The position numbers were made by a program, and so were the translations under genes. This document shows positions 1 through 64,000 of a DNA stretch of 64,000 bases, piece by piece. The notes beneath the pieces are model-generated. The model ran no database searches. It saw only the letters and a program-made list of their open reading frames with translations, and was not told the origin of the DNA. The stretch comes from Bifidobacterium catenulatum PV20-2 (GTDB lineage: Bacteria > Actinomycetota > Actinomycetes > Actinomycetales > Bifidobacteriaceae), in contig NZ_CP007456.1 of assembly GCF_000800455.1 (NCBI RefSeq), forward strand, positions 1,364,001-1,428,000, read 5' to 3'. The stretch's first letter is position 1; each line of letters starts with the position of its first letter.

Positions 1-71
1 CGTCAAGACGAACTACTCGAATGGAATCACTGTTTCGCAATGGTTTTCCAATAATCGGCATGAACTGTCCG

Positions 72-1115
72 CTAGGAAATGCGGAATTCCGGAACGATGA
101 TGCCACTCACGTCACGTCCGCTGTCAGCAGCGGCCCACATGGCGCTGCATGCGGCACGCAACCCGTCGACGCTGGTGACGTCGGTGACATACAGACGGTC
201 GCCGTCAACACGAGCCTTCGTATCGCGGCACAGCCATGCGCCCTCATCGTGCACCACTTCAGGAGCGGACTCGTTGAGGCCACACAAATCCCTGGCGATG
301 TAGGTTGGGCGAAGATGTGCCGGCGCGAACATGAGTTCGTTTGGATTGGTGACGCCGGTCAACACCGCAAGGGAATCATATCCGCCACGATTGCCCGCCT
401 CGATATCGGTGTCGAGACGGTCTCCAATGGCGAGGCATAGTTCCTTAGCCACCGGATCGTCACCATCATGGGCTGCGAGAACACGCGCCTCATCATACAT
501 GGCGGATTCCGGCTTGCCTGCGGACGAAACCGGTTCCACACCGGTGGCGTTGATCACCGCCATGATCATGGAACCGCATCCCGGCGCAATGCCAAGCTCG
601 CGAGGAATGGTCAGATCACGATTGGTCACGAAATAGGTTGCGCCATGCTCGACTGCATAAGCGATCTGCGCCATCTCATTCCATGACATGTCGGGATACC
701 AGCCTTGAATGGCGGCAACCGGCTGCTCTTCCGCACGATCGACGACCTCAAGTCCCTGCTTGGACACTTCCTCACGTAGATGCTGGGCACCAAGCACGAA
801 AACCTTCGAGCCTTCAGGCACGGCACGAGCCACCATGCGTGCGGCGACAACCGACGAGGTGATGACCTGCCATGGTTCGACTTCCAGATCGAACCCTTTC
901 AGCTGATCTGCCACTACGGCCTGCAATCTGGACGAATTGTTGGTGGTGTATTCCACCGTCATGCCCGAAGATTCGGCCTTGCGAATGTTCTCGGCGGCAT
1001 GTTCCACAGGGTTCTTGCCGCGGTAAACCACACCATCAAGATCAAGCAACGCCAGCTTGTACGCCTCGCTGAGCGGCTGATTCGTGGACTTCAGCATGTG
1101 GGCCACGCACCTCAC
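72..1115 (-). CDS. HAD-IIA family phosphatase (NagD-like)
   Basis: A 347-residue haloacid-dehalogenase superfamily hydrolase of subfamily IIA, whose members dephosphorylate small sugar or nucleoside phosphates in the cytosol. Motif I is LLDLDGVVYRG near residue 24. The TTNNSS segment (motif II) follows at about residue 58, and the C-terminal GDRLDTDIEAG motif supplies the Mg-binding aspartates. The length is somewhat above the usual 260-300 residues because of a C-terminal extension. The frame opens with GTG overlapping the TGA of the upstream RD-repeat/TPR gene (GTGA), which suggests translational coupling. An ATG at 1097 is an alternative start. The substrate cannot be told from sequence. 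Confidence 0.85.
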   Translation of the reverse strand: MRCVAHMLKSTNQPLSEAYKLALLDLDGVVYRGKNPVEHAAENIRKAESSGMTVEYTTNNSSRLQAVVADQLKGFDLEVEPWQVITSSVVAARMVARAVPEGSKVFVLGAQHLREEVSKQGLEVVDRAEEQPVAAIQGWYPDMSWNEMAQIAYAVEHGATYFVTNRDLTIPRELGIAPGCGSMIMAVINATGVEPVSSAGKPESAMYDEARVLAAHDGDDPVAKELCLAIGDRLDTDIEAGNRGGYDSLAVLTGVTNPNELMFAPAHLRPTYIARDLCGLNESAPEVVHDEGAWLCRDTKARVDGDRLYVTDVTSVDGLRAACSAMWAAADSGRDVSGIIVPEFRIS

Positions 1116-2938
1116 TCGTTGTCTTCGGAGGCTTCGGAAGACTCCTCGGCCTCATCTTCGTCGCTGTAGGCTTCGCCTTCCACGGTTTCATCCGCCTCGT
1201 TGGCTTCGGCCGGCTCAGCGTTGACCTGAGCCGCCGGCTCGTCATCGGATTCCGCGCCAGCTTCCGCCTCCTCGGCCTCAAGCTGGGTTTCATCGCTGGT
1301 TTCGCCGTTCTCGCCGATGGCTTCGGATTCGCCTTCCTCATCTTCAGGATCTTCCGGGGCGTACTGCGCGTCATCTTCGGAAATGCCAAGCACATCCATG
1401 AGTTCGTCGTTCAGCTCCTGCATATCGTATTCGACAACAAGATCATCGGAAGTCTCATCATCCTCAACATCGGCATACTGCAGTTCGAGCTTGTCAAGCA
1501 GACGATCCAATGCGATGGCCTCATCGGTACGACCGGCCTCTTCAAGGAAGTACTGTTCGGCCTGCACCGCACGCATGCGGTATTCGCCGGCCAATCCCTT
1601 GGAACGACCCAGCGTATGCACGATCTCAATGGCCTTGTCCCACATCTTCAGATCGCCCAAGGCGCCCGCGTAAACCAGGAACATTTCAGCCTTGGCTTCG
1701 CCGCGCAGATACTTGGCGTCGTCGCTCGCTGCCACTTCGATGGCCTTCTTCGGCTCTCCCATGCCACGCTCGCAGTCGGCGATGAACGGCAGGTAATCCA
1801 GGAAACCGTTCATACGGAACGCGGTACGGAACTCGCGTAGTGCAAGCTTATAATCACCCTGACGGTATGCCACGAAGGCGAGCGTCTCACGAGCAAAATC
1901 AATGCGGGAAGCCTGACGCGCCACCCACTTGGCGTGTTCGAGAGCCAGTTCCGGATTGCTTTCCTCAAGCGTGTATGCGGCAAGAATGTGCAGACCGATG
2001 TTCTCCGCATGCTCCTTCGACAGTCCACGCAGGCGTTCACGATCGTCGGTGGTGAGCATGCGCCATTCGATACCCTTCGGCATCTTCGGCTCGTCAGGAC
2101 GACGATGCGTGTACGGATTCTGAGAGGGGAAGCTCATCGTGCCATCGGAATTGCGGCGTGGCTTGGCCATGTACTCGCCACGCTTCTCCTCACGGTAAGC
2201 CATCTTCTCTTCACGGGTGAACTCGCGGCGTTCCTCACCCTGCTGCTGGTCACGATCCTTGTGGAAGTCGCGACGCTGGTCGTCACGACGGAAGTCCTTA
2301 CGATCACCATCACGGAAATTGCGACGGCCGCCGTCACGACGATCATTGCCACGGTGGTCATCGCGGTGGAAGTTGCGGCGTTCGCCATCACGGCGGAAGT
2401 CCTTACGATCACCGTCACGATGGAAGTCACGACGCTCACCATCACGGTAGTTGCGGCGTTCACCGTCACGATGGAAATCCCTGCGATCGTTGTCGCGGTG
2501 GAAGCTACGGCGATCACCGTCACGGTGGAAGTCCTTACGATCACCGTCACGACGATCGTCACGACGGAAACCGGAACGCTCGCCATCGCGCTGATAGCGC
2601 GGATTGTCTCCACGACCGCCACGATAACCGCGATAATCGTCACGACGCTCGCCGTCACGGTTGAACTTGCGCGGACCGTTATGGAAGCGGCGCTCCTGGC
2701 CTTCCCCCTCACCGTTACGACGGAAATCGCGGTCGCGGTGGAAATTGCCGCCATTGCCTTTGCGATATCCGCCCTTGTGGTCGTCGCTATGGAAGCCTCC
2801 GGCCTTGTGGCCGTAGGACTTGCCGTCATTGCCACGCGGCTTGAATCCCTTGCCGCCGCGATTGCCCGGCTTGCCCGAGCCGTAGGACTTGTGGTTGCCG
2901 TAGGACTTGCCGCGCGATCCGCGCTGTTCTTCTGCCAT
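1112..2938 (-). CDS. RD-repeat / TPR protein with acidic tail
   Basis: A 608-residue protein in three compositional blocks. Residues 1-280 are rich in Arg, Asp, Gly and His, with near-tandem units of the type RRDFHRDGDR and flanking RGG/GGR-like stretches. Residues about 290-480 form helical tetratricopeptide-like repeats (for example a segment around ALEHAKWVARQASR). The last ~100 residues are extremely acidic. RG/RD-rich regions commonly bind RNA, and TPRs bind proteins, so a ribonucleoprotein or assembly role is plausible but is inference. It lies directly upstream of and overlaps the HAD phosphatase. The function is not recognised, although TPR proteins with a charged N-terminus are familiar in bifidobacteria. 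Confidence 0.75.
   Translation of the reverse strand: MAEEQRGSRGKSYGNHKSYGSGKPGNRGGKGFKPRGNDGKSYGHKAGGFHSDDHKGGYRKGNGGNFHRDRDFRRNGEGEGQERRFHNGPRKFNRDGERRDDYRGYRGGRGDNPRYQRDGERSGFRRDDRRDGDRKDFHRDGDRRSFHRDNDRRDFHRDGERRNYRDGERRDFHRDGDRKDFRRDGERRNFHRDDHRGNDRRDGGRRNFRDGDRKDFRRDDQRRDFHKDRDQQQGEERREFTREEKMAYREEKRGEYMAKPRRNSDGTMSFPSQNPYTHRRPDEPKMPKGIEWRMLTTDDRERLRGLSKEHAENIGLHILAAYTLEESNPELALEHAKWVARQASRIDFARETLAFVAYRQGDYKLALREFRTAFRMNGFLDYLPFIADCERGMGEPKKAIEVAASDDAKYLRGEAKAEMFLVYAGALGDLKMWDKAIEIVHTLGRSKGLAGEYRMRAVQAEQYFLEEAGRTDEAIALDRLLDKLELQYADVEDDETSDDLVVEYDMQELNDELMDVLGISEDDAQYAPEDPEDEEGESEAIGENGETSDETQLEAEEAEAGAESDDEPAAQVNAEPAEANEADETVEGEAYSDEDEAEESSEASEDNE
2200..2620. repeat. Imperfect tandem repeat inside the RD-rich coding region
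   Basis: The DNA encoding the RRDFHRDGDR-type units consists of imperfect 24-33 bp repeats. Recurring words on the plus strand are CGGAAGTCCTTACGATCACC and GATGGAAGTC. The reading frame is kept through all units. Such an array could change copy number by slippage in multiples of three bases. It also produces long open frames on the opposite strand that are artefacts. Confidence 0.8.
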
Positions 2939-3022
2939 GCTGTTCCTTATATTCCTTATATCCCTTGAGGATGGTCTTCGTTTGTTCTTTGCTTACGTTT
3001 GACTGCGCCGCTCGCAATCGCC

Positions 3023-4330
3023 TCACGCGTTTTCGACGACGCCAAGGGCCTTCTTGCCACGACGGATCAATGCGAAACGGCCATGCAGGAAGTCGTTTTC
3101 GTTCAAAATCTGCTCTTCGTCTTCAACACGAGCGTTGTTCAGATACACGCCGCCGGTCTTGATCGTCTTGCGCGCTTCGGAAATCGACTTAAACAGTCCG
3201 GCCTTCATGCCGGCTTCCGCCACACGGTCGCCCACCGTGGCCTTGGCGAACTCACCATCGATCTTCACACCGTCAAGAGCAGCTTCAAGCGTAGCCTCGT
3301 CAACACCTGCAAGATCGCCGCCACGGCCGAACAGCGCACCAGCCGCCTCAATGGCCTGTCGGGTGGCTTCCTCACCATGAACCAGGCTGGTGACCTCCCA
3401 AGCCAAGGTGCGTTGCGCCTCACGCGCGCCCGGATTGGTCTTGCTTTCCTCCACAAGACGTTCAATCTCCACCTTCGGCAGGAACGTGAACACCTTCAGC
3501 AGGTTTTCCATCTCGCTGTCGGGACGGTTGAACCAGAACTGGTAGAACTTGTACGGGCTCAGCATGTTACCGTCGAGCCAGACGGCGTTGCCCTCGGACT
3601 TGCCGAACTTCTTGCCCTGAGCGTCGGTGATGATCGGGCTGGTGAACACGTTCACATCCACGCCACGTACCTTGTGGATCAGATCAAGGCCGGACGTGAG
3701 GTTGCCCCACTGGTCGGATCCGCCAAGCTCAAGCACGCAATGGTATTCGTCGAACAGGTGCAGGAAGTCGTTGCCTTGCAGCACCTGGTAGCTGAACTCG
3801 GTGAAGGAAATGCCATCTTCGGAATTCAGTCGACGGGCAACGGTGTCTTTGGCGAGCATGGTGCCCAAACGGAAGTTCTTGCCAACGTCACGCAGGAAGT
3901 CGATGACGTTCATGGAGGCAGTCCAATCGTAATTGGACACAAAACGAACCGAGTTGCTGCCTTCCACTTCGAGAATGCCGCCGATCTGCGCCTTCAGACG
4001 CTCGGCCCAACCAGCCACGACATCCTTCGGATTCAACGTGCGTTCGCCCGACTGGCGCGGATCGCCGATCAAACCGGTGGCGCCGCCGACCAAAGCAATC
4101 GGATGATGACCCGCAGCCTGAAGATGGCGCATATTGATCAGCTGCACCAGATTGCCGATATGCAGGGAAGCTGCGGTCGGATCAAAACCGCAATAATAGG
4201 AAATAGGATCTCCGTTCAACGCTTCGGCGAGTCGATCCCTGTCAGTGGACTGGGAAATCAACCCGCGCCATTCCAGTTCATCGAGGACGGACTCGAAACC
4301 GGCCTCCTTGAAATCGATGACGTGAGCCAT
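3023..4330 (-). CDS. tyrS: Tyrosyl-tRNA synthetase
   Basis: This 435-residue class I aminoacyl-tRNA synthetase charges tRNA-Tyr with tyrosine in the cytosol. The HIGH-type signature lies in [16 protein letters not shown] (residues about 47-62). The KMSKS equivalent is KFGKSEG near residue 233. An S4 RNA-binding domain closes the protein (residues about 365-430, around [18 protein letters not shown]). The length matches bacterial TyrS of about 420-435 residues. The start has a plausible purine-rich site (GGGAGAAAG) 16 bases upstream. No T-box-like leader is evident in the 170 bases before it. The gene is separated from the RD-repeat gene by 84 bases. Confidence 0.97.
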
Positions 4331-4501
4331 AGCTGTGCTTTCTCCCTATTGAATTGCGGATGATACTGCGTTTTACGCATCCTACAGTTTCGCAGAAGAT
4401 GAAGACAGGCACACGCGGTGTTTTTGCCATCATCCATCAACCATCGTGCATACAAGTAAAGTTAGAAGGAGAATCCCCATACCAAGAAGGGAGATATCTG
4501 T

Positions 4502-6346
4502 ATGGACCGCAAAGGCATGAAGGTTGCGGCTAAGAAAGCCCAGAGAAAACATTATTGGATGATAGTCGTCATTTGTCTGTTCGCTTCGGTATTCGGTGTT
4601 GCGTACGCATCATCGACGCTCTCGGTCAACATCAACATTTCGGTCAGCACCCCGCAAACAGAGGATTCCACGCAATCCAACGATATGTATGGCGTATTGC
4701 GGGATCTTGCCATAGGCAATGAAGACAATGCCCGTGAAAAAGTCAAGCAAAACCAAGAGCAGATCGTCAACAACGATACCGATGCCATGTTCGGCCGCCG
4801 TCGCGGCGTAATCGCGTCCCTGCTCAACTCGTTTGCATCAGGATCGCTGGTGGTTGCCATTGTCGATGCCGTCAATTCCGTCATCCATAACGGCGGAATC
4901 TCCATTGCGGTTCCAATCATTCTTTCTTTTGCCGTCTATATTTTCATCTGGCTGTTCATTCAGGAAACGTATCGCGTCGTCATGATGCGCATGCTGTTGG
5001 AAGGACGATCCTACGACAAACTGCCGGCATCGCGCTTCCTTTACCCCATCCACACGCACGCATGGCTTCGGATAGCCTGGACCATGTTCGTGGAAAACGT
5101 GTTCCTGTTCCTTTGGAGCCTTACCATCATCGGTTTCTTCATCAAACAGTATTCCTACCGTATGGTGCCGTATATCATTGCGGAGAATCCAAACATCAAA
5201 GCCTTAGACGCTATTCGCCTGTCCCGACATATGATGGAAGGGCATAAATGGGAATGCTTCGTGGCGGACTGCTCGTTTCTTGGCTGGTATCTGCTCAACC
5301 TCGTCACTTTTGGTCTGATCGGTATCTTTTACTCCAATGGCTACAACGCCGCATTTTTCGCCGAGTATTACGTGTATCTGCGCACGTTGGCCAAGGACAA
5401 CGGCATTGAAGGCGCCAAGATGCTCAACGACGAATACCTGTATGCCAAGGCCGATCCGCAAACGCTTCATACCGCATATGCCGACGTCGCCCAGTCCGTG
5501 GCACAGCTCGAACAAGGACTCTCCCCCGCCCTCAAGCCGCGTGGATTCACCGGAATCCTGTCCGAATGGTTCGGCATCCGTATTCTGCATGCCGATGCGG
5601 TGAACCGTTATGAGGAATATCGCGAGGATCTTCATCAAATGCAGATTGGCAAGGATATTTTGGAAGGTAACATCTATCCGGGGCGTCTCGCACCTGCTCC
5701 CATATCATTCAAATTCCGCGAATCACGTACGATCAGTGCTGACCGTAGCTATTCGCTGGTCAATCTAGTCATGATGTTCTTCATGTTCTGCTTCGTCGGC
5801 TGGGTGTGGGAGGTAAGCCTCGCATTCATTTCCGAAGGCATGTTCGTGAATCGTGGAACCTTGCATGGCCCATGGTTGCCGATTTACGGCACTGGCGGAG
5901 TGATCATTCTGATTCTGCTCAAAAAGCTGCGTGAGAAGCCCGTATTAGAGTTCGTGGCGACCATGGTGCTGTGCGGATGCTTGGAATACTTCTCGTCGTG
6001 GTATCTGGAAATGACGCATGACGGCCAGCGTTGGTGGGATTACACCGGATACTTTCTAAATGTCAACGGCCGTATCTGCGCCGAAGGATTATTGACGTTC
6101 GGCCTTGGCGGATTGGCCATCGTCTATTTGCTGGCTCCGGCCCTCGACAATCTGCTCAGCCGAATCGATACGCAAAAGCTTAGCATTGTGGCTGTCATGC
6201 TGCTCGTGCTGTATTGCGCCGACCAAGTGTATTCCACACAGCATCCGAATATCGGCGAGGGCATCACCGACTACAAGGGATCAGATACGTCGCTGGAAGC
6301 GCCCATTCCGTACGAAATCAGTAAACGATCCAATGGACTGCCATAG
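4502..6346 (+). CDS. DUF975 / CmpB-family polytopic membrane protein
   Basis: A 614-residue integral membrane protein. A basic N-terminus and a hydrophobic segment (residues about 19-37) are followed by a polar, probably external loop. A DUF975-like membrane region with several helices runs to about residue 290. The C-terminal part (about 415-580) matches the putative ABC-transporter type IV (CmpB) family, with the conserved pattern GWVWEVS, NRGTLHGPWLPIYG and WWDYTG. The start is preceded by AAGAAGGGAG, a good ribosome-binding site. No ATPase gene is adjacent, so the ABC-permease family name should not be taken as proof of transport. The convergent gene at 6445-7248 carries the same C-terminal domain. 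Confidence 0.8.
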   Translation: MDRKGMKVAAKKAQRKHYWMIVVICLFASVFGVAYASSTLSVNINISVSTPQTEDSTQSNDMYGVLRDLAIGNEDNAREKVKQNQEQIVNNDTDAMFGRRRGVIASLLNSFASGSLVVAIVDAVNSVIHNGGISIAVPIILSFAVYIFIWLFIQETYRVVMMRMLLEGRSYDKLPASRFLYPIHTHAWLRIAWTMFVENVFLFLWSLTIIGFFIKQYSYRMVPYIIAENPNIKALDAIRLSRHMMEGHKWECFVADCSFLGWYLLNLVTFGLIGIFYSNGYNAAFFAEYYVYLRTLAKDNGIEGAKMLNDEYLYAKADPQTLHTAYADVAQSVAQLEQGLSPALKPRGFTGILSEWFGIRILHADAVNRYEEYREDLHQMQIGKDILEGNIYPGRLAPAPISFKFRESRTISADRSYSLVNLVMMFFMFCFVGWVWEVSLAFISEGMFVNRGTLHGPWLPIYGTGGVIILILLKKLREKPVLEFVATMVLCGCLEYFSSWYLEMTHDGQRWWDYTGYFLNVNGRICAEGLLTFGLGGLAIVYLLAPALDNLLSRIDTQKLSIVAVMLLVLYCADQVYSTQHPNIGEGITDYKGSDTSLEAPIPYEISKRSNGLP

Positions 6347-6385
6347 CGTGATTGTCATGCAAATCGCATATCGCAAACAATAATG

Positions 6386-6423
6386 GAAATCGCCTGTCGT
6401 TCTTTCGAGCGGCAGGCAATTTC
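6386..6423. terminator. Hairpin between convergent genes
   Basis: An imperfect inverted repeat GAAATCGCCTGTCG...CGGCAGGCAATTTC with two mismatches lies between the convergent ends of the two CmpB-family genes. It could end transcription in either direction, although no strong T-run follows. Confidence 0.5.
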
Positions 6424-6444
6424 ATGTCGTTGCTTATTGCGCGA

Positions 6445-7248
6445 TTATTTGCGACGCAGCATTTCGTGCAGAGTTTCGATGATCTTGCTGTATTTGATGG
6501 AATCCGTGAAACGCAGGCGTGGGAATGCGTTGATCATACGACGCTGCTGCTTGTTCAGGATAGATGCGGCAGTGGCCTGCATACTGGCAAGAATCTCCTG
6601 CGAAGAGTCCGACCAGTCCTGAACCTTGTCTTGTACCTTGTCACGGAATTTGTCTCGGAAAACGTCCTTGCCCCATTGCAGAGAATCGCCGGCCTTCTCC
6701 GCATATGCCTGCACGGTTTCACTGAACTTCGCAAGATTATCGGCCAAATCGATGATGCCAAACACTGTGATAATGGTATCCGCGACGATAAGCGCCATGA
6801 AAATCACACACATCCAATGCACCGCCGGCAAAGGAATCATCCGTGTGACACGATTCACTTCAGGCTGTATCACATCGGTGATGAGCACACCCAGCAGACC
6901 GAACACCACCGCTCCAAGCAAACAAATGCGCCCTTGAACGTTGAATCGGAGATGACTGTAATCCCACCACCGCGCGTGGAATAGCTTTTCCATGCCCCAT
7001 GACGTGATGTATTCAAGTATGCATGCGCCAATCGAGGAGATGAGAAAAACAGCGAAGGGATTATGCAGATCATGCAGCAGCATAATCGCAAGAACGGCTC
7101 CACAACCGTAGATCGGACAGACGGGACCATTCAGGAAACCACGATTCACCAAACGACGTTCCGAAACGGACACAAGAATCGACTCGTATACCCATCCGGC
7201 AAATGAATAGAACAGAAACCATAAGAACAGGTATTCCAACAGGAGCAT
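6445..7248 (-). CDS. CmpB-family membrane protein
   Basis: A 267-residue membrane protein of the putative ABC-transporter type IV (CmpB) family. Five or six hydrophobic segments fill residues 1-190, and a charged cytosolic tail (about 190-267) follows. The family pattern is clear: AGWVYES, NRGFLNGPVCPIYG, ITSWGMEKLF and RWWDYS. It is a paralogue of the C-terminal half of the convergent protein at 4502-6346. It begins 12 bases after the HD-domain gene and is probably co-transcribed with it. The biochemical role of the family is poorly defined. Confidence 0.8.
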   Translation of the reverse strand: MLLLEYLFLWFLFYSFAGWVYESILVSVSERRLVNRGFLNGPVCPIYGCGAVLAIMLLHDLHNPFAVFLISSIGACILEYITSWGMEKLFHARWWDYSHLRFNVQGRICLLGAVVFGLLGVLITDVIQPEVNRVTRMIPLPAVHWMCVIFMALIVADTIITVFGIIDLADNLAKFSETVQAYAEKAGDSLQWGKDVFRDKFRDKVQDKVQDWSDSSQEILASMQATAASILNKQQRRMINAFPRLRFTDSIKYSKIIETLHEMLRRK

Positions 7249-7260
7249 GCCTTTGAGCCG

Positions 7261-7770
7261 TCACTTTCCACTTATGCACGTATTGGTTTTCGTCTTATAG
7301 AAGCGGTCAAAGCTGAACGTCTCCCGTGTGGCGCTGATCTTATCTGCGATAGTCACCAAATACCCTTCAAGATACCGAGGCGGTATCGGTGTCAAAGGAA
7401 ACATATGGTTCTCAATGCTGTCACGTTCCACTCTATTGAGATGGAAATCACGCATGGCATTGCGCATGGCGGTGCCACCATGGGTGAAACCATGCATACG
7501 ATGCCGGCCACCATCATGAGCATGCCAGTCGTATAGAAAATAATCATGCAGCAGAGCGGCGCGAATCAACGAATGCAAATCCACCCTATGCCATAAGTGC
7601 AACCTGTCTGCAATCCATACGGTCAGACAGGCCACACGAATGGAATGCGCAAACGTGGTGACCACGCCATGCTGGTAACAGACTCTTTCGATCTGCATAT
7701 GCTCATGGCATAGTATTTCCTGGCCGTGAAGCCGAACAAGCTGCTGTATCTGCGTTCGTGTCAGTGGCAC
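7261..7770 (-). CDS. HD-domain phosphohydrolase
   Basis: A 169-residue HD-superfamily protein, expected to be a metal-dependent phosphohydrolase. Candidate metal ligands are the His in FAHSIRVA (about residue 42), the HD pair in ALLHDYFLYDWH (about residues 74-75) and downstream histidines in GFTHGG and ENHMFPL. The start ATG lies 31 bases from the end of argH but the gene shows no functional link to arginine. It probably forms a two-gene unit with the CmpB protein that follows. The substrate is unknown. Confidence 0.8.
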   Translation of the reverse strand: MPLTRTQIQQLVRLHGQEILCHEHMQIERVCYQHGVVTTFAHSIRVACLTVWIADRLHLWHRVDLHSLIRAALLHDYFLYDWHAHDGGRHRMHGFTHGGTAMRNAMRDFHLNRVERDSIENHMFPLTPIPPRYLEGYLVTIADKISATRETFSFDRFYKTKTNTCISGK

Positions 7771-7803
7771 CGCTTTGCCTTTGTTTATGTATTGTTGCTG
7801 TGG

Positions 7804-9291
7804 TTACTTAAGCAATGATTCCGGCGTCTTGTATGCCGGGCCATCACTGACGGAGTTTGCGAAGGCACGCAGCTGTTCGATGGCGGTTTTCGCGGAAACG
7901 ATCTGCTCGCGCACACGCAGCGGAGACGTACCTCCCTTGCCATTGCGGGCGGAAACCGAACCTTCGGTGGACAGCACTTCGCGCACTTCAGGCGCCTTGT
8001 CGGCCGGAAGGAATTCCTTGAAGACCTCGACAAAGTCATCGTCAGTCAGGTCCCACAGTTCCTGGCCGCGGTCTTCGGCGATCTTCACGCATGCGCCGGA
8101 AAGCTCATGCGCATGGCGGAACGGCACTCCGTTCTTGACGAGCCATTCGGCGATGTCGGTGGCGAGGGCGAAACCGGTCGGGGCTTCTGCTTCGAGGCGT
8201 TCCTTGTTGAAGACCATGGTGCCGACCATGCCGGTGAACGCGGGAAGGAGCACTTCCAGCGTGTCGACCTGATCGAATACGGCTTCCTTGTCTTCCTGAA
8301 GATCACGCGCATAAGCGGTGGGCAGGCCCTTCAGCGTGGTGAGCAAACCGGCCAGATCGCCAATGAGACGGCCGGACTTGCCTCGTGCGAGTTCCGCGAT
8401 ATCCGGGTTTTTCTTCTGCGGCATGATGGACGATCCAGTGGAATAAGCGTCGTCAAGGCGCACGAACGCGAATTCCTGGGTGTTCCAGATGATGATTTCT
8501 TCAGACAGCCGACTGATGTCGACACCTGCCATGGCCGCAATGAATGCGAATTCGGCGACCAGATCACGGCTGGCGGTACCGTCGATGGAGTTCGCGGTCA
8601 CCTTGGAGAAACCAAGTTCGCGGGCCACGGCCACCGGCTCCAAGCCAAGGGTGTTGCCGGCGAGGGCACCGGAACCATACGGGCTTGCGTCGATGCGCTT
8701 GTCCCAATCGGCAAGACGTTCCACATCGCGCAGCAGCGGCCACACGTGAGCCATCAGCTGGTGTGCGAGCAATACCGGCTGGGCGTGCTGCATGTGGGTG
8801 CGGCCCGGCATGACGGTGCGTCCAGCCTTTTCGGCCTGTTCGGTCAGTGTCGCGGCGAGGCCGAGCAACATTTTGGCGATGACGCGGCTGTGGCGACGGA
8901 GCCACATGCGAATCAGTGCAGCGATCTGGTCGTTGCGGGAACGGCCGGCGCGGAGCTTGCCTCCAAGTTCGTCTCCGGCAATCTGCAGCAGTCCACGTTC
9001 CAATGCGGTGGCTTCGTCCTCATCGTCTTCGATTGGAGCAAACGCACCGGAATCCACACGACGCTGCAGCTCGTCGAGAGCATCTTCCATGCGCTGCAGC
9101 TCATCGGCGGTCAACAGTCCCGCGCGTCCGAGCGCACGGGCATGGGCGCGTGAGCCTGCGATGTCGTCGTCGGCAAGACGCCAATCGAATTGGGTGGACT
9201 TGCTCAGTCGCGCGAGTTCCGGAGACGGGCCGGACTTGAAACGGCCGCCCCACAGGGCGAGGTGTTCACCATTGGTTGTGCTCTCGGTCAT
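7804..9291 (-). CDS. argH: Argininosuccinate lyase
   Basis: This 495-residue fumarase/aspartase-superfamily enzyme cleaves argininosuccinate to arginine and fumarate, the last step of arginine synthesis. The superfamily signature with the catalytic serine loop is [12 protein letters not shown] at about residues 293-304. The N-terminus contains the usual LWGGRF. The length is slightly above the usual 460-475 residues because of a short N-terminal extension. It is the last gene of the arginine cluster, 108 bases after argG, and probably shares the argG promoter. Confidence 0.97.
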
Positions 9292-9399
9292 TGTTACTTC
9301 ATTCTCCTTGCAGATATGACTGAGGGAGAGAATACCAGTCAGGATGGTCCTAACGGTACGCTCTCCCCCATTATCGAGACGATTCGGTGTAAAACCCGC

Positions 9400-10638
9400 T
9401 TACTCGACGCTGTTTTCCGGAACCTCGATTCCATTGCCGAACTTGACGTCGCGGGCTGCGGCCACACGGCTCGGCAGACCGTAGATGTCGATGAAGCCGT
9501 TGGACGACTTCTGATCGAAGCTGTCGCCGGAATCGTAGGTGGCCAGATTGTAGTCATACAGCGAGGTGTCGGAACGACGACCGGTCACGACGGCGCGGCC
9601 ACCATGCAGAATCATGCGGATTTCGCCGGAAACATACTTCTGGGTATCTTCGATGAAGGCGTTCAGGGACTGCGTCGCCGGGGAGAACCACTGCGCATCG
9701 TAGACGAGTTCGGCCCAGCGCTTGTCGATATCACGCTTGATGCGATGCTGCTCGCGTTCGAGACAGCAGTTTTCGAGTTCCTGGTGGGCGGTGATCAGTG
9801 CGATAGCGCCCGGAGCCTCGTACAGCTCGCGGGACTTGATGCCGACCAGACGATCCTCGATCAGATCGATACGTCCGATGCCCTGTGCGCCTGCGCGACG
9901 GTTCATCTCTTCGATGGCCTGCAGCGGAGTAACGTCGTGACCGTCGATCTTGACAGGGATGCCCTGCTTGAATTCGATGACGACCTCATCTTCGACCGGC
10001 GGGAAAGCCGGATCGTCGGTGTAAGAGTAGCAGTCCTTGGTCGGGCCATTCCACGGATCCTCAAGGAATCCGGTTTCGATGGCGCGGCCCCACACGTTCT
10101 GGTCGATGGAGAACGGGCTCTTCTCGGTCTGCACGATCGGAAGCTTGTGCTCCTTAGCGAATGCGATCTCGACGTCGCGCGTCAGCGACAGATCACGGAT
10201 CGGGCTGATGGCCTTCAGCGTCGGGTCGATGGAGGAGATGGACACCTCGAAACGGACCTGGTCGTTGCCCTTGCCGGTGCAGCCATGGGAGATGGTGTCG
10301 GCGCCGAACTGGTGGGCGGCGCGCACAAGATGCTTGGAGATGAGCGGGCGGGAAATGGCGGAAACCAGCGGATACACACCCTCATATAGGGCGTTGGCCT
10401 TCAGCGCCTTCATGCAGTACTCATTGGCGAACTCGTCGCGGGCGTCTACCACATACGCTTCAACGGCACCGCAGGCAAGCGCGCGCTGCTTGATGGTTTC
10501 GAGGCTTTCGCCACCCTGGCCGACGTCGAGGGACACGGCCACGACATCCTTGCCGGTGCGTTCCTTCAGATATGAAATGGCGACGGAGGTATCCAGACCA
10601 CCGGAGTACGCCAGAACGAGACGATTTTGATCGCTCAT
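9400..10638 (-). CDS. argG: Argininosuccinate synthase
   Basis: This 412-residue enzyme condenses citrulline and aspartate with ATP to argininosuccinate. The N-type PP-loop [12 protein letters not shown] lies at residues about 7-18, and SPIRDL and GRAIETG segments are typical of the family. The ATG at 10638 is chosen because GAAAGGGAAACC lies directly upstream; an ATG 21 bases further out has no such site. The 95-base gap to argR holds operator-like inverted repeats, so argGH can be controlled separately from argCJBDFR. Confidence 0.97.
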
Positions 10639-10672
10639 GGTTTCCCTTTCTAACATCAAACGTTATTCATTA

Positions 10673-10706
10673 GCATATGCAATACTCTGTATATTTATGC
10701 ATATAC
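10673..10706 (-). promoter_or_regulatory. Candidate ArgR operators before argG
   Basis: Two AT-rich inverted repeats lie upstream of argG: GCATATGC at 10673-10680 and GTATATTTATGCATATAC at 10689-10706, the latter with perfect 6-base arms around a 6-base centre. They resemble the palindromes before argC. ARG boxes are AT-rich palindromes of about 18 bp, and the ArgR gene is next door. Assignment to ArgR is inference. Confidence 0.6.
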
Positions 10707-10733
10707 GGTGCGTCGTGTCCACTATACGGCTAT

Positions 10734-11249
10734 TCAGCCTTTGGACACGACGTCCAACAGCCATTGCGCACGCTGTTTCGCATAATCGTCATCGGCGCAG
10801 ATCACCATGACGGTATCGTCCCCGGCAATGGTGCCGAGCACTCCGTCGATGGGCTGCTTGTCAATCACACTTGCCACATACTGAGCCGCGCCAGACGGCG
10901 TGTGGACCACCACCAGATTCCTGGCCGCAGCGACCGAAGTGACCAATCCGGAAAGCACACGGTTCATCTGCTGTTCCGTTTTTGCATCAGGATTGGCCGA
11001 TGCGGCTTCTTCCGGCTGTTTGCCCAGCGCATAGGCCACGGTTCCGTCAGCCAAACGGGTTTTGGTGGCATGGATCTCGTCGAGATCGCGGCTCAAGGTG
11101 GCCTGGGTCACTTCGATGCCCTGATTCGCGAGAATCTGCGACAATTGCGATTGCGAGGTGACGATGCGCGTCAGCAACGCCTGCTCGATGGCGCTCAATC
11201 GAGCGGCCCGCGTGGCGGGGCGTTGCAGCGCAGGCGTTTGGTCCGTCAT
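10734..11249 (-). CDS. argR: Arginine repressor
   Basis: A 171-residue ArgR-family transcription factor. In this family the hexamer binds ARG boxes when arginine is bound. The N-terminal winged helix (residues about 15-85) includes [20 protein letters not shown], the recognition-helix region. The C-terminal oligomerisation and arginine-binding domain carries [12 protein letters not shown] with the conserved aspartates. The start codon overlaps the argF stop by one base (TGATG), indicating translational coupling. Encoding the repressor inside the operon gives negative feedback on its own synthesis. Confidence 0.95.
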
Positions 11250-12217
11250 CAGGCCAGCAGGCTTTCATCGCCGCGGGCCTTGCCGGCAAGCCAAGTCAGC
11301 AGCGCCTTCTGCGCATGCAGACGGTTACCGGCCTCATCCCAAACCACGGACTGTGGTCCGTCGATGACTTCGGCGGTGACCTCCTTGCCACGGTATGCAG
11401 GCAGGCAATGCTGGAAGATGGCATCTTCCTTGGCGTAAGACATGAGCTCGGCGTTCACCTGATAATCCCAGAACGGCTTGGAACGGATGGAGTATTCCGC
11501 TTCTTCGCCCATGGAAACCCACGTGTCGGTGAACACGCAGTCGGCGCCGGCGACCGCTTCCTTCGGGTCCGTAGTCACCAGCACGGAACCGCCGGTTTCG
11601 GATGCGATGGCTTCGGCATCGGCAACGATCTGCGGATCCGGCAGATAGCCGTTCGGACCTGCAACGCGTACGTTCATGCCGGCCACGGCGCCGCCGAGAA
11701 GGTAGGAGTTCGACATGTTGTTGGCCGCGTCACCGAGGTAGGCGATGGTCTGGTTCTTCAGATTGTCGACGCCCCCACGATGCTCGGCGATGGTCTGGAA
11801 GTCGGCAAGAATCTGGCAAGGGTGGAATTCATCGGTCAAAGCGTTCACCACCGGATGGGTGGAATACTTCGCCATTTCCTCCACACGATCCTGGCCGAAG
11901 GTGCGCCACACCACACCATAGGCCATGCGGTCAAGCACACGTGCGGTGTCTGCCACCGGTTCGCCACGGCCCAGCTGGGATCCGGACTTGTCGATGACCA
12001 GCGGATAGCCGCCCAGTTCGGCAACGCCAATGGAGAAACTGGAACGGGTTCGAGTGCTCGGCTTATCGAAGATCACCGCAATGCCCTGCGGGCCAGCGAA
12101 CGGCTGATGGTAGAAACGGTCATTATGAAATTTGATGGCAAGTTCGAGAACCTGCTTCTGCTCTTCATGGTTGAGATCGTCATCGCGCAACATGTGGCGC
12201 AATTCAGGAGTTGCCAT
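11249..12217 (-). CDS. argF: Ornithine carbamoyltransferase
   Basis: This 322-residue transcarbamylase joins ornithine and carbamoyl phosphate to citrulline. The carbamoyl-phosphate motif STRTRSS is at about residue 55 and the ornithine-loop motif HCLPAYRG at about residue 267. [15 protein letters not shown] is also typical. The ATG has an excellent site, AAAGGAGCC. It sits between argD and argR, and its order argJ-B-D-F-R matches other actinobacterial arginine operons. It is anabolic by context, since no deiminase or carbamate kinase genes are near. Confidence 0.97.
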
Positions 12218-12267
12218 TGTTGGCTCCTTTCAAAAGATTTCCTGTTCGTTGTGATTGACGGCTATGT

Positions 12268-13563
12268 TCAGTCGTTGGGAAGATCAGTGGGGATCTTCGC
12301 GAGAATGGAGATGGCCTGATCAATATCCTGTTCGGTCACCACCAACGGAGGGACAAGACGAAGCGCATCCGGCGCCACCGCGTTGACGATCAAACCGTGC
12401 TCCAACACCCAATTCATCGCCGCATGCGCGCATGGATGGGCAAGTTCGACCGCATCGAGCAAGCCACGCCCGCGCACGGAGACAAAGAGCGGATTGCCGC
12501 AAGCCATGATGCCGTCACGCAATTGCTGGCCACGCGCCTCGGCGTTGGACACAAGGCCGTCTTCCTCAATGGTTTCCAACGTGGCCATCGCGGCGGCCGC
12601 TCCGAGAGGATTGCCCGCAAAGGTGGAGCCGTGGGATCCTGGGGTGAACAGCGCGGAAAGCTTGGCGCCGAAGGAGATCATGCCACCCATCGGGAAACCG
12701 CCTGCAACGCCCTTGGCGAAGGTTACGATATCCGGAACCACTCCGCCCGCAAGATCCTCACGCTGGAATGCGAACCAGGATCCGGTGCGCCCGATGCCTG
12801 TCTGGACCTCATCGATGATGAGCAACGCATTGTTGTCGTCGCACATCTGACGGGCCTTCTTCACGTAGTCGGCACCAAGCGGGCGCACGCCGGCCTCACC
12901 TTGAATCAGCTCCATGATGACGGCGGCGACAGGACCCTTGCCATATTTGCCGGGACCGGTTTCGGCAAACGCGTCATGCAATGCGGCCTCGTCACTAGCT
13001 TCGACAAATTCGATATTGGGAACCAGCGGCTCGAACGCTTCTCGGATGGCGGGCTTCCACGTTGCGGACAGCGCGCCCATGGTACGCCCATGGAAGCCGT
13101 GGGTCATGGCGATGATACGTGCCGGCTTTCCACCAATGGCAGGCGATGCGCCCGGCAAGGTGCGGCCATACAGTTTGGCGAGTTTCAGTGCTGCCTCGTT
13201 GCCTTCCGCTCCGGAGTTGCCGAAATACACATGAGATCCCTCGGGAGCGCCTGCAAGCTCAATGAGCTTCGACGCCAGTTTGATCTGCGGCTCCGTGGCG
13301 AAGTAGTTGCTCACATGGGCGGCTTTGGCAGCTTGCTCGCTGACGGCCTTCACCCATTTCGGGTGGGCGTAGCCGAGCGCGTTCACCGCGATGCCCGCAA
13401 GGAAGTCGAGGTATTCATTGCCATCGACGTCCCAGATATGCGCGCCTTTGCCATGGTCCATAACGCGCAGAGGCGTGCCGAACACGTTCATGTGCACCTG
13501 GGAGTACTCCCCCAGCCACTTGGCGTCCTCACTACCAAGGTTTTCCAACCGTTCAGTTACCAT
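12268..13563 (-). CDS. argD: Acetylornithine aminotransferase
   Basis: This 431-residue class III PLP aminotransferase converts N-acetylglutamate semialdehyde to N-acetylornithine using glutamate. The PLP lysine is in [13 protein letters not shown] at about residue 278, and the preceding [15 protein letters not shown] holds the cofactor-binding aspartate. The start has GAGGAGCTCGT before ATG. The first 11 bases overlap the end of argB, indicating coupling. The length is within the family range once a short N-terminal extension is allowed. Confidence 0.96.
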
Positions 13564-14509
13564 ACGAGCTCCTCATTTCAATACCGTCTTCGGGAACGAC
13601 CATGGTTCCAATGCCGTCTGTGGTGAAAATCTCATTCAGGATGGAATGCGGCTTGCGTCCGTCGATGATGTGGGCGCGCGGCACTCCTCCGTCGATGGCC
13701 CTGACGCAGGCCTCCATCTTGGGGCGCATGCCGCTTTCCAAATCCGGCAGCATATCGCGTAGGTTCTCCACGCCGATGCGTCCGATCAGAGAGTCCCTGT
13801 CCGGCCAATCGGCGTACAAGCCATCAACATCAGTCAACACGACCAGCTTGCTGGCTCCGAGGGCGGCCGCAAGCGCCGCAGCCGCGGAATCGGCGTTCAC
13901 ATTCAACACTTCGGTAGCATCATCCTCATTTGGAGCCACCGAGGAAACAACAGGAATGCGGCCGGCATTGATCAGATCCTCAACCGCGGATGCGTCGACG
14001 CTCACCACGTCGCCGACCAAACCAATATCGGTTGGAGAGCCATTTATAATCGGCTTGCGCTGCATGGCGGAAAAGAGCGCACCATCCTCGCCGGAAAGAC
14101 CGACTGCGAACGGACCATGGGCATTGATCAATCCGACAAGTTCACGGGAAACCTTGCCCGTCAAAACCATACGCACCACTTCCATGGCCTCCGGCGTGGT
14201 GACCCTCAGGCCTCCCTTGAATTCCGACTTAATACCCAAAGCCTTAAGCATGTGAGAAATCTGCGGACCTCCGCCATGCACTACAACCGGATGCAAGCCG
14301 ACTTGTCGCAGAAACACCATATCTTCAGCGAAACAGGCCTTGAGATGATCGTCGATCATCGCATTGCCGCCATATTTGATGACGATGCGCTGTCCGGCGA
14401 ATTCCTCAAGCCATGGCAGGGCCTCGATCAGCACTTCCGCCTTTTGGTCGGCGCGCAAATCGGTATGCACATCAAAATGGAATCCAGGTCCTTTGAGTTC
14501 CTTGGTCAT
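13553..14509 (-). CDS. argB: Acetylglutamate kinase
   Basis: A 318-residue amino-acid-kinase-fold enzyme that phosphorylates N-acetylglutamate at the gamma carboxylate. The glycine-rich loops KYGGNAM (about residue 45) and VHGGGPQIS (about residue 78) and the C-terminal DGRKPHSIL are diagnostic. In arginine routes that use ArgJ this kinase is usually the arginine-feedback point, and its N-terminal helix extension is consistent with a hexameric, inhibitable form. That inference comes from the family. It overlaps argD and lies 10 bases after argJ. Confidence 0.96.
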
Positions 14510-14519
14510 TACCGTTCAA

Positions 14520-15692
14520 TCAGCTTTCGTAGTCTGCATTAATGTGTACGTATTCGTGGGTCAAATCGTCGGTCCAGACGGTTGCTTCCGCATTCCCCGC
14601 ATGCAAATCAATGTCGATGTGCACCTCGCGCGGAGTCATATCGACTTCGGATCGGTCGCGTCCGGCTCCGCCATTCTCACAGATACGCACACCATTGACA
14701 TCAACCGTGACTTTATTGGAATCGTATGGCGCGATTTCCGATGGCACGGTGCCCAACGAGCTGACGATACGTCCCCAATTCGGGTCGTTGCCGGAAATGG
14801 CGCATTTGAGCAGGTTGGACGCGGCCACCGCACGACCGCAGGCAAGCGCCGCATCCTCCGTGGTGGCTCCGATCACCTTGACACGGATATCGTGGCTCGC
14901 GCCTTCGCCATCGCCGATGATTTGGCGTGCCAGAGACGCCGTGGCCTGCGCCACAAGATCGTTGAATTCGTCCGGATCGGGTTCGATGCCCGAAGCGCCG
15001 GATGCGAGCAGGAGCACCGTATCGTTAGTAGACATGCATCCGTCCACATCGATTCGGTTGAACGACATTTCCACTCCAGCATTCAACGCCGCCTGCAACT
15101 GACCGGCGCTCACCACGGCATCCGTGGTGATGACGCACAGCATGGTGGCCAACTGCGGGGCAATCATGCCCGACCCCTTGACCATGCCCCCGATACGGAA
15201 GCCGTTGGAGCCTTCCAGCTCAACGGTTTTCGGCTTGGTGTCGGTGGTCATGATGGCATGGGACGCATCCGCACCGGCCTGAGCGGTATCGGCAAGGGCC
15301 GCGAACGCTTTGCCTGCGCCAGAAAGCACATGGTCAAGAGGCAGAAGCTCACCGATCAGACCCGTGGAGCAGACCGCGATATCGCTGTCTTTGACACCTA
15401 CAAGCGCCGCGATCTTTTGGGCCGTAGCCTTGGACTGCTCATATCCCGGCTGGCCAGTGCATGCGTTTGCACCTCCGGAATTAAGGATGACGGCTTTCAC
15501 ATGACCGTCGGCCACAATCTTGCGCGTCCACTGCACGGGAGCCGCGCAGAAACGGTTCGAAGTGAACACTCCAGCAGCCGCATCCAGCGGACCGTTATTG
15601 ACTACAAGAGCCAGATCCTTCTTGCCTTCGACTGCGGAAATACCGGCTTCCACGCCGGCTGCGGAAAAACCTTGCGCAAACGTTACACTCAC
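14520..15692 (-). CDS. argJ: Glutamate N-acetyltransferase (ornithine acetyltransferase)
   Basis: This 390-residue enzyme moves the acetyl group from acetylornithine to glutamate, recycling it. It matures by self-cleavage at an Ala-Thr bond; the expected site is in GMIAPQLATMLCVITT at about residues 178-193, where Thr becomes the nucleophile. The GTG start overlaps the argC stop by four bases (GTGA). No argA or argE gene is present in the window, which fits an acetyl-recycling route. Whether it also uses acetyl-CoA (bifunctional ArgJ) cannot be read from the sequence. Confidence 0.96.
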   Translation of the reverse strand: MSVTFAQGFSAAGVEAGISAVEGKKDLALVVNNGPLDAAAGVFTSNRFCAAPVQWTRKIVADGHVKAVILNSGGANACTGQPGYEQSKATAQKIAALVGVKDSDIAVCSTGLIGELLPLDHVLSGAGKAFAALADTAQAGADASHAIMTTDTKPKTVELEGSNGFRIGGMVKGSGMIAPQLATMLCVITTDAVVSAGQLQAALNAGVEMSFNRIDVDGCMSTNDTVLLLASGASGIEPDPDEFNDLVAQATASLARQIIGDGEGASHDIRVKVIGATTEDAALACGRAVAASNLLKCAISGNDPNWGRIVSSLGTVPSEIAPYDSNKVTVDVNGVRICENGGAGRDRSEVDMTPREVHIDIDLHAGNAEATVWTDDLTHEYVHINADYES

Positions 15693-16783
15693 GGTGCCAC
15701 TCCAATCTTCGTCAATCCTGCATCTTCGGGAAGTCCCAGCGCCACGTTCAGCGACTGCACGGCCTGTCCTGCCGTACCGCGGTTGAGATTATCGATGGCC
15801 GCGAACGCCAGCAGACGTCCGGCCTTATGATCAACCACCACTTGTATATGGGCGGCATTCGATCCGATGATATTTCCGGTGGCCGGCATCACGCCTTCCG
15901 GAAGAACCACCATGAAATCCTGGTCCTTGTAAGCATCAAGCCAAACTTGCCTGATCTGCTCGTCCGTCATCGTCAAAGCCTTATCGGTGAGTTTGGCTGA
16001 AACCGTAGCGAGAATGCCTCGGGCCATCGGAGCGAGAATCGGAGTGAATCCCAACGTGAATTCACTTGCATTGGAAGCGTTCTTGCCTGCCGCATGGGCG
16101 AGATTCTGCAAAATCTCTGGAATATGGCGATGCGTGCCTCCCACTGAATACGGCAACGCGGATCCGAAGGCCTCTGCGGCCAACAGGTTGGTACGCTTCA
16201 GATTCTTGCCGGCTCCAGAATAGCCGACCACCAAGTCAGCCACAATGTCGGTCGGTTCGACAAGTCCTTGGGCCACACCTGGCTGGAGCGCCAGCGTAGT
16301 GGCGGTCACATTGCACCCCGGTCCCGCGATGCATTTGGTTCCGGCAAGAGATTCGCGCTGCCTGATGTAGGAGCCGTCTGCCGCAACGCCGGTAATGAGC
16401 TCAGGCATACCGTAAGTCCAGTGCTCATAGAAGTCACCGCCGTAGAACTCATCCCATGCGGTTTTTTCCTCAAGCCTATGGTCGGCCCCCAAGTCCACCA
16501 CAACGGCATTCGGATCAAGCTGCGAAGCCAATGCGCCGGATGCCCCATGAGGCAGGGCAAGAATAATGACATCATGCCCATTAAGAACTTCCGGAGTGGT
16601 GTCTTCCACCACAAGGTCGGCAAGTTGCGGAATATGCGGCATATGCCTGCCAAGCTTGTCCCCAACGGATGAATGCCCGGCCACGCACGTCACTTCGAAA
16701 TATGGATGGGCCGCGAGGATGCGGAGGGCCTCGCCTCCTGCATATCCGGTCGCGCCGGCCACGGCTACTGTGTATTTGGCCAT
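15689..16783 (-). CDS. argC: N-acetyl-gamma-glutamyl-phosphate reductase
   Basis: This 364-residue NADPH-dependent reductase forms N-acetylglutamate semialdehyde. The Rossmann start VAGATGYAGGE is at residues 8-18, the catalytic cysteine is in AGPGCNVTAT (about residue 155) and the active-site histidine in THRHIPEI (about residue 218). It is the first gene of the arginine operon. The promoter region upstream carries two phased palindromes. Confidence 0.97.
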   Translation of the reverse strand: MAKYTVAVAGATGYAGGEALRILAAHPYFEVTCVAGHSSVGDKLGRHMPHIPQLADLVVEDTTPEVLNGHDVIILALPHGASGALASQLDPNAVVVDLGADHRLEEKTAWDEFYGGDFYEHWTYGMPELITGVAADGSYIRQRESLAGTKCIAGPGCNVTATTLALQPGVAQGLVEPTDIVADLVVGYSGAGKNLKRTNLLAAEAFGSALPYSVGGTHRHIPEILQNLAHAAGKNASNASEFTLGFTPILAPMARGILATVSAKLTDKALTMTDEQIRQVWLDAYKDQDFMVVLPEGVMPATGNIIGSNAAHIQVVVDHKAGRLLAFAAIDNLNRGTAGQAVQSLNVALGLPEDAGLTKIGVAP

Positions 16784-16822
16784 GTCACGTCTCTTTTCAT
16801 TAACTCACTGAAAACACATTCA

Positions 16823-16858
16823 GCATACACTTTATGCACTACATTGCATAATTATGCA
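16823..16858 (-). promoter_or_regulatory. Tandem ARG-box-like palindromes before argC
   Basis: A perfect 14-bp palindrome TGCATAATTATGCA (16845-16858) and a second inverted repeat GCATACACTTTATGC (16823-16837) lie 40-75 bases upstream of argC. Their centres are about 21.5 bp apart, two helical turns, which is the usual arrangement of paired ARG boxes bound by an ArgR hexamer. They probably overlap the promoter. Confidence 0.75.
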
Positions 16859-16927
16859 TTCATTTCGTGTCGCATAGTGGTCATTGCGCGACCATGACGA
16901 TATTAAAAGGCCAGGAAACACGCCGAG

Positions 16928-17656
16928 TCAGGCGGTGATCGACTCACTTCCTTGCTCTGACCCTGCACCGCCAAGCACATTCTGCAACATCTCGTTATAC
17001 AGGTCAGCAACAGAAAGCCCATGCATCGCCAACCAAATCACGGCCAAGGTGTACAGCACGTTGATGATCACCGCGGCGAGAGCCAAGCCATGCCCTTTCA
17101 TATGGAGTTTCTTGGTACGCCACATCGAAATCGCGCCGACCAACGCGGGAAGGACTGGCACCGGCATCAGCACGGCAAACACGAGGGACATGATCGCATA
17201 GGCATCCCAATGGCCGTATGCGGGGTTCTGTCGGGGATCGTTGAGATCCAGATTCGGCAGATAGGGCATATTGCCCCGTTGCGGATATTGGTTCGGATCA
17301 CACGGATTTGGCCCGTACGGATTAGCACCGTATGGATTCTGTTGTCCGTTCGCATTGTATGGGGGCATCGGCTGTTGCCTATTTGGAGGGTATTGCCCCG
17401 TTTGGTATTGCACATTCTGCTGCTGGACGGAATCCGCAGGTTGCGGTTCAGGTTCAGGTTCAGGCGCACCGTACACGTATGGATCGTAGCCAGCTGGCAG
17501 CTGGCTGCTCATCGCGCCATATTCGGGTTGGCTGATTTGACCATACTCCGGCTGTGAAGGCGCAGCGCCATCAGAAGATGACGAAACCGGAGCAGCATCA
17601 GCCGTCTCCTGACGCTCGTCGGTGTTGTTCGGCTGATACGGTTCCGGTTCGTTCAT
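16928..17656 (-). CDS. DUF4190-like membrane protein with Pro/Gln/Asn-rich N-terminus
   Basis: A 242-residue protein. Residues 1-145 are low complexity and rich in Pro, Gln, Asn, Tyr and Glu, with PYGANPYGPNPCDPNQ-type repeats. Two hydrophobic helices follow (about 153-178 and 190-215), separated by a short basic loop TKKLHMKGHG, typical of the DUF4190 fold. The ATG at 17656 is preferred over one six bases upstream because AGAGG lies six bases before it. It follows pheT by 30 bases and may be co-transcribed. The function of the family is unknown. Confidence 0.75.
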   Translation of the reverse strand: MNEPEPYQPNNTDERQETADAAPVSSSSDGAAPSQPEYGQISQPEYGAMSSQLPAGYDPYVYGAPEPEPEPQPADSVQQQNVQYQTGQYPPNRQQPMPPYNANGQQNPYGANPYGPNPCDPNQYPQRGNMPYLPNLDLNDPRQNPAYGHWDAYAIMSLVFAVLMPVPVLPALVGAISMWRTKKLHMKGHGLALAAVIINVLYTLAVIWLAMHGLSVADLYNEMLQNVLGGAGSEQGSESITA

Positions 17657-17686
17657 AATCATCCTCTGTTCTTGGGAAGGTCGGGA

Positions 17687-20296
17687 TCAGGCGCGCAGCT
17701 GCGCACCCAGTTTGGACGCTTCATCCACAATACGCTTGCGGATGGCTTCGCTGTCTTCGGAAGCGAGAGTCTTATCCGGAGCGCGGAACGTGACCGCGTA
17801 GGCCAAGGACTTTTCGCCTTCGCCCAGCTGATCGCCGGTGTACACATCGAACAGTTCAATACTTTCAAGACTGTCTCCGGCGGCTTCGACGACGACTTGC
17901 CTGAGTTCAGCGGCCGTAACGTCGGTGGACACCGTGAAAGCCAGGTCCTGCTTGACCGGCGGGAAGGTGGAGATCGGCTTGGCCTGCACCGGCTTGCCAC
18001 TCAACGTGGCGAACAGCGCGGTCAAATCCAATTCAAAGGCCGCGGAATGGGCCGGGAAGCCCAACGCCTCGTTGATGTGCGGGTGAAGCTCGCCGACCAT
18101 GCCGACGAATACGTCACCAGCCATCACGCGGGCCGCACGACCCGGATGCCATTGCGCCGGCACATCTCCAGCCTTCGGCTGATCCAGCGTGAGAGCTGCA
18201 CCAATACGGTCGGAGATGCGCTGCACCGCCTCAACGGCATCAGACCAATCCACTGCGCGGCGGTCGCCCAGCCAACCGGAGTCAACGGCGTTTCCGGTCA
18301 GAATGCCAGCGACATGCATCGGCTGATCCGGAAGACCGGCATCAAGCGCGGCAAGCTGCTCGTCCGTCGGCTTGACGGCACCCGGCAGCGCCGGAATCGC
18401 CGGAGCGTTCGGATCCCACAGATACACGTGGCCGATCTCATACAGCGACACATTCTCCACGCCGCGACGCAGATTGCGCTGAACGGTCTGTGCCAGCGTT
18501 GGAATAATGTCACGACGCAGGAACGGACGATCACCGGCGAGCGGGTTGGCGATCTCCACGCTGATGTTCTTCGTCTCAGCGGCGTCCAACGCGAAGTTCT
18601 TGTAATCCTCATCGCCGACGAATGGATAGCTCAACGTTTCCACCATGCCGTATTCGGCAAGTTCATCGGCAACCTGACGCTTACGCAGCTGCTCAGCAGT
18701 CAGACCGACCCTGCCTTCGACCGGTGCCGGCGGCACGGTGACGGGAATCTCGTCATATCCGACAAGACGTGCCACTTCCTCAACCAGATCGCACGGCTCG
18801 TTCAAGTCGGGGCGCCAACTCGGAGGCACCACGGAAAACTCGCCGTTGCCGCCTCCTGCGACAGAGCAACCGATATCGGTAAGAATGTCGCTGATGGTGT
18901 TCACGTCCGTATCAAGTCCGGCCACACGAGCCACTTCCGAAGCTTTGAACAGGATCGGACGGCGGTTAGAGACGGTATTGAAGTCGGTCGGGTGCTCGCT
19001 CGGCTCGCCATTGCCGTACTTAACCATCAGTTCGGCCGCCATCTGGGCGGCTGCCGGCTGCAGCTGGTCGTCCACACCGCGTTCGAAACGACGGGAGGCT
19101 TCAGACGGAATCTTGTGACGGCGTGCGGAACGCGCGATCGACACCTGATCGAAGTGCGCGGATTCCAGCAGGATGTTCTTGGTCTCAGCGGTAACCTCGC
19201 CGTACAGACCACCCATGACGCCGGCGATGCCGAGCACACGGGAACCGCGCTCACCGTTCGGGGAATCGGTGATCAGCAGATCTTCGACGCTCAGATCATG
19301 GTCCTTGCCATCCAGTGTGGTGAGTTTCTCACCCTCATTGGCGCGGCGCACCACAATCGGTCCTTCGATCTTATCCAGATCGTAGGCGTGCATCGGCTGT
19401 CCCAAGTCGAGCATCACATAGTTGGTGATGTCTACAGCCAAGGAGATGGAACGCATGCCTGCACGGGCCAGACGGCGACGCATCCAGTTCGGCGTATGGC
19501 TGGCCGGATCGAAGCCCTTGACCGCGCGAGCGTAATAGCGATCGCATCCAACCACACCGTGAATCGGATTATTGTCGTCGACGATCACTTCGATATCGGT
19601 CTTGGTGCCTTCCGGCAGACCCTTAGTGATCGGCGCCTTCTCATTCAGAGCGACAGCAGGATCAGTGTAGGCGGCACCGGTGGAATGATGGTATTCGCGA
19701 GACACGCCACGGTATGAGAACGCGTAGCCGCGATCCGGAGTGATGTTGATCTCCAGCAGCGGCTCATCCAAGTGCAGCAGGTGCATGGCGTCGTCGCCCG
19801 GCTGGAGCTTCTCATACTCTTCCGGGGTGAAGCCGTACTTACGCAACAGGATGATTCCATCATGGTTATCGCCCAAACCAAGCTCACGCTCGGAAGCGCA
19901 CATTCCGTTGGAGATATGACCGTAGGTCTTGCGCGGCTCGATCTTAAAATCGCCCGGAAGCACAGCGCCGGGAAGCGTCACGACGACCTTCTCGCCTGCG
20001 GCCATGTTCGGAGCGCCGCAGATGATGCCGCGCGGCACCTTGTTGCCGTTCTCATCGGTTTCGTTGTATTCGTCACCGACGTCGACATGGCACCAGTTGA
20101 TGATCTTGCCGTTCTTCTGCGGTTCCGGAGTGGCATCGACCACGTAGCCGACGACGATCGGACCAACCAGCTGGGAGGTGTGAATCTCTTCCTCTTCGAG
20201 ACCGACCTTCACCAGATCCTTGGCAAGCTGTTCGTACGTAAGGCCTTCCGGAACCTCGACGTGGTCCTTGAGCCAATCAATGTCAACCATTGGCAT
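17687..20296 (-). CDS. pheT: Phenylalanyl-tRNA synthetase beta subunit
   Basis: An 869-residue subunit of the alpha2-beta2 synthetase that charges tRNA-Phe. Domains in order: tRNA-binding OB fold (about 40-170, with MCASERELGLGDNHDGI), B3/B4 editing region (about 220-420), B5, core, and the C-terminal ferredoxin-like anticodon-binding domain (about 775-869, starting near FPPVKQDLAF). The length is slightly above the usual 790-840 residues. It follows pheS by seven bases, which is a tight operon. Confidence 0.96.
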   Translation of the reverse strand: MPMVDIDWLKDHVEVPEGLTYEQLAKDLVKVGLEEEEIHTSQLVGPIVVGYVVDATPEPQKNGKIINWCHVDVGDEYNETDENGNKVPRGIICGAPNMAAGEKVVVTLPGAVLPGDFKIEPRKTYGHISNGMCASERELGLGDNHDGIILLRKYGFTPEEYEKLQPGDDAMHLLHLDEPLLEINITPDRGYAFSYRGVSREYHHSTGAAYTDPAVALNEKAPITKGLPEGTKTDIEVIVDDNNPIHGVVGCDRYYARAVKGFDPASHTPNWMRRRLARAGMRSISLAVDITNYVMLDLGQPMHAYDLDKIEGPIVVRRANEGEKLTTLDGKDHDLSVEDLLITDSPNGERGSRVLGIAGVMGGLYGEVTAETKNILLESAHFDQVSIARSARRHKIPSEASRRFERGVDDQLQPAAAQMAAELMVKYGNGEPSEHPTDFNTVSNRRPILFKASEVARVAGLDTDVNTISDILTDIGCSVAGGGNGEFSVVPPSWRPDLNEPCDLVEEVARLVGYDEIPVTVPPAPVEGRVGLTAEQLRKRQVADELAEYGMVETLSYPFVGDEDYKNFALDAAETKNISVEIANPLAGDRPFLRRDIIPTLAQTVQRNLRRGVENVSLYEIGHVYLWDPNAPAIPALPGAVKPTDEQLAALDAGLPDQPMHVAGILTGNAVDSGWLGDRRAVDWSDAVEAVQRISDRIGAALTLDQPKAGDVPAQWHPGRAARVMAGDVFVGMVGELHPHINEALGFPAHSAAFELDLTALFATLSGKPVQAKPISTFPPVKQDLAFTVSTDVTAAELRQVVVEAAGDSLESIELFDVYTGDQLGEGEKSLAYAVTFRAPDKTLASEDSEAIRKRIVDEASKLGAQLRA

Positions 20297-20303
20297 GGGT
20301 CAA

Positions 20304-21371
20304 TCACTCCCCCATCACAAACTGTTCGCTGAATCGCACGTCGCCTTCGACCAGGTCGTGCATGTCGTTGATGTCATGGCGCAGCAGCAGGGTACGCTCC
20401 ACGCCGACGCCGAAGGCGAAGCCAGTGTAGACCTCGGGATCGAGGCCTGCGGACTTCAGCACGTTCGGGTTGACCATGCCGCAGCCGCCCCATTCAAGCC
20501 AGCCTGCGCCACCCTTCTTATCGGGGAACCACAGGTCGAGTTCGGCGCTCGGCTCGGTGAACGGGAAATAGCTCGGGCGCAGACGGGTCTTGGCTTCCGG
20601 ACCGAACATGGCCACGGCAAGCTTATCGAGCACGCCCTTCAGATCGGCCATGGTCAGATGCTTGTCGACCGCAAGAGCCTCCACCTGGTGGAACACCGGC
20701 GTATGGGTGGCGTCGAGCTCATCGGTGCGGAACACACGGCCTGGGCATGCGATGTACAGCGGCACGCCACGGGTGAGCAGACCACGCACCTGATCGGAGG
20801 AGGTCTGGGTGCGCAGCACCATGTTGGATCCGACGAAGCCTGCGGCGTCCTTGGCCTGATTGCCCTTGACGTAGAAGGTATCCTGCATCTGACGTGCCGG
20901 ATGATCGGGGCCGAAGTTCAGCGCGTCGAAGTCGTACCATTCGGTTTCCACTTCAGGACCGTCGGAGATCTGCCAGCCCATGGAGATGAAGAAGTCTTCG
21001 ACATCCTCCATCAGCTTCGGCAACGGATGGCGCGCGCCAAGCGGCTTGCGATTGACCGGAAGGGTCATGTCCACGGTTTCGGCGGCAAGCGCACGGGCCT
21101 CTTCCTCGGCCTTGACCTGCTGTTCCTTGGTTCCATACGCACGACCGAAGTCGGCGCGCAGCTTGCCCATGATCTTGCCGGCGTCTTTCTTCTGGTCCTT
21201 CGGCAGCGCGCCGATGGCCTTGCTTGCCTGCGTCATCGCGGATTCCGCTCCGGCGTACTGCGTCTTGATGGCTTTTAATTCCTCCATGCTGGAGGCGTTT
21301 TCGATTTTCGCGATGCCCTCGGCAACCGCATCGGTTACCGCTTGGGCGTCGAATACCGCACCTTCTGCCAC
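20304..21371 (-). CDS. pheS: Phenylalanyl-tRNA synthetase alpha subunit
   Basis: The 355-residue catalytic subunit. The N-terminal coiled coil (residues about 10-100) contacts tRNA. The class II catalytic core contains motif 2 (around HTPVFHQVEALAVD) and motif 3 (GFAFGVGVERTLLLRH, about 316-331). The short 65-base gap to the next gene leaves no room for a T-box leader. It is the first gene of pheS-pheT, possibly continuing into the DUF4190 gene. Confidence 0.97.
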   Translation of the reverse strand: MAEGAVFDAQAVTDAVAEGIAKIENASSMEELKAIKTQYAGAESAMTQASKAIGALPKDQKKDAGKIMGKLRADFGRAYGTKEQQVKAEEEARALAAETVDMTLPVNRKPLGARHPLPKLMEDVEDFFISMGWQISDGPEVETEWYDFDALNFGPDHPARQMQDTFYVKGNQAKDAAGFVGSNMVLRTQTSSDQVRGLLTRGVPLYIACPGRVFRTDELDATHTPVFHQVEALAVDKHLTMADLKGVLDKLAVAMFGPEAKTRLRPSYFPFTEPSAELDLWFPDKKGGAGWLEWGGCGMVNPNVLKSAGLDPEVYTGFAFGVGVERTLLLRHDINDMHDLVEGDVRFSEQFVMGE

Positions 21372-21436
21372 GAGATACCTTTCTCATTTCCCGTTTGTTT
21401 TACGCGAAAAACGCGCAATTTCAACGTTTTCCGACT

Positions 21437-22309
21437 TTACATTCTTTCAACATGACTCGACATAGCCAAGCTCAGCAGCATTACCGCCGAACTGGTGCCG
21501 AGGTTCAAGGATTCCGCTTTGCCATAGAGCGGTATGGACACGATCCTATCGGTTCGTTCCAAAACTTCCCTGGTCAATCCGCGCGCCTCATTGCCGAACA
21601 ACACGGCTTTGGCTCCGGCAAGCGTTTCCGGCGCGGCGATTACATCCGTCAAGGATTCCGGCTGTCGGGAATCCGTACCGTATACATCGGCTGCATACAC
21701 TGCCAACTCGTGAGTATCGCACCATGCGAAGAAGTCGTCCGTTCCCATGGTCAGAATCGGAAGGTGGAACAGTGATCCCGCGGTGGAGCGGATCACTTTC
21801 GGATTGAACACGTCCACGCAGTCGTCTACCAATACCACAGTGGAGCAACCGGCTGCATCGGCGGAACGGATCACGGTTCCGGCGTTACCGGGATCTCGGA
21901 CCTGCCAAAACGCGGCGACCATCGCGTGTTCGTCAAAATCACTTGGAGCGGCGGATGCATCAAGGAAAGCTTGCATGTCCGCTACAGCAAGCACGCCTTG
22001 CGCATCGGCGCTCATACGGTGCATCACCGCATGAGTGACCTTGTGCACATACGCGCCGGCCTGCATGGCCTTGCCCGCCATCTGCGCGACGACAGGTGTC
22101 GCAAACGAGGCATCGGGCTGTGCCGACTCGACCTCAACGTAGAGATCCTCGACAATCCCCGGATGCCACGCCAGCAGCTCACGCACCGACTGCGGACCTT
22201 CTACCATGAAACGGCCGGACCGTTTCCGCCCTTTTCGATCGACGAGTTCGGACACACGGCGAACGCGCTCCGACTTGGGATTCGCAATGACTTCGGATTT
22301 TATAGGCAT
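21437..22309 (-). CDS. TrmH/SpoU-family RNA 2'-O-methyltransferase
   Basis: A 290-residue SPOUT-fold methyltransferase that uses S-adenosylmethionine to methylate a ribose in rRNA or tRNA. The N-terminal substrate-binding region (about 1-100) contains FMVEGPQSVRELL. The catalytic domain has motif 1 NAGTVIRSADAAG, motif 2 LFGNEARGL and motif 3 with the knot residues SLNLGTSSAV. The start at 22309 (MPIKSEV) is chosen because residues upstream look non-coding. It is adjacent to pheST, as is common in Gram-positive genomes. The exact target nucleotide is unknown. Confidence 0.9.
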   Translation of the reverse strand: MPIKSEVIANPKSERVRRVSELVDRKGRKRSGRFMVEGPQSVRELLAWHPGIVEDLYVEVESAQPDASFATPVVAQMAGKAMQAGAYVHKVTHAVMHRMSADAQGVLAVADMQAFLDASAAPSDFDEHAMVAAFWQVRDPGNAGTVIRSADAAGCSTVVLVDDCVDVFNPKVIRSTAGSLFHLPILTMGTDDFFAWCDTHELAVYAADVYGTDSRQPESLTDVIAAPETLAGAKAVLFGNEARGLTREVLERTDRIVSIPLYGKAESLNLGTSSAVMLLSLAMSSHVERM

Positions 22310-22366
22310 ACGCGTTAGCCTAACACCATTGCCGCAATGAATACCCCGTCCATGTCGCATTTTTAA

Positions 22367-22886
22367 TTCAGAAAACTTTCAGATTCATTCCAGCTTCAAT
22401 CGCAGCGGACCAGCCAGAGGGCGCAGTTCGGTCGCGATATACAGGGTCAGGCAAATGATTTCAACGACTCTGCCGGCTCGCAGGATTCCAATACCGATAA
22501 CAATTCCCCGGATTCGCAGCAGCCCGGCAACGCACAGGACGATGCCCCGCCCCAACCACAACAGGGCGGCAAACGTGTATTGCGGAACATCAACCATGAC
22601 TTCCATGCCGACAAGGTACATGCCATCACCGGACCTTCCGACGCTGGCAAAACCACTATGATCGCTGATTTCCAAGCTTACCAATCCCACGGAGGGAAAA
22701 GTATTGTGCAACGGCAGCGATCTGGCGCAGCAGGATCGCTACCTCTTCACCTTGCCCCGTATGCGACATGTCATGAATTTGGCAGGTCGAGTACGGTGCT
22801 TTTGCACATCCATGAAAGACATGCACAGCTTGCGAGTGTTTTTCGCCACTTTCGATTGGTTTGCGAGCATCAGTTCGTTACACTGA
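22367..22886 (+). pseudogene. Remnant of an ABC-transporter ATPase
   Basis: One frame is open from 22367 and encodes a Gln/Asn/Asp-rich leader followed by RVLRNINHDFHADKVHAITG and GPSDAGKTTM, the start of an ABC ATPase with Walker A (a canonical Gly replaced by Asp). Near 22665-22675 the homologous reading jumps to another frame that reads SKLTNPTEGKVLCNGSDL, the expected next stretch of such an ATPase. After about 22760 no ABC sequence remains: the Q-loop, signature and Walker B are missing. There is no convincing start codon. This is a decayed gene with a frameshift and a large 3' deletion, and no partner permease is present. Confidence 0.7.
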
Positions 22887-22953
22887 TTATCTGATTATTG
22901 TCTGATTGCGGTTGGGCGTGCGACATCATCCCATGAATGTTGGAGGTACAAGC

Positions 22954-23496
22954 ATGAACGTCACGGTGTATTTAGGAGCTCACGAAGGCAACAACCCCGT
23001 ATACAAGCAGGCCGTGGTGGAACTGGCCATATGGATTGCCGAGAACGGGCACCGTTTGGTGTATGGCGGTTCCGACGAGGGGCTGATGGCGGTCGTCGCC
23101 GACACGGTGCTTGAGCATGGCGGCGAGGTGACCGGCATCGAAGCGCAGATGTTCGTGGACAAGGGCGTCGCGCATAAGAATCTGACCCAGCTCGCCATCG
23201 TGCCGAACATCACCGAACGGCGCACGCGCATGATCGAGCTTGGCGACGCGTTCATCGCCTTCCCAGGCGGCACGGGAACGTTGGAGGAGATCAGCGAGGT
23301 CGTGTCGAAAGTCTGTCTTGACCAGTTGACGCAGCCTTGCATTTTCTATAATCTCAACGGTTTCTACGATGATATGAAGACGTTGCTGCAACGCATGATC
23401 GATGACGGTTTTTCCACACGGGAACGCCAGCATGGTATCTATTTCGCTTCGAATCTTGCCGAGATAGAGCATATTATCGCCATGCACAAGGCATAG
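22954..23496 (+). CDS. LOG-family (TIGR00730) Rossmann-fold protein
   Basis: A 180-residue member of the LOG/lysine-decarboxylase-like family; characterised members are nucleoside-monophosphate phosphoribohydrolases. Family motifs are YGGSDEGLMAVVAD (about 32-45) and the catalytic FPGGTGTLEEISEV (about 107-120, the PGGxGTxxE motif). The ATG at 22954 is supported by GGAGGT ten bases upstream. The gene looks intact, but its neighbours on both sides are decayed, and its last 34 codons are duplicated at 25081-25182. Confidence 0.88.
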   Translation: MNVTVYLGAHEGNNPVYKQAVVELAIWIAENGHRLVYGGSDEGLMAVVADTVLEHGGEVTGIEAQMFVDKGVAHKNLTQLAIVPNITERRTRMIELGDAFIAFPGGTGTLEEISEVVSKVCLDQLTQPCIFYNLNGFYDDMKTLLQRMIDDGFSTRERQHGIYFASNLAEIEHIIAMHKA

Positions 23497-23551
23497 GCGG
23501 CTCAGTCAGGTCGTTTTTATTCGACAGGTCTTTTTCAAAGAAAACGGGAAT
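23394..23551 (+). repeat. Direct repeat copy 1 (LOG 3' end and flank)
   Basis: This covers the last 34 codons of the LOG gene plus about 50 bases beyond. It matches 25081-25238 at an offset of 1687. The stretch 23420-23538 is identical in both copies, while the first 26 bases carry six substitutions. Confidence 0.9.
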
Positions 23552-23890
23552 GCCCAAACGACCCTCATAGTCGGCCGGAATATCCTCCAACCGGCCCACG
23601 CACAACGCATCCACCAGATCAAACCGCCGCAGACCCGCCACCGTGCCAGTCGGTTCCAGCCCGGGTTTCAAGACCGGTAGATTCGTATACCAGAGACAGT
23701 TGCCCAACCTGTCCCCACGTCCGTCATGCGTAAACAGCATCTCCCCCGTCGCATAACCGAACCGTATCCGCCCTGATACGAATAATGAGAGTACCGCATC
23801 CGTCTTCGCCGCATGCACAGCGCCTAATACGAGAAACCGTTTCGCATGAGCCGCCGCCCGTGTTTCGTCAACATCACCCTCTTGAGACCA
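23474..23890 (-). pseudogene. C-terminal remnant of an EcoRI-type adenine-specific DNA methyltransferase
   Basis: The minus-strand frame reads AKRFLVLGAV, RIRFGY, CLWYTNL and VGRLEDIPADYEGRLGIPVF, in that order. This follows the C-terminal half of EcoRI-family N6-adenine methyltransferases, in which K-K-F-L-(I)-(I)-G, W-(F/Y)-T-N-L and V-(D/E)-(D)-I-P-x-D-Y-x-G-x-(M/L)-G-(V/I)-P occur in the same order. The N-terminal half with the NPPY-type catalytic motif is absent. The last residues are encoded by the duplicated segment and overlap the LOG gene end. No restriction endonuclease gene was seen. This is a truncated, presumably inactive gene; the family call comes from remembered motifs. Confidence 0.65.
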
Positions 23891-23911
23891 AGTTCGAAAA
23901 TGGTCGGCACC

Positions 23912-24070
23912 ATGAACATCTCGTTTGTCCTGCTGTACATTTTCCTCGGCGGCGTGTTCCTATTCTCCGCCTATTCGCTCTGGAAGAAAGACAAAAATTA
24001 CTACATGAGAATAATCCCTACGATATACCTTGCAGTGCAAAGGCAAGGTATATTTGTGGGAAACGAGTAA
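23912..24070 (+). CDS. Small single-helix membrane ORF
   Basis: A 52-residue open frame whose N-terminus is one strong hydrophobic helix (ISFVLLYIFLGGVFLFSAYS), followed by the basic SLWKKDKNYYMR and a less ordered tail. The helix and positive-inside charge pattern look genuine, but there is no clear ribosome-binding site and it sits in a stretch of gene fragments. It may be the truncated start of a longer membrane protein. Not recognised. Confidence 0.35.
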   Translation: MNISFVLLYIFLGGVFLFSAYSLWKKDKNYYMRIIPTIYLAVQRQGIFVGNE

Positions 24071-24115
24071 TCACTATGCATGAACGGCGCATGTCGCCAA
24101 GGAGATGGTTTCGAC

Positions 24116-24709
24116 ATGGACAAGGATTTCCTTGCGATTTTTAATGCCATAAAGGCTGATGGGGCGAATGCAGACTACACCAAGCGCGGCATCGATCCGC
24201 TCTACTCCGTCGGGGCTGGCGCTCGCATCGTGATCATCGGGCAGGCACCAGGCTCGGTGGCGGAAGAGACGCGCATCCCCTGGAACGACAAGTCAGGAGA
24301 GCGTCTACGCGATTGGCTGGGTGTTTCTCGCGAGACGTTTTATAATCCTGAGCGGGTGGCGCTTCTCCCCATGGACTTTTATTTTCCGGGACATGGCAGG
24401 TCGGGCGATCTACCGCCGCGCAAGGGATTCGCCGAGCAGTGGCATCCTGCACTCTTGGCGCTCATGCCCAATGTTCGGCTCACTGTGCTTGTAGGCGCGT
24501 ATGCCGTCCGCAGGTACCTGCATCTCAAGAATTCGGACAGCATTACAACCGTGGTGCGCGATTATGACGCCTATCTCGGCCGGGGATTCTTCCCTTTGGT
24601 GCATCCGTCGCCGCGCAACCAGCTATGGATGAGCAGGAATCCTTGGTTCGAGGCCGAGACCTTGCCTGCACTCAAGGCACAGGTCAACGCGGCGCTTGAA
24701 CAGAGGTAA
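24116..24709 (+). CDS. Uracil-DNA glycosylase family protein
   Basis: A 197-residue protein of the UDG superfamily, which removes uracil or related bases from DNA. The conserved motif A is VIIGQAPGS at about residue 39. The aromatic/Asn segment IPWNDKSGERLRDWLG follows, and motif B is HPSPRNQLW at about residue 163. It resembles the short bacterial UDG-like proteins rather than classical Ung. The ATG at 24116 is 11 bases after GGAG. It is intact, but both neighbours are fragments. Confidence 0.85.
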   Translation: MDKDFLAIFNAIKADGANADYTKRGIDPLYSVGAGARIVIIGQAPGSVAEETRIPWNDKSGERLRDWLGVSRETFYNPERVALLPMDFYFPGHGRSGDLPPRKGFAEQWHPALLALMPNVRLTVLVGAYAVRRYLHLKNSDSITTVVRDYDAYLGRGFFPLVHPSPRNQLWMSRNPWFEAETLPALKAQVNAALEQR

Positions 24710-24749
24710 GTGGTTACGAAATCATCTGTGACGATAACTTCCAGCCATA

Positions 24750-24970
24750 CAAGGAGGTTCATTCATGCAGAGAAGGACGAGCCTCCCGTCTGCCGCGCGT
24801 GCTATTGGAAGGCGTGGCTCCGCGACCAGAACAGGATGCTCCTGGGGGCGCCGCTCGGGAGGAGAAGCAGATGCCGCGACGCCGAGGAGGCGAGAGCGTT
24901 CGCGAATGACTATGGCTATGACCTCGTCAGTCTTCTGGTGCCCGGCATGAACTGCGCCCCGATTGTTGGA
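24750..24970 (+). pseudogene. Unidentified frameshifted remnant
   Basis: AAGGAGG at 24750 stands properly before an ATG at 24765, but the frame from that ATG is low-quality Arg/Ser/Thr-rich sequence. A neighbouring frame reads protein-like: EPPVCRACYWKAWLRDQNRM, then EEARAFANDYGYDLVSLL, and ends in an abrupt junction near 24960. A two-base indel just after the start would join the two. The product is not recognised. The 25-kb side of the junction has no similarity I can name. Confidence 0.4.
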
Positions 24971-25080
24971 CGCTGTTTATTAGGATACAGGCTCAGACCA
25001 CGGTGGACGCTCTCCGGAATTCCTCCGGGGTGTGTCCACCGAGTCGTGTCTAGCGTCGCTTGGTGTTCCAGTGGATGATG

Positions 25081-25238
25081 CATGATCGACGATGGCTTCT
25101 CCACGGGGGAACGCCAGCATGGTATCTATTTCGCTTCGAATCTTGCCGAGATAGAGCATATTATCGCCATGCACAAGGCATAGGCGGCTCAGTCAGGTCG
25201 TTTTTATTCGACAGGTCTTTTTCAAGAAAACGAGAACG
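25081..25238 (+). repeat. Direct repeat copy 2 (orphan LOG 3' end)
   Basis: The second copy of the segment at 23394-23551 encodes the last 33 LOG residues from MIDDGF to the stop, with no gene body in front. Five of its six differences from copy 1 leave the protein unchanged and one gives Arg to Gly. The copy ends at the terminator of glnA. Confidence 0.9.
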
Positions 25239-25273
25239 CCCCGAACCATGACTGTCCATGGTTCGGGGCGTTC
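25234..25273 (-). terminator. Terminator of glnA
   Basis: A perfect 17-bp stem GAACGCCCCGAACCATG with a six-base loop, 36 bases beyond the glnA stop. On the minus strand it is followed by TCGTTTTC, a T-rich run. It is a strong rho-independent terminator. Confidence 0.88.
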
Positions 25274-25308
25274 CAACGTCACTTAGACTCAGCGCATCCG
25301 ATCAAAAA

Positions 25309-26745
25309 TCAGATGTGGAAGTACAGCTCATACTCCAGCGGAGTCGGAGCCAAGCGAGCCTGGTCGATTTCGCCACGCTTGATGCCAATCCAGGTTTCGA
25401 TCAGGTCGTCGGTGAAGACGTCGCCTGCAGTGAGGAAGTCGTGATCTTCCTCAAGGGCATCCATGGCCTCGGCCAGGGAGCTCGGAACCTGCTTGATGCC
25501 TGCGTGCTCTTCCGGCGGCAGCTCGTACAGATCCTTGTCGACCGGCTCCGGCGGTTCGATGTGGTTCAGGATGCCATCCAAGCCTGCCATCAGCTGTGCG
25601 GAGAAGGCGAGGAACGGGTTGCAGGACGGATCCGGAGCGCGGAACTCGATGCGCTTTGCAGCCGGGGAAGTGCCGGCCAGCGGAATACGGATAGCGGCGG
25701 AACGGTTGCGTGCGGAGTACACCAGATTGACCGGCGCTTCGAAGCCCGGAACCAGACGGTGATAGGAGTTCAGGGACGGGTTGGTGAAGGCAAGCACGGA
25801 GGAGGAGTGCTTGATCAGGCCGCCGATGTACCAGCGGGCGAGGTCGGACAGACCACCGTAGTTCTTCTCATCGTAGAACAGCGGCTTGCCGTCCTTCCAC
25901 AGGGACTGGTGGCAGTGCATGCCAGTACCGTTGTCGCCTGCGATCGGCTTCGGCATGAAGGTTGCAGCCTTACCTGCCAGAGCGGCGGTCTCGTGAACGA
26001 CGTACTTGTACTTCATCAAGTCATCGCCTGCGTGCTGCAGGGAGTTGAAGCGGTAGTTGATCTCCTGCTGGCCAGCGCCGGCGACCTCGTGATGGGAACG
26101 CTCGAGGATCAGGCCGACCTTCTGCAGATTGGCGACCATGTCATCGCGCAGATCCTGAGTGTGGTCGATCGGCGGGACCGGGAAGTAGCCGCGCTTGACG
26201 CGGTTCTTGAATGCGATGTTCGGAGTGCCGTCATCTTCGGTGTCGACGCCGGAGTTCCACGGAGCTTCGATGGAGTCAACCTCGTAGAAGGAGCGCTGCA
26301 TGCTGTTCTCGAAGCGCACCTTGTCGAAGATGAAGAACTCGGCTTCCGGAGCGAAGGAAGCGGTGTCGGCGATGCCGGTGGACTTCAGGTAGGCCTCGGC
26401 CTTGCCTGCAACCTGACGCGGATCGCGGGAGTACGGCTCGTCGGTCAGCGGGTCAACGATGGAGAAGGCCACGTCGAGGGTCTTGTGCTTACGGAACGGA
26501 TCGACGAATGCGGTGGAAACATCCGGCACCAACTTCATATCGGACTCGTTGATGGCCTGGAAGCCTTCCACGGAGGAACCATCGAACGGCATGCCATCGG
26601 TGAAGGCGTCCTTCAGGAATTCGCTTGCCGGCACGGTGAAGTGCTGCTGAACACCGATCAGATCAGTGAAGCGAACGGAGACATACTCGATGCCTTCCTT
26701 GTTGATAAGGGCCTCAGCATCAGCCTTGGTTTCAAGTGCAGTCAC
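25309..26745 (-). CDS. glnA: Glutamine synthetase type I
   Basis: This 478-residue enzyme makes glutamine from glutamate, ammonia and ATP and acts as a dodecamer. Motifs: DGSSVEGF (about residues 55-62), the ATP-binding [15 protein letters not shown] (about 262-276) and [19 protein letters not shown] near residue 400 carries the tyrosine that adenylyltransferase GlnE modifies in this subfamily, so post-translational control is likely. The start is GTG with AAAGGAGCGG ahead. A possible GlnR-type box lies about 75 bases upstream. Confidence 0.97.
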
Positions 26746-27010
26746 GGGACCGCTCCTTTCGAATAAGTAACTTACAGGCTCTTAGTCTAGGAACGTGCGT
26801 TTCGCTCACTCGCCACTTGGGTTACGAGAATGTTTCGTGATGACATATTCCAAGGATGATTTCGCGGAAAACTGGGGTTCAATTGTTACGAACGCTCATA
26901 TTCGCTTGCGCAAAACCGTTCAATTTGTGGACATTCGTGTCGTCGCACCGTCCGCAACGCCAGTTCTTTTCCAAGCAATACCCTTACGCAGGCTCATGAA
27001 ACGATGAGAT
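26746..27010. other. Upstream region of glnA without a gene
   Basis: About 265 bases between the glnA start and the terminator of the DUF4191 gene. A 70-codon open frame at 26795-27007 has no ribosome-binding site, no family features and an ending unlike neighbouring genes, so I treat the stretch as regulatory DNA. The only notable site is at 26821-26836. Confidence 0.6.
26821..26836 (-). promoter_or_regulatory. Possible GlnR-type box
   Basis: Read on the glnA strand, the site is GAAACATTCTCGTAAC, that is GAAAC-n6-GTAAC. This fits the AC-n9-AC core described for actinobacterial GlnR operators. It is 76-91 bases before the glnA start. Short motifs of this kind occur by chance, and no glnR gene is in the window. 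Confidence 0.35.
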
Positions 27011-27045
27011 AAAAAAGAACCTCGATTGCATATCAATCGAGGTTC
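27011..27045 (-). terminator. Terminator of the DUF4191 gene
   Basis: A perfect 12-bp stem GAACCTCGATTG with a five-base loop, followed on the minus strand by six T residues. It lies 34 bases after the stop codon. Confidence 0.88.
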
Positions 27046-27078
27046 CTGCACGTTATACCGAATTGTCAATCCCAAGCA

Positions 27079-27861
27079 TCAGCGGCCGCGCATGGCACGA
27101 CGGCTGACACGCTGCGGATGCATCGGGTCGACACCCTTCGGAATGCCCATACCATTCTTCATCTGCAGAGTGCGCAGACGCTCGTTGAGAACGCTCAACT
27201 CAGTTTTGGTGAGTATGAAACGGCTCTTCGGATGGATGGCGGCCACCAGCTTGTTCTTGTGGTGGGTCGGCAGGTAGCTCTTGCAGTTGAGCACGGTCTT
27301 ACGCAGGTTCTTCAGGCTCGTCTGGTTCTTACCCTGACCGACGTAGATGCGGTAGACGGGAATATCGGATCCGGCGGTCACGCCCTTGATGTTCTGTTCC
27401 TGACGATCCATGGCACGCTTGACACGGCCGTATTCGCCTTCGCCCAACAGATAAATACCGTTGTAGCCGGTACCGCGCCAGATGGCGTCCTTGGTCTTCG
27501 GATCAACCCACACCGGTTCCTGCGGGAAGTTGAAGCCAGCCTTGTTGATGTTGCCGAGCACGCTGATGGCGGCACCCTGACGACCTTCAAGCTTGGCGTA
27601 TCCAACCTTGTCGGCACGGTTGGTGAGCATCATGGTGGCGAACAGCAGACCAAGCATGACGGCCAGGATCATAGATGTGATCCATCCGATCACCGACCAC
27701 TTGAATACGATGCCAAGTACCACGAACACGATGATCGGTGCCATGAACACGGCTCCGCACAGCCACGGAAGAGTCTTGTCTTCGGCATGGGTGTACTTGA
27801 AGATCTGAATGATCTGTTTGATGGTGCTCTGCTTCTTCTTTGGCTCTTCTTTGTCTGCCAT
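27079..27861 (-). CDS. DUF4191 family membrane protein
   Basis: A 260-residue actinobacterial protein. After a lysine-rich start it has two membrane helices (about 33-57 and 62-84), then a cytosolic domain with the family's YNGIYLLGEG, VPVYRI-like and SKLPTHHKNK-like stretches and a basic C-terminus. The start at 27861 has AGGAAGTCG directly upstream. The family is confined to actinobacteria and its function is not established. Confidence 0.85.
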   Translation of the reverse strand: MADKEEPKKKQSTIKQIIQIFKYTHAEDKTLPWLCGAVFMAPIIVFVVLGIVFKWSVIGWITSMILAVMLGLLFATMMLTNRADKVGYAKLEGRQGAAISVLGNINKAGFNFPQEPVWVDPKTKDAIWRGTGYNGIYLLGEGEYGRVKRAMDRQEQNIKGVTAGSDIPVYRIYVGQGKNQTSLKNLRKTVLNCKSYLPTHHKNKLVAAIHPKSRFILTKTELSVLNERLRTLQMKNGMGIPKGVDPMHPQRVSRRAMRGR

Positions 27862-27965
27862 CGACTTCCTCACTTAGCTATGCGGTTACTCACACTGGAA
27901 CGGTAGTTTATCAGGAACCATGCCATATCGCATGATTTCCGCTGTTTCCCCTTTATTGACGAGAA

Positions 27966-29447
27966 TTATCGGGTGTGCAAAGGCCTGCCATCCGCTTTGA
28001 GCAGCGCCTCTCCGAACGATTCGCTGAACGTAGGATGCGGGTGAATGAGCCTTGCCGCATCGGCAAGCGGTACATGGTTACCGACCAGCTGTTCGGCTTC
28101 CGCGATCAGATCGCTGGCTATCGGACTGACGATGTGCACGCCAAGCACAAGAGGAACGTCGGGAGCGTCAGCCATCGCACCGCTGACGATGGTCATGGAT
28201 CCGCCCTCCCCACTCATGAGCATACGCGAGTTGGACAGCATCGGATATGCGGTTTCCTGCGGATCGACAATGGTGTCACATGATTTCGCCTCGCCGAGCG
28301 TAAGCCCGACGCTTGCCGCCTCGGGGAAGGAAAACACGACTTGCGGCACGGTTTCGTCGATGACAGGTTTGGGATCAAGTCCCGCGATGGTTTCGGCGAT
28401 GGTGATACCCTGCTCGAACGCACGGTGCGCCAAGGCATGCCCCGGCGTGATATCTCCCAAAGCCCATACGCCTTCCACGTTCGTGCGCCCGTACGCATCG
28501 GTCAGAACATAGCCACGTTCATCCAATGCGATGCCGTTGGATGCGAACCAGTCGGCATCGGTGTTCGGCATGCGGCCGATGGCAGCAAGCACCACTTCGC
28601 CATACGCGGTGCGCTCCTCAACGTCATCACCCTGCCTGTAGTGCACGGTAGCACCCAAGTTCGCTCCGGTGTCCACATGACTCACCGACGTGCGCGCCAC
28701 CACATCCACGCCACGGCGTTTGAGCTCACGAGTCAACGTCATCGAAGCCCGCCTCTCCCAAGACGACAGCACGCGGTCCTTGCGAATGAGCAAGGTCACC
28801 TCGCATCCCGACGCGTTCCACAATGATGCGAATTCCAACGCCACCGCGCCAGCGCCGATAATCACCGCGCTGGATGGGAACGCGTCCAATTCCAGAGCCT
28901 GCGTCGAATCAATCAACGCTCCGGAAAACGGATCGTCAGGCAACGGCAGCGGGCGCGAACCGGTCGCGAGAACAATATCGCCGCCTGCGATCGTAAGTTT
29001 CGATCCTACAGGTTCCCCTACTCCCGCCTTGATGGAACGCAGAACCTGCGTCTCTCCCAAGGCCGGCGCAACATGCACCTCATGACCATTTTTCAGCTGT
29101 GCCTCGCCACGGAACACGGTGACGCCACGGTGCGACAGCAATCCCGCCAATCCCTTCGTCATCGTCTCCACCGTGGACATACGGAAGTCACGCAACCTGC
29201 CGAAGTCAATGCTCTGCAACGCTACATTGATGCCCATACGCTCCGCCTGACGTACGTTCTCCACACTATGCGCGGCCGTCAGCAACGCCTTCGATGGAAT
29301 GCACCCGCGATTGAGGCAAGTGCCTCCCAACGTGTCGTCGCGTTCGACCAATGCCACCGTTTTGCCAAGTTGGGCAGCGCGTAGTGCCGTGGAATATCCG
29401 CCCGGTCCCGCTCCGATGATGACGATGTCGAAATGCAGTTCAGTCAT
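27966..29447 (-). CDS. lpd: Dihydrolipoyl dehydrogenase (lone)
   Basis: A 493-residue flavoprotein disulfide reductase. The FAD-binding motif is DIVIIGAGPGGYSTALRAAQ, the redox-active pair is in GGTCLNRGCIPSKAL (about residues 40-54), the NAD-binding fold is around VIIGAGAVALEFASLW and the C-terminal catalytic dyad lies in AARLIHPHPTFSE. It would oxidise protein-bound dihydrolipoamide with NAD. No E1, E2 or glycine-cleavage gene is adjacent, so its partner is unclear. ATG 29447 has GAGGA upstream. Confidence 0.9.
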   Translation of the reverse strand: MTELHFDIVIIGAGPGGYSTALRAAQLGKTVALVERDDTLGGTCLNRGCIPSKALLTAAHSVENVRQAERMGINVALQSIDFGRLRDFRMSTVETMTKGLAGLLSHRGVTVFRGEAQLKNGHEVHVAPALGETQVLRSIKAGVGEPVGSKLTIAGGDIVLATGSRPLPLPDDPFSGALIDSTQALELDAFPSSAVIIGAGAVALEFASLWNASGCEVTLLIRKDRVLSSWERRASMTLTRELKRRGVDVVARTSVSHVDTGANLGATVHYRQGDDVEERTAYGEVVLAAIGRMPNTDADWFASNGIALDERGYVLTDAYGRTNVEGVWALGDITPGHALAHRAFEQGITIAETIAGLDPKPVIDETVPQVVFSFPEAASVGLTLGEAKSCDTIVDPQETAYPMLSNSRMLMSGEGGSMTIVSGAMADAPDVPLVLGVHIVSPIASDLIAEAEQLVGNHVPLADAARLIHPHPTFSESFGEALLKADGRPLHTR

Positions 29448-29558
29448 GCCTGTCCTCGTTGATTCGTGCGTTATAACTGGTTCCATGGTAATGGAAAAGC
29501 CGCCGGTTTTCGCCGACGACTTGAAAAAACGATGGCCGCGATTCCCGGCAGGAGCCGA

Positions 29559-30161
29559 TCACTCCGGCCAGTGTCCACGCTTATCGTAACGCGGCTTCGG
29601 CAGACGCCAACGGCGCATCTGGATCGCACGGCTCCACGCATAGGAACCAGAACGCATGCCCTTGGCCACGGATTGCTCGCCGAACTTCTCAATGAGCTTC
29701 TTCTTGAGCTTACGCCACATGATCACCACGTCAATGATCACCGCAAACAGGTACACATACATGAGCATCATCAACGGCAATGCCAACGCAGGCCACTGAT
29801 ATGTCACAAAAATCGAACCGATCAGAATGACGAACGCAATCGGAATGAAGAACTCACCGAGGTTAAAACGAGCATCGACGTAGTCACGGATGTAAATGCG
29901 CCATGGCAGACGCTCTGCCTTCGGCATGTGGTTGATGTCGCCCTTCTGCATGGCATCGTATTCGGCGTTTTCACGTTCGCGCATACGCGCCTTGGCGGCC
30001 TTACGGCTCGCCTCGCGATCCTTGGGAACCAACGGGCGAAGATTCTGCGCCTGAGCATCCTTGCGCTTCGGCGTCGGACGACCCTTGCCAGAAGTATTTT
30101 CTGCAGCCTTGGTCTCGACAGGCTCCTGCGCCGTCTCTTCCTTCTTGTTAAACAAACTCAT
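29559..30161 (-). CDS. DUF3043 family membrane protein
   Basis: A 200-residue actinobacterial protein. The charged N-terminus contains GRPTPKRKDAQAQNLRPLVP and an Arg/Glu-rich helix, followed by GDINHMPKAERLPWRIYIRD, the family hallmark. Two membrane helices (about 112-132 and 138-158) follow, then a basic tail. The ATG at 30161 is chosen because the residues before it are not family-like. The function is unknown. It lies 111 bases after lpd on the same strand. Confidence 0.85.
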   Translation of the reverse strand: MSLFNKKEETAQEPVETKAAENTSGKGRPTPKRKDAQAQNLRPLVPKDREASRKAAKARMRERENAEYDAMQKGDINHMPKAERLPWRIYIRDYVDARFNLGEFFIPIAFVILIGSIFVTYQWPALALPLMMLMYVYLFAVIIDVVIMWRKLKKKLIEKFGEQSVAKGMRSGSYAWSRAIQMRRWRLPKPRYDKRGHWPE

Positions 30162-30311
30162 GCCTATAGAGCGTAAAGTGACGTATCGACGCCTTGGCCC
30201 TGCCCTGTCAACAATTGGACGCGCCGATTGAGACCGATACAATGGTCATTCGTTACACGCATATGATCACGCTGCGTTGTTGTATGGCAGCGCGTCTTTG
30301 TAAGGAGCAAT

Positions 30312-31679
30312 ATGGCAGCTTTACCTGTCGAAGAAGTTCGATCACGAGTCGAAGCGGATTTTGACCGCATCGTCAACGTGCTTAACAAGAAAATCGCATT
30401 ACAGTCCATTTCGGCAAAAGGCATCACCGCGGATCATATGAAACGATCCGCCGAATTTGTGGCCGAAGAGCTCAACAAGGTCGGCGTAAACGCCCAAGTG
30501 GTGCAGTCCCACAATCCTAATGGCACCCCGGGCGCTTGGGAAGTCATTGGTTCTAAGATTGTCAATGAGGATGCACCGACCGTGCTTCTGTACGCGCATC
30601 ACGATGTACAGCCGGTACCCGACGCCAGCGCATGGAACACCGACCCGTTCGTCGGCACTGTAATCGACACCCGCCTGTACGGGCGCGGCGCGGCCGACGA
30701 TGGCGGCGGCATCGCCATCCATTCAGGCGCATTGCAGGCCCTCGGCGACGATCTGAAAGTCAACATCAAAGTCTTCGTCGAGGGCGAAGAGGAAATGGGC
30801 TCACCAAGCTTCATTCCCTTCATCGAAGAACACAAAGACGAATTTGACTCCGATGTGATCATCGTCGCAGACTCGGGCAACTGGTCCGCGGAAATCCCCT
30901 CCCTTACCACATCACTTCGCGGCAACACCGACATCGACGTGCATGTCAAGGCATTGCATCACCCAGTGCACTCCGGCCAGTACGGCGGACCGATCCTCGA
31001 TGCGAACACGCTCGCAGCCATGCTGATCGCCTCCATGTACGACGAACACGGTGATCTGGCGGTACCGGGCGTCGCCTCAGAAGATCCAATCGGCGGACTG
31101 CAACGAGACATGGACGAGACAGCCGTGCGTACGGACGCCGGCATCGTCGATTCCTACCGTCTGGCCGGCACCGGTTCTTTGGCCGCACGCCTGTGGACCA
31201 AACCAAGCGTGACCGTCATCGGTTTTGACGCGCATCCGGTGGAAGGATCCTTCAATGTGATCTCCCCTGAAACAACGTTCCGCCTCAGCCTACGCACCGC
31301 CCCGAACCAGCGTCCGGAAGAGGCCCAGGAGGCGCTTGCCGCATTCATGGTCGAGCATGCCCCGTTCGGTGCCGAGGTGTGGGTCGACAAGCTCGATAAT
31401 GGCATGGGCTGGGCCATGGATCCGAATGCCGAAGCCACCAAGGATGCCATGGAAGCCATGGAAGAGGCTTTTGGCGTGGCTCCTGTCAACAAGGGTGAAG
31501 GCGGTTCGATTCCGTTCATTCCGGAATTGCAGCGTATTTTCCCGAAGGCCCAAGTCTTGGTTACCGGACCGGAGGATCCGAAGGCCAACGCGCATAGCCC
31601 GAACGAGTCCATCAGCCTGCCCAGTCTGAAGAACAACGTGATCACCGAGGCGCTGCTGCTCGACAAGCTCGCCAAGTAG
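30312..31679 (+). CDS. M20-family dipeptidase / metallopeptidase
   Basis: A 455-residue zinc amidohydrolase of peptidase family M20 that probably trims dipeptides in the cytosol. Metal-binding motifs are LLYAHHDVQPVP (about residues 95-106) and GRGAADDGGGIAIH (about 127-140). The catalytic EGEEEMGSP pair is at about 162, and the dimerisation domain occupies about 215-345. AAGGAGC lies five bases before the ATG. It stands alone between divergent DUF3043 and convergent ECF genes. Confidence 0.9.
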   Translation: MAALPVEEVRSRVEADFDRIVNVLNKKIALQSISAKGITADHMKRSAEFVAEELNKVGVNAQVVQSHNPNGTPGAWEVIGSKIVNEDAPTVLLYAHHDVQPVPDASAWNTDPFVGTVIDTRLYGRGAADDGGGIAIHSGALQALGDDLKVNIKVFVEGEEEMGSPSFIPFIEEHKDEFDSDVIIVADSGNWSAEIPSLTTSLRGNTDIDVHVKALHHPVHSGQYGGPILDANTLAAMLIASMYDEHGDLAVPGVASEDPIGGLQRDMDETAVRTDAGIVDSYRLAGTGSLAARLWTKPSVTVIGFDAHPVEGSFNVISPETTFRLSLRTAPNQRPEEAQEALAAFMVEHAPFGAEVWVDKLDNGMGWAMDPNAEATKDAMEAMEEAFGVAPVNKGEGGSIPFIPELQRIFPKAQVLVTGPEDPKANAHSPNESISLPSLKNNVITEALLLDKLAK

Positions 31680-31708
31680 CGGATGCCACGCTTTTTTTAA
31701 AAAACATA

Positions 31709-31755
31709 CAAAAAGGACGTTCCATTCCGTGCAACGAATGAAACGTCCTTTTTGT
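31709..31755. terminator. Bidirectional terminator
   Basis: AAAAAGGACGTT...AACGTCCTTTTT with an additional CATTC/GAATG pairing inside. The A-run and T-run on both sides suit termination of the dipeptidase gene and of the convergent ECF operon. Confidence 0.88.
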
Positions 31756-31802
31756 AATCGCCGCAAATCCAACAATCTCGCGCTATGAGATCATGTGTTC
31801 AA

Positions 31803-32645
31803 TCAATTGCCGGTACCGGTGAAAGCCCAATGCCAGTAGCCCGTGAAGTAAGCGCAAGACAACGCGATCACTGGCACTGCCACACAAATCGCATAAAACA
31901 GCCAGTCGACGGCATGCAAACGTGATTCCCGAGCCTGGCTACGTGGAGCATCCGATCCGAAAGCACGCGCCTCCATGGCGGTGGCAAGTTTCGTGCCACG
32001 TCGAATTGACACAACCAATAGGCTGAACGCCTGGGAAAACACGCGCTTGATGGCGCTACCGTCGCCCAGGCCACGAGAGCGGCGGGATTGTCCAAGCGCA
32101 CGCCAATCATCCTGCAGCAACGTAAACATGCGCATGCCAGCCAAGCCGCCATATACGAATCGTGACGGCAAATGCAGAATCTGCACCAAACCATCAGCCA
32201 GATCGGTCGGGTCAAGGCCAAGCGCGAGGATCACGCCGGGAACGGCAATGGCCGCCACACGTAGGAACGTGGCCAACGCCAAATACAACGATCCCTGCGA
32301 GATCACAATGACATTGCCAAGATTGATCAGCACGACACCGGAGGTTTTGCCATACAATGCCACGGAAATGAAGCTTCCCGAAGCTGCGACCCATACCGGC
32401 CAGGTTTTACGAAGCACCGTCCATGGAGCGACGCCTCCAATCCAGAGCAGCAGCATCTCCAACGCGAACGCCACCGATGCGGAAACCACGTCCAACGTCA
32501 CGAACATGGGAATGCACAATATCAGTGCACCGATGAAACGACTGACCGGATTAATCTTCGCTACAAACCATGACGGCGACGCCGGCTTGGCGTCATCATG
32601 ACGTTCCTTATGCGGCACCACGCTGATGGTTTCCAACTGTTCCAT
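31803..32645 (-). CDS. ykoC: ECF transporter transmembrane subunit (YkoC-like EcfT)
   Basis: A 280-residue EcfT-family membrane protein with five or six helices. The coupling motifs are SRRSRGLGDG (about residue 190) and MEARAFGSD (about 227), the A-R-G/A type boxes that contact the ATPases. It starts one base after the double-ATPase gene, which implies stoichiometric translation. Gene order S-AA'-T and the TPP riboswitch upstream point to thiamine or its pyrimidine precursor as cargo. Confidence 0.88.
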   Translation of the reverse strand: MEQLETISVVPHKERHDDAKPASPSWFVAKINPVSRFIGALILCIPMFVTLDVVSASVAFALEMLLLWIGGVAPWTVLRKTWPVWVAASGSFISVALYGKTSGVVLINLGNVIVISQGSLYLALATFLRVAAIAVPGVILALGLDPTDLADGLVQILHLPSRFVYGGLAGMRMFTLLQDDWRALGQSRRSRGLGDGSAIKRVFSQAFSLLVVSIRRGTKLATAMEARAFGSDAPRSQARESRLHAVDWLFYAICVAVPVIALSCAYFTGYWHWAFTGTGN

Positions 32646-32646
32646 C

Positions 32647-34137
32647 TCACTCCCCCTCGCTTACGAGAATGCGACGCGCACCCAGCGCTTCGATCAACGG
32701 CTCGTCATGAGTGACCATGATGACGGAACAGCCCGCGTCGCGCGCGCCCGCTATCAGCCTGACCATTTCCGTCCATGTGGTGAAATCCTGACCGAACGTC
32801 GGCTCATCCATCACCAACACCTTCGGCGCCGCGGCAAGCATGGACGCCACGGAAAGGCGACGCTTCTCGCCGCCGGATAACGTGAATGGATTGGCTGGGG
32901 CGAACCGTTTGAGGTTCAGCCGTTCCAGCATCATATCGGCGATGGCGTAGGCCTCGTCATCGGTTTTCCCCATGGATTTAGGGCCGACTGCCACTTCGTC
33001 GCGCACACTGGACGTGACGAACTGGTGTTCCGGCTCTTGGAACACCATGCCGATTCGCCCAAGAAGATCCCTGCTTTTCCATGTGAAGACGTTGTTCTCC
33101 CTATGCGCGGGAACCATGCTTTCATCCATACTTACCCGACCGGAAATCGGCTCGAGCAAGCCAGCCAAAGTCAAAGCAAGCGTGGATTTCCCCACACCGT
33201 TTTTGCCGGTCAGGGCGGTAATCTCGCCGGCACGGAACGCGAGGTTCACATGCTCGCCAAGCGCGAATTCACGTCCGAAGCTGAGATCCTCGGTTCGCAG
33301 AACAACATTTCCCGACGATTGATTGGATTCGGGAATATGGCTTTCGACAGTGCGCCCCGGAACCCAGGCACCGCCTTTTGCTAACACCGTCGCCATGCTG
33401 CCAAACACTTCTTCCGGAGTGCCGTCGGCAATGACTCCGCTGACATGCGAATCGGCTTCCGGCTTGCCAAGCACAATGACGCGATCCACCAAATCAAGCC
33501 ATACGTCGATATGATGCTCCACCACCACCAAGGTTTCATGGGTTCGGTCGAGCACATCACGTACCGCATCATGCACTTCCTTGACGCCTTCCGGATCAAG
33601 GTTGGCGGTCGGCTCATCAAGCAACAGCAGCCCGGGATGCATGGCGAGTACGCCAGCCAAAGCCAGACGTTGACGCTGCCCGCCAGAAAGCCTGCGCGTG
33701 GAGCGATCGAGCTTCATATAGCCAAGTCCAACAATGTCGAGTGAGGAACGGACCCTGCTCCAAATCTCATCTTTTGGCAGATTCAGATTTTCACAACCAA
33801 AAGCGGTATCGTCTCCCACACGTTCCAGAATCGTCTGTGCATCGGGGTCCTGCAATACCAATCCTGAGCGCCCACGCGAATGGCGGGCATCTGTTCCGTC
33901 GATCAGCAGCTCACCCTCGAGTTCGCCTTCATCATCACCGCCGAGCACGCCGGCAAGACCGGCCATCAACGTCGATTTTCCGGCACCGGAAGCACCCAAC
34001 AGCAATACGCGCTCCCCTGGCTGTATGGTGAAGTCCACATGCCTTAACGCAAAATCCTTACGTGAGGCATGTCGCCATCCCCAATCGCGTGCGACCACCC
34101 CGGCTGCGGAAAACGATTTTTCTGCATCAGTACCCAT
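32647..34137 (-). CDS. ykoD: ECF transporter double ATPase (YkoD-like)
   Basis: A 496-residue protein with two fused ABC ATPase domains that energise the importer. Domain 1: Walker A GASGAGKST, signature LSGGQRQRL, Walker B LLLLDEPTANLD. Domain 2: GKNGVGKST, LSGGEKRRL, VLVMDEPTFGQD. A fused pair of about 500 residues is the usual YkoD form. The start may be 34137 (MGTDAEK) or the ATG 15 bases upstream; neither has a strong ribosome-binding site. Confidence 0.88.
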   Translation of the reverse strand: MGTDAEKSFSAAGVVARDWGWRHASRKDFALRHVDFTIQPGERVLLLGASGAGKSTLMAGLAGVLGGDDEGELEGELLIDGTDARHSRGRSGLVLQDPDAQTILERVGDDTAFGCENLNLPKDEIWSRVRSSLDIVGLGYMKLDRSTRRLSGGQRQRLALAGVLAMHPGLLLLDEPTANLDPEGVKEVHDAVRDVLDRTHETLVVVEHHIDVWLDLVDRVIVLGKPEADSHVSGVIADGTPEEVFGSMATVLAKGGAWVPGRTVESHIPESNQSSGNVVLRTEDLSFGREFALGEHVNLAFRAGEITALTGKNGVGKSTLALTLAGLLEPISGRVSMDESMVPAHRENNVFTWKSRDLLGRIGMVFQEPEHQFVTSSVRDEVAVGPKSMGKTDDEAYAIADMMLERLNLKRFAPANPFTLSGGEKRRLSVASMLAAAPKVLVMDEPTFGQDFTTWTEMVRLIAGARDAGCSVIMVTHDEPLIEALGARRILVSEGE

Positions 34138-34193
34138 GAATCGTTCTTTCATTCCTTTTGCATTTGGCGTTCGTAAGGCGAACACGCATCAAA

Positions 34194-34235
34194 GAAGTCC
34201 CGTATCCACCCACCGTGAATGCGATACGGGACTTC
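34194..34235 (-). terminator. Intercistronic hairpin between ykoE and ykoD
   Basis: A perfect 13-bp stem GAAGTCCCGTATC with a 16-base loop, just after ykoE and before ykoD, followed on the minus strand by TTTGATG. It could be a weak terminator or a 3'-end stabiliser that raises S-component mRNA over the energising module. Confidence 0.65.
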
Positions 34236-34247
34236 ACAAACGAATCG

Positions 34248-34859
34248 TCAGACCAGAGTCTGCGCACGACCGGATTCGAAACGGTCGAGCACGCCTGTTT
34301 TGGCGATGGCCTGATGCAGCAGATACATCAGGACTCCAGCCACCAAAGCGCCGGAAACAATGGAAGTGACGCAGTTGACGGCAATACGCAAGCCTGCCCA
34401 GGCGGGGTTTGCGTTCCAGTTGTAGAGGAAGCATCCCAAACCGGCGAGGGTGCCGGAAATGGTGGCCGACAGCAAATCCCAACGCTTGTATGCGAAAATC
34501 GCAAAGCCGATTTCGGCAGTGAGACCTTGGCAGATGCCAATGATCAGGGAACCGCCGATGCCCCAGGGATTGCCCATGGCGAGTTCTATAGCGGCAGCAA
34601 GGGTTTCGGCGAACAGCGCAGCTCCAGGCTTTCGCACAATAAGGGCGGCCAGAGGTCCTGCAAATAGCCAGATGCCGTTCAGTAGGCCTTCGAAGCCAGG
34701 CGTCACCGCTTCGAACAGCGTGATTGGAGCCGCGCAGATAACATCCCAGCCCCAGAAAATCACACCAGCTGCAACCGCGATGATGGCGGCCACAACGATA
34801 TCAACGACTCGCCATTTGTTGTTGTGCTTCTTCACCGCGGAAGATTCATTTACGGTCAT
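34248..34859 (-). CDS. ykoE: ECF S component, YkoE-like (thiamine/HMP)
   Basis: A 203-residue membrane protein with about six helices that gives the ECF transporter its substrate specificity. The pattern GLLNGIWLFAGPLAALIVRKPGA and the following AAIELAMGNPWG match YkoE, the S component of the YkoEDC thiamine/hydroxymethylpyrimidine transporter. It directly follows a TPP riboswitch, which supports the substrate. The ribosome-binding AAAGG eight bases upstream lies inside a hairpin. Confidence 0.88.
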   Translation of the reverse strand: MTVNESSAVKKHNNKWRVVDIVVAAIIAVAAGVIFWGWDVICAAPITLFEAVTPGFEGLLNGIWLFAGPLAALIVRKPGAALFAETLAAAIELAMGNPWGIGGSLIIGICQGLTAEIGFAIFAYKRWDLLSATISGTLAGLGCFLYNWNANPAWAGLRIAVNCVTSIVSGALVAGVLMYLLHQAIAKTGVLDRFESGRAQTLV

Positions 34860-34863
34860 GAAT

Positions 34864-34887
34864 GTGCCTTTCTTTATGTCAAGGCAC
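34864..34887 (-). promoter_or_regulatory. Hairpin covering the ykoE ribosome-binding site
   Basis: On the mRNA strand GTGCCTT and AAAGGCAC pair around a nine-base loop, so the AAAGG that should bind 16S rRNA is in the 3' arm. It sits between the TPP aptamer and the ATG. This is the layout expected of an expression platform that blocks translation when thiamine pyrophosphate is bound. Confidence 0.65.
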
Positions 34888-34900
34888 GGGAAAAGAGAGA

Positions 34901-34977
34901 CGTCCGTGCGCCGGCATTACCCGGTATACGTTCATACGGTCGAAGCGTTTGCTTCCTCTCAGCCATACGGCCCCCGT
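34901..34977 (-). ncRNA. TPP riboswitch before ykoE
   Basis: Read on the minus strand, the segment contains GGGGGCCGTATGGCTGAGAG, then GACCGTATGAAC, then ACCGGGTAATGCCGGCG, which are the conserved parts of the THI element: the CTGAGA loop, the ACC(C)..GAAC stem and the GATAATGCCAGCG-like motif. It should repress ykoEDC when thiamine pyrophosphate is plentiful. Confidence 0.92.
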
Positions 34978-35137
34978 GTCTGCGCTTGATACTACACAAG
35001 GCACAAGATTTTCACAAGGGCTGTTTCATTTTCGCTTCGTTTCCGGCATAGAACACGCTCGGATTTTTGCAATGGCCTGTCTTCACGGGTTTCCCTCCCG
35101 TACTGAATGCAGCACGGAAACACGGTTCCATAGAGTT

Positions 35138-36259
35138 TTACAGAGGTCTGCACATCAATGATTCAGCTAGGTTCCTGAATGTCTCGCCAATACCGTCGGC
35201 ACGTAACGAGCCATCCTCATTCAGCACGGCCGGGCGTCCGTCCTCACCAGTCTCCCGCAATTCCGGTTCCAGTGGAAGCTGAGCGAGCAAAGGAACGTCA
35301 TAGCCGAGGCTTTCGGTCAGCTGTTCCGATACGCGCGTACCACCGCCTTCGCCGAAAATCCGCAGACGTTCACCCTTATGCTCGTAATAGCTCATGTTCT
35401 CTACGACGCCGCGCACTTTCATCGGCACCTGCAGCGCCACCAAGCCGGAGCGTACTGCGATGTCGGATGCGGACGGCTGCGGCGTGGTGATCACCACCAG
35501 TTCCGCATTCGGCAGGGCCTGGGCCACGGAAATCGCCATATCGCCGGTGCCCGGAGCCAAGTCAAGCAGAAGCACGTCGGGCTCGCCCCACCACACATCC
35601 GAAAGGAATTGTTCGAGCGAACGCTGCAGTCTCGGCCCTCTCCAAAGGATCGCACGATCGGCGCCCGCGAACATGCCGATGGAAATCAGTTTCACCCCCC
35701 AAGCGGTGACGGGCATGAGCATACCATTCAGATTGGTGGGTTGCGCATGCACGCCGAACAGTCGCGGCAGCGAGAACCCGTAGATGTCGGCGTCAATGGC
35801 GGCCGTATCATAACCGAGCGCCGCGAAAGTGGCGGCAAGATTCGCGGTGACGGACGATTTGCCGACACCGCCTTTGCCGGATGCTATGGCGAAAATACGG
35901 GTTTTGATGCCCGGCTTATTAAAGGGGTTCTGCTTGCGATCGGCTTTGAGACCTGCAACGAGTTGGGTGAGCTTGTCTTGGCTCATGGATCCGACTTCGA
36001 TACGCGGCAGCAGCGTCGCATCCGGGTAGGATGCCACCGCTCCGTTGATTTGGTTGGTGATGGTCTGCGATAATGGGCAGCCTTCCACCGTCAGCTCGAC
36101 TTCCACACGGACTTCGTAAGTGTTCGTTTTGCCTTCCACCGGTATCGCATCGATGGCTGCGATCATGCCCAGATCGGTCACGGACCGCCCCAGCTCGGGA
36201 TCGATCACTTTGCTGAGTCGCTCATAGATGCGCGCTTCAATGGTACGCTCGTCGGTCAT
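35138..36259 (-). CDS. Mrp/NBP35-type P-loop ATPase
   Basis: A 373-residue ATPase of the Mrp/ApbC family, implicated in iron-sulfur cluster carriage. Residues 1-90 form a MIP18/DUF59-type domain. The deviant Walker A SGKGGVGKSSVTANLA is at about 128-143, the switch LLDLAPGTGD at about 235, and the C-terminal region contains GVVENMSYYEHKG. The CxxC that binds the cluster in many Mrp proteins after ENMS is absent here. GGAGGAACC precedes the ATG at 36259. It stands alone, upstream of nothing in iron-sulfur metabolism. Confidence 0.85.
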   Translation of the reverse strand: MTDERTIEARIYERLSKVIDPELGRSVTDLGMIAAIDAIPVEGKTNTYEVRVEVELTVEGCPLSQTITNQINGAVASYPDATLLPRIEVGSMSQDKLTQLVAGLKADRKQNPFNKPGIKTRIFAIASGKGGVGKSSVTANLAATFAALGYDTAAIDADIYGFSLPRLFGVHAQPTNLNGMLMPVTAWGVKLISIGMFAGADRAILWRGPRLQRSLEQFLSDVWWGEPDVLLLDLAPGTGDMAISVAQALPNAELVVITTPQPSASDIAVRSGLVALQVPMKVRGVVENMSYYEHKGERLRIFGEGGGTRVSEQLTESLGYDVPLLAQLPLEPELRETGEDGRPAVLNEDGSLRADGIGETFRNLAESLMCRPL

Positions 36260-36352
36260 GGTTCCTCCTTTAACCGCGTACCAGACTAGCGTCTTGAGGC
36301 GCGGCATGCCAGAGCTTTCTTGCGATTATGTTGCCAGCTTGACGTTCCGACG

Positions 36353-39112
<2,760 letters not shown>

Positions 39113-39157
39113 CTAACGTGCCGTCGACGCTGAATTGTTCGCCCCGGATAGTGCCGG

Positions 39158-42100
39158 TCAGTTGTTCAACGACCTCAGGAACTGCATCTGCACCACATCG
39201 GCACCGTCGCGCTCCTCATCATCCATCCTTGAAGCGGCAACCGAAAGCGTACGTGCCGGCACGAACATGCCCTCGTCCACGCAGACTCGCGCGGCCTTGC
39301 GTACCAAGGATGCAACCTGTGTGTTGGGCCATACCGGCAGTCCAGCCTGCGTAAGCACATGCATGGCTTCCGACACATTGGTAGGCACCGGAATGCACTG
39401 CGACTGCGCGCGTCCGATCAATTCCTGAAGCTCACCTTCCAACATGGCGATTCGCCCGGGGGCAATCTCCTCGCTCATGATGTACGCGGCGGCCGCGATA
39501 TCGAAGTGGTCGCACATCCATTCCGCATAGGCGAGTCTGTAATAGGCGAATGACGCATCCTCACGGTCAAGCGCGACGTGCAACGCGTTGAGGCAAGCCG
39601 CTCTGGCCGGATCCCAATCCTCGGCGCGCGCCAGTTGAACCGCCAACTTGAGATGGGAAAGCGGATAGGCCGGCGCGTATCGCACCATCGCGTTGAGATG
39701 CGGCAGCGCGGCCTTGACGCCTTTGACCTGTGCGAGCACGTCGGCTAGTTCCATATGCGCATAGAACAGGTTGTCAGGGATAAGCACGGTACGTTCGCCT
39801 TCCGTGGCAAACATACGGTTATAGATGACACGTTCCGCATACGAGTTGAAATACCGTGGCACGCCCGGATTCGAAGCGAACAGCTGATCCATTCGTCCCA
39901 GCGCTGCTTCGACCAATTCCACGCTCTGATCGACCTGCCCGGAAAACAGCAGGTCCCTCGCCTTGATGCGTTCCGCATCGAGCTCGCCGGCCACGCGGAA
40001 CGAGAAATCCGGCGTGTCCTTGCCATCGATAAGAGCGCTTGTCACTTGCGGAGCCAAGGCCGTTAACTCAGGGTCGGCGATGGCGTTGATGATGTCCATG
40101 GCCTGCTTCGCTTTGGCTACCGACTCCAGAAGGGGATCCTGCGCGATCCTATGGAATTCACCAACCGCGCGCTGCAGCAGGTCCACACGCTGGATGGACA
40201 GCCCCGACATGTCGCGGCAGCCGAACAGTTGCGCCGTATCATGGTCGAATGTAACATCGGAAAGCTCGGGCTCCTCTTGGCTTCCCGCCGGAGAGAAACG
40301 GCTGTCACGCAGGTTGAGCGCGGCATCCACCGGCTTCAACGCTCCAAGACCATCCACATCCATTTCCGCATCGAACATGCGGTACGTGCCTGTCGGATCA
40401 GACAGTCCGCACTCACCCAACCGTTCCATGAACTCGCTTCTGGTAAAGGTGACCGTCACCAGATTGCGCACGGTCGGATTCTTGCGAAGCTGGCTCAACG
40501 GATCGTCATCATCCCCGTCGAAATCGTTATAGCCGATCAGACCAGCATCAAGACCATCATGCGTGAGATGCTCGGAATCGCTCTCCTCGCCGGTGGACTC
40601 GTTTGCGGCTTCGTCAGGAACCGCAAACGTCATCTCGTCGAAGTCGATATCCTTCATCAGAGCCTCGAACTGGCTGTTCAGCGAATCGTCCGCATCTTCA
40701 CCGTCACCGCCATCGGCACCCAAGTCAGCGGTTTTCGGCGTCACCGGCCGAGACGGATCCCCATGGAAATCGCCGTCCTTTGGATCGGCTTTGGATCCGG
40801 AAACGCCCATATCTCCGGTACGGATTCGTTCGAATGCGGTCAACGCCTCGCTCATCAGCTCGCTGATGGCGGAATCCTGCTCGGCCACGGCCTCTTCCAA
40901 ACCAATCGAATCGATATGCATCGATACGCGCTGGATGCCTGGATCAGCACCGAAACTCAACGCGGCCATCATCAGTCCGACACGTAGATTGTAGTCCGCG
41001 CTCATGCGAGCGCGTTCGGCGTCCGTCATGTCCACCCATGCATGGCGTGTCGCATCGTATCTGGTGGACGGCATCATGGAAACACCTGCGGAAGTGAATC
41101 CGATCGCCATATTGCCGTCCTTGAGGCTGCATCGGAAATCCACGTCGAAACGGTATGGAAGACGCATGCTGCGCAGCAGCCGGGACATTGTCTGGCGGTA
41201 CACCCATTCCGAACCGCCTTCGCCGCCTAAGGCGACGCCGTCCGTGCCACCCTTCGTGTTTTCGGCGATGGAACGTCTGGTTTCCGAGGCGATGTCCACC
41301 AGACGCATGACGGCCTGCACGCCATCATCCTGTTGGGAGTCGAGGATTGCACCGAATTCGTCATCCGGTTTCAATGCGATCAACGCCGGATTTTCCAGCA
41401 GCGCCATGTCGATCTGCGCCGCTTCGGCTCGTGTCACGGTGTCTTCCGTGGGGAGTCTGCCGATACGGGCGTTGCGTTCCAACCATGAGCTGACTGCGGC
41501 GAAACGGTTGAGATTGCCTTCGATGTTCAACGCACGCAACGATGCCGAGAATGGCAATGTGGAATCCCATGCGAAGAAGTAGCAGCCGGAGTAGCTGGAC
41601 GTGTACAGATGCAGCGGTTCCGCACCATGCACGGCCTCAAGGCCTTGGTCTTTGTCGAGCGCGCCGGCCTCGCGCATGAGGTCGGCGAAATAGTCCTCGA
41701 GTCCGGAGGCGCGCATGCCGTGCGAGCGGGCACTCATCGTGTCTCTGATGGATCGGCGGATCGCGCCCATCGGCGCTTCTCTGTTGAGCCTGCGGAAGAT
41801 GTTGCCCGTGCCGAATCCTACGAGTAGTCCGTTCATTTGCGGCAGCATGTAGGCCGCGAAGAACGCGATGGCGATGGCGTCGCGATATTCCAGGTCGAAT
41901 CGCATGGCTTCCGGCAGGTTGGCGCGCATCTGTTCAAGCGTGTAGCGGTTGCCGACTTTGAGCCAGGATGCTAGCCACATCATGCGTCCTTCGGGCATGC
42001 GCCCTACGACACCGCCTTGTGATGCGCGCACCATTTTTGGCGTGCCGTTCGCGGAATGCCCGAATCGTGGGCCATCCGGCAAAGTGAGGGTCTCCTCCTT

Positions 42101-42478
42101 GACGAAGATGAAGCGTGGGTCCAGTTCCTGCATGTCCATTTCGGGATCAGTGCCCGCGAAGACGCGTGCTTTGCTGTCGGCGAGCGCGATTTGTGCGAAG
42201 TGGTTGGTGTCGGTGAATAGGCCAATGGAGAAGGCTTTGCCTTGGGTTTGCGGTAGTTGCGCCCAGCCGAGTTGGAGTGTGTTTGGTACGCCTTCGAAGC
42301 CTTTGATGATGTGTCGTTTGATGAGTGGGTTGAGTTTGATGGCGTTGCGGGTGAGTTCGTCGATGATGTCGTCTGGTGTGTCGAGGGCTTTGCCGAAGGG
42401 GTTGGTGTCGGTGGCGTTGTGGGGGTGTTTGTTGTGGTTGATGAGTTGTCGTACCCCTTGCATGGCGTGGTTGAGCAT
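39158..42478 (-). CDS. Large orphan protein with C-terminal TPR-like repeats
   Basis: A 1106-residue protein I do not recognise. Residues 1-480 are globular mixed alpha/beta with no P-loop, signal peptide or clear membrane helix. A highly acidic linker (about 505-610) contains runs such as GYNDFDGDDDDP. Residues about 720-1080 are helical with TPR-like periodicity (for example around NLFYAHMELADVLAQVKGVK). ATG 42478 has AAGGACGG upstream. It is divergent from the membrane protein at 42536. The first 300 codons use A/C-ending codons heavily, giving a G/T-rich plus strand. Confidence 0.7.
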   Translation of the reverse strand: MLNHAMQGVRQLINHNKHPHNATDTNPFGKALDTPDDIIDELTRNAIKLNPLIKRHIIKGFEGVPNTLQLGWAQLPQTQGKAFSIGLFTDTNHFAQIALADSKARVFAGTDPEMDMQELDPRFIFVKEETLTLPDGPRFGHSANGTPKMVRASQGGVVGRMPEGRMMWLASWLKVGNRYTLEQMRANLPEAMRFDLEYRDAIAIAFFAAYMLPQMNGLLVGFGTGNIFRRLNREAPMGAIRRSIRDTMSARSHGMRASGLEDYFADLMREAGALDKDQGLEAVHGAEPLHLYTSSYSGCYFFAWDSTLPFSASLRALNIEGNLNRFAAVSSWLERNARIGRLPTEDTVTRAEAAQIDMALLENPALIALKPDDEFGAILDSQQDDGVQAVMRLVDIASETRRSIAENTKGGTDGVALGGEGGSEWVYRQTMSRLLRSMRLPYRFDVDFRCSLKDGNMAIGFTSAGVSMMPSTRYDATRHAWVDMTDAERARMSADYNLRVGLMMAALSFGADPGIQRVSMHIDSIGLEEAVAEQDSAISELMSEALTAFERIRTGDMGVSGSKADPKDGDFHGDPSRPVTPKTADLGADGGDGEDADDSLNSQFEALMKDIDFDEMTFAVPDEAANESTGEESDSEHLTHDGLDAGLIGYNDFDGDDDDPLSQLRKNPTVRNLVTVTFTRSEFMERLGECGLSDPTGTYRMFDAEMDVDGLGALKPVDAALNLRDSRFSPAGSQEEPELSDVTFDHDTAQLFGCRDMSGLSIQRVDLLQRAVGEFHRIAQDPLLESVAKAKQAMDIINAIADPELTALAPQVTSALIDGKDTPDFSFRVAGELDAERIKARDLLFSGQVDQSVELVEAALGRMDQLFASNPGVPRYFNSYAERVIYNRMFATEGERTVLIPDNLFYAHMELADVLAQVKGVKAALPHLNAMVRYAPAYPLSHLKLAVQLARAEDWDPARAACLNALHVALDREDASFAYYRLAYAEWMCDHFDIAAAAYIMSEEIAPGRIAMLEGELQELIGRAQSQCIPVPTNVSEAMHVLTQAGLPVWPNTQVASLVRKAARVCVDEGMFVPARTLSVAASRMDDEERDGADVVQMQFLRSLNN

Positions 42479-42535
42479 GGTCCGTCCTTGGTGTGGATGG
42501 TGTGCTGATGACGATGCTGGTGTGAGGTGTGACAT

Positions 42536-44776
42536 GTGGGCTATTCTTTCAATTCAATGCGACATGCAGCCTTTAGAATAATATTTGTGAGTTTGTCGAA
42601 ACAGCGTTTTCAGGCGCGTCATTGTGTGCGCGCAGCTATTGTAGCCGCTTTTGTTGTGGTGGTGTTGGTTGAGTGCGTGTTGTGTAATGTGCCTTTTTTC
42701 CGATCGTTGGCGGCGTCGGGTGATTCGGCGGCTGCGTATAACACGTTGGGGCCGGGGCTTGAGCGTCGTGATGATGGGTTGTTGGAGGTTACTGATCCGA
42801 CGCAGGCGTATTTGCAGGTGTTGGCGGATGGTTCGTCGGATTATGTGCGTGTTGTTCCTGTGTCTGATGAGGTGTTGCAGGGGGCTGAGCAGCAGGGTGA
42901 GCGCGTGGTGCGTACGGTGCGCGTGCGTCCTGATGCTGATCGTAGGGCGTGCGAGCTTACTTCAGTGTCGTTGGATTCGTCTCGTTCGTTATATGTAAGG
43001 GCTGCGGCTGGTCGTACGGTGCGTGTGCAGGTGGTGGAGCCGAAGGGGTCTTTGATTCCGTTTGAGGCAGTGCGTGCGAATGTGCGTGTGCCTTTTTCGG
43101 TGAGTCCGCTGCGCGTGGCGTTGTTGGTGTTGGCGATGGTGTTGGTGGCGTTGTGGCGCCCTGGTTCGCGTTTGTGGAAGGTGCCGTTGGATACGTCGAG
43201 TGCGCGTCAGCGCGTGGCGTTGGGTGTGTTGCTGGCGGTTCCGGGAGTGGTGACCGCAGCGGTGGTGGTGTGGCAGTTGGTGTCTGCCGTGCCATTGAGC
43301 TTTCATACGGACGGCATGTATACGTATGATTACGATCAGTATGATCATGTGGCTCGGGCGTTGCTTGATGGTCATGCGTGGCTTGATTTGGATGTGCCCC
43401 AGGGGCTGCGTGATGCGGATAATCCGTATGACGTGGCAACCCGGCAGCAGTTGCTTGCCGATGGCGTAAGTCCTGTGTATTGGGATTATGCGTTTTTCAA
43501 TGGGCGTTGGTATTCATATTTTGGTGTGGTGCCGGCGTTGCTGTTGTTTGTGCCGTATCGTGCGGTGACGTCATTGTGGGTTGACGGTGGTCTGATGATG
43601 CCGTCGGGCGCTGCGGTGCCGTTGCTGATGTTTGGTTTTTTGGTGTTCACGTGCCTGTTGACGATTCGTGTAATCAAGCGTGTGCGTCCGCATGTTTCGG
43701 TGGCTGCGGTCAGCATGTTGTGCGTGTTTGTGTTGTTGGCGTCGAACGCTTCGTATTTGTGGTATCGGACGAATTTCTATTCGGTGCCGATCGCAGCGTC
43801 TTTGTTGTTGAGCACGTTGGGCTTGTGGCTGTGGTTGGGGGCCGAACGTCCGTCCACGACCGACGCTGGCGAGGATGGCAAGGCGAATGCGGCCGGATCG
43901 TTGTCGCTGCCTCATTTGGCTGCCGGTTCGGTGTGCATTGCCGCGAATGTGGGTTGTCGTCCGTCGTTTGTGGTGGTGGCGTTCGCCGCGTTCCCTTTGT
44001 TCTGGCCGCAGATTCGTGCGATTGCCAAAAAGTTGCGTGATGGCGCGTTCACTTCTGGCGCGCATGGGCACACCTGCGCCATGTTGCACGCGTTGCGTGC
44101 GCCTTTGGCCGTGCTGGTGCCCGCTTTGGTTGTGGTGGTGCCGTTGTTCGTCTATAACATGGTGCGTTTCTCCTCGCCATTCGATTTCGGTTCGTCGTAT
44201 CAGCTGACAGTCACAGATATGACGAGCTACCATCAATCATGGTCGAATTTCATTTGGACGGTCGCATACTATCTGTTTTTGCCGTTGCGTTGGACGAATA
44301 TGTTCCCGTTCCTTGCCGTCGACCCCTCCCCGTTGAAGGATTGGGGGTTCACGGAGGCGATGCCTGGAGGCCTGTTCGTCATGGCGCCTCTCGCATTGGC
44401 TTCGCTGGCATGTCCATTCCTGCGCCAACATATGCGCGCTCGTGATCATGCCGGTATGTGGCGCACGCTGACGACGTTCCTGCTGTTGGGTTTGCTGATT
44501 GTGGCGCTTGACGCGCGGCTGGGTGGTCTTGGGTGGCGTTACATCGCCGATTTCGGTTGGCTGTTCGCATTGGCTTCGTTGCCTCTGCTGCTCATTGCGT
44601 TGGATTGCGACCGTCCGCAGCTGTGCTGGCTGTTGCGTATCCTAGTGTTGGCGCTGCTGCTGTTCATGTTGGCGGTGACGGTATTGTCGTTGCTCCTATA
44701 TGGTCGCGACGACGAGCTGATACGCAATAATCCCGGTTTGTTCCATGACGTGCAGTCGTGGTTCACCCTGATATGA
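42536..44776 (+). CDS. Polytopic membrane protein, GT-C-like
   Basis: A membrane protein of up to 746 residues with about 11-12 hydrophobic helices. The first helix (about 33-52) is followed by a ~125-residue extracytoplasmic domain. After three helices comes YDQYDHVARALLDGHAWLDL, an acidic loop like the catalytic first loop of GT-C glycosyltransferases and mannosyltransferases. The family is not firmly identified. Starts at 42536 (GTG), 42557 (ATG) or 42587 (GTG) are possible; none has a good ribosome-binding site. Codon use favours GTG, TTG and CGT strongly in the first two thirds. Confidence 0.65.
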   Translation: MGYSFNSMRHAAFRIIFVSLSKQRFQARHCVRAAIVAAFVVVVLVECVLCNVPFFRSLAASGDSAAAYNTLGPGLERRDDGLLEVTDPTQAYLQVLADGSSDYVRVVPVSDEVLQGAEQQGERVVRTVRVRPDADRRACELTSVSLDSSRSLYVRAAAGRTVRVQVVEPKGSLIPFEAVRANVRVPFSVSPLRVALLVLAMVLVALWRPGSRLWKVPLDTSSARQRVALGVLLAVPGVVTAAVVVWQLVSAVPLSFHTDGMYTYDYDQYDHVARALLDGHAWLDLDVPQGLRDADNPYDVATRQQLLADGVSPVYWDYAFFNGRWYSYFGVVPALLLFVPYRAVTSLWVDGGLMMPSGAAVPLLMFGFLVFTCLLTIRVIKRVRPHVSVAAVSMLCVFVLLASNASYLWYRTNFYSVPIAASLLLSTLGLWLWLGAERPSTTDAGEDGKANAAGSLSLPHLAAGSVCIAANVGCRPSFVVVAFAAFPLFWPQIRAIAKKLRDGAFTSGAHGHTCAMLHALRAPLAVLVPALVVVVPLFVYNMVRFSSPFDFGSSYQLTVTDMTSYHQSWSNFIWTVAYYLFLPLRWTNMFPFLAVDPSPLKDWGFTEAMPGGLFVMAPLALASLACPFLRQHMRARDHAGMWRTLTTFLLLGLLIVALDARLGGLGWRYIADFGWLFALASLPLLLIALDCDRPQLCWLLRILVLALLLFMLAVTVLSLLLYGRDDELIRNNPGLFHDVQSWFTLI

Positions 44777-44814
44777 GGCACGGCGTTTTCAGGGTTATTT
44801 CAGGGTTCTATTAC

Positions 44815-45345
44815 GACATGATTACGCGATGGACGCCAATGGAGACATCGTGCTGTTGGCCACCGAGATGAACCGCGACGACAATGCCGTGCAAGATCAG
44901 GTCATCAAGCTCAGCACATCCACCGGTAGTGTGACCCGCTTGGTGGATTTCGGCGAACTGTTCGCCGACTATAAGGCCTTCACCACGCATGCGGGAACCG
45001 ACGAGTCGGATTCGAGCTCCCAGAATCGTTGGGATTGGCTGCACTGCAACACCATCCAACTGTTAGATGATGGTTCCGCGTTGTTCTCCGCACGCGAAAC
45101 ATCCACCATCATCAAAGTGGATGATCTGGAATCAGATCCGACGCTCGACTATATGCTCGGTGAGCCGTCCGTGTGGTCAGGCACCGATGAGGCCAGCAGC
45201 TTCCTGACGAAAGACGGAGATTTTTCCGATACCGGCGGACAGCATTCCATCACATACGTCGCCGATGATTCGCTGCCTGACGGCCAGTATTACCTGTACA
45301 TGTTCGATAACAATTTCGGCACTTCGCTGACGCGTAAGCATTCGC
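44815..45345 (+). pseudogene. Arylsulfotransferase (ASST) remnant
   Basis: The frame reads HDYAMDANGDIVLLATE, then WDWLHCNTIQLLDDG, IIKVDD...LDYMLGEPSVW and GGQHSITYV...FDNN, in the order seen in aryl-sulfate sulfotransferase (ASST) beta-propeller proteins, where H-D, D-W-x-H-x-N and G-Q-H motifs are conserved. The N-terminal third with the signal peptide is missing, and after about 45345 the frame runs on into unrelated sequence. It is truncated at both ends. The upstream membrane gene ends 38 bases earlier. Confidence 0.72.
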
Positions 45346-45444
45346 GAATCTTGATGGGGCTGGAATCTGAACTCCTTGTGGGGGTTTGGGTTTCCGGCCT
45401 CGTTTCGTATGCGGCAGGTTCGGCGCGCCCGTACAATGGGCAGC

Positions 45445-46245
45445 ATGGGTTTTTTCGATTCGTTGTTTTCATCCAAGCGTCCCGAAGGGGCGCGTGATGT
45501 CACGTTCACGCTTGACCAGGCCGGCCACACGTATGAGGATGGCAATGTCGGCTTGAAGCCGACGTCGTTGACGATCACTCCGGAAAGCAAGCGTGTGGCC
45601 GTAATCGGGTTGAATGGTTCCGGTAAGACCACGTTGTTGCAGTTGTTGGATGGCGCGTTGGCCGCGACGTCCGGCTCAGTGCGCATCGACGCAGATGGCG
45701 TTGCATACGATCCGTCGGTGAAGCGTGATCTGAAACGTATCGAATCGATAATCGGTCGTGTTCGCCGCGAGGAGATTCCGAATAGTTATTACAAGGCGGA
45801 TTCCATCCGTGAGGCGATTGATGAGCCGTTGAAGAAGCATAAGGTGCCGGAAAGCGAACGCCAGGCGATTATCGGCAATCTGTTCGCGCATTTCGATTTG
45901 ACTGCGGTCGCGCGCGAGCCTGCTTCCGCATTGGATAGCGAGAAGCGCCATCTGCTGGCGATTGCTTCCGCATTGAGCTTCTCTCCCGCAGCGATCGTTG
46001 CCGACGAGCCGACCAAGGGTTTGGATGAGGTGGCGTCCGCGCATGTGGCGAGGGCCTTGTTCAGTTACGACAAGCAAGTGGTGTTCGCCACGCATGACAC
46101 GGAACTGATCACACGCGCGGAATATGCGATCGACCGCACACTGGTGGTCGACGACCATCAGGTGGTGTTCGACGGTGGCCCACATGAGGCCGTCGCCTTT
46201 TACACAGATCTAATCCGAGCCAAATACGAGGCCGCCAAAGCCTGA
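45445..46245 (+). CDS. ABC ATPase with degenerate signature
   Basis: A 266-residue single ABC ATPase domain resembling ECF/cobalt-type ATPases. Walker A GLNGSGKTT is at about residue 52, Walker B is AAIVADEPTKGLDE at about 187 and the H-loop is FATHDTEL. In place of the LSGGQ signature it has SALDSEKRHLLAIAS, and the residues between Walker A and signature are unusual. No permease is adjacent, so its partner membrane protein is unknown. ATG 45445 is chosen over one nine bases upstream on homology of the N-terminus only. Confidence 0.75.
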   Translation: MGFFDSLFSSKRPEGARDVTFTLDQAGHTYEDGNVGLKPTSLTITPESKRVAVIGLNGSGKTTLLQLLDGALAATSGSVRIDADGVAYDPSVKRDLKRIESIIGRVRREEIPNSYYKADSIREAIDEPLKKHKVPESERQAIIGNLFAHFDLTAVAREPASALDSEKRHLLAIASALSFSPAAIVADEPTKGLDEVASAHVARALFSYDKQVVFATHDTELITRAEYAIDRTLVVDDHQVVFDGGPHEAVAFYTDLIRAKYEAAKA

Positions 46246-46316
46246 TTCATATTCCGATCGATTCGTATTGGCGTCGCTGTACCGTCATTGGCGTTAATTG
46301 CGGCACAGGGCACGAT

Positions 46317-47492
46317 TCAAGCGATCATTGTGTTGACGGTGTCAAGCACGACTTGCACATTATGCCGGAATTCGTCAGATTCCGGCAGCAGCGAAATCGC
46401 AAGATAGCCGTTCGACGTCATATCAAAGAAGTAGCCGGGTTGGCCTGAAATTCCATGGCGTTCGATCATGTCCAACACCAGCTCGTTCTCGTCAAGTACG
46501 CTCGGCACGCGCAACAGCACGTTCCATCCACCCTCAGCACGCAATACGCTGACCATGCCGTTTTCGTCGGCGTCCAGCATGGCATGCAATGCGGTGAGAT
46601 TAGCTTGCACGCGGTTTTTTACGCGCGTAGTCTGCGCTGGAGCCGCCTGCAGCATGAGGGGGATCTGTTTGGCGATGATTTCGCTCATCGGCAGATAGTC
46701 GTCGGCGATCACGTCGAGCCTGTGCCTGGCTTCTTCCACCTCTCCTGCCGGGCCGGATACTTGGATCCAACCGACTTTGGCGTGCGGCGCGGCCAACGTT
46801 TTCGAAAACCCGTCCAACGCGAAGGTCAATGCACCCTTCTCTCCCGCAAGACGCGCATTGCCTTCGAATGGTTCCAGATCGTAGTCGTAGAACACCTCGT
46901 CGGCGATGATGGCCACCTCATGGTCGTGGCAAAGCCGCACGATGGCTTCACGTTCCGACGGTTTGACATATGAACCAGTCGGATTATTGGGGTTAATGAG
47001 CACCAGTGCGCGGATGCGTTCGCCTTCTTCACTTTCAAGTGCTTCGCGTAGTTCGGCCACATCGATGTACCAGGATCCGTCGAATCGCTGCTGGTATTCG
47101 ATCATATCAATGCATTCGAGACGTGCGATCGATTCGATGAGCGGATAGCCGGGTTTCGGTGCGAGCACGGCATCGCCGGTGTCGCACAGGAGTTTGATCA
47201 GCCACGAGTACGCTTCGGACGTTGAGCTCAGTATGTACAGGTCTTCGACGGCAACATCATTGCCTTGCCCTTGAAGGAATGCGGCCAGCGCTTCGCGTGC
47301 ATACCGTTGGCCGCGTGGCTCAGCGCCATATATGTCTGGCAGAAGTTCCGGCGCGAGCGCATGCTTGGTTGGATTGGAGTCGTTGAGTTTGCCAAGCGTG
47401 ATGCCATTTGTTTTGGCTTCCGCTTCCGCTTTGGCGATGGGATTGGGCTCGCTGATATCGACTCTGGAGGAAAAACGCATGGTCTCCACCAT
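46317..47492 (-). CDS. Class I/II PLP aminotransferase
   Basis: A 391-residue fold-type I aminotransferase. Family signs are NPNNPTGSYV (about residue 165), the cofactor-aspartate region IIADEVFYDYD and the PLP lysine in LDGFSKTLAAPHAKVGW (about 226). The C-terminal arginine that binds the alpha-carboxylate is expected near residue 370. It is likely an alanine- or aromatic-type transaminase, but specificity cannot be read. The start could also be the ATG at 47480. Confidence 0.85.
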   Translation of the reverse strand: MVETMRFSSRVDISEPNPIAKAEAEAKTNGITLGKLNDSNPTKHALAPELLPDIYGAEPRGQRYAREALAAFLQGQGNDVAVEDLYILSSTSEAYSWLIKLLCDTGDAVLAPKPGYPLIESIARLECIDMIEYQQRFDGSWYIDVAELREALESEEGERIRALVLINPNNPTGSYVKPSEREAIVRLCHDHEVAIIADEVFYDYDLEPFEGNARLAGEKGALTFALDGFSKTLAAPHAKVGWIQVSGPAGEVEEARHRLDVIADDYLPMSEIIAKQIPLMLQAAPAQTTRVKNRVQANLTALHAMLDADENGMVSVLRAEGGWNVLLRVPSVLDENELVLDMIERHGISGQPGYFFDMTSNGYLAISLLPESDEFRHNVQVVLDTVNTMIA

Positions 47493-47561
47493 ACTCCTTG
47501 GGTTGCGCAAGTTGCTGCGTCAATCAAGATGGCATGCCTTCGCTTCACAAATGTTGACGGA

Positions 47562-47607
47562 ATAAGCGAGAGCCGTCCGACGATGAAATCGGACGGCTCT
47601 CGCTTAT
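47562..47607 (-). terminator. Terminator of ppgK
   Basis: A perfect 19-bp stem ATAAGCGAGAGCCGTCCGA with an eight-base loop, 32 bases after the ppgK stop and before the aminotransferase gene on the same strand. A long T-run is lacking, but the stem is very stable. Confidence 0.8.
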
Positions 47608-47639
47608 ACGAAGGTTGGGAACCTTAATGGTTCACGGCA

Positions 47640-48407
47640 TCACTTCTGCTTGGTGCTTGCGTAGTACGCGGCACCGATGATGCCAGCCTCATTGTGCAAC
47701 TTAGCTGCGACGATCGGGGTCTTAATGTCGATGTACGGCAGGAACTTCTCAGACACACGAGACACGCCGCCGCCGACGACGAACAGCTGCGGATCCAAGT
47801 AGAACTCCACCAGGGAATAGTACTTGGTCAGTCGCTTGGCCCACTTCTTGTAGCCCATATCAAGCTTCTCACGGATGGAGGATGCCGCGTACTTTTCGGC
47901 GTCGCCCTTGCCCTTGAGCAGTTCCAGGTGGCCAAGCTCGGTGTTCGGGATGAGTTCGCCGTTGAAGATCAGCGCCGTGCCGATACCGGTACCCAGCGTG
48001 GTTGCCACGACCAGACCATCCTGACCCTTGGCCGCGCCGAACTGCTGTTCTGCAAGGCCTGCCGCGTCAGCGTCGTTCACCACGGTGACGGGGCGTCCGC
48101 AAGCTTCGGAGAACACTTCGGTGACGTCCACGCCGACCCAGGACTGGTCCAGGTTGGCCATGTAGCCGAGCTTCTCGCCCACGTGGATCGGCGCTGGGAA
48201 AGCGATGCCGACCGGAGCGGATTCGGGAACCTCGAAATGCTCGAGCTGCTGGCGAACGATTTCACCAACGGCCTTCGGAGTGGAAACTTCCGGAGTAAGG
48301 ATCTTCAGACGCGGTTCGGCAAACTCGCCCTTTTCGAGGTTAACCGGGGCTGCCTTAATGCCGGAGCCGCCAATGTCAACGCCAAACGCCTGTGCAGTTT
48401 CAATCAT
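47640..48407 (-). CDS. ppgK: Polyphosphate glucokinase
   Basis: A 255-residue ROK-family kinase that phosphorylates glucose with polyphosphate or ATP, typical of actinobacteria. The phosphate-binding loop is FGVDIGGSGIKAAPV (about residues 8-22), the catalytic aspartate region VVNDADAAGLAEQ (about 110) and TTLGTGIGTALIF (about 138). GGAGAGGTCGAAG stands before ATG. It has its own strong terminator and probably its own promoter in the 243-base gap upstream. Confidence 0.93.
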   Translation of the reverse strand: MIETAQAFGVDIGGSGIKAAPVNLEKGEFAEPRLKILTPEVSTPKAVGEIVRQQLEHFEVPESAPVGIAFPAPIHVGEKLGYMANLDQSWVGVDVTEVFSEACGRPVTVVNDADAAGLAEQQFGAAKGQDGLVVATTLGTGIGTALIFNGELIPNTELGHLELLKGKGDAEKYAASSIREKLDMGYKKWAKRLTKYYSLVEFYLDPQLFVVGGGVSRVSEKFLPYIDIKTPIVAAKLHNEAGIIGAAYYASTKQK

Positions 48408-48650
48408 CTTCGACCTCTCCTATCAAGGTACATAGTGGGTGTTATCGAACCGGTAAGCGCCATAGTAACTCGCCCCATGCCCCAAAACGCGCCGGAAAAG
48501 AATAAATGGTGAATACGATTGCATAATTTTTCGCAATGAAATGATTCATTCTGCAACTTTTTTCTGCAAACGATTCGCCCCACGTCAACTCAGCGTATCG
48601 ACATGGGGCGAATCGTAAGAAGATGACCGTCTGAAAACGGTGCAACCGCA

Positions 48651-49664
48651 TCACTTGAGCGGCGGCATCGGCTTCCAATCCGGATCATGCAGCAGCTTGC
48701 GAGAATCCCACCAACCCTTGGCGATCTGCACCAAGCCGGTCTTCACATGCTCTCGGTCCACCATCACCAGACGGATGACTTCCTTGGCGACGGTCAGCAG
48801 CGTACCCAGACCGAACATCAACGGACGGTAGTCGCCGAACGCCATGAAATAGCGCGCCATGTAGCCTCGGTTCCGCATGATGTGGTAACGGTTCATGTCA
48901 GAGGTGGAGTTGAGCTGGCGCACGCCGGCGATATCCCAATTGCCGATTTCACGAGTGCGGCGCAGGATCACGTCGGGCACCACGATCGGGTTGGTGACTT
49001 TGCTGGCGCGGTAGCCGTACATCGTGTCGTCCCAGTAGATGAAGAAACGCGGATCCGGCAAGCCGATCTGTTCGACGATGTTGCGGCGGAACAGACCCCC
49101 CTCGAAGCACAGGGTGTCCATCACGCGGTAGCCGGGGCGTCCGAATGCGGCCGGAGCGATCGGATTGGGGATGCCGAGGGGAATGATGAAATCGTATTGC
49201 CAGTAGAACGGGCCGCCGTCATAGTCGTATCGGCTGCCTTGGATCACATCATGGCTGCCGGTCCACTTGGCGAGTCGTTCGATGGCTTCGGGCATCACGG
49301 CCACATCGTCGTCCATCACCCAGAACCATTCGGATCCCAGCTCATATGCCTTCTTCACACCTGCGGAGAATCCGCCTGCGCCGCCGAGGTTGTCGGATTG
49401 AGGCGCATACACCACGCGACTTTCGTTGCCCGACTGGTCGGCGATGGTATTGCCCCACTGCGCGGTGACCGCTTCACGGAAATCGCCGACCATGCCTTGG
49501 GTCGCATCGCTGTGCTCGTTGTCAACGACGACGATACGCCATGGTGCCACAGTGAGTTTTTCGATGGATTCGAACAGGGTGGCGAGCAGCTGCTGACGCT
49601 TGTATGTCACCACGACGATAGCCAGCTTTTCGATGGTGTTCTTCGCAACTTGCTTTTCAGTCAT
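48651..49664 (-). CDS. Family 2 glycosyltransferase (GlfT1-like)
   Basis: A 337-residue GT-A glycosyltransferase. The N-terminal nucleotide-sugar domain has LAIVVVTYKRQQLL and the metal-binding DDD in WFWVMDDDVAVM (about residue 110), followed by GGLFRRNIVEQIG and the conserved WDDTMYGYR acid region (about 210-218), as in galactofuranosyl/rhamnosyl transferases. It probably adds a sugar to a cell-surface polysaccharide. ATG 49664 is chosen because about 54 upstream residues are not family-like. No other glycan genes are adjacent. Confidence 0.85.
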   Translation of the reverse strand: MTEKQVAKNTIEKLAIVVVTYKRQQLLATLFESIEKLTVAPWRIVVVDNEHSDATQGMVGDFREAVTAQWGNTIADQSGNESRVVYAPQSDNLGGAGGFSAGVKKAYELGSEWFWVMDDDVAVMPEAIERLAKWTGSHDVIQGSRYDYDGGPFYWQYDFIIPLGIPNPIAPAAFGRPGYRVMDTLCFEGGLFRRNIVEQIGLPDPRFFIYWDDTMYGYRASKVTNPIVVPDVILRRTREIGNWDIAGVRQLNSTSDMNRYHIMRNRGYMARYFMAFGDYRPLMFGLGTLLTVAKEVIRLVMVDREHVKTGLVQIAKGWWDSRKLLHDPDWKPMPPLK

Positions 49665-49747
49665 ACGTTCTATTCTTGCACTCGCCCTCAACCGAACATC
49701 GCCTGTGTTCGCATCATGCGGCACGATTCCATTCGGCGGACAGGCTC

Positions 49748-49776
49748 TTGCACATTTCGGACGGCTTTGCCATAAT
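49748..49776 (+). promoter_or_regulatory. Promoter of tenA
   Basis: TTGCAC (49748-49753) and CATAAT (49771-49776) are separated by 17 bases, a near-consensus sigma-70-type promoter. The expected start site lies just before the TPP aptamer. Confidence 0.7.
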
Positions 49777-49784
49777 GTACGGCG

Positions 49785-49876
49785 TAATGCAGGGGAACCC
49801 GTGTTTGTCGGGTTGAGATAGGCCAAGTGAGGCCTGAACCCTTTGAACCTGATGGTTAATACCAGCGTAGGGAGGC
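49785..49876 (+). ncRNA. TPP riboswitch before tenA
   Basis: Conserved THI-element parts are present in order: GCAGGGGAACCCG, GGGTTGAGATAGG (the TGAGA loop), CTGAACCCTTTGAACCTGAT and GGTTAATACCAGCGTAGGGA. The GGGAGG ribosome-binding site follows directly at 49869-49874, so control of translation is likely. Confidence 0.95.
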
Positions 49877-49883
49877 ATGTCTA

Positions 49884-50651
49884 ATGACTGCTGTGACATC
49901 AACAACCAATTTCGATTATGAGTTCGACGCCGCCAAAGGCATCCAACGCAACAATCTTCCTCCGTTCGCGCAGCGCATGCGCAAGGCTGCTGACCTGGTT
50001 TGGGAGGAAGGCTACCAGCAGCCGTTCATCCGCGAGCTTGGCGAAGGCACACTGCAACGCGAGCGTTTCGCCTTCTATCTGCTGCAGGATTTTCGTTATG
50101 TGAACGATTACGCCAGAGTACACGCTTTGGGATTAGCCAAGGCCACCGACCCTGAAATCATGGCGTTCATGCTCAAGGTGCAGAACGGCGCCCTGCAGGT
50201 CGAGACCGAAGTACACCGCTCCTACTTGGCCAGCTATGGCATCACCGAAGAGCAGATGAACAATGTGCGCCAGTCGGCCTTCGCGCGTGCCTATACGTCG
50301 AATATCCTTTCCATCGCCTATGGCAAGGATATTCTCGACATTCTTGTGGCCGTGCTGCCGTGCGCCTGGGTGTATGCGGATTATGGTTACCGTCTTGCTG
50401 CCGAGTTTGCCGACACGCTTGACGACAATCCGTACAAAAGTTGGGTCGACATGTATAAGACCGACGAGTTCTGGCAGGATTCCGTGTGGCTGCTCGAACA
50501 TATCGAGAAACTGGTAGCCGACGCGAGCGAGGAGCGCAAGCGCGAGCTGATTGACATTTTCGTGACCGGCGTGGAGAACGAGTACATGTTCTGGGCCAGC
50601 GCGTACGACATGCAGTACACGTGGAAGCCCGAATGGAATCAGGAGCGCTGA
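49884..50651 (+). CDS. tenA: Thiaminase II / aminopyrimidine aminohydrolase
   Basis: This 255-residue TenA protein hydrolyses aminopyrimidine products of thiamine breakdown to recover the pyrimidine for thiamine synthesis. The catalytic cysteine is in VLPCAWVYADYG (about residue 155). The family C-terminus is ENEYMFWASAYDMQ (about 231-244). Its length exceeds the usual 220-235 residues slightly because of an N-terminal extension. The TPP riboswitch immediately upstream fits the role. Confidence 0.93.
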   Translation: MTAVTSTTNFDYEFDAAKGIQRNNLPPFAQRMRKAADLVWEEGYQQPFIRELGEGTLQRERFAFYLLQDFRYVNDYARVHALGLAKATDPEIMAFMLKVQNGALQVETEVHRSYLASYGITEEQMNNVRQSAFARAYTSNILSIAYGKDILDILVAVLPCAWVYADYGYRLAAEFADTLDDNPYKSWVDMYKTDEFWQDSVWLLEHIEKLVADASEERKRELIDIFVTGVENEYMFWASAYDMQYTWKPEWNQER

Positions 50652-50704
50652 CACCGCTCCATCGCATGTTTTTCTGACTTCCGATTGTTTATTTTCATTG
50701 CAAT

Positions 50705-50747
50705 AGGGCGGGTGCCTTCCGATTGGTTTTCAGAAAGCACCCGCCCT
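50705..50747. terminator. Bidirectional terminator
   Basis: An 11-bp stem AGGGCGGGTGC/GCACCCGCCCT with a 21-base loop between tenA and the convergent yhbY-type gene. GTTATGTTTGG follows on the plus strand. Confidence 0.75.
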
Positions 50748-50776
50748 GTTATGTTTGGTCGCGTCAGTTTCCCGCT

Positions 50777-51082
50777 TTATTCGCGTACGAGACGAATATG
50801 CTCCACGTCATCGCGATGGGAGCGGCGATAGAGCACGAAACGGTTGCCGATAACCTGTACGAGTTCCGCGTTCAGTTCTTCGGCCAGCCCTTCGCCCGCT
50901 TCCTTGGCAGTCAGTCCGGATCCGTCGAGCACGGAGCATTTGATAAGCTCACGCTTTTCAATGGTCTCGTCCGCCTGCTTGATAGCGGTTTCGCTCAAAT
51001 CGTTCTTGCCGACCTGGATGAGCGGATTGAGCTTGGTAGCCAGGCCACGCAGCTGCTTGACCTGCTTCTTGGTTAATGCCAT
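50777..51082 (-). CDS. YhbY/CRM-domain RNA-binding protein
   Basis: A 101-residue single CRM domain that associates with ribosome precursors in other bacteria. Family signs are LTKKQVKQLRGLA near the start, the GKNDLSE loop (about 27-33, GxxG-like) and IGNRFVLYRRS at the end. ATG at 51082 is likely; another ATG 12 bases upstream is possible. It lies 66 bases after a small ORF on the same strand. Confidence 0.9.
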   Translation of the reverse strand: MALTKKQVKQLRGLATKLNPLIQVGKNDLSETAIKQADETIEKRELIKCSVLDGSGLTAKEAGEGLAEELNAELVQVIGNRFVLYRRSHRDDVEHIRLVRE

Positions 51083-51148
51083 AACTTGTTCCATTCCTAT
51101 CTATGGTGCTTGCTCAAGAGTAGCGTGAGGGCAGTAAAATCTTGCATA

Positions 51149-51280
51149 TCACTCCCCCGCGCCTTTGATGGCGTTCACACCGTTTTCGATGTTCTTGCGC
51201 GTGTTCAGACGTGTCTCTTCGGCGGTTTCGCTTTCCAATGCGATCAGTGGAGCGCCATGCCCGTCCGGAATGCTCAGCAT
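51149..51280 (-). CDS. Small acidic ORF coupled to the ECF fusion
   Basis: A 43-residue frame beginning MLSIPDGHGAPLIALE and ending ENGVNAIKGAGE. Its ATG overlaps the stop of the ECF fusion gene (ATGCTGA), which would allow translational coupling. The sequence looks protein-like, and the same frame remains readable for some residues upstream of the ATG. It could be a genuine small protein or the tail of a lost gene. Not recognised, and too short for family assignment. Confidence 0.4.
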   Translation of the reverse strand: MLSIPDGHGAPLIALESETAEETRLNTRKNIENGVNAIKGAGE

Positions 51281-53658
51281 AGTCCAGCGATCAGGGCCAA
51301 TGCGGCAATGTACGACACACTCACACCGACTACGGCGATGTCATGTTTGGCGATCCGCATGATTCGCCAGTGCGTGCGCATGATGCCTTCCTCGTAGCAT
51401 CGTGCGTCGAGTGCGAGGCTGAGATTATCGGCATGACGTATCGCTCCTGCGAATACCGGAATGATAATGGCGGTCATCGCTTTGATCCGCTGTACGAATG
51501 TTCCTGTTTCGATGCTGCCGCCTCGGGCTGATTGCGCATCCACAATGGCTTTCGCTTCGCCTCCTAACGTGGGCAGGAACCGCAATGCGAGGCTCATCAC
51601 CAACGCGATCTCCTGCGCATGTATGCCGAATTTTACGAAAGGTTTGAGCAACGCTTCGAATGCGTCGGTAATGGCCGTGGGAGTGGTCGTGGCAAGGAAT
51701 ACCGCTCCGATGATAATGACCGCAACGAATCTGCAGGCGTACAGTATAGCGATACGCACACCGTCGTCGGTGATTGGAATCGGTCCGATGTTCGTAAGAA
51801 CATTGCCGGATCGTACGAAGAACACATTGAGCAGTCCGCAGAACACGAACAATGCAAGGAACATGTGAATCGATTTGAACAGTTGTTTCACGCCGATGCC
51901 TGATGTCGCAACGATCATGCCGGTCAACAGTGCGGCCACCAGTAACTGCCAGAAGGAGCGGATGGCGAATGCGGAGAACATGACCGCCAACGCGCTCACC
52001 ATCTTCACGCGCGGGTCAAGCCGTTCCATAAAACTGCGGTTTTCACGGACGTCTCCCTTTGCATGTCCGGAGCCAAGCGTGTGCAGATTCTTCGAACCTG
52101 CCGTTTCGGAAGTGGCATCAGTTCCGATATCTCGAGTGACGTCATTACTGTTTTGTCTGCGATCAAGCGCGATCACCCGATCGGCGAGCACGTCGATTTC
52201 CGTTTGCGAATGGGAAATGATGAGTATGGTAACGCCTTGTGCGTGGAGGGTTTGGATGAGATTGTGCACGCGGGCTGTAGCCGCCTCGTCAAGTCCTGCG
52301 GTCGGCTCGTCCATAATAAGGATCTGCGGTTGGCATGCGATGATGCCCGCTATGGCGGCAAGTCGTTGTTGTCCGCCGGAAAGGTCGAATGGCGAACGAT
52401 CGGCAAGATGTTCGATATGCAGCAGCGTCATGGCTTGATTGACGCGTTCGGATACCTGTGTTTCGTCAAGATGTTGGTTGCGTGGTCCGTATGCGATATC
52501 CTCGGCTACGGTTTCGGCGAAAAGCTGACGTTCGGGATGTTGCATGACGTAGCCGATGGTGGCGCGCAGTTTCTCGCGGTCCGCACGTTTGAGCGACTGC
52601 ATATTGCCGTTGGCGAGTTGGCGTGCGACGGGAATGGTATTGATGGTGATGTTGCCGGATTGCGGCTGGTCAAGCGCGCAGAGAAGACGCGCGAGGGTGG
52701 TTTTGCCTGCACCGTTATGCCCTGTGATGGCCACGGTTTCGCCCGCATTGATGGTTATGGAAAGCTTATCGAACACAGGCTCGTTACTGTTTGGATATTG
52801 GTATGTCAGATTATGGATTTCAATGATTGGTACAGTTGATGTTGGCTTCGAAGCGTCATCTGCGATATTGGATTTGGCAATTGGGTTGTCTTCTTGCGCT
52901 GTGTCTGATTCATCCATTTCCGGAATACTTGCAGTATTACCGCGAGCGCTTTGCGCGATACGCCCGTTATTCAGGCGAATGATGCGGTCGGCATTGACGA
53001 ATTCGTCACGATGGTGGGTGACGAGAATGATGGTTGTGCCATGCTGCTGCAATTCATCAAGAATATGCATGATGTCGGCACGGCCTTGCGGATCGAGCAT
53101 GGCGGTAGGCTCGTCGAGCACGAGGATTTCGGGACTCATGGCAAGCATGCCGGCGATGGCGACGCGCTGCTGTTGGCCTCCGCTCATTCGCGTGGGATCG
53201 GCTTCTCGTTGTTCGCTCATGTCTACTGCATCAAGTGACATGGCGATACGCATATCGACATCATCATGCGCAATGGCGAGGTTTTCCGGACCGAAGGCAA
53301 CATCATCCTCGGTGATGGTGGTGACGATCTGATCTTCCGGATGTTGGAAAACCGCCCCGATACCATGCCGGGCGCTGCGGTAAGCGTCAGCGTGCGCGCC
53401 GGCGTCATCGAATACGTTGTGTCCCAACAGCGTGACATGTCCGGCATCGGGTGCGGCAAGCCCTGCGATGATGCGCGAAAGCGTGGATTTGCCCGATCCG
53501 TTTGGTCCTGCCAAGCATACACGTTCTCCTTGGCGGATGGTCAGGTTCACACCGTCGAGCGCCCAGGTCGCGCCGGCGTCATATGTGAAACGAATATCAC
53601 GTAATTCGACCGCAATGGTGTTCGTGTCGCTGTCAGGGTTCATGGAATCGTCTTTCAT
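51274..53658 (-). CDS. Fused ECF energising module (EcfA-EcfA'-EcfT)
   Basis: A 794-residue chain holding a whole ECF energising module. ATPase 1 (about 5-230): GPNGSGKST, MSGGQQQRV, ILVLDEPTAMLD. ATPase 2 (about 260-500): GHNGAGKTT, LSGGQQRLA, ILIMDEPTAGLD. EcfT (about 540-794) has five or six helices and the coupling motifs AQSARGGSIE and LDARCYEEG. These parts are normally two or three separate proteins. The gene follows ribU, so riboflavin is the likely cargo, though a shared (group II) module could also serve other S components. ATG 53643 is an alternative start. Confidence 0.88.
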   Translation of the reverse strand: MKDDSMNPDSDTNTIAVELRDIRFTYDAGATWALDGVNLTIRQGERVCLAGPNGSGKSTLSRIIAGLAAPDAGHVTLLGHNVFDDAGAHADAYRSARHGIGAVFQHPEDQIVTTITEDDVAFGPENLAIAHDDVDMRIAMSLDAVDMSEQREADPTRMSGGQQQRVAIAGMLAMSPEILVLDEPTAMLDPQGRADIMHILDELQQHGTTIILVTHHRDEFVNADRIIRLNNGRIAQSARGNTASIPEMDESDTAQEDNPIAKSNIADDASKPTSTVPIIEIHNLTYQYPNSNEPVFDKLSITINAGETVAITGHNGAGKTTLARLLCALDQPQSGNITINTIPVARQLANGNMQSLKRADREKLRATIGYVMQHPERQLFAETVAEDIAYGPRNQHLDETQVSERVNQAMTLLHIEHLADRSPFDLSGGQQRLAAIAGIIACQPQILIMDEPTAGLDEAATARVHNLIQTLHAQGVTILIISHSQTEIDVLADRVIALDRRQNSNDVTRDIGTDATSETAGSKNLHTLGSGHAKGDVRENRSFMERLDPRVKMVSALAVMFSAFAIRSFWQLLVAALLTGMIVATSGIGVKQLFKSIHMFLALFVFCGLLNVFFVRSGNVLTNIGPIPITDDGVRIAILYACRFVAVIIIGAVFLATTTPTAITDAFEALLKPFVKFGIHAQEIALVMSLALRFLPTLGGEAKAIVDAQSARGGSIETGTFVQRIKAMTAIIIPVFAGAIRHADNLSLALDARCYEEGIMRTHWRIMRIAKHDIAVVGVSVSYIAALALIAGLC

Positions 53659-53664
53659 AAACGA

Positions 53665-53699
53665 AAGGAACCTTCCATCCATACGTCGAAAGGTTCCTT
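53665..53699 (-). terminator. Intercistronic hairpin between ribU and the ECF fusion
   Basis: A 10-bp stem AAGGAACCTT/AAGGTTCCTT with a 15-base loop, followed on the minus strand by TCGTTTATG, lying just before the fusion gene start. It may end part of the ribU transcripts. Confidence 0.6.
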
Positions 53700-53739
53700 C
53701 CTATTCATCAATATGCGAAATCGATATGGTGAACGAGAC

Positions 53740-54363
53740 TCAGCGGTTCAACAGGTTGGAGATCGGCTTGTAGATCAGGAAGGTGACCACGCCATGGATG
53801 GTGAATTTCAACGCGTTGAACGGCAGAAGCGCCGGCACGATCAATGCCACGACCTGTGCGGTGGTCATGTGCGCGTAGAACGGTGTGACGATCATATTGC
53901 CCACAATCGCCACCGCCAAAGCTGCGATCGCACCGACGATGATACCGATGACCGCGCCTTTGCGGGTCTTGTTCCTACGATAGATCAGTGCTGCCGGCAC
54001 GGATAATGCCAAAGCCACGAGCACGGCCATAAGCGTGCCCCATGGGTTGGTAAACAGGTGCGGCAGGAAACCAAGCACGCTGACGATTACCGCCGCCGCT
54101 GGCCCGTAGGCGAAACCTGCCACCAGGCTGACAATGCCGGATGGATCATATTTCAGCCATTCAACGCCTGGCACAATGGGAAATTCCACAAAGCTGACGG
54201 CCATCGACAGCGCCACGAACAGCGCATACATGGCGATGCGTTTGGTGGACCAGCGTCCAGAGTCGGCCACGCCTGTGGAATGCGCGTTGTCGGGACGCGT
54301 CATGCTTTCGCTGGCGATTTCGGCGTCGTTGTTTTGGGTATTGTTTGGTGAGGATACACTCAT
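53740..54363 (-). CDS. ribU: Riboflavin ECF S component
   Basis: A 207-residue membrane protein with six helices. After a polar 40-residue N-terminus it has the S-component pattern RIAMYALFVALSMAVSFVEF, then KYDPSGIVSLVAGFAYGP, which matches RibU. It binds riboflavin with high affinity and delivers it via the ECF module. ATG 54363 is preferred over the one 21 bases upstream, which falls inside the riboswitch. The FMN riboswitch directly ahead fixes the substrate. Confidence 0.92.
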   Translation of the reverse strand: MSVSSPNNTQNNDAEIASESMTRPDNAHSTGVADSGRWSTKRIAMYALFVALSMAVSFVEFPIVPGVEWLKYDPSGIVSLVAGFAYGPAAAVIVSVLGFLPHLFTNPWGTLMAVLVALALSVPAALIYRRNKTRKGAVIGIIVGAIAALAVAIVGNMIVTPFYAHMTTAQVVALIVPALLPFNALKFTIHGVVTFLIYKPISNLLNR

Positions 54364-54370
54364 GTTGAGC

Positions 54371-54516
54371 CCCGTTTCTTCCATCCGGACTTTGACCGTT
54401 GGCCCCGGATTCTCACCGGATCAGCCGCTTTCGCGGGTCGCGGGCTTCGGCATGGGACCGTTATGAACGCCAGTCGTACCGTTACCGCCAGTAAGGATTT
54501 TCACCTTCCCTGAAAC
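54371..54516 (-). ncRNA. FMN riboswitch (RFN element) before ribU
   Basis: On the minus strand the order is CAGGGAAGGTGAAAATCC, TTACTGGCGGTAA, AAGCCCGCGA, GATCCGGTGAGAATCC, GGGGCCAACGGTCAAAGTCC and GGATGGAAGAA, all conserved RFN parts. It ends about eight bases before the ribU ATG, and GGGGC there may be the ribosome-binding region. Confidence 0.95.
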
Positions 54517-54740
54517 TTGCACGATTATGTATACGCCTATCGTCGGAAATATGCAAATCGCGTCTCACTGGCGTCTATTATCAGCAGGCATTATCTTTAA
54601 TCCGGAAACCATGATCTTAGCCTCGTATGCCTTTTGCCTATGACATGAACGTCGCCTCATGGTGCGTTGCCGCACTGTGTGCGCTTTGCCTGTTGCTTTC
54701 GTACCGTGTGCGTTCAAGTAAGCGGCAGGTACGTTGATTG
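54517..54740. other. Gap between the FMN riboswitch and the helicase gene
   Basis: About 225 bases that should include the promoter of the ribU operon. I see no gene, tRNA or clear hairpin here. Confidence 0.5.
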
Positions 54741-57700
54741 TTATGCCAGCAGGTCGAGTAGGTCGTCTTTGCTGAGCGTGCCGACGCCTCCGGACGCGGT
54801 GCCGTCGGTGAACTGTTGGGCAAGTTCGCTTTTCTTCTCCTGAAGTTTGAGAATACGTTCCTCAATGGTGTCTTTGGCTACGATTTGGTACACGTTCACA
54901 TCCTGCGTCTGCCCGATACGATGCGCACGGTCGGTGGCCTGGTTCTGCACGGCGGCGTTCCACCATGGGTCAGCGTGCACCACTACGGATGCGCCCACAA
55001 GGTTCAGTCCCGTGTTACCCGCCTTGAGCGAGATGAGAAATACAGGAACATCGTTGCCGTTGAATTCATCCACCAGTTCCACACGGCGTTTCTTCGGTGT
55101 CTCGCCGGTGATGGTGTAGAAGTCCATGCCATGTTCAGCCAAACGTGTACCAATCAGGTCAAGGAATGAAGTGAACTGCGAGAATACGAGCACTTTCTTG
55201 CCTTCGTCCATGCACGTGGATACGAGTTCGCAAATGGCGTCGAGTTTGGCGGAAGCATTTTTCACATCCGCATAGACGAGTCTCGGATCACAGCAGATTT
55301 CGCGTAGCAACGTGAATTCGGCAAGAATACGGATTTTCTTGGCATTGAAGTCGGCATCCTTGGTTTTGGTCAGGGTGGCACGCAACCGTTGTTCGTGTGC
55401 CGCATAGAGTTTGCGCTGTTCGCCTTCCAATTTGACGGTGAGCACGTTTTCGGACTTGTCAGGCAGATCGGTAAGCACATCTTTTTTCAGACGTCGTTTA
55501 ATGAACAGTCCGACCAAAGCCTGCAGTTTGTCGGCCATGACGGAATGTTCCGAACCGGGTGCCATGATCGGCTGCTCATATTTTTCTCGGAACTTCGTGT
55601 AGGTTCCGAGCAATCCGGGCATGAGGAAGTCGAAGATGCTCCACAGTTCGCTCAACCGGTTTTCGATGGGCGTTCCGGTTAACGCGAACCGGTGTTCGGC
55701 GGTGATTTGCTTGACGGCTTTGGCTAGTTTGGTGGCATGGTTTTTGATGTATTGAGCTTCGTCAAGTGCCATTAATGCGAATCGGCAGTCGGCATAATCA
55801 TCCACATCTCGACGCAGCAAATCGTAAGAGGTAATCACCACATCGGTTTGCTGCGTTTCATTGGTTTCAGGCGAATTGTTCCATTGCCGCGCCACGGTTG
55901 CGATGAGTTTGCGCCGTTGTGCCTTCGTGCCTGCCACGACTTCGATGGTGAGATCCTGCGTGAACTTCTCGCATTCGGCGGCCCAGTTGTATACCAAGGA
56001 TGCCGGGCAGACAATCAACGCTGGGCCGTTCCCCTTGCGGGCTTCCACCAGTGACAGCAATTGCACGGATTTGCCCAGACCCATTTCGTCGGCGAGAATG
56101 CCACCGAAGCCTTTGTCCCACAAGGTGGAAAGCCATTGGAAGCCTTCCACTTGGTATGGGCGCAGTACGTTTTTGAGCTTGTTGGGCACTTCGTATCGTT
56201 TCGGGTCGATGATTTTCACATCGTTGACATAGTCGACGAACGATTCGCTTTTGCCGTCGTCATCAACTTGAGCATCCAAGAGGAACGCCTGATATCCGGG
56301 AATGGTGATTCTTCCGGAATCAATCTGTCTCTCATCAAGGTCAAGATCTGTGGCAATCTGATCAAGTTCATGCAGATCGGCATTCTTCAGATCAACGAAC
56401 GTACCGTCCTTGAATCGATGGTAGCGGCGGTTCCTACGATAGGAATTCAGCAACGCGCCGACCTCGTTCATCGGCACTTCGCCGGCTATCGGCGAGATCT
56501 CAACCAGATTCGAGTCGATGGACAGTCCGACCTTCACCGTGGGGCTGCTTGGCATCATCATGCCGTCGAACGCGGCTGTGGAGAACACCTGTCCGACCGA
56601 GCGCAAGATATCCACGCCTTCGGTGAGCAAGAGCAGAATCGTCTGTTCGTCTTCCTCGCGAACCCGCGCCACGTCAATGGAACTCCATGTCGGGAAAAGC
56701 TGGCGAACCACCTGCACCGCGAATGATTCGCGAGCCGTATCTCGTTTGATGAGCGCCGCTTTCGACCGCGAATCCGGATTAATCACGCCTCGTAGTGCTT
56801 TAGCGGTCGGCACCAGCTGGAACACGAAATCGCCGTATCGTGCCACAGCCTCACAGGTGATGCCCTGCAGATCACGGTCCAAGTAGAATTCGATCTGGCA
56901 GTCGACTCCCATCTGTTCGGCGACTTCCTGCGGAATATCGAAGCCAATGCCCGCTTCGGTAAGTTTTGGCAGTATTGTTCGTGCGAACATGGGCCAGTCG
57001 TTTTCCGCGATGAACACACCATCGCTAACGTTCGATGCGCACAATGTCATCAACGCGTCCACTGCGGGAAGGATGCTGTCGGCGCAACGGAAGAACCCGC
57101 TCACTGGAATCATATGGGAATCCGTCGGAGTGCCGTTATGCTCGGCACTCATGAGGTACACGCCCCGCTGCCCAACAATCCGATCCGTGATGGTACGGTT
57201 CGACGTGATACGCACGCCCGACGAAGCGCCTTCCTTCACATATTCGGCGATGAACCGAAATTGCGGATTGCCATCGAATATGGCGATAGTATGCGATCTG
57301 GACTCCCCTGGCGTGGTCACTTCGACATAGTCCGGAGCGGTGTCATCCGTATGGGCGAAATCATCCGGAGTGAGCTGTCGCGCCCTCTCACGCCCCTCAT
57401 GCTTGGGAGCTTCCACCGGCCCACGTGCTATCAGCACGTCTTCGATGTAGTCCTGCTGCGATTCCGCTTCGAATAGGTTCAGCAGATCGCACAATTCCCC
57501 ATCGGTAAGCATGATTTCACGTTCGATACGCACGTCTGGCGCGTAATAGTAGTTGTTCTGCAGCTGTGCAGCAACACGTGATCCAACAACACCTTGCAGG
57601 AATCGGAACAGCTGCAGCGAGAACGGTTCGAGCATGTCCGAAGTGTGGGTGAACGAGAGTTTCTGCCCATACGACACGTATGCCCCGTTGTGCATGTCGG

Positions 57701-58583
57701 CTACGAATTTGGAAATGCTTTTGATGATATAACTTGCGTCGCCGCAGCCAATTTTCAACGTCAGGCTCCACAACTCACGATTCATAATCAGCGTGGGCTT
57801 CAGACATACGCTTCCCGGTTTCACCATGATGGAACCGCTCTTGCGTTTTGTTTTCGTGGCCCCTTGCGTAATGGCGCCTCGTTGCTCGTCGGCGAGACGG
57901 CTTTTCGCGTCGACGATGCGCTTGAGCACGTCAAGCTGCACGCTTTGACCGGTATTGTCATTCTTCGCATCCAGCGCACGCATGTAGTCGGAGAGGATAG
58001 GCGAGGTCACGCCACTTCGCTTGAATCCGCGGAACCGTTCGGGCTGGTCAAGAAACAGCAGCAGCATTGCGGCGACATGCTTGCACATGCCGGTATAGCG
58101 GCGTCCCCCGGTCGGATCTGAATCGAACTCGTCATCGTCCTGCACATGGCCGAACGTCGATCCTGAACCGAAATCATCATAATCGTCGACATAATCGTAT
58201 TCATCGTCATCATCGTCGAAACTGCGATAATTTGGATTGTTGCGGTAGCTGGGCGAATATGCCGACGAATACGTGCCATAACCGTGCTGCGAACCGTTGA
58301 ACGCGGGGCACGAGCAATAGCGCGCCAAGAACAGTTCGTCGGAGAGATCGAGCGTGGCTTGCACTTCGTATCGGCTGGACGGTGAGGTGGTGCCCCGCAT
58401 ATTGGCATGCAGGGTGATGCGATCGGAATCGGAGTCGTTCAGGCAATGCAGATCCGACATTTTCGCACGCCACTGGTTGGCGATTCCACGGGCACGCTGC
58501 AATACAGGCTGACTGCATTCGCTGCGTAGTTCGTCGGAAAGCCATGACAAAGTATCCGCCAACTGAACCCCAATCGTTCGCAC
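54741..58583 (-). CDS. SWIM zinc-finger SNF2-family helicase
   Basis: A 1280-residue DNA-dependent ATPase. A SWIM zinc finger near the N-terminus is split by an acidic Tyr/Asp-rich loop: YCSCPAF (about residues 95-101) and GMCKHVAAMLL (about 165-175). The SNF2 core occupies about 830-1250: motif I DEMGLGKSVQLL, motif II LMALDEAQYIKN, and motif VI DRAHRIGQTQDVNVYQ. A ~500-residue bacterial SNF2-associated region lies between. It probably remodels protein-DNA complexes. The start is GTG at 58583 with a weak ribosome-binding site. It stands alone between ribU and pepC. Confidence 0.9.
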   Translation of the reverse strand: MRTIGVQLADTLSWLSDELRSECSQPVLQRARGIANQWRAKMSDLHCLNDSDSDRITLHANMRGTTSPSSRYEVQATLDLSDELFLARYCSCPAFNGSQHGYGTYSSAYSPSYRNNPNYRSFDDDDDEYDYVDDYDDFGSGSTFGHVQDDDEFDSDPTGGRRYTGMCKHVAAMLLLFLDQPERFRGFKRSGVTSPILSDYMRALDAKNDNTGQSVQLDVLKRIVDAKSRLADEQRGAITQGATKTKRKSGSIMVKPGSVCLKPTLIMNRELWSLTLKIGCGDASYIIKSISKFVADMHNGAYVSYGQKLSFTHTSDMLEPFSLQLFRFLQGVVGSRVAAQLQNNYYYAPDVRIEREIMLTDGELCDLLNLFEAESQQDYIEDVLIARGPVEAPKHEGRERARQLTPDDFAHTDDTAPDYVEVTTPGESRSHTIAIFDGNPQFRFIAEYVKEGASSGVRITSNRTITDRIVGQRGVYLMSAEHNGTPTDSHMIPVSGFFRCADSILPAVDALMTLCASNVSDGVFIAENDWPMFARTILPKLTEAGIGFDIPQEVAEQMGVDCQIEFYLDRDLQGITCEAVARYGDFVFQLVPTAKALRGVINPDSRSKAALIKRDTARESFAVQVVRQLFPTWSSIDVARVREEDEQTILLLLTEGVDILRSVGQVFSTAAFDGMMMPSSPTVKVGLSIDSNLVEISPIAGEVPMNEVGALLNSYRRNRRYHRFKDGTFVDLKNADLHELDQIATDLDLDERQIDSGRITIPGYQAFLLDAQVDDDGKSESFVDYVNDVKIIDPKRYEVPNKLKNVLRPYQVEGFQWLSTLWDKGFGGILADEMGLGKSVQLLSLVEARKGNGPALIVCPASLVYNWAAECEKFTQDLTIEVVAGTKAQRRKLIATVARQWNNSPETNETQQTDVVITSYDLLRRDVDDYADCRFALMALDEAQYIKNHATKLAKAVKQITAEHRFALTGTPIENRLSELWSIFDFLMPGLLGTYTKFREKYEQPIMAPGSEHSVMADKLQALVGLFIKRRLKKDVLTDLPDKSENVLTVKLEGEQRKLYAAHEQRLRATLTKTKDADFNAKKIRILAEFTLLREICCDPRLVYADVKNASAKLDAICELVSTCMDEGKKVLVFSQFTSFLDLIGTRLAEHGMDFYTITGETPKKRRVELVDEFNGNDVPVFLISLKAGNTGLNLVGASVVVHADPWWNAAVQNQATDRAHRIGQTQDVNVYQIVAKDTIEERILKLQEKKSELAQQFTDGTASGGVGTLSKDDLLDLLA

Positions 58584-58623
58584 ATTTGTTCTTATGCAAG
58601 AGTATCAGCACAGCGGAACAGGA

Positions 58624-58653
58624 AAGCCGTGGCTGCAATCCCAGCCACGGCTT
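58624..58653 (-). terminator. Terminator of the pepC-like gene
   Basis: A perfect 12-bp stem AAGCCGTGGCTG with a six-base loop, 18 bases after the stop codon and followed on the minus strand by TTTCC. Confidence 0.85.
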
Positions 58654-58671
58654 CGCTCCATACCGGTTATA

Positions 58672-60087
58672 TCAGCGGCAACGCTTGGTGAGCGGCTGCC
58701 ATGGATCGAGTTCCACCGGTTCGGATTCCAGCAGCACGAGGGTGGCGTCGTCGAGGTATTCCCTGCGGATGATAATCTCGGTCACATAGCGGTCGAACCA
58801 TGCGTCGGAGGCCACGTAGTAGCCGTCCTCGCCGTTGTCCTTGCCCCAGCTGTTCTCCACCTTCCAGCGGTTCGGCTTGCCTTGTTCATCAAGGTTTACG
58901 CCGGTAAGGGTCATGGCATGGTTGCTCGGGCTGTCGCCGTATTCGAGGCCGTGCGCCTTGTCGAAATTGAAATCGGTGCCGAACAGCTGGTCCACGCGCA
59001 CGCTGTCACAGTCGAAATAGCCGGCCGCGCGCAACGAGAATTGGGTGCAGTCGCAGGCAAACCAGATCGGATGGCCGGCGCTGATCTGGTCGACGGCGGC
59101 CTTCTTGAATACGTCAAGCGGCACGTTGACGAATTCCATATCCTCCGCTTCGGAGACATTGGCGGTGTAGCGGATCCGGTAGCGCTTGTTGAACGGACGG
59201 GATTTCATCGGCACGTTGCACAGCGTCACCAGATCATCGACGTCCACCGGCACGTATTTCCTGTAGAATTCCATCGGCGTGATGCCGGTCTCACGGATCT
59301 GCCTGCGCTCGTCCTTGCCGGTCTTTGGATTGTCGGACTTGCCTTCGTCGGCTTTCTTGTCGTTTTTCTTGTCATCATCGCTCACGCGGGCCAGGAAGTC
59401 GAACCTCTCCGGCGGCTCACCAAGCGAGATGGCGCACATGCGGTACACGGTGGACATGTCGTCTTCCTTGACCGACCGCAACTCTTCAATCGAAGCTCCA
59501 GCGGCATGGCGTTCGCGCAAATCCGCCGCGAACTGGCGCAGCCTGCTGTTGAGATACTGTTTGAATGCGTCGGAATCCTTGGAATTGGCGGATTCCGGAT
59601 ATGCGTTCTTCGGCACAAGACCGTACTTGTCAACAAGGGCGGCGAACATCTGCCACCAACCGCCATCGTCGGCCGGACCATAGTTGATCTCCTGGAACAG
59701 GCGGCTGTCGGTCGGCTCGTCGAGCGTGGAAAGCACGTTCTCAAGATATGCGTTGGATTTCTCCATCGCATCCCAGAAAAACAGGTAGGTTTCGGAGAAT
59801 TCGAAATCGTCAAGCCCCCATTTGTGCATAAGCTCATAGCGCAGGGTGTTGAGGGACGCGAACATCCAGCAGCGGCCCGATCTACGCTGGTTGGTGATGG
59901 AGCCCTGCTTCAGTTCGATGGAGAAGTCGCGCGGCAGCGAGCGCTGACCTTTGTAATCGGTGGCGGCTTCGAGCACGCCCGCGGATACTGCCGCGTTGGC
60001 TGCCACGAGATTGGCGCGGTCTGCGTTGAAGTCCTTGGCGTATTGCATGAGACGTTCCGATTTGATTGCCTTGCTATTGTTTGTCAT
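58672..60087 (-). CDS. pepC: C1-family aminopeptidase (PepC / bleomycin hydrolase)
   Basis: A 471-residue cysteine aminopeptidase, usually a hexamer that trims peptides in the cytosol. The catalytic cysteine is in RRSGRCWMFASLN (about residue 67), the histidine in SNHAMTLTGV and the asparagine in VENSWGKDNGEDGYY. A lysine/aspartate-rich insert of about 30 residues sits near the middle. The ATG at 60087 (MTNNSKA) is chosen; the frame runs on upstream but that part is the intergenic repeat array. Confidence 0.92.
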   Translation of the reverse strand: MTNNSKAIKSERLMQYAKDFNADRANLVAANAAVSAGVLEAATDYKGQRSLPRDFSIELKQGSITNQRRSGRCWMFASLNTLRYELMHKWGLDDFEFSETYLFFWDAMEKSNAYLENVLSTLDEPTDSRLFQEINYGPADDGGWWQMFAALVDKYGLVPKNAYPESANSKDSDAFKQYLNSRLRQFAADLRERHAAGASIEELRSVKEDDMSTVYRMCAISLGEPPERFDFLARVSDDDKKNDKKADEGKSDNPKTGKDERRQIRETGITPMEFYRKYVPVDVDDLVTLCNVPMKSRPFNKRYRIRYTANVSEAEDMEFVNVPLDVFKKAAVDQISAGHPIWFACDCTQFSLRAAGYFDCDSVRVDQLFGTDFNFDKAHGLEYGDSPSNHAMTLTGVNLDEQGKPNRWKVENSWGKDNGEDGYYVASDAWFDRYVTEIIIRREYLDDATLVLLESEPVELDPWQPLTKRCR

Positions 60088-60155
60088 ATCGCCGATATTC
60101 GCCGTATGCCTTGACAGAACGGCACGTTCAGCCCCCATTTCGTTCTGTCCCAATT

Positions 60156-60350
60156 CCATTTTGCTTATATGTGGCAGATTCAGACACTTGCGGAAAACCA
60201 TTTCGCTTATATGTGGCACTTTCTTCCACGTAAGCACCTCCATAGCCCCGGAAAAATACCCCCTTGTACGGTTTTCCCCAAAAGTATCTGCCACATATAA
60301 GCGAAATGACATCAGGCGGAATGGGAAATCTGCCACATATAAGTGATTTG
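60156..60350. repeat. Four copies of a 22-bp repeat in two inverted pairs
   Basis: The unit TCTGCCACATATAAGCGAAATG occurs at 60157-60178 and 60198-60219 in one orientation and at 60287-60308 and 60329-60350 in the other, with small differences. Unit starts in each pair are 42 bases apart, about four helical turns, and the inverted pairs flank 67 bases. The array lies 70-263 bases upstream of pepC and ahead of the divergent pseudogene. I have no name for it. Confidence 0.85.
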
Positions 60351-60407
60351 ACTTCGATTTGCGGGTACGCTGATAGCGTGTGAGAGTTCGGAGATGAGGA
60401 GCATATC

Positions 60408-60935
60408 ATGCGTCGTCGCAATTCGATGATGTCCGGATTGCTGGCGGTACAGGGGAAGGCCGACTAGAAGAAGTCGGATGGCGATGCGGCCACGTGGTTG
60501 CCGTCCAACAGAAGTTTCCGTTGCGGAAATGTGGTACGCCAGATTGGTGTGAAGCACAAATATTCGCTGTGGGTCACGCAGGCCGAGAAAGAGGCCATAT
60601 CCAAGGTATTGTCCTCCTGCCCGACGCAGACCGTGCCCGATTACATGGGAGTCAAGGATTCTACAGTCGAGAAGACCACCGAATCCGAGCAGACAGAACA
60701 GACGCAGACCGAACAATCAGCTGAGCAGGCCCAGCAGAATCAGCAAACGACACAGGCACCTGCACCCGAACCCACTCCGGCTCCCGCTCCCGCGCCCCAG
60801 CCAGCGCCACAGCAGGATGTCTACTACCAAAACTGCACCGCAGCACAGGCCGCTGGCACCGCGCCTATCTACCAGGGTCAGCCGGGCTACCGTTCGCAAC
60901 TGGACCGCGACCATGACGGAGTCGCCTGCGAATAA
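60408..60935 (+). pseudogene. DUF1524-excalibur protein with in-frame amber stop
   Basis: From ATG 60408 (with GAGG upstream) the frame reads LLAVQGKAD, then a TAG at 60465-60467, then continues in frame as KKSDGDAATWLPSNRSFRC, VGVKHKYSLWVTQAE-like sequence, a Gln/Pro/Ala-rich linker and a C-terminal excalibur domain with the DxDxDGxxCE calcium-site core (DRDHDGVACE). The first part matches the end of the GmrSD/DUF1524 HNH nuclease domain, whose N-terminal half and HNH residues are missing. It is 5'-truncated and interrupted. Confidence 0.75.
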
Positions 60936-61033
60936 ATCCAATACAGTGCCTCCACCTTCCGGTTGCGAGACGTATGGCGCTTTTCCTATGTCTCAGCATT
61001 TTCCGTATTTCCGCAGTGCAGTCATGAGAACCG

Positions 61034-61759
61034 CTATAACCTGCGCAGCTGCGCGATATCATCGCGCAGCTGGTTGACGGTGTCCGTCAGTTCCCGCACA
61101 TTGTGGCGCAACTGTTCCGTTTCCGATTCCGCCTCATCCGCACGCTTGTCGGTCTCGTCACGAACACGGTCGACGATCCATGAAGCCAGCGTCGCGGTGA
61201 CGATGCCGATCAGGGCAACGCCGGTTATCATCAGTCCGATGGCGATACATCTTCCCTGCCATGTCACCGGGGACAAATCGCCATAGCCGACTGTGGTGAC
61301 GGTCACGAACGACCACCATATCGCTTCACCGAAATCGGTGATGGAAGCGCCTGGAACCCCACGTTCCACATCCAATTCGGCAAGGGCACCGATATACATC
61401 AGTAGTGTCACGCTGCAGCATGTGTACAGTGTGATGCGCCCACGCACCGCCATGCCACCGGTACGATTGAGCACGTTGAGCACTGCCACCAGACGCAGCA
61501 GTCTCAATGGCCTGAAGACGGGCAATGCGATGGACACCAGCATCAGCAGATTGTCTTTGAACCAGGTTTTCTTGTCTTCCGCCAGCAGGATCGAAACGAC
61601 GTAGTCGACGATGAACGCCATCCAGATGATGTTGATCACCATTTCACACAACAGGATATGCGTCCTCGCCAGAACTTCCCACGAATACGCGAACAGGAAC
61701 ACCAATGCCAACGCCGTCATGAACCATTCCGTCGCACGACGCCATTTGTTCAATGTCAT
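61034..61759 (-). CDS. Voltage-gated-type potassium channel
   Basis: A 241-residue channel subunit with six hydrophobic helices. The selectivity filter TVTTVGYGDLSP is at about residues 152-163. The S4-like segment is FRPLRLLRLVAVLNVL (about 88-103), with three spaced arginines. A cytosolic coiled coil (about 195-241) ends the chain and probably tetramerises it. ATG 61759 is preceded by AAGGAGAAGGT. It is the downstream gene of a two-gene unit with the dehydrogenase, 31 bases apart. Confidence 0.88.
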   Translation of the reverse strand: MTLNKWRRATEWFMTALALVFLFAYSWEVLARTHILLCEMVINIIWMAFIVDYVVSILLAEDKKTWFKDNLLMLVSIALPVFRPLRLLRLVAVLNVLNRTGGMAVRGRITLYTCCSVTLLMYIGALAELDVERGVPGASITDFGEAIWWSFVTVTTVGYGDLSPVTWQGRCIAIGLMITGVALIGIVTATLASWIVDRVRDETDKRADEAESETEQLRHNVRELTDTVNQLRDDIAQLRRL

Positions 61760-61790
61760 ACCTTCTCCTTTCTCCCCGCACGCGTGGCCG

Positions 61791-62783
61791 TCAGCCTTTG
61801 AGGGGCATGAGGTTGTTGAGAGGCTGCCCGTTGGCGTAGCAGCGTACATTGCCCAATGCGATGGCGATGATGCGGCGCTCGGTGATCTCAAGATGGTTGC
61901 CGCCCGCCACGTGTGGCGTGACCAGGCAACGAGGCTCGCTCCACAATGGCGATTCCTCCGGCAGCGGTTCCGGTTCGGTCACATCGAGCGCGGCGCCACG
62001 GATTCGTCCTTCCGCGAGCGCATCGGCAAGTGTCTGGCTTTCAATGGCGTCGCCGCGGCCCGCGTTGATGATGATGGCGTCGTTTTTGAGTTTGCTGATG
62101 CGTTTCGCATCGAGCAGGTGGCATGTTGCCGGGGTGGATGGTACGCACATGGCGATCACATCGGCGTATTGCAGGACGTCGTCGAAGGAATCGAAACCGA
62201 CCATATGATCGACGCCCGGCGCTTCGACGGAGGGATTACGGCGAATGCCGATGGTTGTCATTCCGACGTTTTTGCAGAGTCGTGCGAAGTGTGATCCGAT
62301 GTCGCCGATTCCGATGATGAGCGCAGTTTTGCCGTTGGGGCTGATGGCGCGGCCCGCGTCCTGCCACATGGCGTTCGGGTTGCTTGCCGCGTAGATGTGC
62401 AGGTTTTTCATGATGGCCCACATCATGGCGAACATGTGTTCGGAGACACTTTGTCCGTAGGTTCCGGTGGCATTGGTGAGCATGGATCCGGGCTGCAGGA
62501 TGCCGGGTCGCTGGTATTTGTCGACGCCGGCGCTCCAAGTTTGCAACCATTCGAGTTTGGGGCATTGCGCGCATTCCTCGGGCGCGATGTTGCCGATGAC
62601 CGCGGTGGCTTTGGCTTTGAGTTCCTCCGGTACTGCGGCGGTCCAGCTCATGCTTCCCCGTTGGGTCGAATCGCCGACGAATTCCTGTGGTATGTCTTTC
62701 GCGGCACGTATGAATTGCGCACGTTCGGATTCGGTCAACGGCAGGCAGTTGACGATCAGTTTGCGGTCGTTCCATATTCCCAT
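61791..62783 (-). CDS. D-isomer 2-hydroxyacid dehydrogenase
   Basis: A 330-residue NAD-dependent oxidoreductase. The nucleotide fold has IIGIGDIGSHFARLC (about 137-151). Catalytic-region signs are NAGRGDAIESQTL (about 228, with the substrate Arg) and PLWSEPRCLVTPHVAGG (about 278, with the His). It may reduce or oxidise a 2-keto/2-hydroxy acid; the true substrate is unknown. It begins 53 bases after dtd. Confidence 0.88.
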   Translation of the reverse strand: MGIWNDRKLIVNCLPLTESERAQFIRAAKDIPQEFVGDSTQRGSMSWTAAVPEELKAKATAVIGNIAPEECAQCPKLEWLQTWSAGVDKYQRPGILQPGSMLTNATGTYGQSVSEHMFAMMWAIMKNLHIYAASNPNAMWQDAGRAISPNGKTALIIGIGDIGSHFARLCKNVGMTTIGIRRNPSVEAPGVDHMVGFDSFDDVLQYADVIAMCVPSTPATCHLLDAKRISKLKNDAIIINAGRGDAIESQTLADALAEGRIRGAALDVTEPEPLPEESPLWSEPRCLVTPHVAGGNHLEITERRIIAIALGNVRCYANGQPLNNLMPLKG

Positions 62784-62836
62784 GCGTTTTACCCTATGGC
62801 AATCGTCGGATATAGGGTTTCACGTTGGGTTCTGGG

Positions 62837-63316
62837 TCAGACGCCGAGTTCGTCGGTGTCAAAGATGATGGTGACCGGACCGTCGTTGGCGAGCCGCACG
62901 CGCATGTGGGAGCCGAATCGTCCTTCTTTTACTTCGAGTCCTTGTGCGCGCAGGGCGTCGTTGAATCCGTGCCATGTCTGTTCGGCGTGTGCGGGCGCTC
63001 CGGCTTTCACGAAGCTTGGGCGACTGCCTTTGCGCACGTCCGCGTATAGCGTGAATTGGGAGATGGACAGCACACTGCCGTTCACGTCGTGGATGGAACG
63101 GTTCATTTTGCCGTTCTCGTCTTCGAAGACGCGTAGGTTGGCGATTTTGCGGGCAAGCCAGTCGATTTGTTTCGCTCCGTCCGTGTCTTCCACTCCGACG
63201 AGCAGCACATAGCCGATGCCTATATGCTGTGGTTCGAATGTGGTGTCGACTTCTCCGCTTGTCTTGTCGACCACGTCGACGGATCCTTCGCTGACCTTCT
63301 GCAATACGATGCGCAT
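62837..63316 (-). CDS. dtd: D-aminoacyl-tRNA deacylase
   Basis: This 159-residue enzyme removes D-amino acids (and glycine from tRNA-Ala) from charged tRNAs. Family motifs are LSISQFTLYADVRKG (about 77-91, the SQFTL site) and LANDGPVTIIF (near the end, the NxGP cross-subunit motif). The start MRIVLQKV at 63316 is the family N-terminus. It overlaps no gene but follows the hydrolase by 17 bases. Confidence 0.95.
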   Translation of the reverse strand: MRIVLQKVSEGSVDVVDKTSGEVDTTFEPQHIGIGYVLLVGVEDTDGAKQIDWLARKIANLRVFEDENGKMNRSIHDVNGSVLSISQFTLYADVRKGSRPSFVKAGAPAHAEQTWHGFNDALRAQGLEVKEGRFGSHMRVRLANDGPVTIIFDTDELGV

Positions 63317-63333
63317 ATTCCGTCCCGTTCTTT

Positions 63334-63993
63334 TCAGCCGGCGTAGTCGACGATGGCCTGCGTGACCTGTTTCAGATAGTCGAGCGACGTCTGCCAATCG
63401 TCCGGCACTTCGATGGAATGGTTGGCACCAGCATACGTGTGCACATGGTCGGTGAGCAGATGCGCTTTGGCGTCATCGTAGTATGGGTCGGCGTCACCTG
63501 CGCAGATTAGCGGCATCGGGCTGCCGACAGTTCCCGGCAGCGGCGCGGGAATGACCGACTTGTGCTTGTCGAATGGCGGCGGGTTGAGTACCGGGGTGAG
63601 CAGCACCACGCGCAATCCTAGTTTTGCGGAATGCGGATATGAGAGTGTGGAGAGCGATTTGGTGACGACCAGCAACTGCGGCTCCTCACCCGATTCGGCA
63701 GCATGTTCGAGCGCCGCCTTGCGCCATTCGTCGACCACGCGTTCCATGCAGGCGATCATTTCCGGAAACTCGACGCTTTCCGTCAGTTTCAGGTCGAGCC
63801 GGTCCACGAACCATCCGTTGGCCGCAAGCGCCTGCGCTGCCCAGTACAGCAGCGGTCGGTCTACGGTGTATCCAATGCCCGGCATGATGAGCACGTGCTT
63901 GCCGGTTTCGGTGTTCTTCACACGGTTCTTACCCCATGGTGTGACCGCCGGTATGACGTTTTTCGTTGTTGGTTGCGTACCGTTCTTGCCCAT
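63334..63993 (-). CDS. Alpha/beta-hydrolase-like protein
   Basis: A 219-residue protein with alpha/beta-hydrolase character. A beta-strand and oxyanion-type loop HVLIMPGIGYTVDRPL (about 33-48) comes first, then LLVVTKSLSTLSYP around the nucleophile elbow (about 107-120), and a late GDADPYYDD acid and GANHSIEV histidine. The elbow lacks the usual G-x-S-x-G. It appears complete, starting seven bases inside the window edge. The substrate is unknown. Confidence 0.7.
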   Translation of the reverse strand: MGKNGTQPTTKNVIPAVTPWGKNRVKNTETGKHVLIMPGIGYTVDRPLLYWAAQALAANGWFVDRLDLKLTESVEFPEMIACMERVVDEWRKAALEHAAESGEEPQLLVVTKSLSTLSYPHSAKLGLRVVLLTPVLNPPPFDKHKSVIPAPLPGTVGSPMPLICAGDADPYYDDAKAHLLTDHVHTYAGANHSIEVPDDWQTSLDYLKQVTQAIVDYAG

Positions 63994-64000
63994 GCTGTGT

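Follow-up and report, generated by a model that had tools for sequence, protein, structure and literature searches.

A dispersed four-site intergenic element in part of the genus Bifidobacterium, with a copy upstream of pepC

The window analysed here is a stretch of 64,000 nucleotides from Bifidobacterium catenulatum PV20-2 (NZ_CP007456.1, positions 1,364,001 to 1,428,000), and it carries a regular array of short units in the space ahead of pepC. What is this array, and does it serve pepC or something more general? An earlier note on this DNA had described four copies of a 22-bp unit in two inverted pairs, and had offered three readings: a multi-site operator looping around the pepC promoter, the end pair of a mobile element, or a dispersed chromosomal repeat. 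In bacteria, the usual view of dispersed intergenic repeats is that they are selfish DNA or RNA hairpins. Here, we establish that the array belongs to a dispersed, constrained, four-site intergenic element that is limited to part of Bifidobacterium. Our main reading, to which we give a probability of roughly 0.5, is that the array is a copy of this element whose two arms would be joined by a putative sequence-specific protein on the four sites.

The array beside pepC and its copies in the chromosome

The architecture described earlier is borne out. Four 22-bp units are present as two inverted pairs and differ from the quoted unit at 1, 2, 0 and 3 positions. Within either pair the unit starts lie 42 bp apart; the spacers of about 20 bp are unlike between the pairs. 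The regularity was rightly judged to lie beyond chance, with no such match in 100 dinucleotide-preserving shuffles of the window. The range first quoted (60088-60407) does contain the units, but it is too wide, as the sites span 60157-60350. The features of the locus, in window coordinates, are as follows.

58672-60087, minus strand: pepC (Peptidase_C1_2, Pfam E 2.8e-147), the neighbouring gene
60157-60178, minus strand: left outer site, a type A unit, 1 mismatch to the quoted unit
60199-60220, minus strand: left inner site, 2 mismatches; spacing to the left outer site 42 bp
60221-60286, no strand: central segment; the inner cores start 81 bp apart, which falls in the most frequent class among 76 elements
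60256-60263: motif ATACCCCC inside the central segment
60287-60308, plus strand: right inner site, exact match to the quoted unit
60329-60350, plus strand: right outer site, 3 mismatches; spacing to the right inner site 42 bp

The array lies upstream of pepC, 69 bp from its start codon (taken from the sequence), and by our reading is flanked by pepC and a shortened gene on the opposite strand. This second gene (window 60408-60935) has 454 bases more in three relatives, namely G019, B. catenulatum subsp. kashiwanohense (G020) and B. sp. N4G05 (G038). In subsp. kashiwanohense it is a 331-aa frame whose end closely resembles that of the window version. The window still has the start and the portion encoding the Excalibur domain, separated by a stop.

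The window belongs to a single 2.37-Mb contig, on which a frame starting at base 78 is presumably DnaA. Core pairs at 42 bp occur 18 times in this genome at up to 3 mismatches, two of them being of a sister type, and the reversed control pattern does not occur. The exact 11-bp core of type A, TGCCACATATA, is found 32 times in the chromosome (control 0), against a chance expectation of about one. All 32 copies fall within nine type A elements, located as follows.

Nine type A elements of the chromosome, in kb: 29.7, 78.2, 89.4, 143.0, 155.7, 293.3, 557.3, 560.1 and 1424.3

A chance origin was rejected on the strength of these 32 of 32 cores, together with the shuffles and reversed controls, which gave 0. 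Seven of the nine elements carry all four sites at the tolerance of the script, and in those at 143.0 and 293.3 kb the left outer site is not recognisable. Six of the nine lie within the first 300 kb after the dnaA-like frame (p 0.0002 if uniform, post hoc), as do 8 of 16 once type B remnants are added (p 0.0003, likewise post hoc); this clustering was noticed afterwards and is not counted as evidence.

At the places inspected in this chromosome, the sister type B, with core TGCCATATATA, is seen just as partial elements and isolated sites, an observation that counts against our main reading. At 2,086,958-2,087,899 (L092 3459-4390), a type B element is split around a PemK/MazF-MazE pair. Adjoining this split element (L092 4699-6583) lie a TnpB-type protein, OrfB_IS605, and a serine resolvase, a pair that we take to be IS607-like. 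In B. sp. N4G05, a RelB gene lies between two near-identical type B element centres (L319 2344-3434). A palindromic repeat resembling TGTCCGWTTCTGCAGAAWCGGACA was seen by eye to adjoin type B elements in G060 and B. sp. N4G05 (L310, L314, L318, L322).

Anatomy, distribution and spacing of the element

The element is about 190-200 bp long and consists of four asymmetric sites of about 22 bp, two in direct orientation per arm; the arms mirror each other across a central segment, which in some lineages is palindromic. All four sites are present in 61 of the 76 elements collected. The starts of the inner cores are 80-83 bp apart in 55 of the 76 and 70-72 bp apart in 17, two classes that differ by about one turn. 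Of the others, one is at 37 bp, one at 46 bp and two are unreliable; in L324 and L288 (inner distances 113 and 123) an inner site has probably been lost, and the script paired other sites.

Alignment of the oriented elements yields three types, A, B and P. Type A is defined by the core given above, and its centre often contains GGGGGTAT or ATACCCCC; the latter motif, followed by eye, recurs in either orientation, sometimes altered, in the centres of types A and B. In type B the centre is polar and contains CTTAGGGGGTAC, and CTCCGGACA occurs in the spacers. Type P (36 elements, aligned without gaps) is centred on a palindrome around TTGGAATTCCAA; its inner sites end in AGCCACCTAG. The unit consensus reads as asymmetric in all three types, with GTAGC ending the outer sites in type P and not in types A or B. 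When oriented by script the elements are polar, the spacers being unlike between the two arms.

The earlier note had allowed that the unit might occur only here. Searched across Bifidobacterium for copies, orientation and spacing, it proved to be widespread. With up to 2 mismatches allowed, the pair pattern of type A matches 8 of 112 Bifidobacterium genomes; the matches in B. pongonis (G059) and G060 belong to other types, which leaves type A in six genomes. A type B/P pattern (up to 3 mismatches) matches 11 of the 112, including all eight of the former, and reversed controls gave 0 throughout. Half-elements found with the type B/P pattern number 48 in B. pongonis (some of them doubled by a mirrored contig), 35 in B. 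merycicum (G045), 17 in B. sp. N4G05, 14 in G060 and one each in G028 and B. ruminantium (G069). The elements of B. pongonis are a sample of 20 stretches taken from among the matches listed; B. ruminantium and B. erythrocebi (G030) were named by sequence match. The third of the original readings, a dispersed chromosomal repeat, is thus the correct one, given nine elements in this chromosome and relatives of them in 11 of the 112 Bifidobacterium genomes.

The spacing within the arms is strict. Because the collection of 76 admitted arm distances of 41-43 bp only, it is itself no test of this spacing. With the type B/P pattern set at 43 bp instead of 42 as a control, none of the 112 genomes matched. 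A scan of a species-genome collection with a free gap (27-57 bp start to start) returned 59 loci, 39 of them from Bifidobacterium; the collection may omit records of, or near, the window's own genome. Of the 50 pair matches in Bifidobacterium, 48 were at 42 bp and two at 41 bp, with two elements on a mirrored contig counted twice. Among the 20 loci from elsewhere, 42 bp occurred in two, both from one Myxococcota MAG (L142, L175), where TATATGTGGCA forms part of an unrelated tandem array of 42-bp period.

Constraint and turnover at the same loci

Orthologous elements of B. merycicum and B. pongonis were compared without gaps in 11 pairings, in which some elements were used twice, and in the 9 pairings that are one-to-one (values given second). 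Identity is 351/880 in the flanks (0.40; 0.41), a figure depressed by indels in so far as no gaps were allowed. It is 203/352 in the spacers (0.58; 0.57), 163/198 in the outer tails (0.82; 0.82), 170/198 in the inner tails (0.86; 0.86) and 493/572 in the centre (0.86; 0.86); the tails, as counted, and the centre lie outside the detection pattern. The cores reach 0.85 at outer and 0.94 at inner sites (0.86 and 0.94). Directly behind the outer core three bases, and behind the inner core two, are identical at 66/66 and 44/44 positions of the 11 pairings. All these values are biased upward, since the cores and these adjoining bases served in detection.

One intergenic locus can hold different sequence types in different species. 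The locus marked by what we take to be putP and trpS carries type A in the window's own genome and type P in both B. merycicum and B. pongonis. The loci at 143 and 293 kb are occupied by type A in the window's own genome and by type B in G060 and B. sp. N4G05, and the 560-kb locus is type A in two species and type P in two others.

Where the element is absent from close relatives, the picture often looks like loss. At the 11-kb locus of G060, subsp. kashiwanohense keeps the right end of the element, joined at an ATCTGCC repeat, and at two further loci B. sp. N4G05 and subsp. kashiwanohense keep one element end. At a fourth locus the upstream DNA of the relative is simply different. Two type A loci have a differing intergenic stretch in the relatives without the element, and at one type A locus the element lies inside a segment of about 330 bp that is missing from two species. 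Because sister species lack it at several loci, the element is dispensable locus by locus, which counts against our main reading.

The pepC locus itself was sought in ten relatives. The array is kept in G019, subsp. kashiwanohense and B. sp. N4G05 and absent in G001 and B. ruminantium, with five of the ten remaining uncalled in this tally. Upstream of pepC, all that is left in G001 is a relic of the right outer site, and none was seen in B. ruminantium. The left arm has three units in subsp. kashiwanohense, two in the window's own genome, two in B. sp. N4G05 and one in G019. The earlier note had named free variation between close strains as a point to check; between close species the array does change, though by whole 42-bp increments.

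Readings of the element

The position of the elements relative to genes bears on the idea of a multi-site operator that controls pepC through looping. A simple home-made gene caller placed 65 of the 76 elements, which are partly orthologous, and 108 background gaps. The elements comprise 27 in convergent, 30 in tandem and 8 in divergent gaps, compared with 22, 61 and 25 in the background (Fisher p 0.005 for the convergent enrichment, 0.11 for divergent gaps). The array of the window was itself left unplaced by the caller, an open frame crossing it; since open frames cross elements, some annotated small proteins may be spurious. The short distance to the pepC start codon and a spacing suited to looping would favour an operator. 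However, the elements do not show the placement upstream of regulated genes that a transcription-factor operator would have, and their convergent bias argues against a common operator role. Furthermore, eight more copies adjoin other genes, no sigma-70-like match lies on the pepC strand within 60000-60480, and close relatives carry one to three units in the left arm. Given the convergent preference and the pepC genes of two relatives that do without the array, looping around the pepC promoter is very improbable.

The same convergent bias would fit a transcribed, rod-like RNA hairpin at gene 3' ends, acting as a bidirectional terminator, a stability element or an RNase III target. The RNA folds are far more stable than shuffles (z -7.5 for the element of the window, z -13.6 for a type P element), the palindrome in the type P centre clearly co-varies, co-variation in the inner-site columns is weak, and 5 of 7 double changes at inner sites and 5 of 10 at outer sites are compensatory. 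Set against this, the mirror columns of the outer arms show no pairing beyond column composition among 36 elements, their positions varying independently, and single pair-changing substitutions outnumber compensatory ones in the nine one-to-one pairs by 35:5 at outer sites, 20:5 at inner sites and 34:2 in the centre (singles that keep a G-U pair number 12, 11 and 17, respectively). Some mirror columns are even less complementary than expected, which would be explained by polarity, that is, by arm-specific spacers. The spacers are mostly unpaired, and an RNA needs no fixed length of unpaired spacer. Terminator-like sequence amounts to one weak match in the array. A known structured RNA family was rejected, as no Rfam model matches at the array and only tRNA and tmRNA were found in seven further loci. 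A strict unit sequence with fixed spacing is more easily understood as protein sites on duplex DNA than as a stem, and we regard the hairpin as an unlikely explanation.

Several traits recall a non-autonomous mobile element of REPIN or MITE kind, in which paired sites would be bound by a trans-acting transposase and which would now be mostly immobile. The element is dispersed, intergenic and confined to part of the genus; its ends are mirrored, as the idea of a mobile-element end pair had implied; genomes hold from one half-element to some twenty elements; copies are present or absent between close species; and types coexist within a genome. The remainder of that idea fared less well. No target-site duplication was detected in 61 elements, the signal not exceeding that of shuffled flanks, and no transposase-carrying copy was seen in the stretches read. 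Clean empty sites were not found at seven loci: absence from sister species leaves one element end at three of the loci described above, and elsewhere other intergenic DNA takes its place. These replaced stretches and deletion scars, with the lack of target-site duplication, led us to reject a recent transposition that duplicates its target. Copies occupy common loci between species, and resident copies are constrained. An origin in plasmids or phages was likewise rejected, since no plasmid or phage record matched the element and the single match among viral contigs has a spacing of 45 bp rather than 42. A mobile element of this kind is possible, if rather doubtful, as an account of the present copies, and the element may descend from an old one.

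We infer that a protein assembly on the element is the most likely mechanism. A sequence-specific protein would bind all four sites on one face of the helix, 42 bp being about four turns of DNA between paired sites, and the bound protein would then join both arms into one nucleoprotein complex. More speculatively, such a complex could organise or insulate the DNA between neighbouring, often convergent, transcription units, and the specificity of the binding protein could shift from one lineage to another, which would account for the changes of type in sets of elements. A chromosome-organising nucleoprotein site, in which a lineage-specific protein occupies four phased sites and site and protein change together while the places are kept, is a real but tentative possibility. 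The strict geometry and the constrained sites predict a specific, findable DNA-binding protein, and the type differences at the same loci offer natural variants for the study of site and protein co-evolution in common gut bacteria.

Comparison with known systems

ERIC, Correia and other MITE-like intergenic repeats are about 100-200 bp long, with mirrored ends and an intergenic place. The present element is alike in all three respects, its mirrored arms corresponding to terminal inverted repeats, but it has four-site phasing and no target duplication was seen. Transposon ends such as those of Tn7 or Tn552 carry pairs of transposase sites of about 22 bp, mirrored at both ends. The mirrored pairs are similar here; in contrast, there is no conserved outer tip and, in the stretches read, no transposase between the arms. 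CRISPR arrays are a poor match, as each arm has one to three units, the arms are inverted and the spacers are largely kept between close species.

REP, BIME and REPIN sequences are described as small dispersed intergenic repeats with inverted doublets and several types, for which co-evolution with a trans-acting DNA-binding protein, the RAYT transposase, has been proposed (PMC3116915, PMC3733652). The present element is likewise small, dispersed and of several types, and its inverted doublets are intergenic, 65 of the 76 lying between two called genes. It differs in that its arms are two direct copies 42 bp apart and its units, with their asymmetric consensus, are not short palindromes tagged GTAG or CGTC. 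The copy number is also lower, at about ten to twenty per genome compared with usually more than 100 for REPs (PMC2817692).

Within the open-licence literature, none of the titles and abstract openings listed describes the four-site element, and neither PMC3733652 nor PMC2267715 contains a word beginning 'bifido'. A motif from the same genus nevertheless invites comparison. In B. animalis lactis, GGGACAG(N)15TGTCCC is reported in 21 copies, 20 of them intergenic and mostly nearer a 3' end (PMC5217627). In genome G007 we found 22 matches to this motif, 11 per strand, with some places matching on both. Loci L368 and L371-L385 of G007 hold inverted units resembling TGCGTAAAAAGGGACAGAT, with T runs after the stem and bounded by TGCGTA; by their sequence these look like intrinsic terminators in both directions. 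The likeness to the four-site element lies in dispersed intergenic inverted units, and the unit TGCGTAAAAAGGGACAGAT agrees with the element unit at 13 of 19 positions, a score equalled by 20 of 20,000 shuffles. The difference lies in close inverted pairs and terminator-like T runs, with no 42-bp direct arms seen. As a lead suggested by this resemblance, the B. animalis motif and the four-site element may be branches of one genus-wide family.
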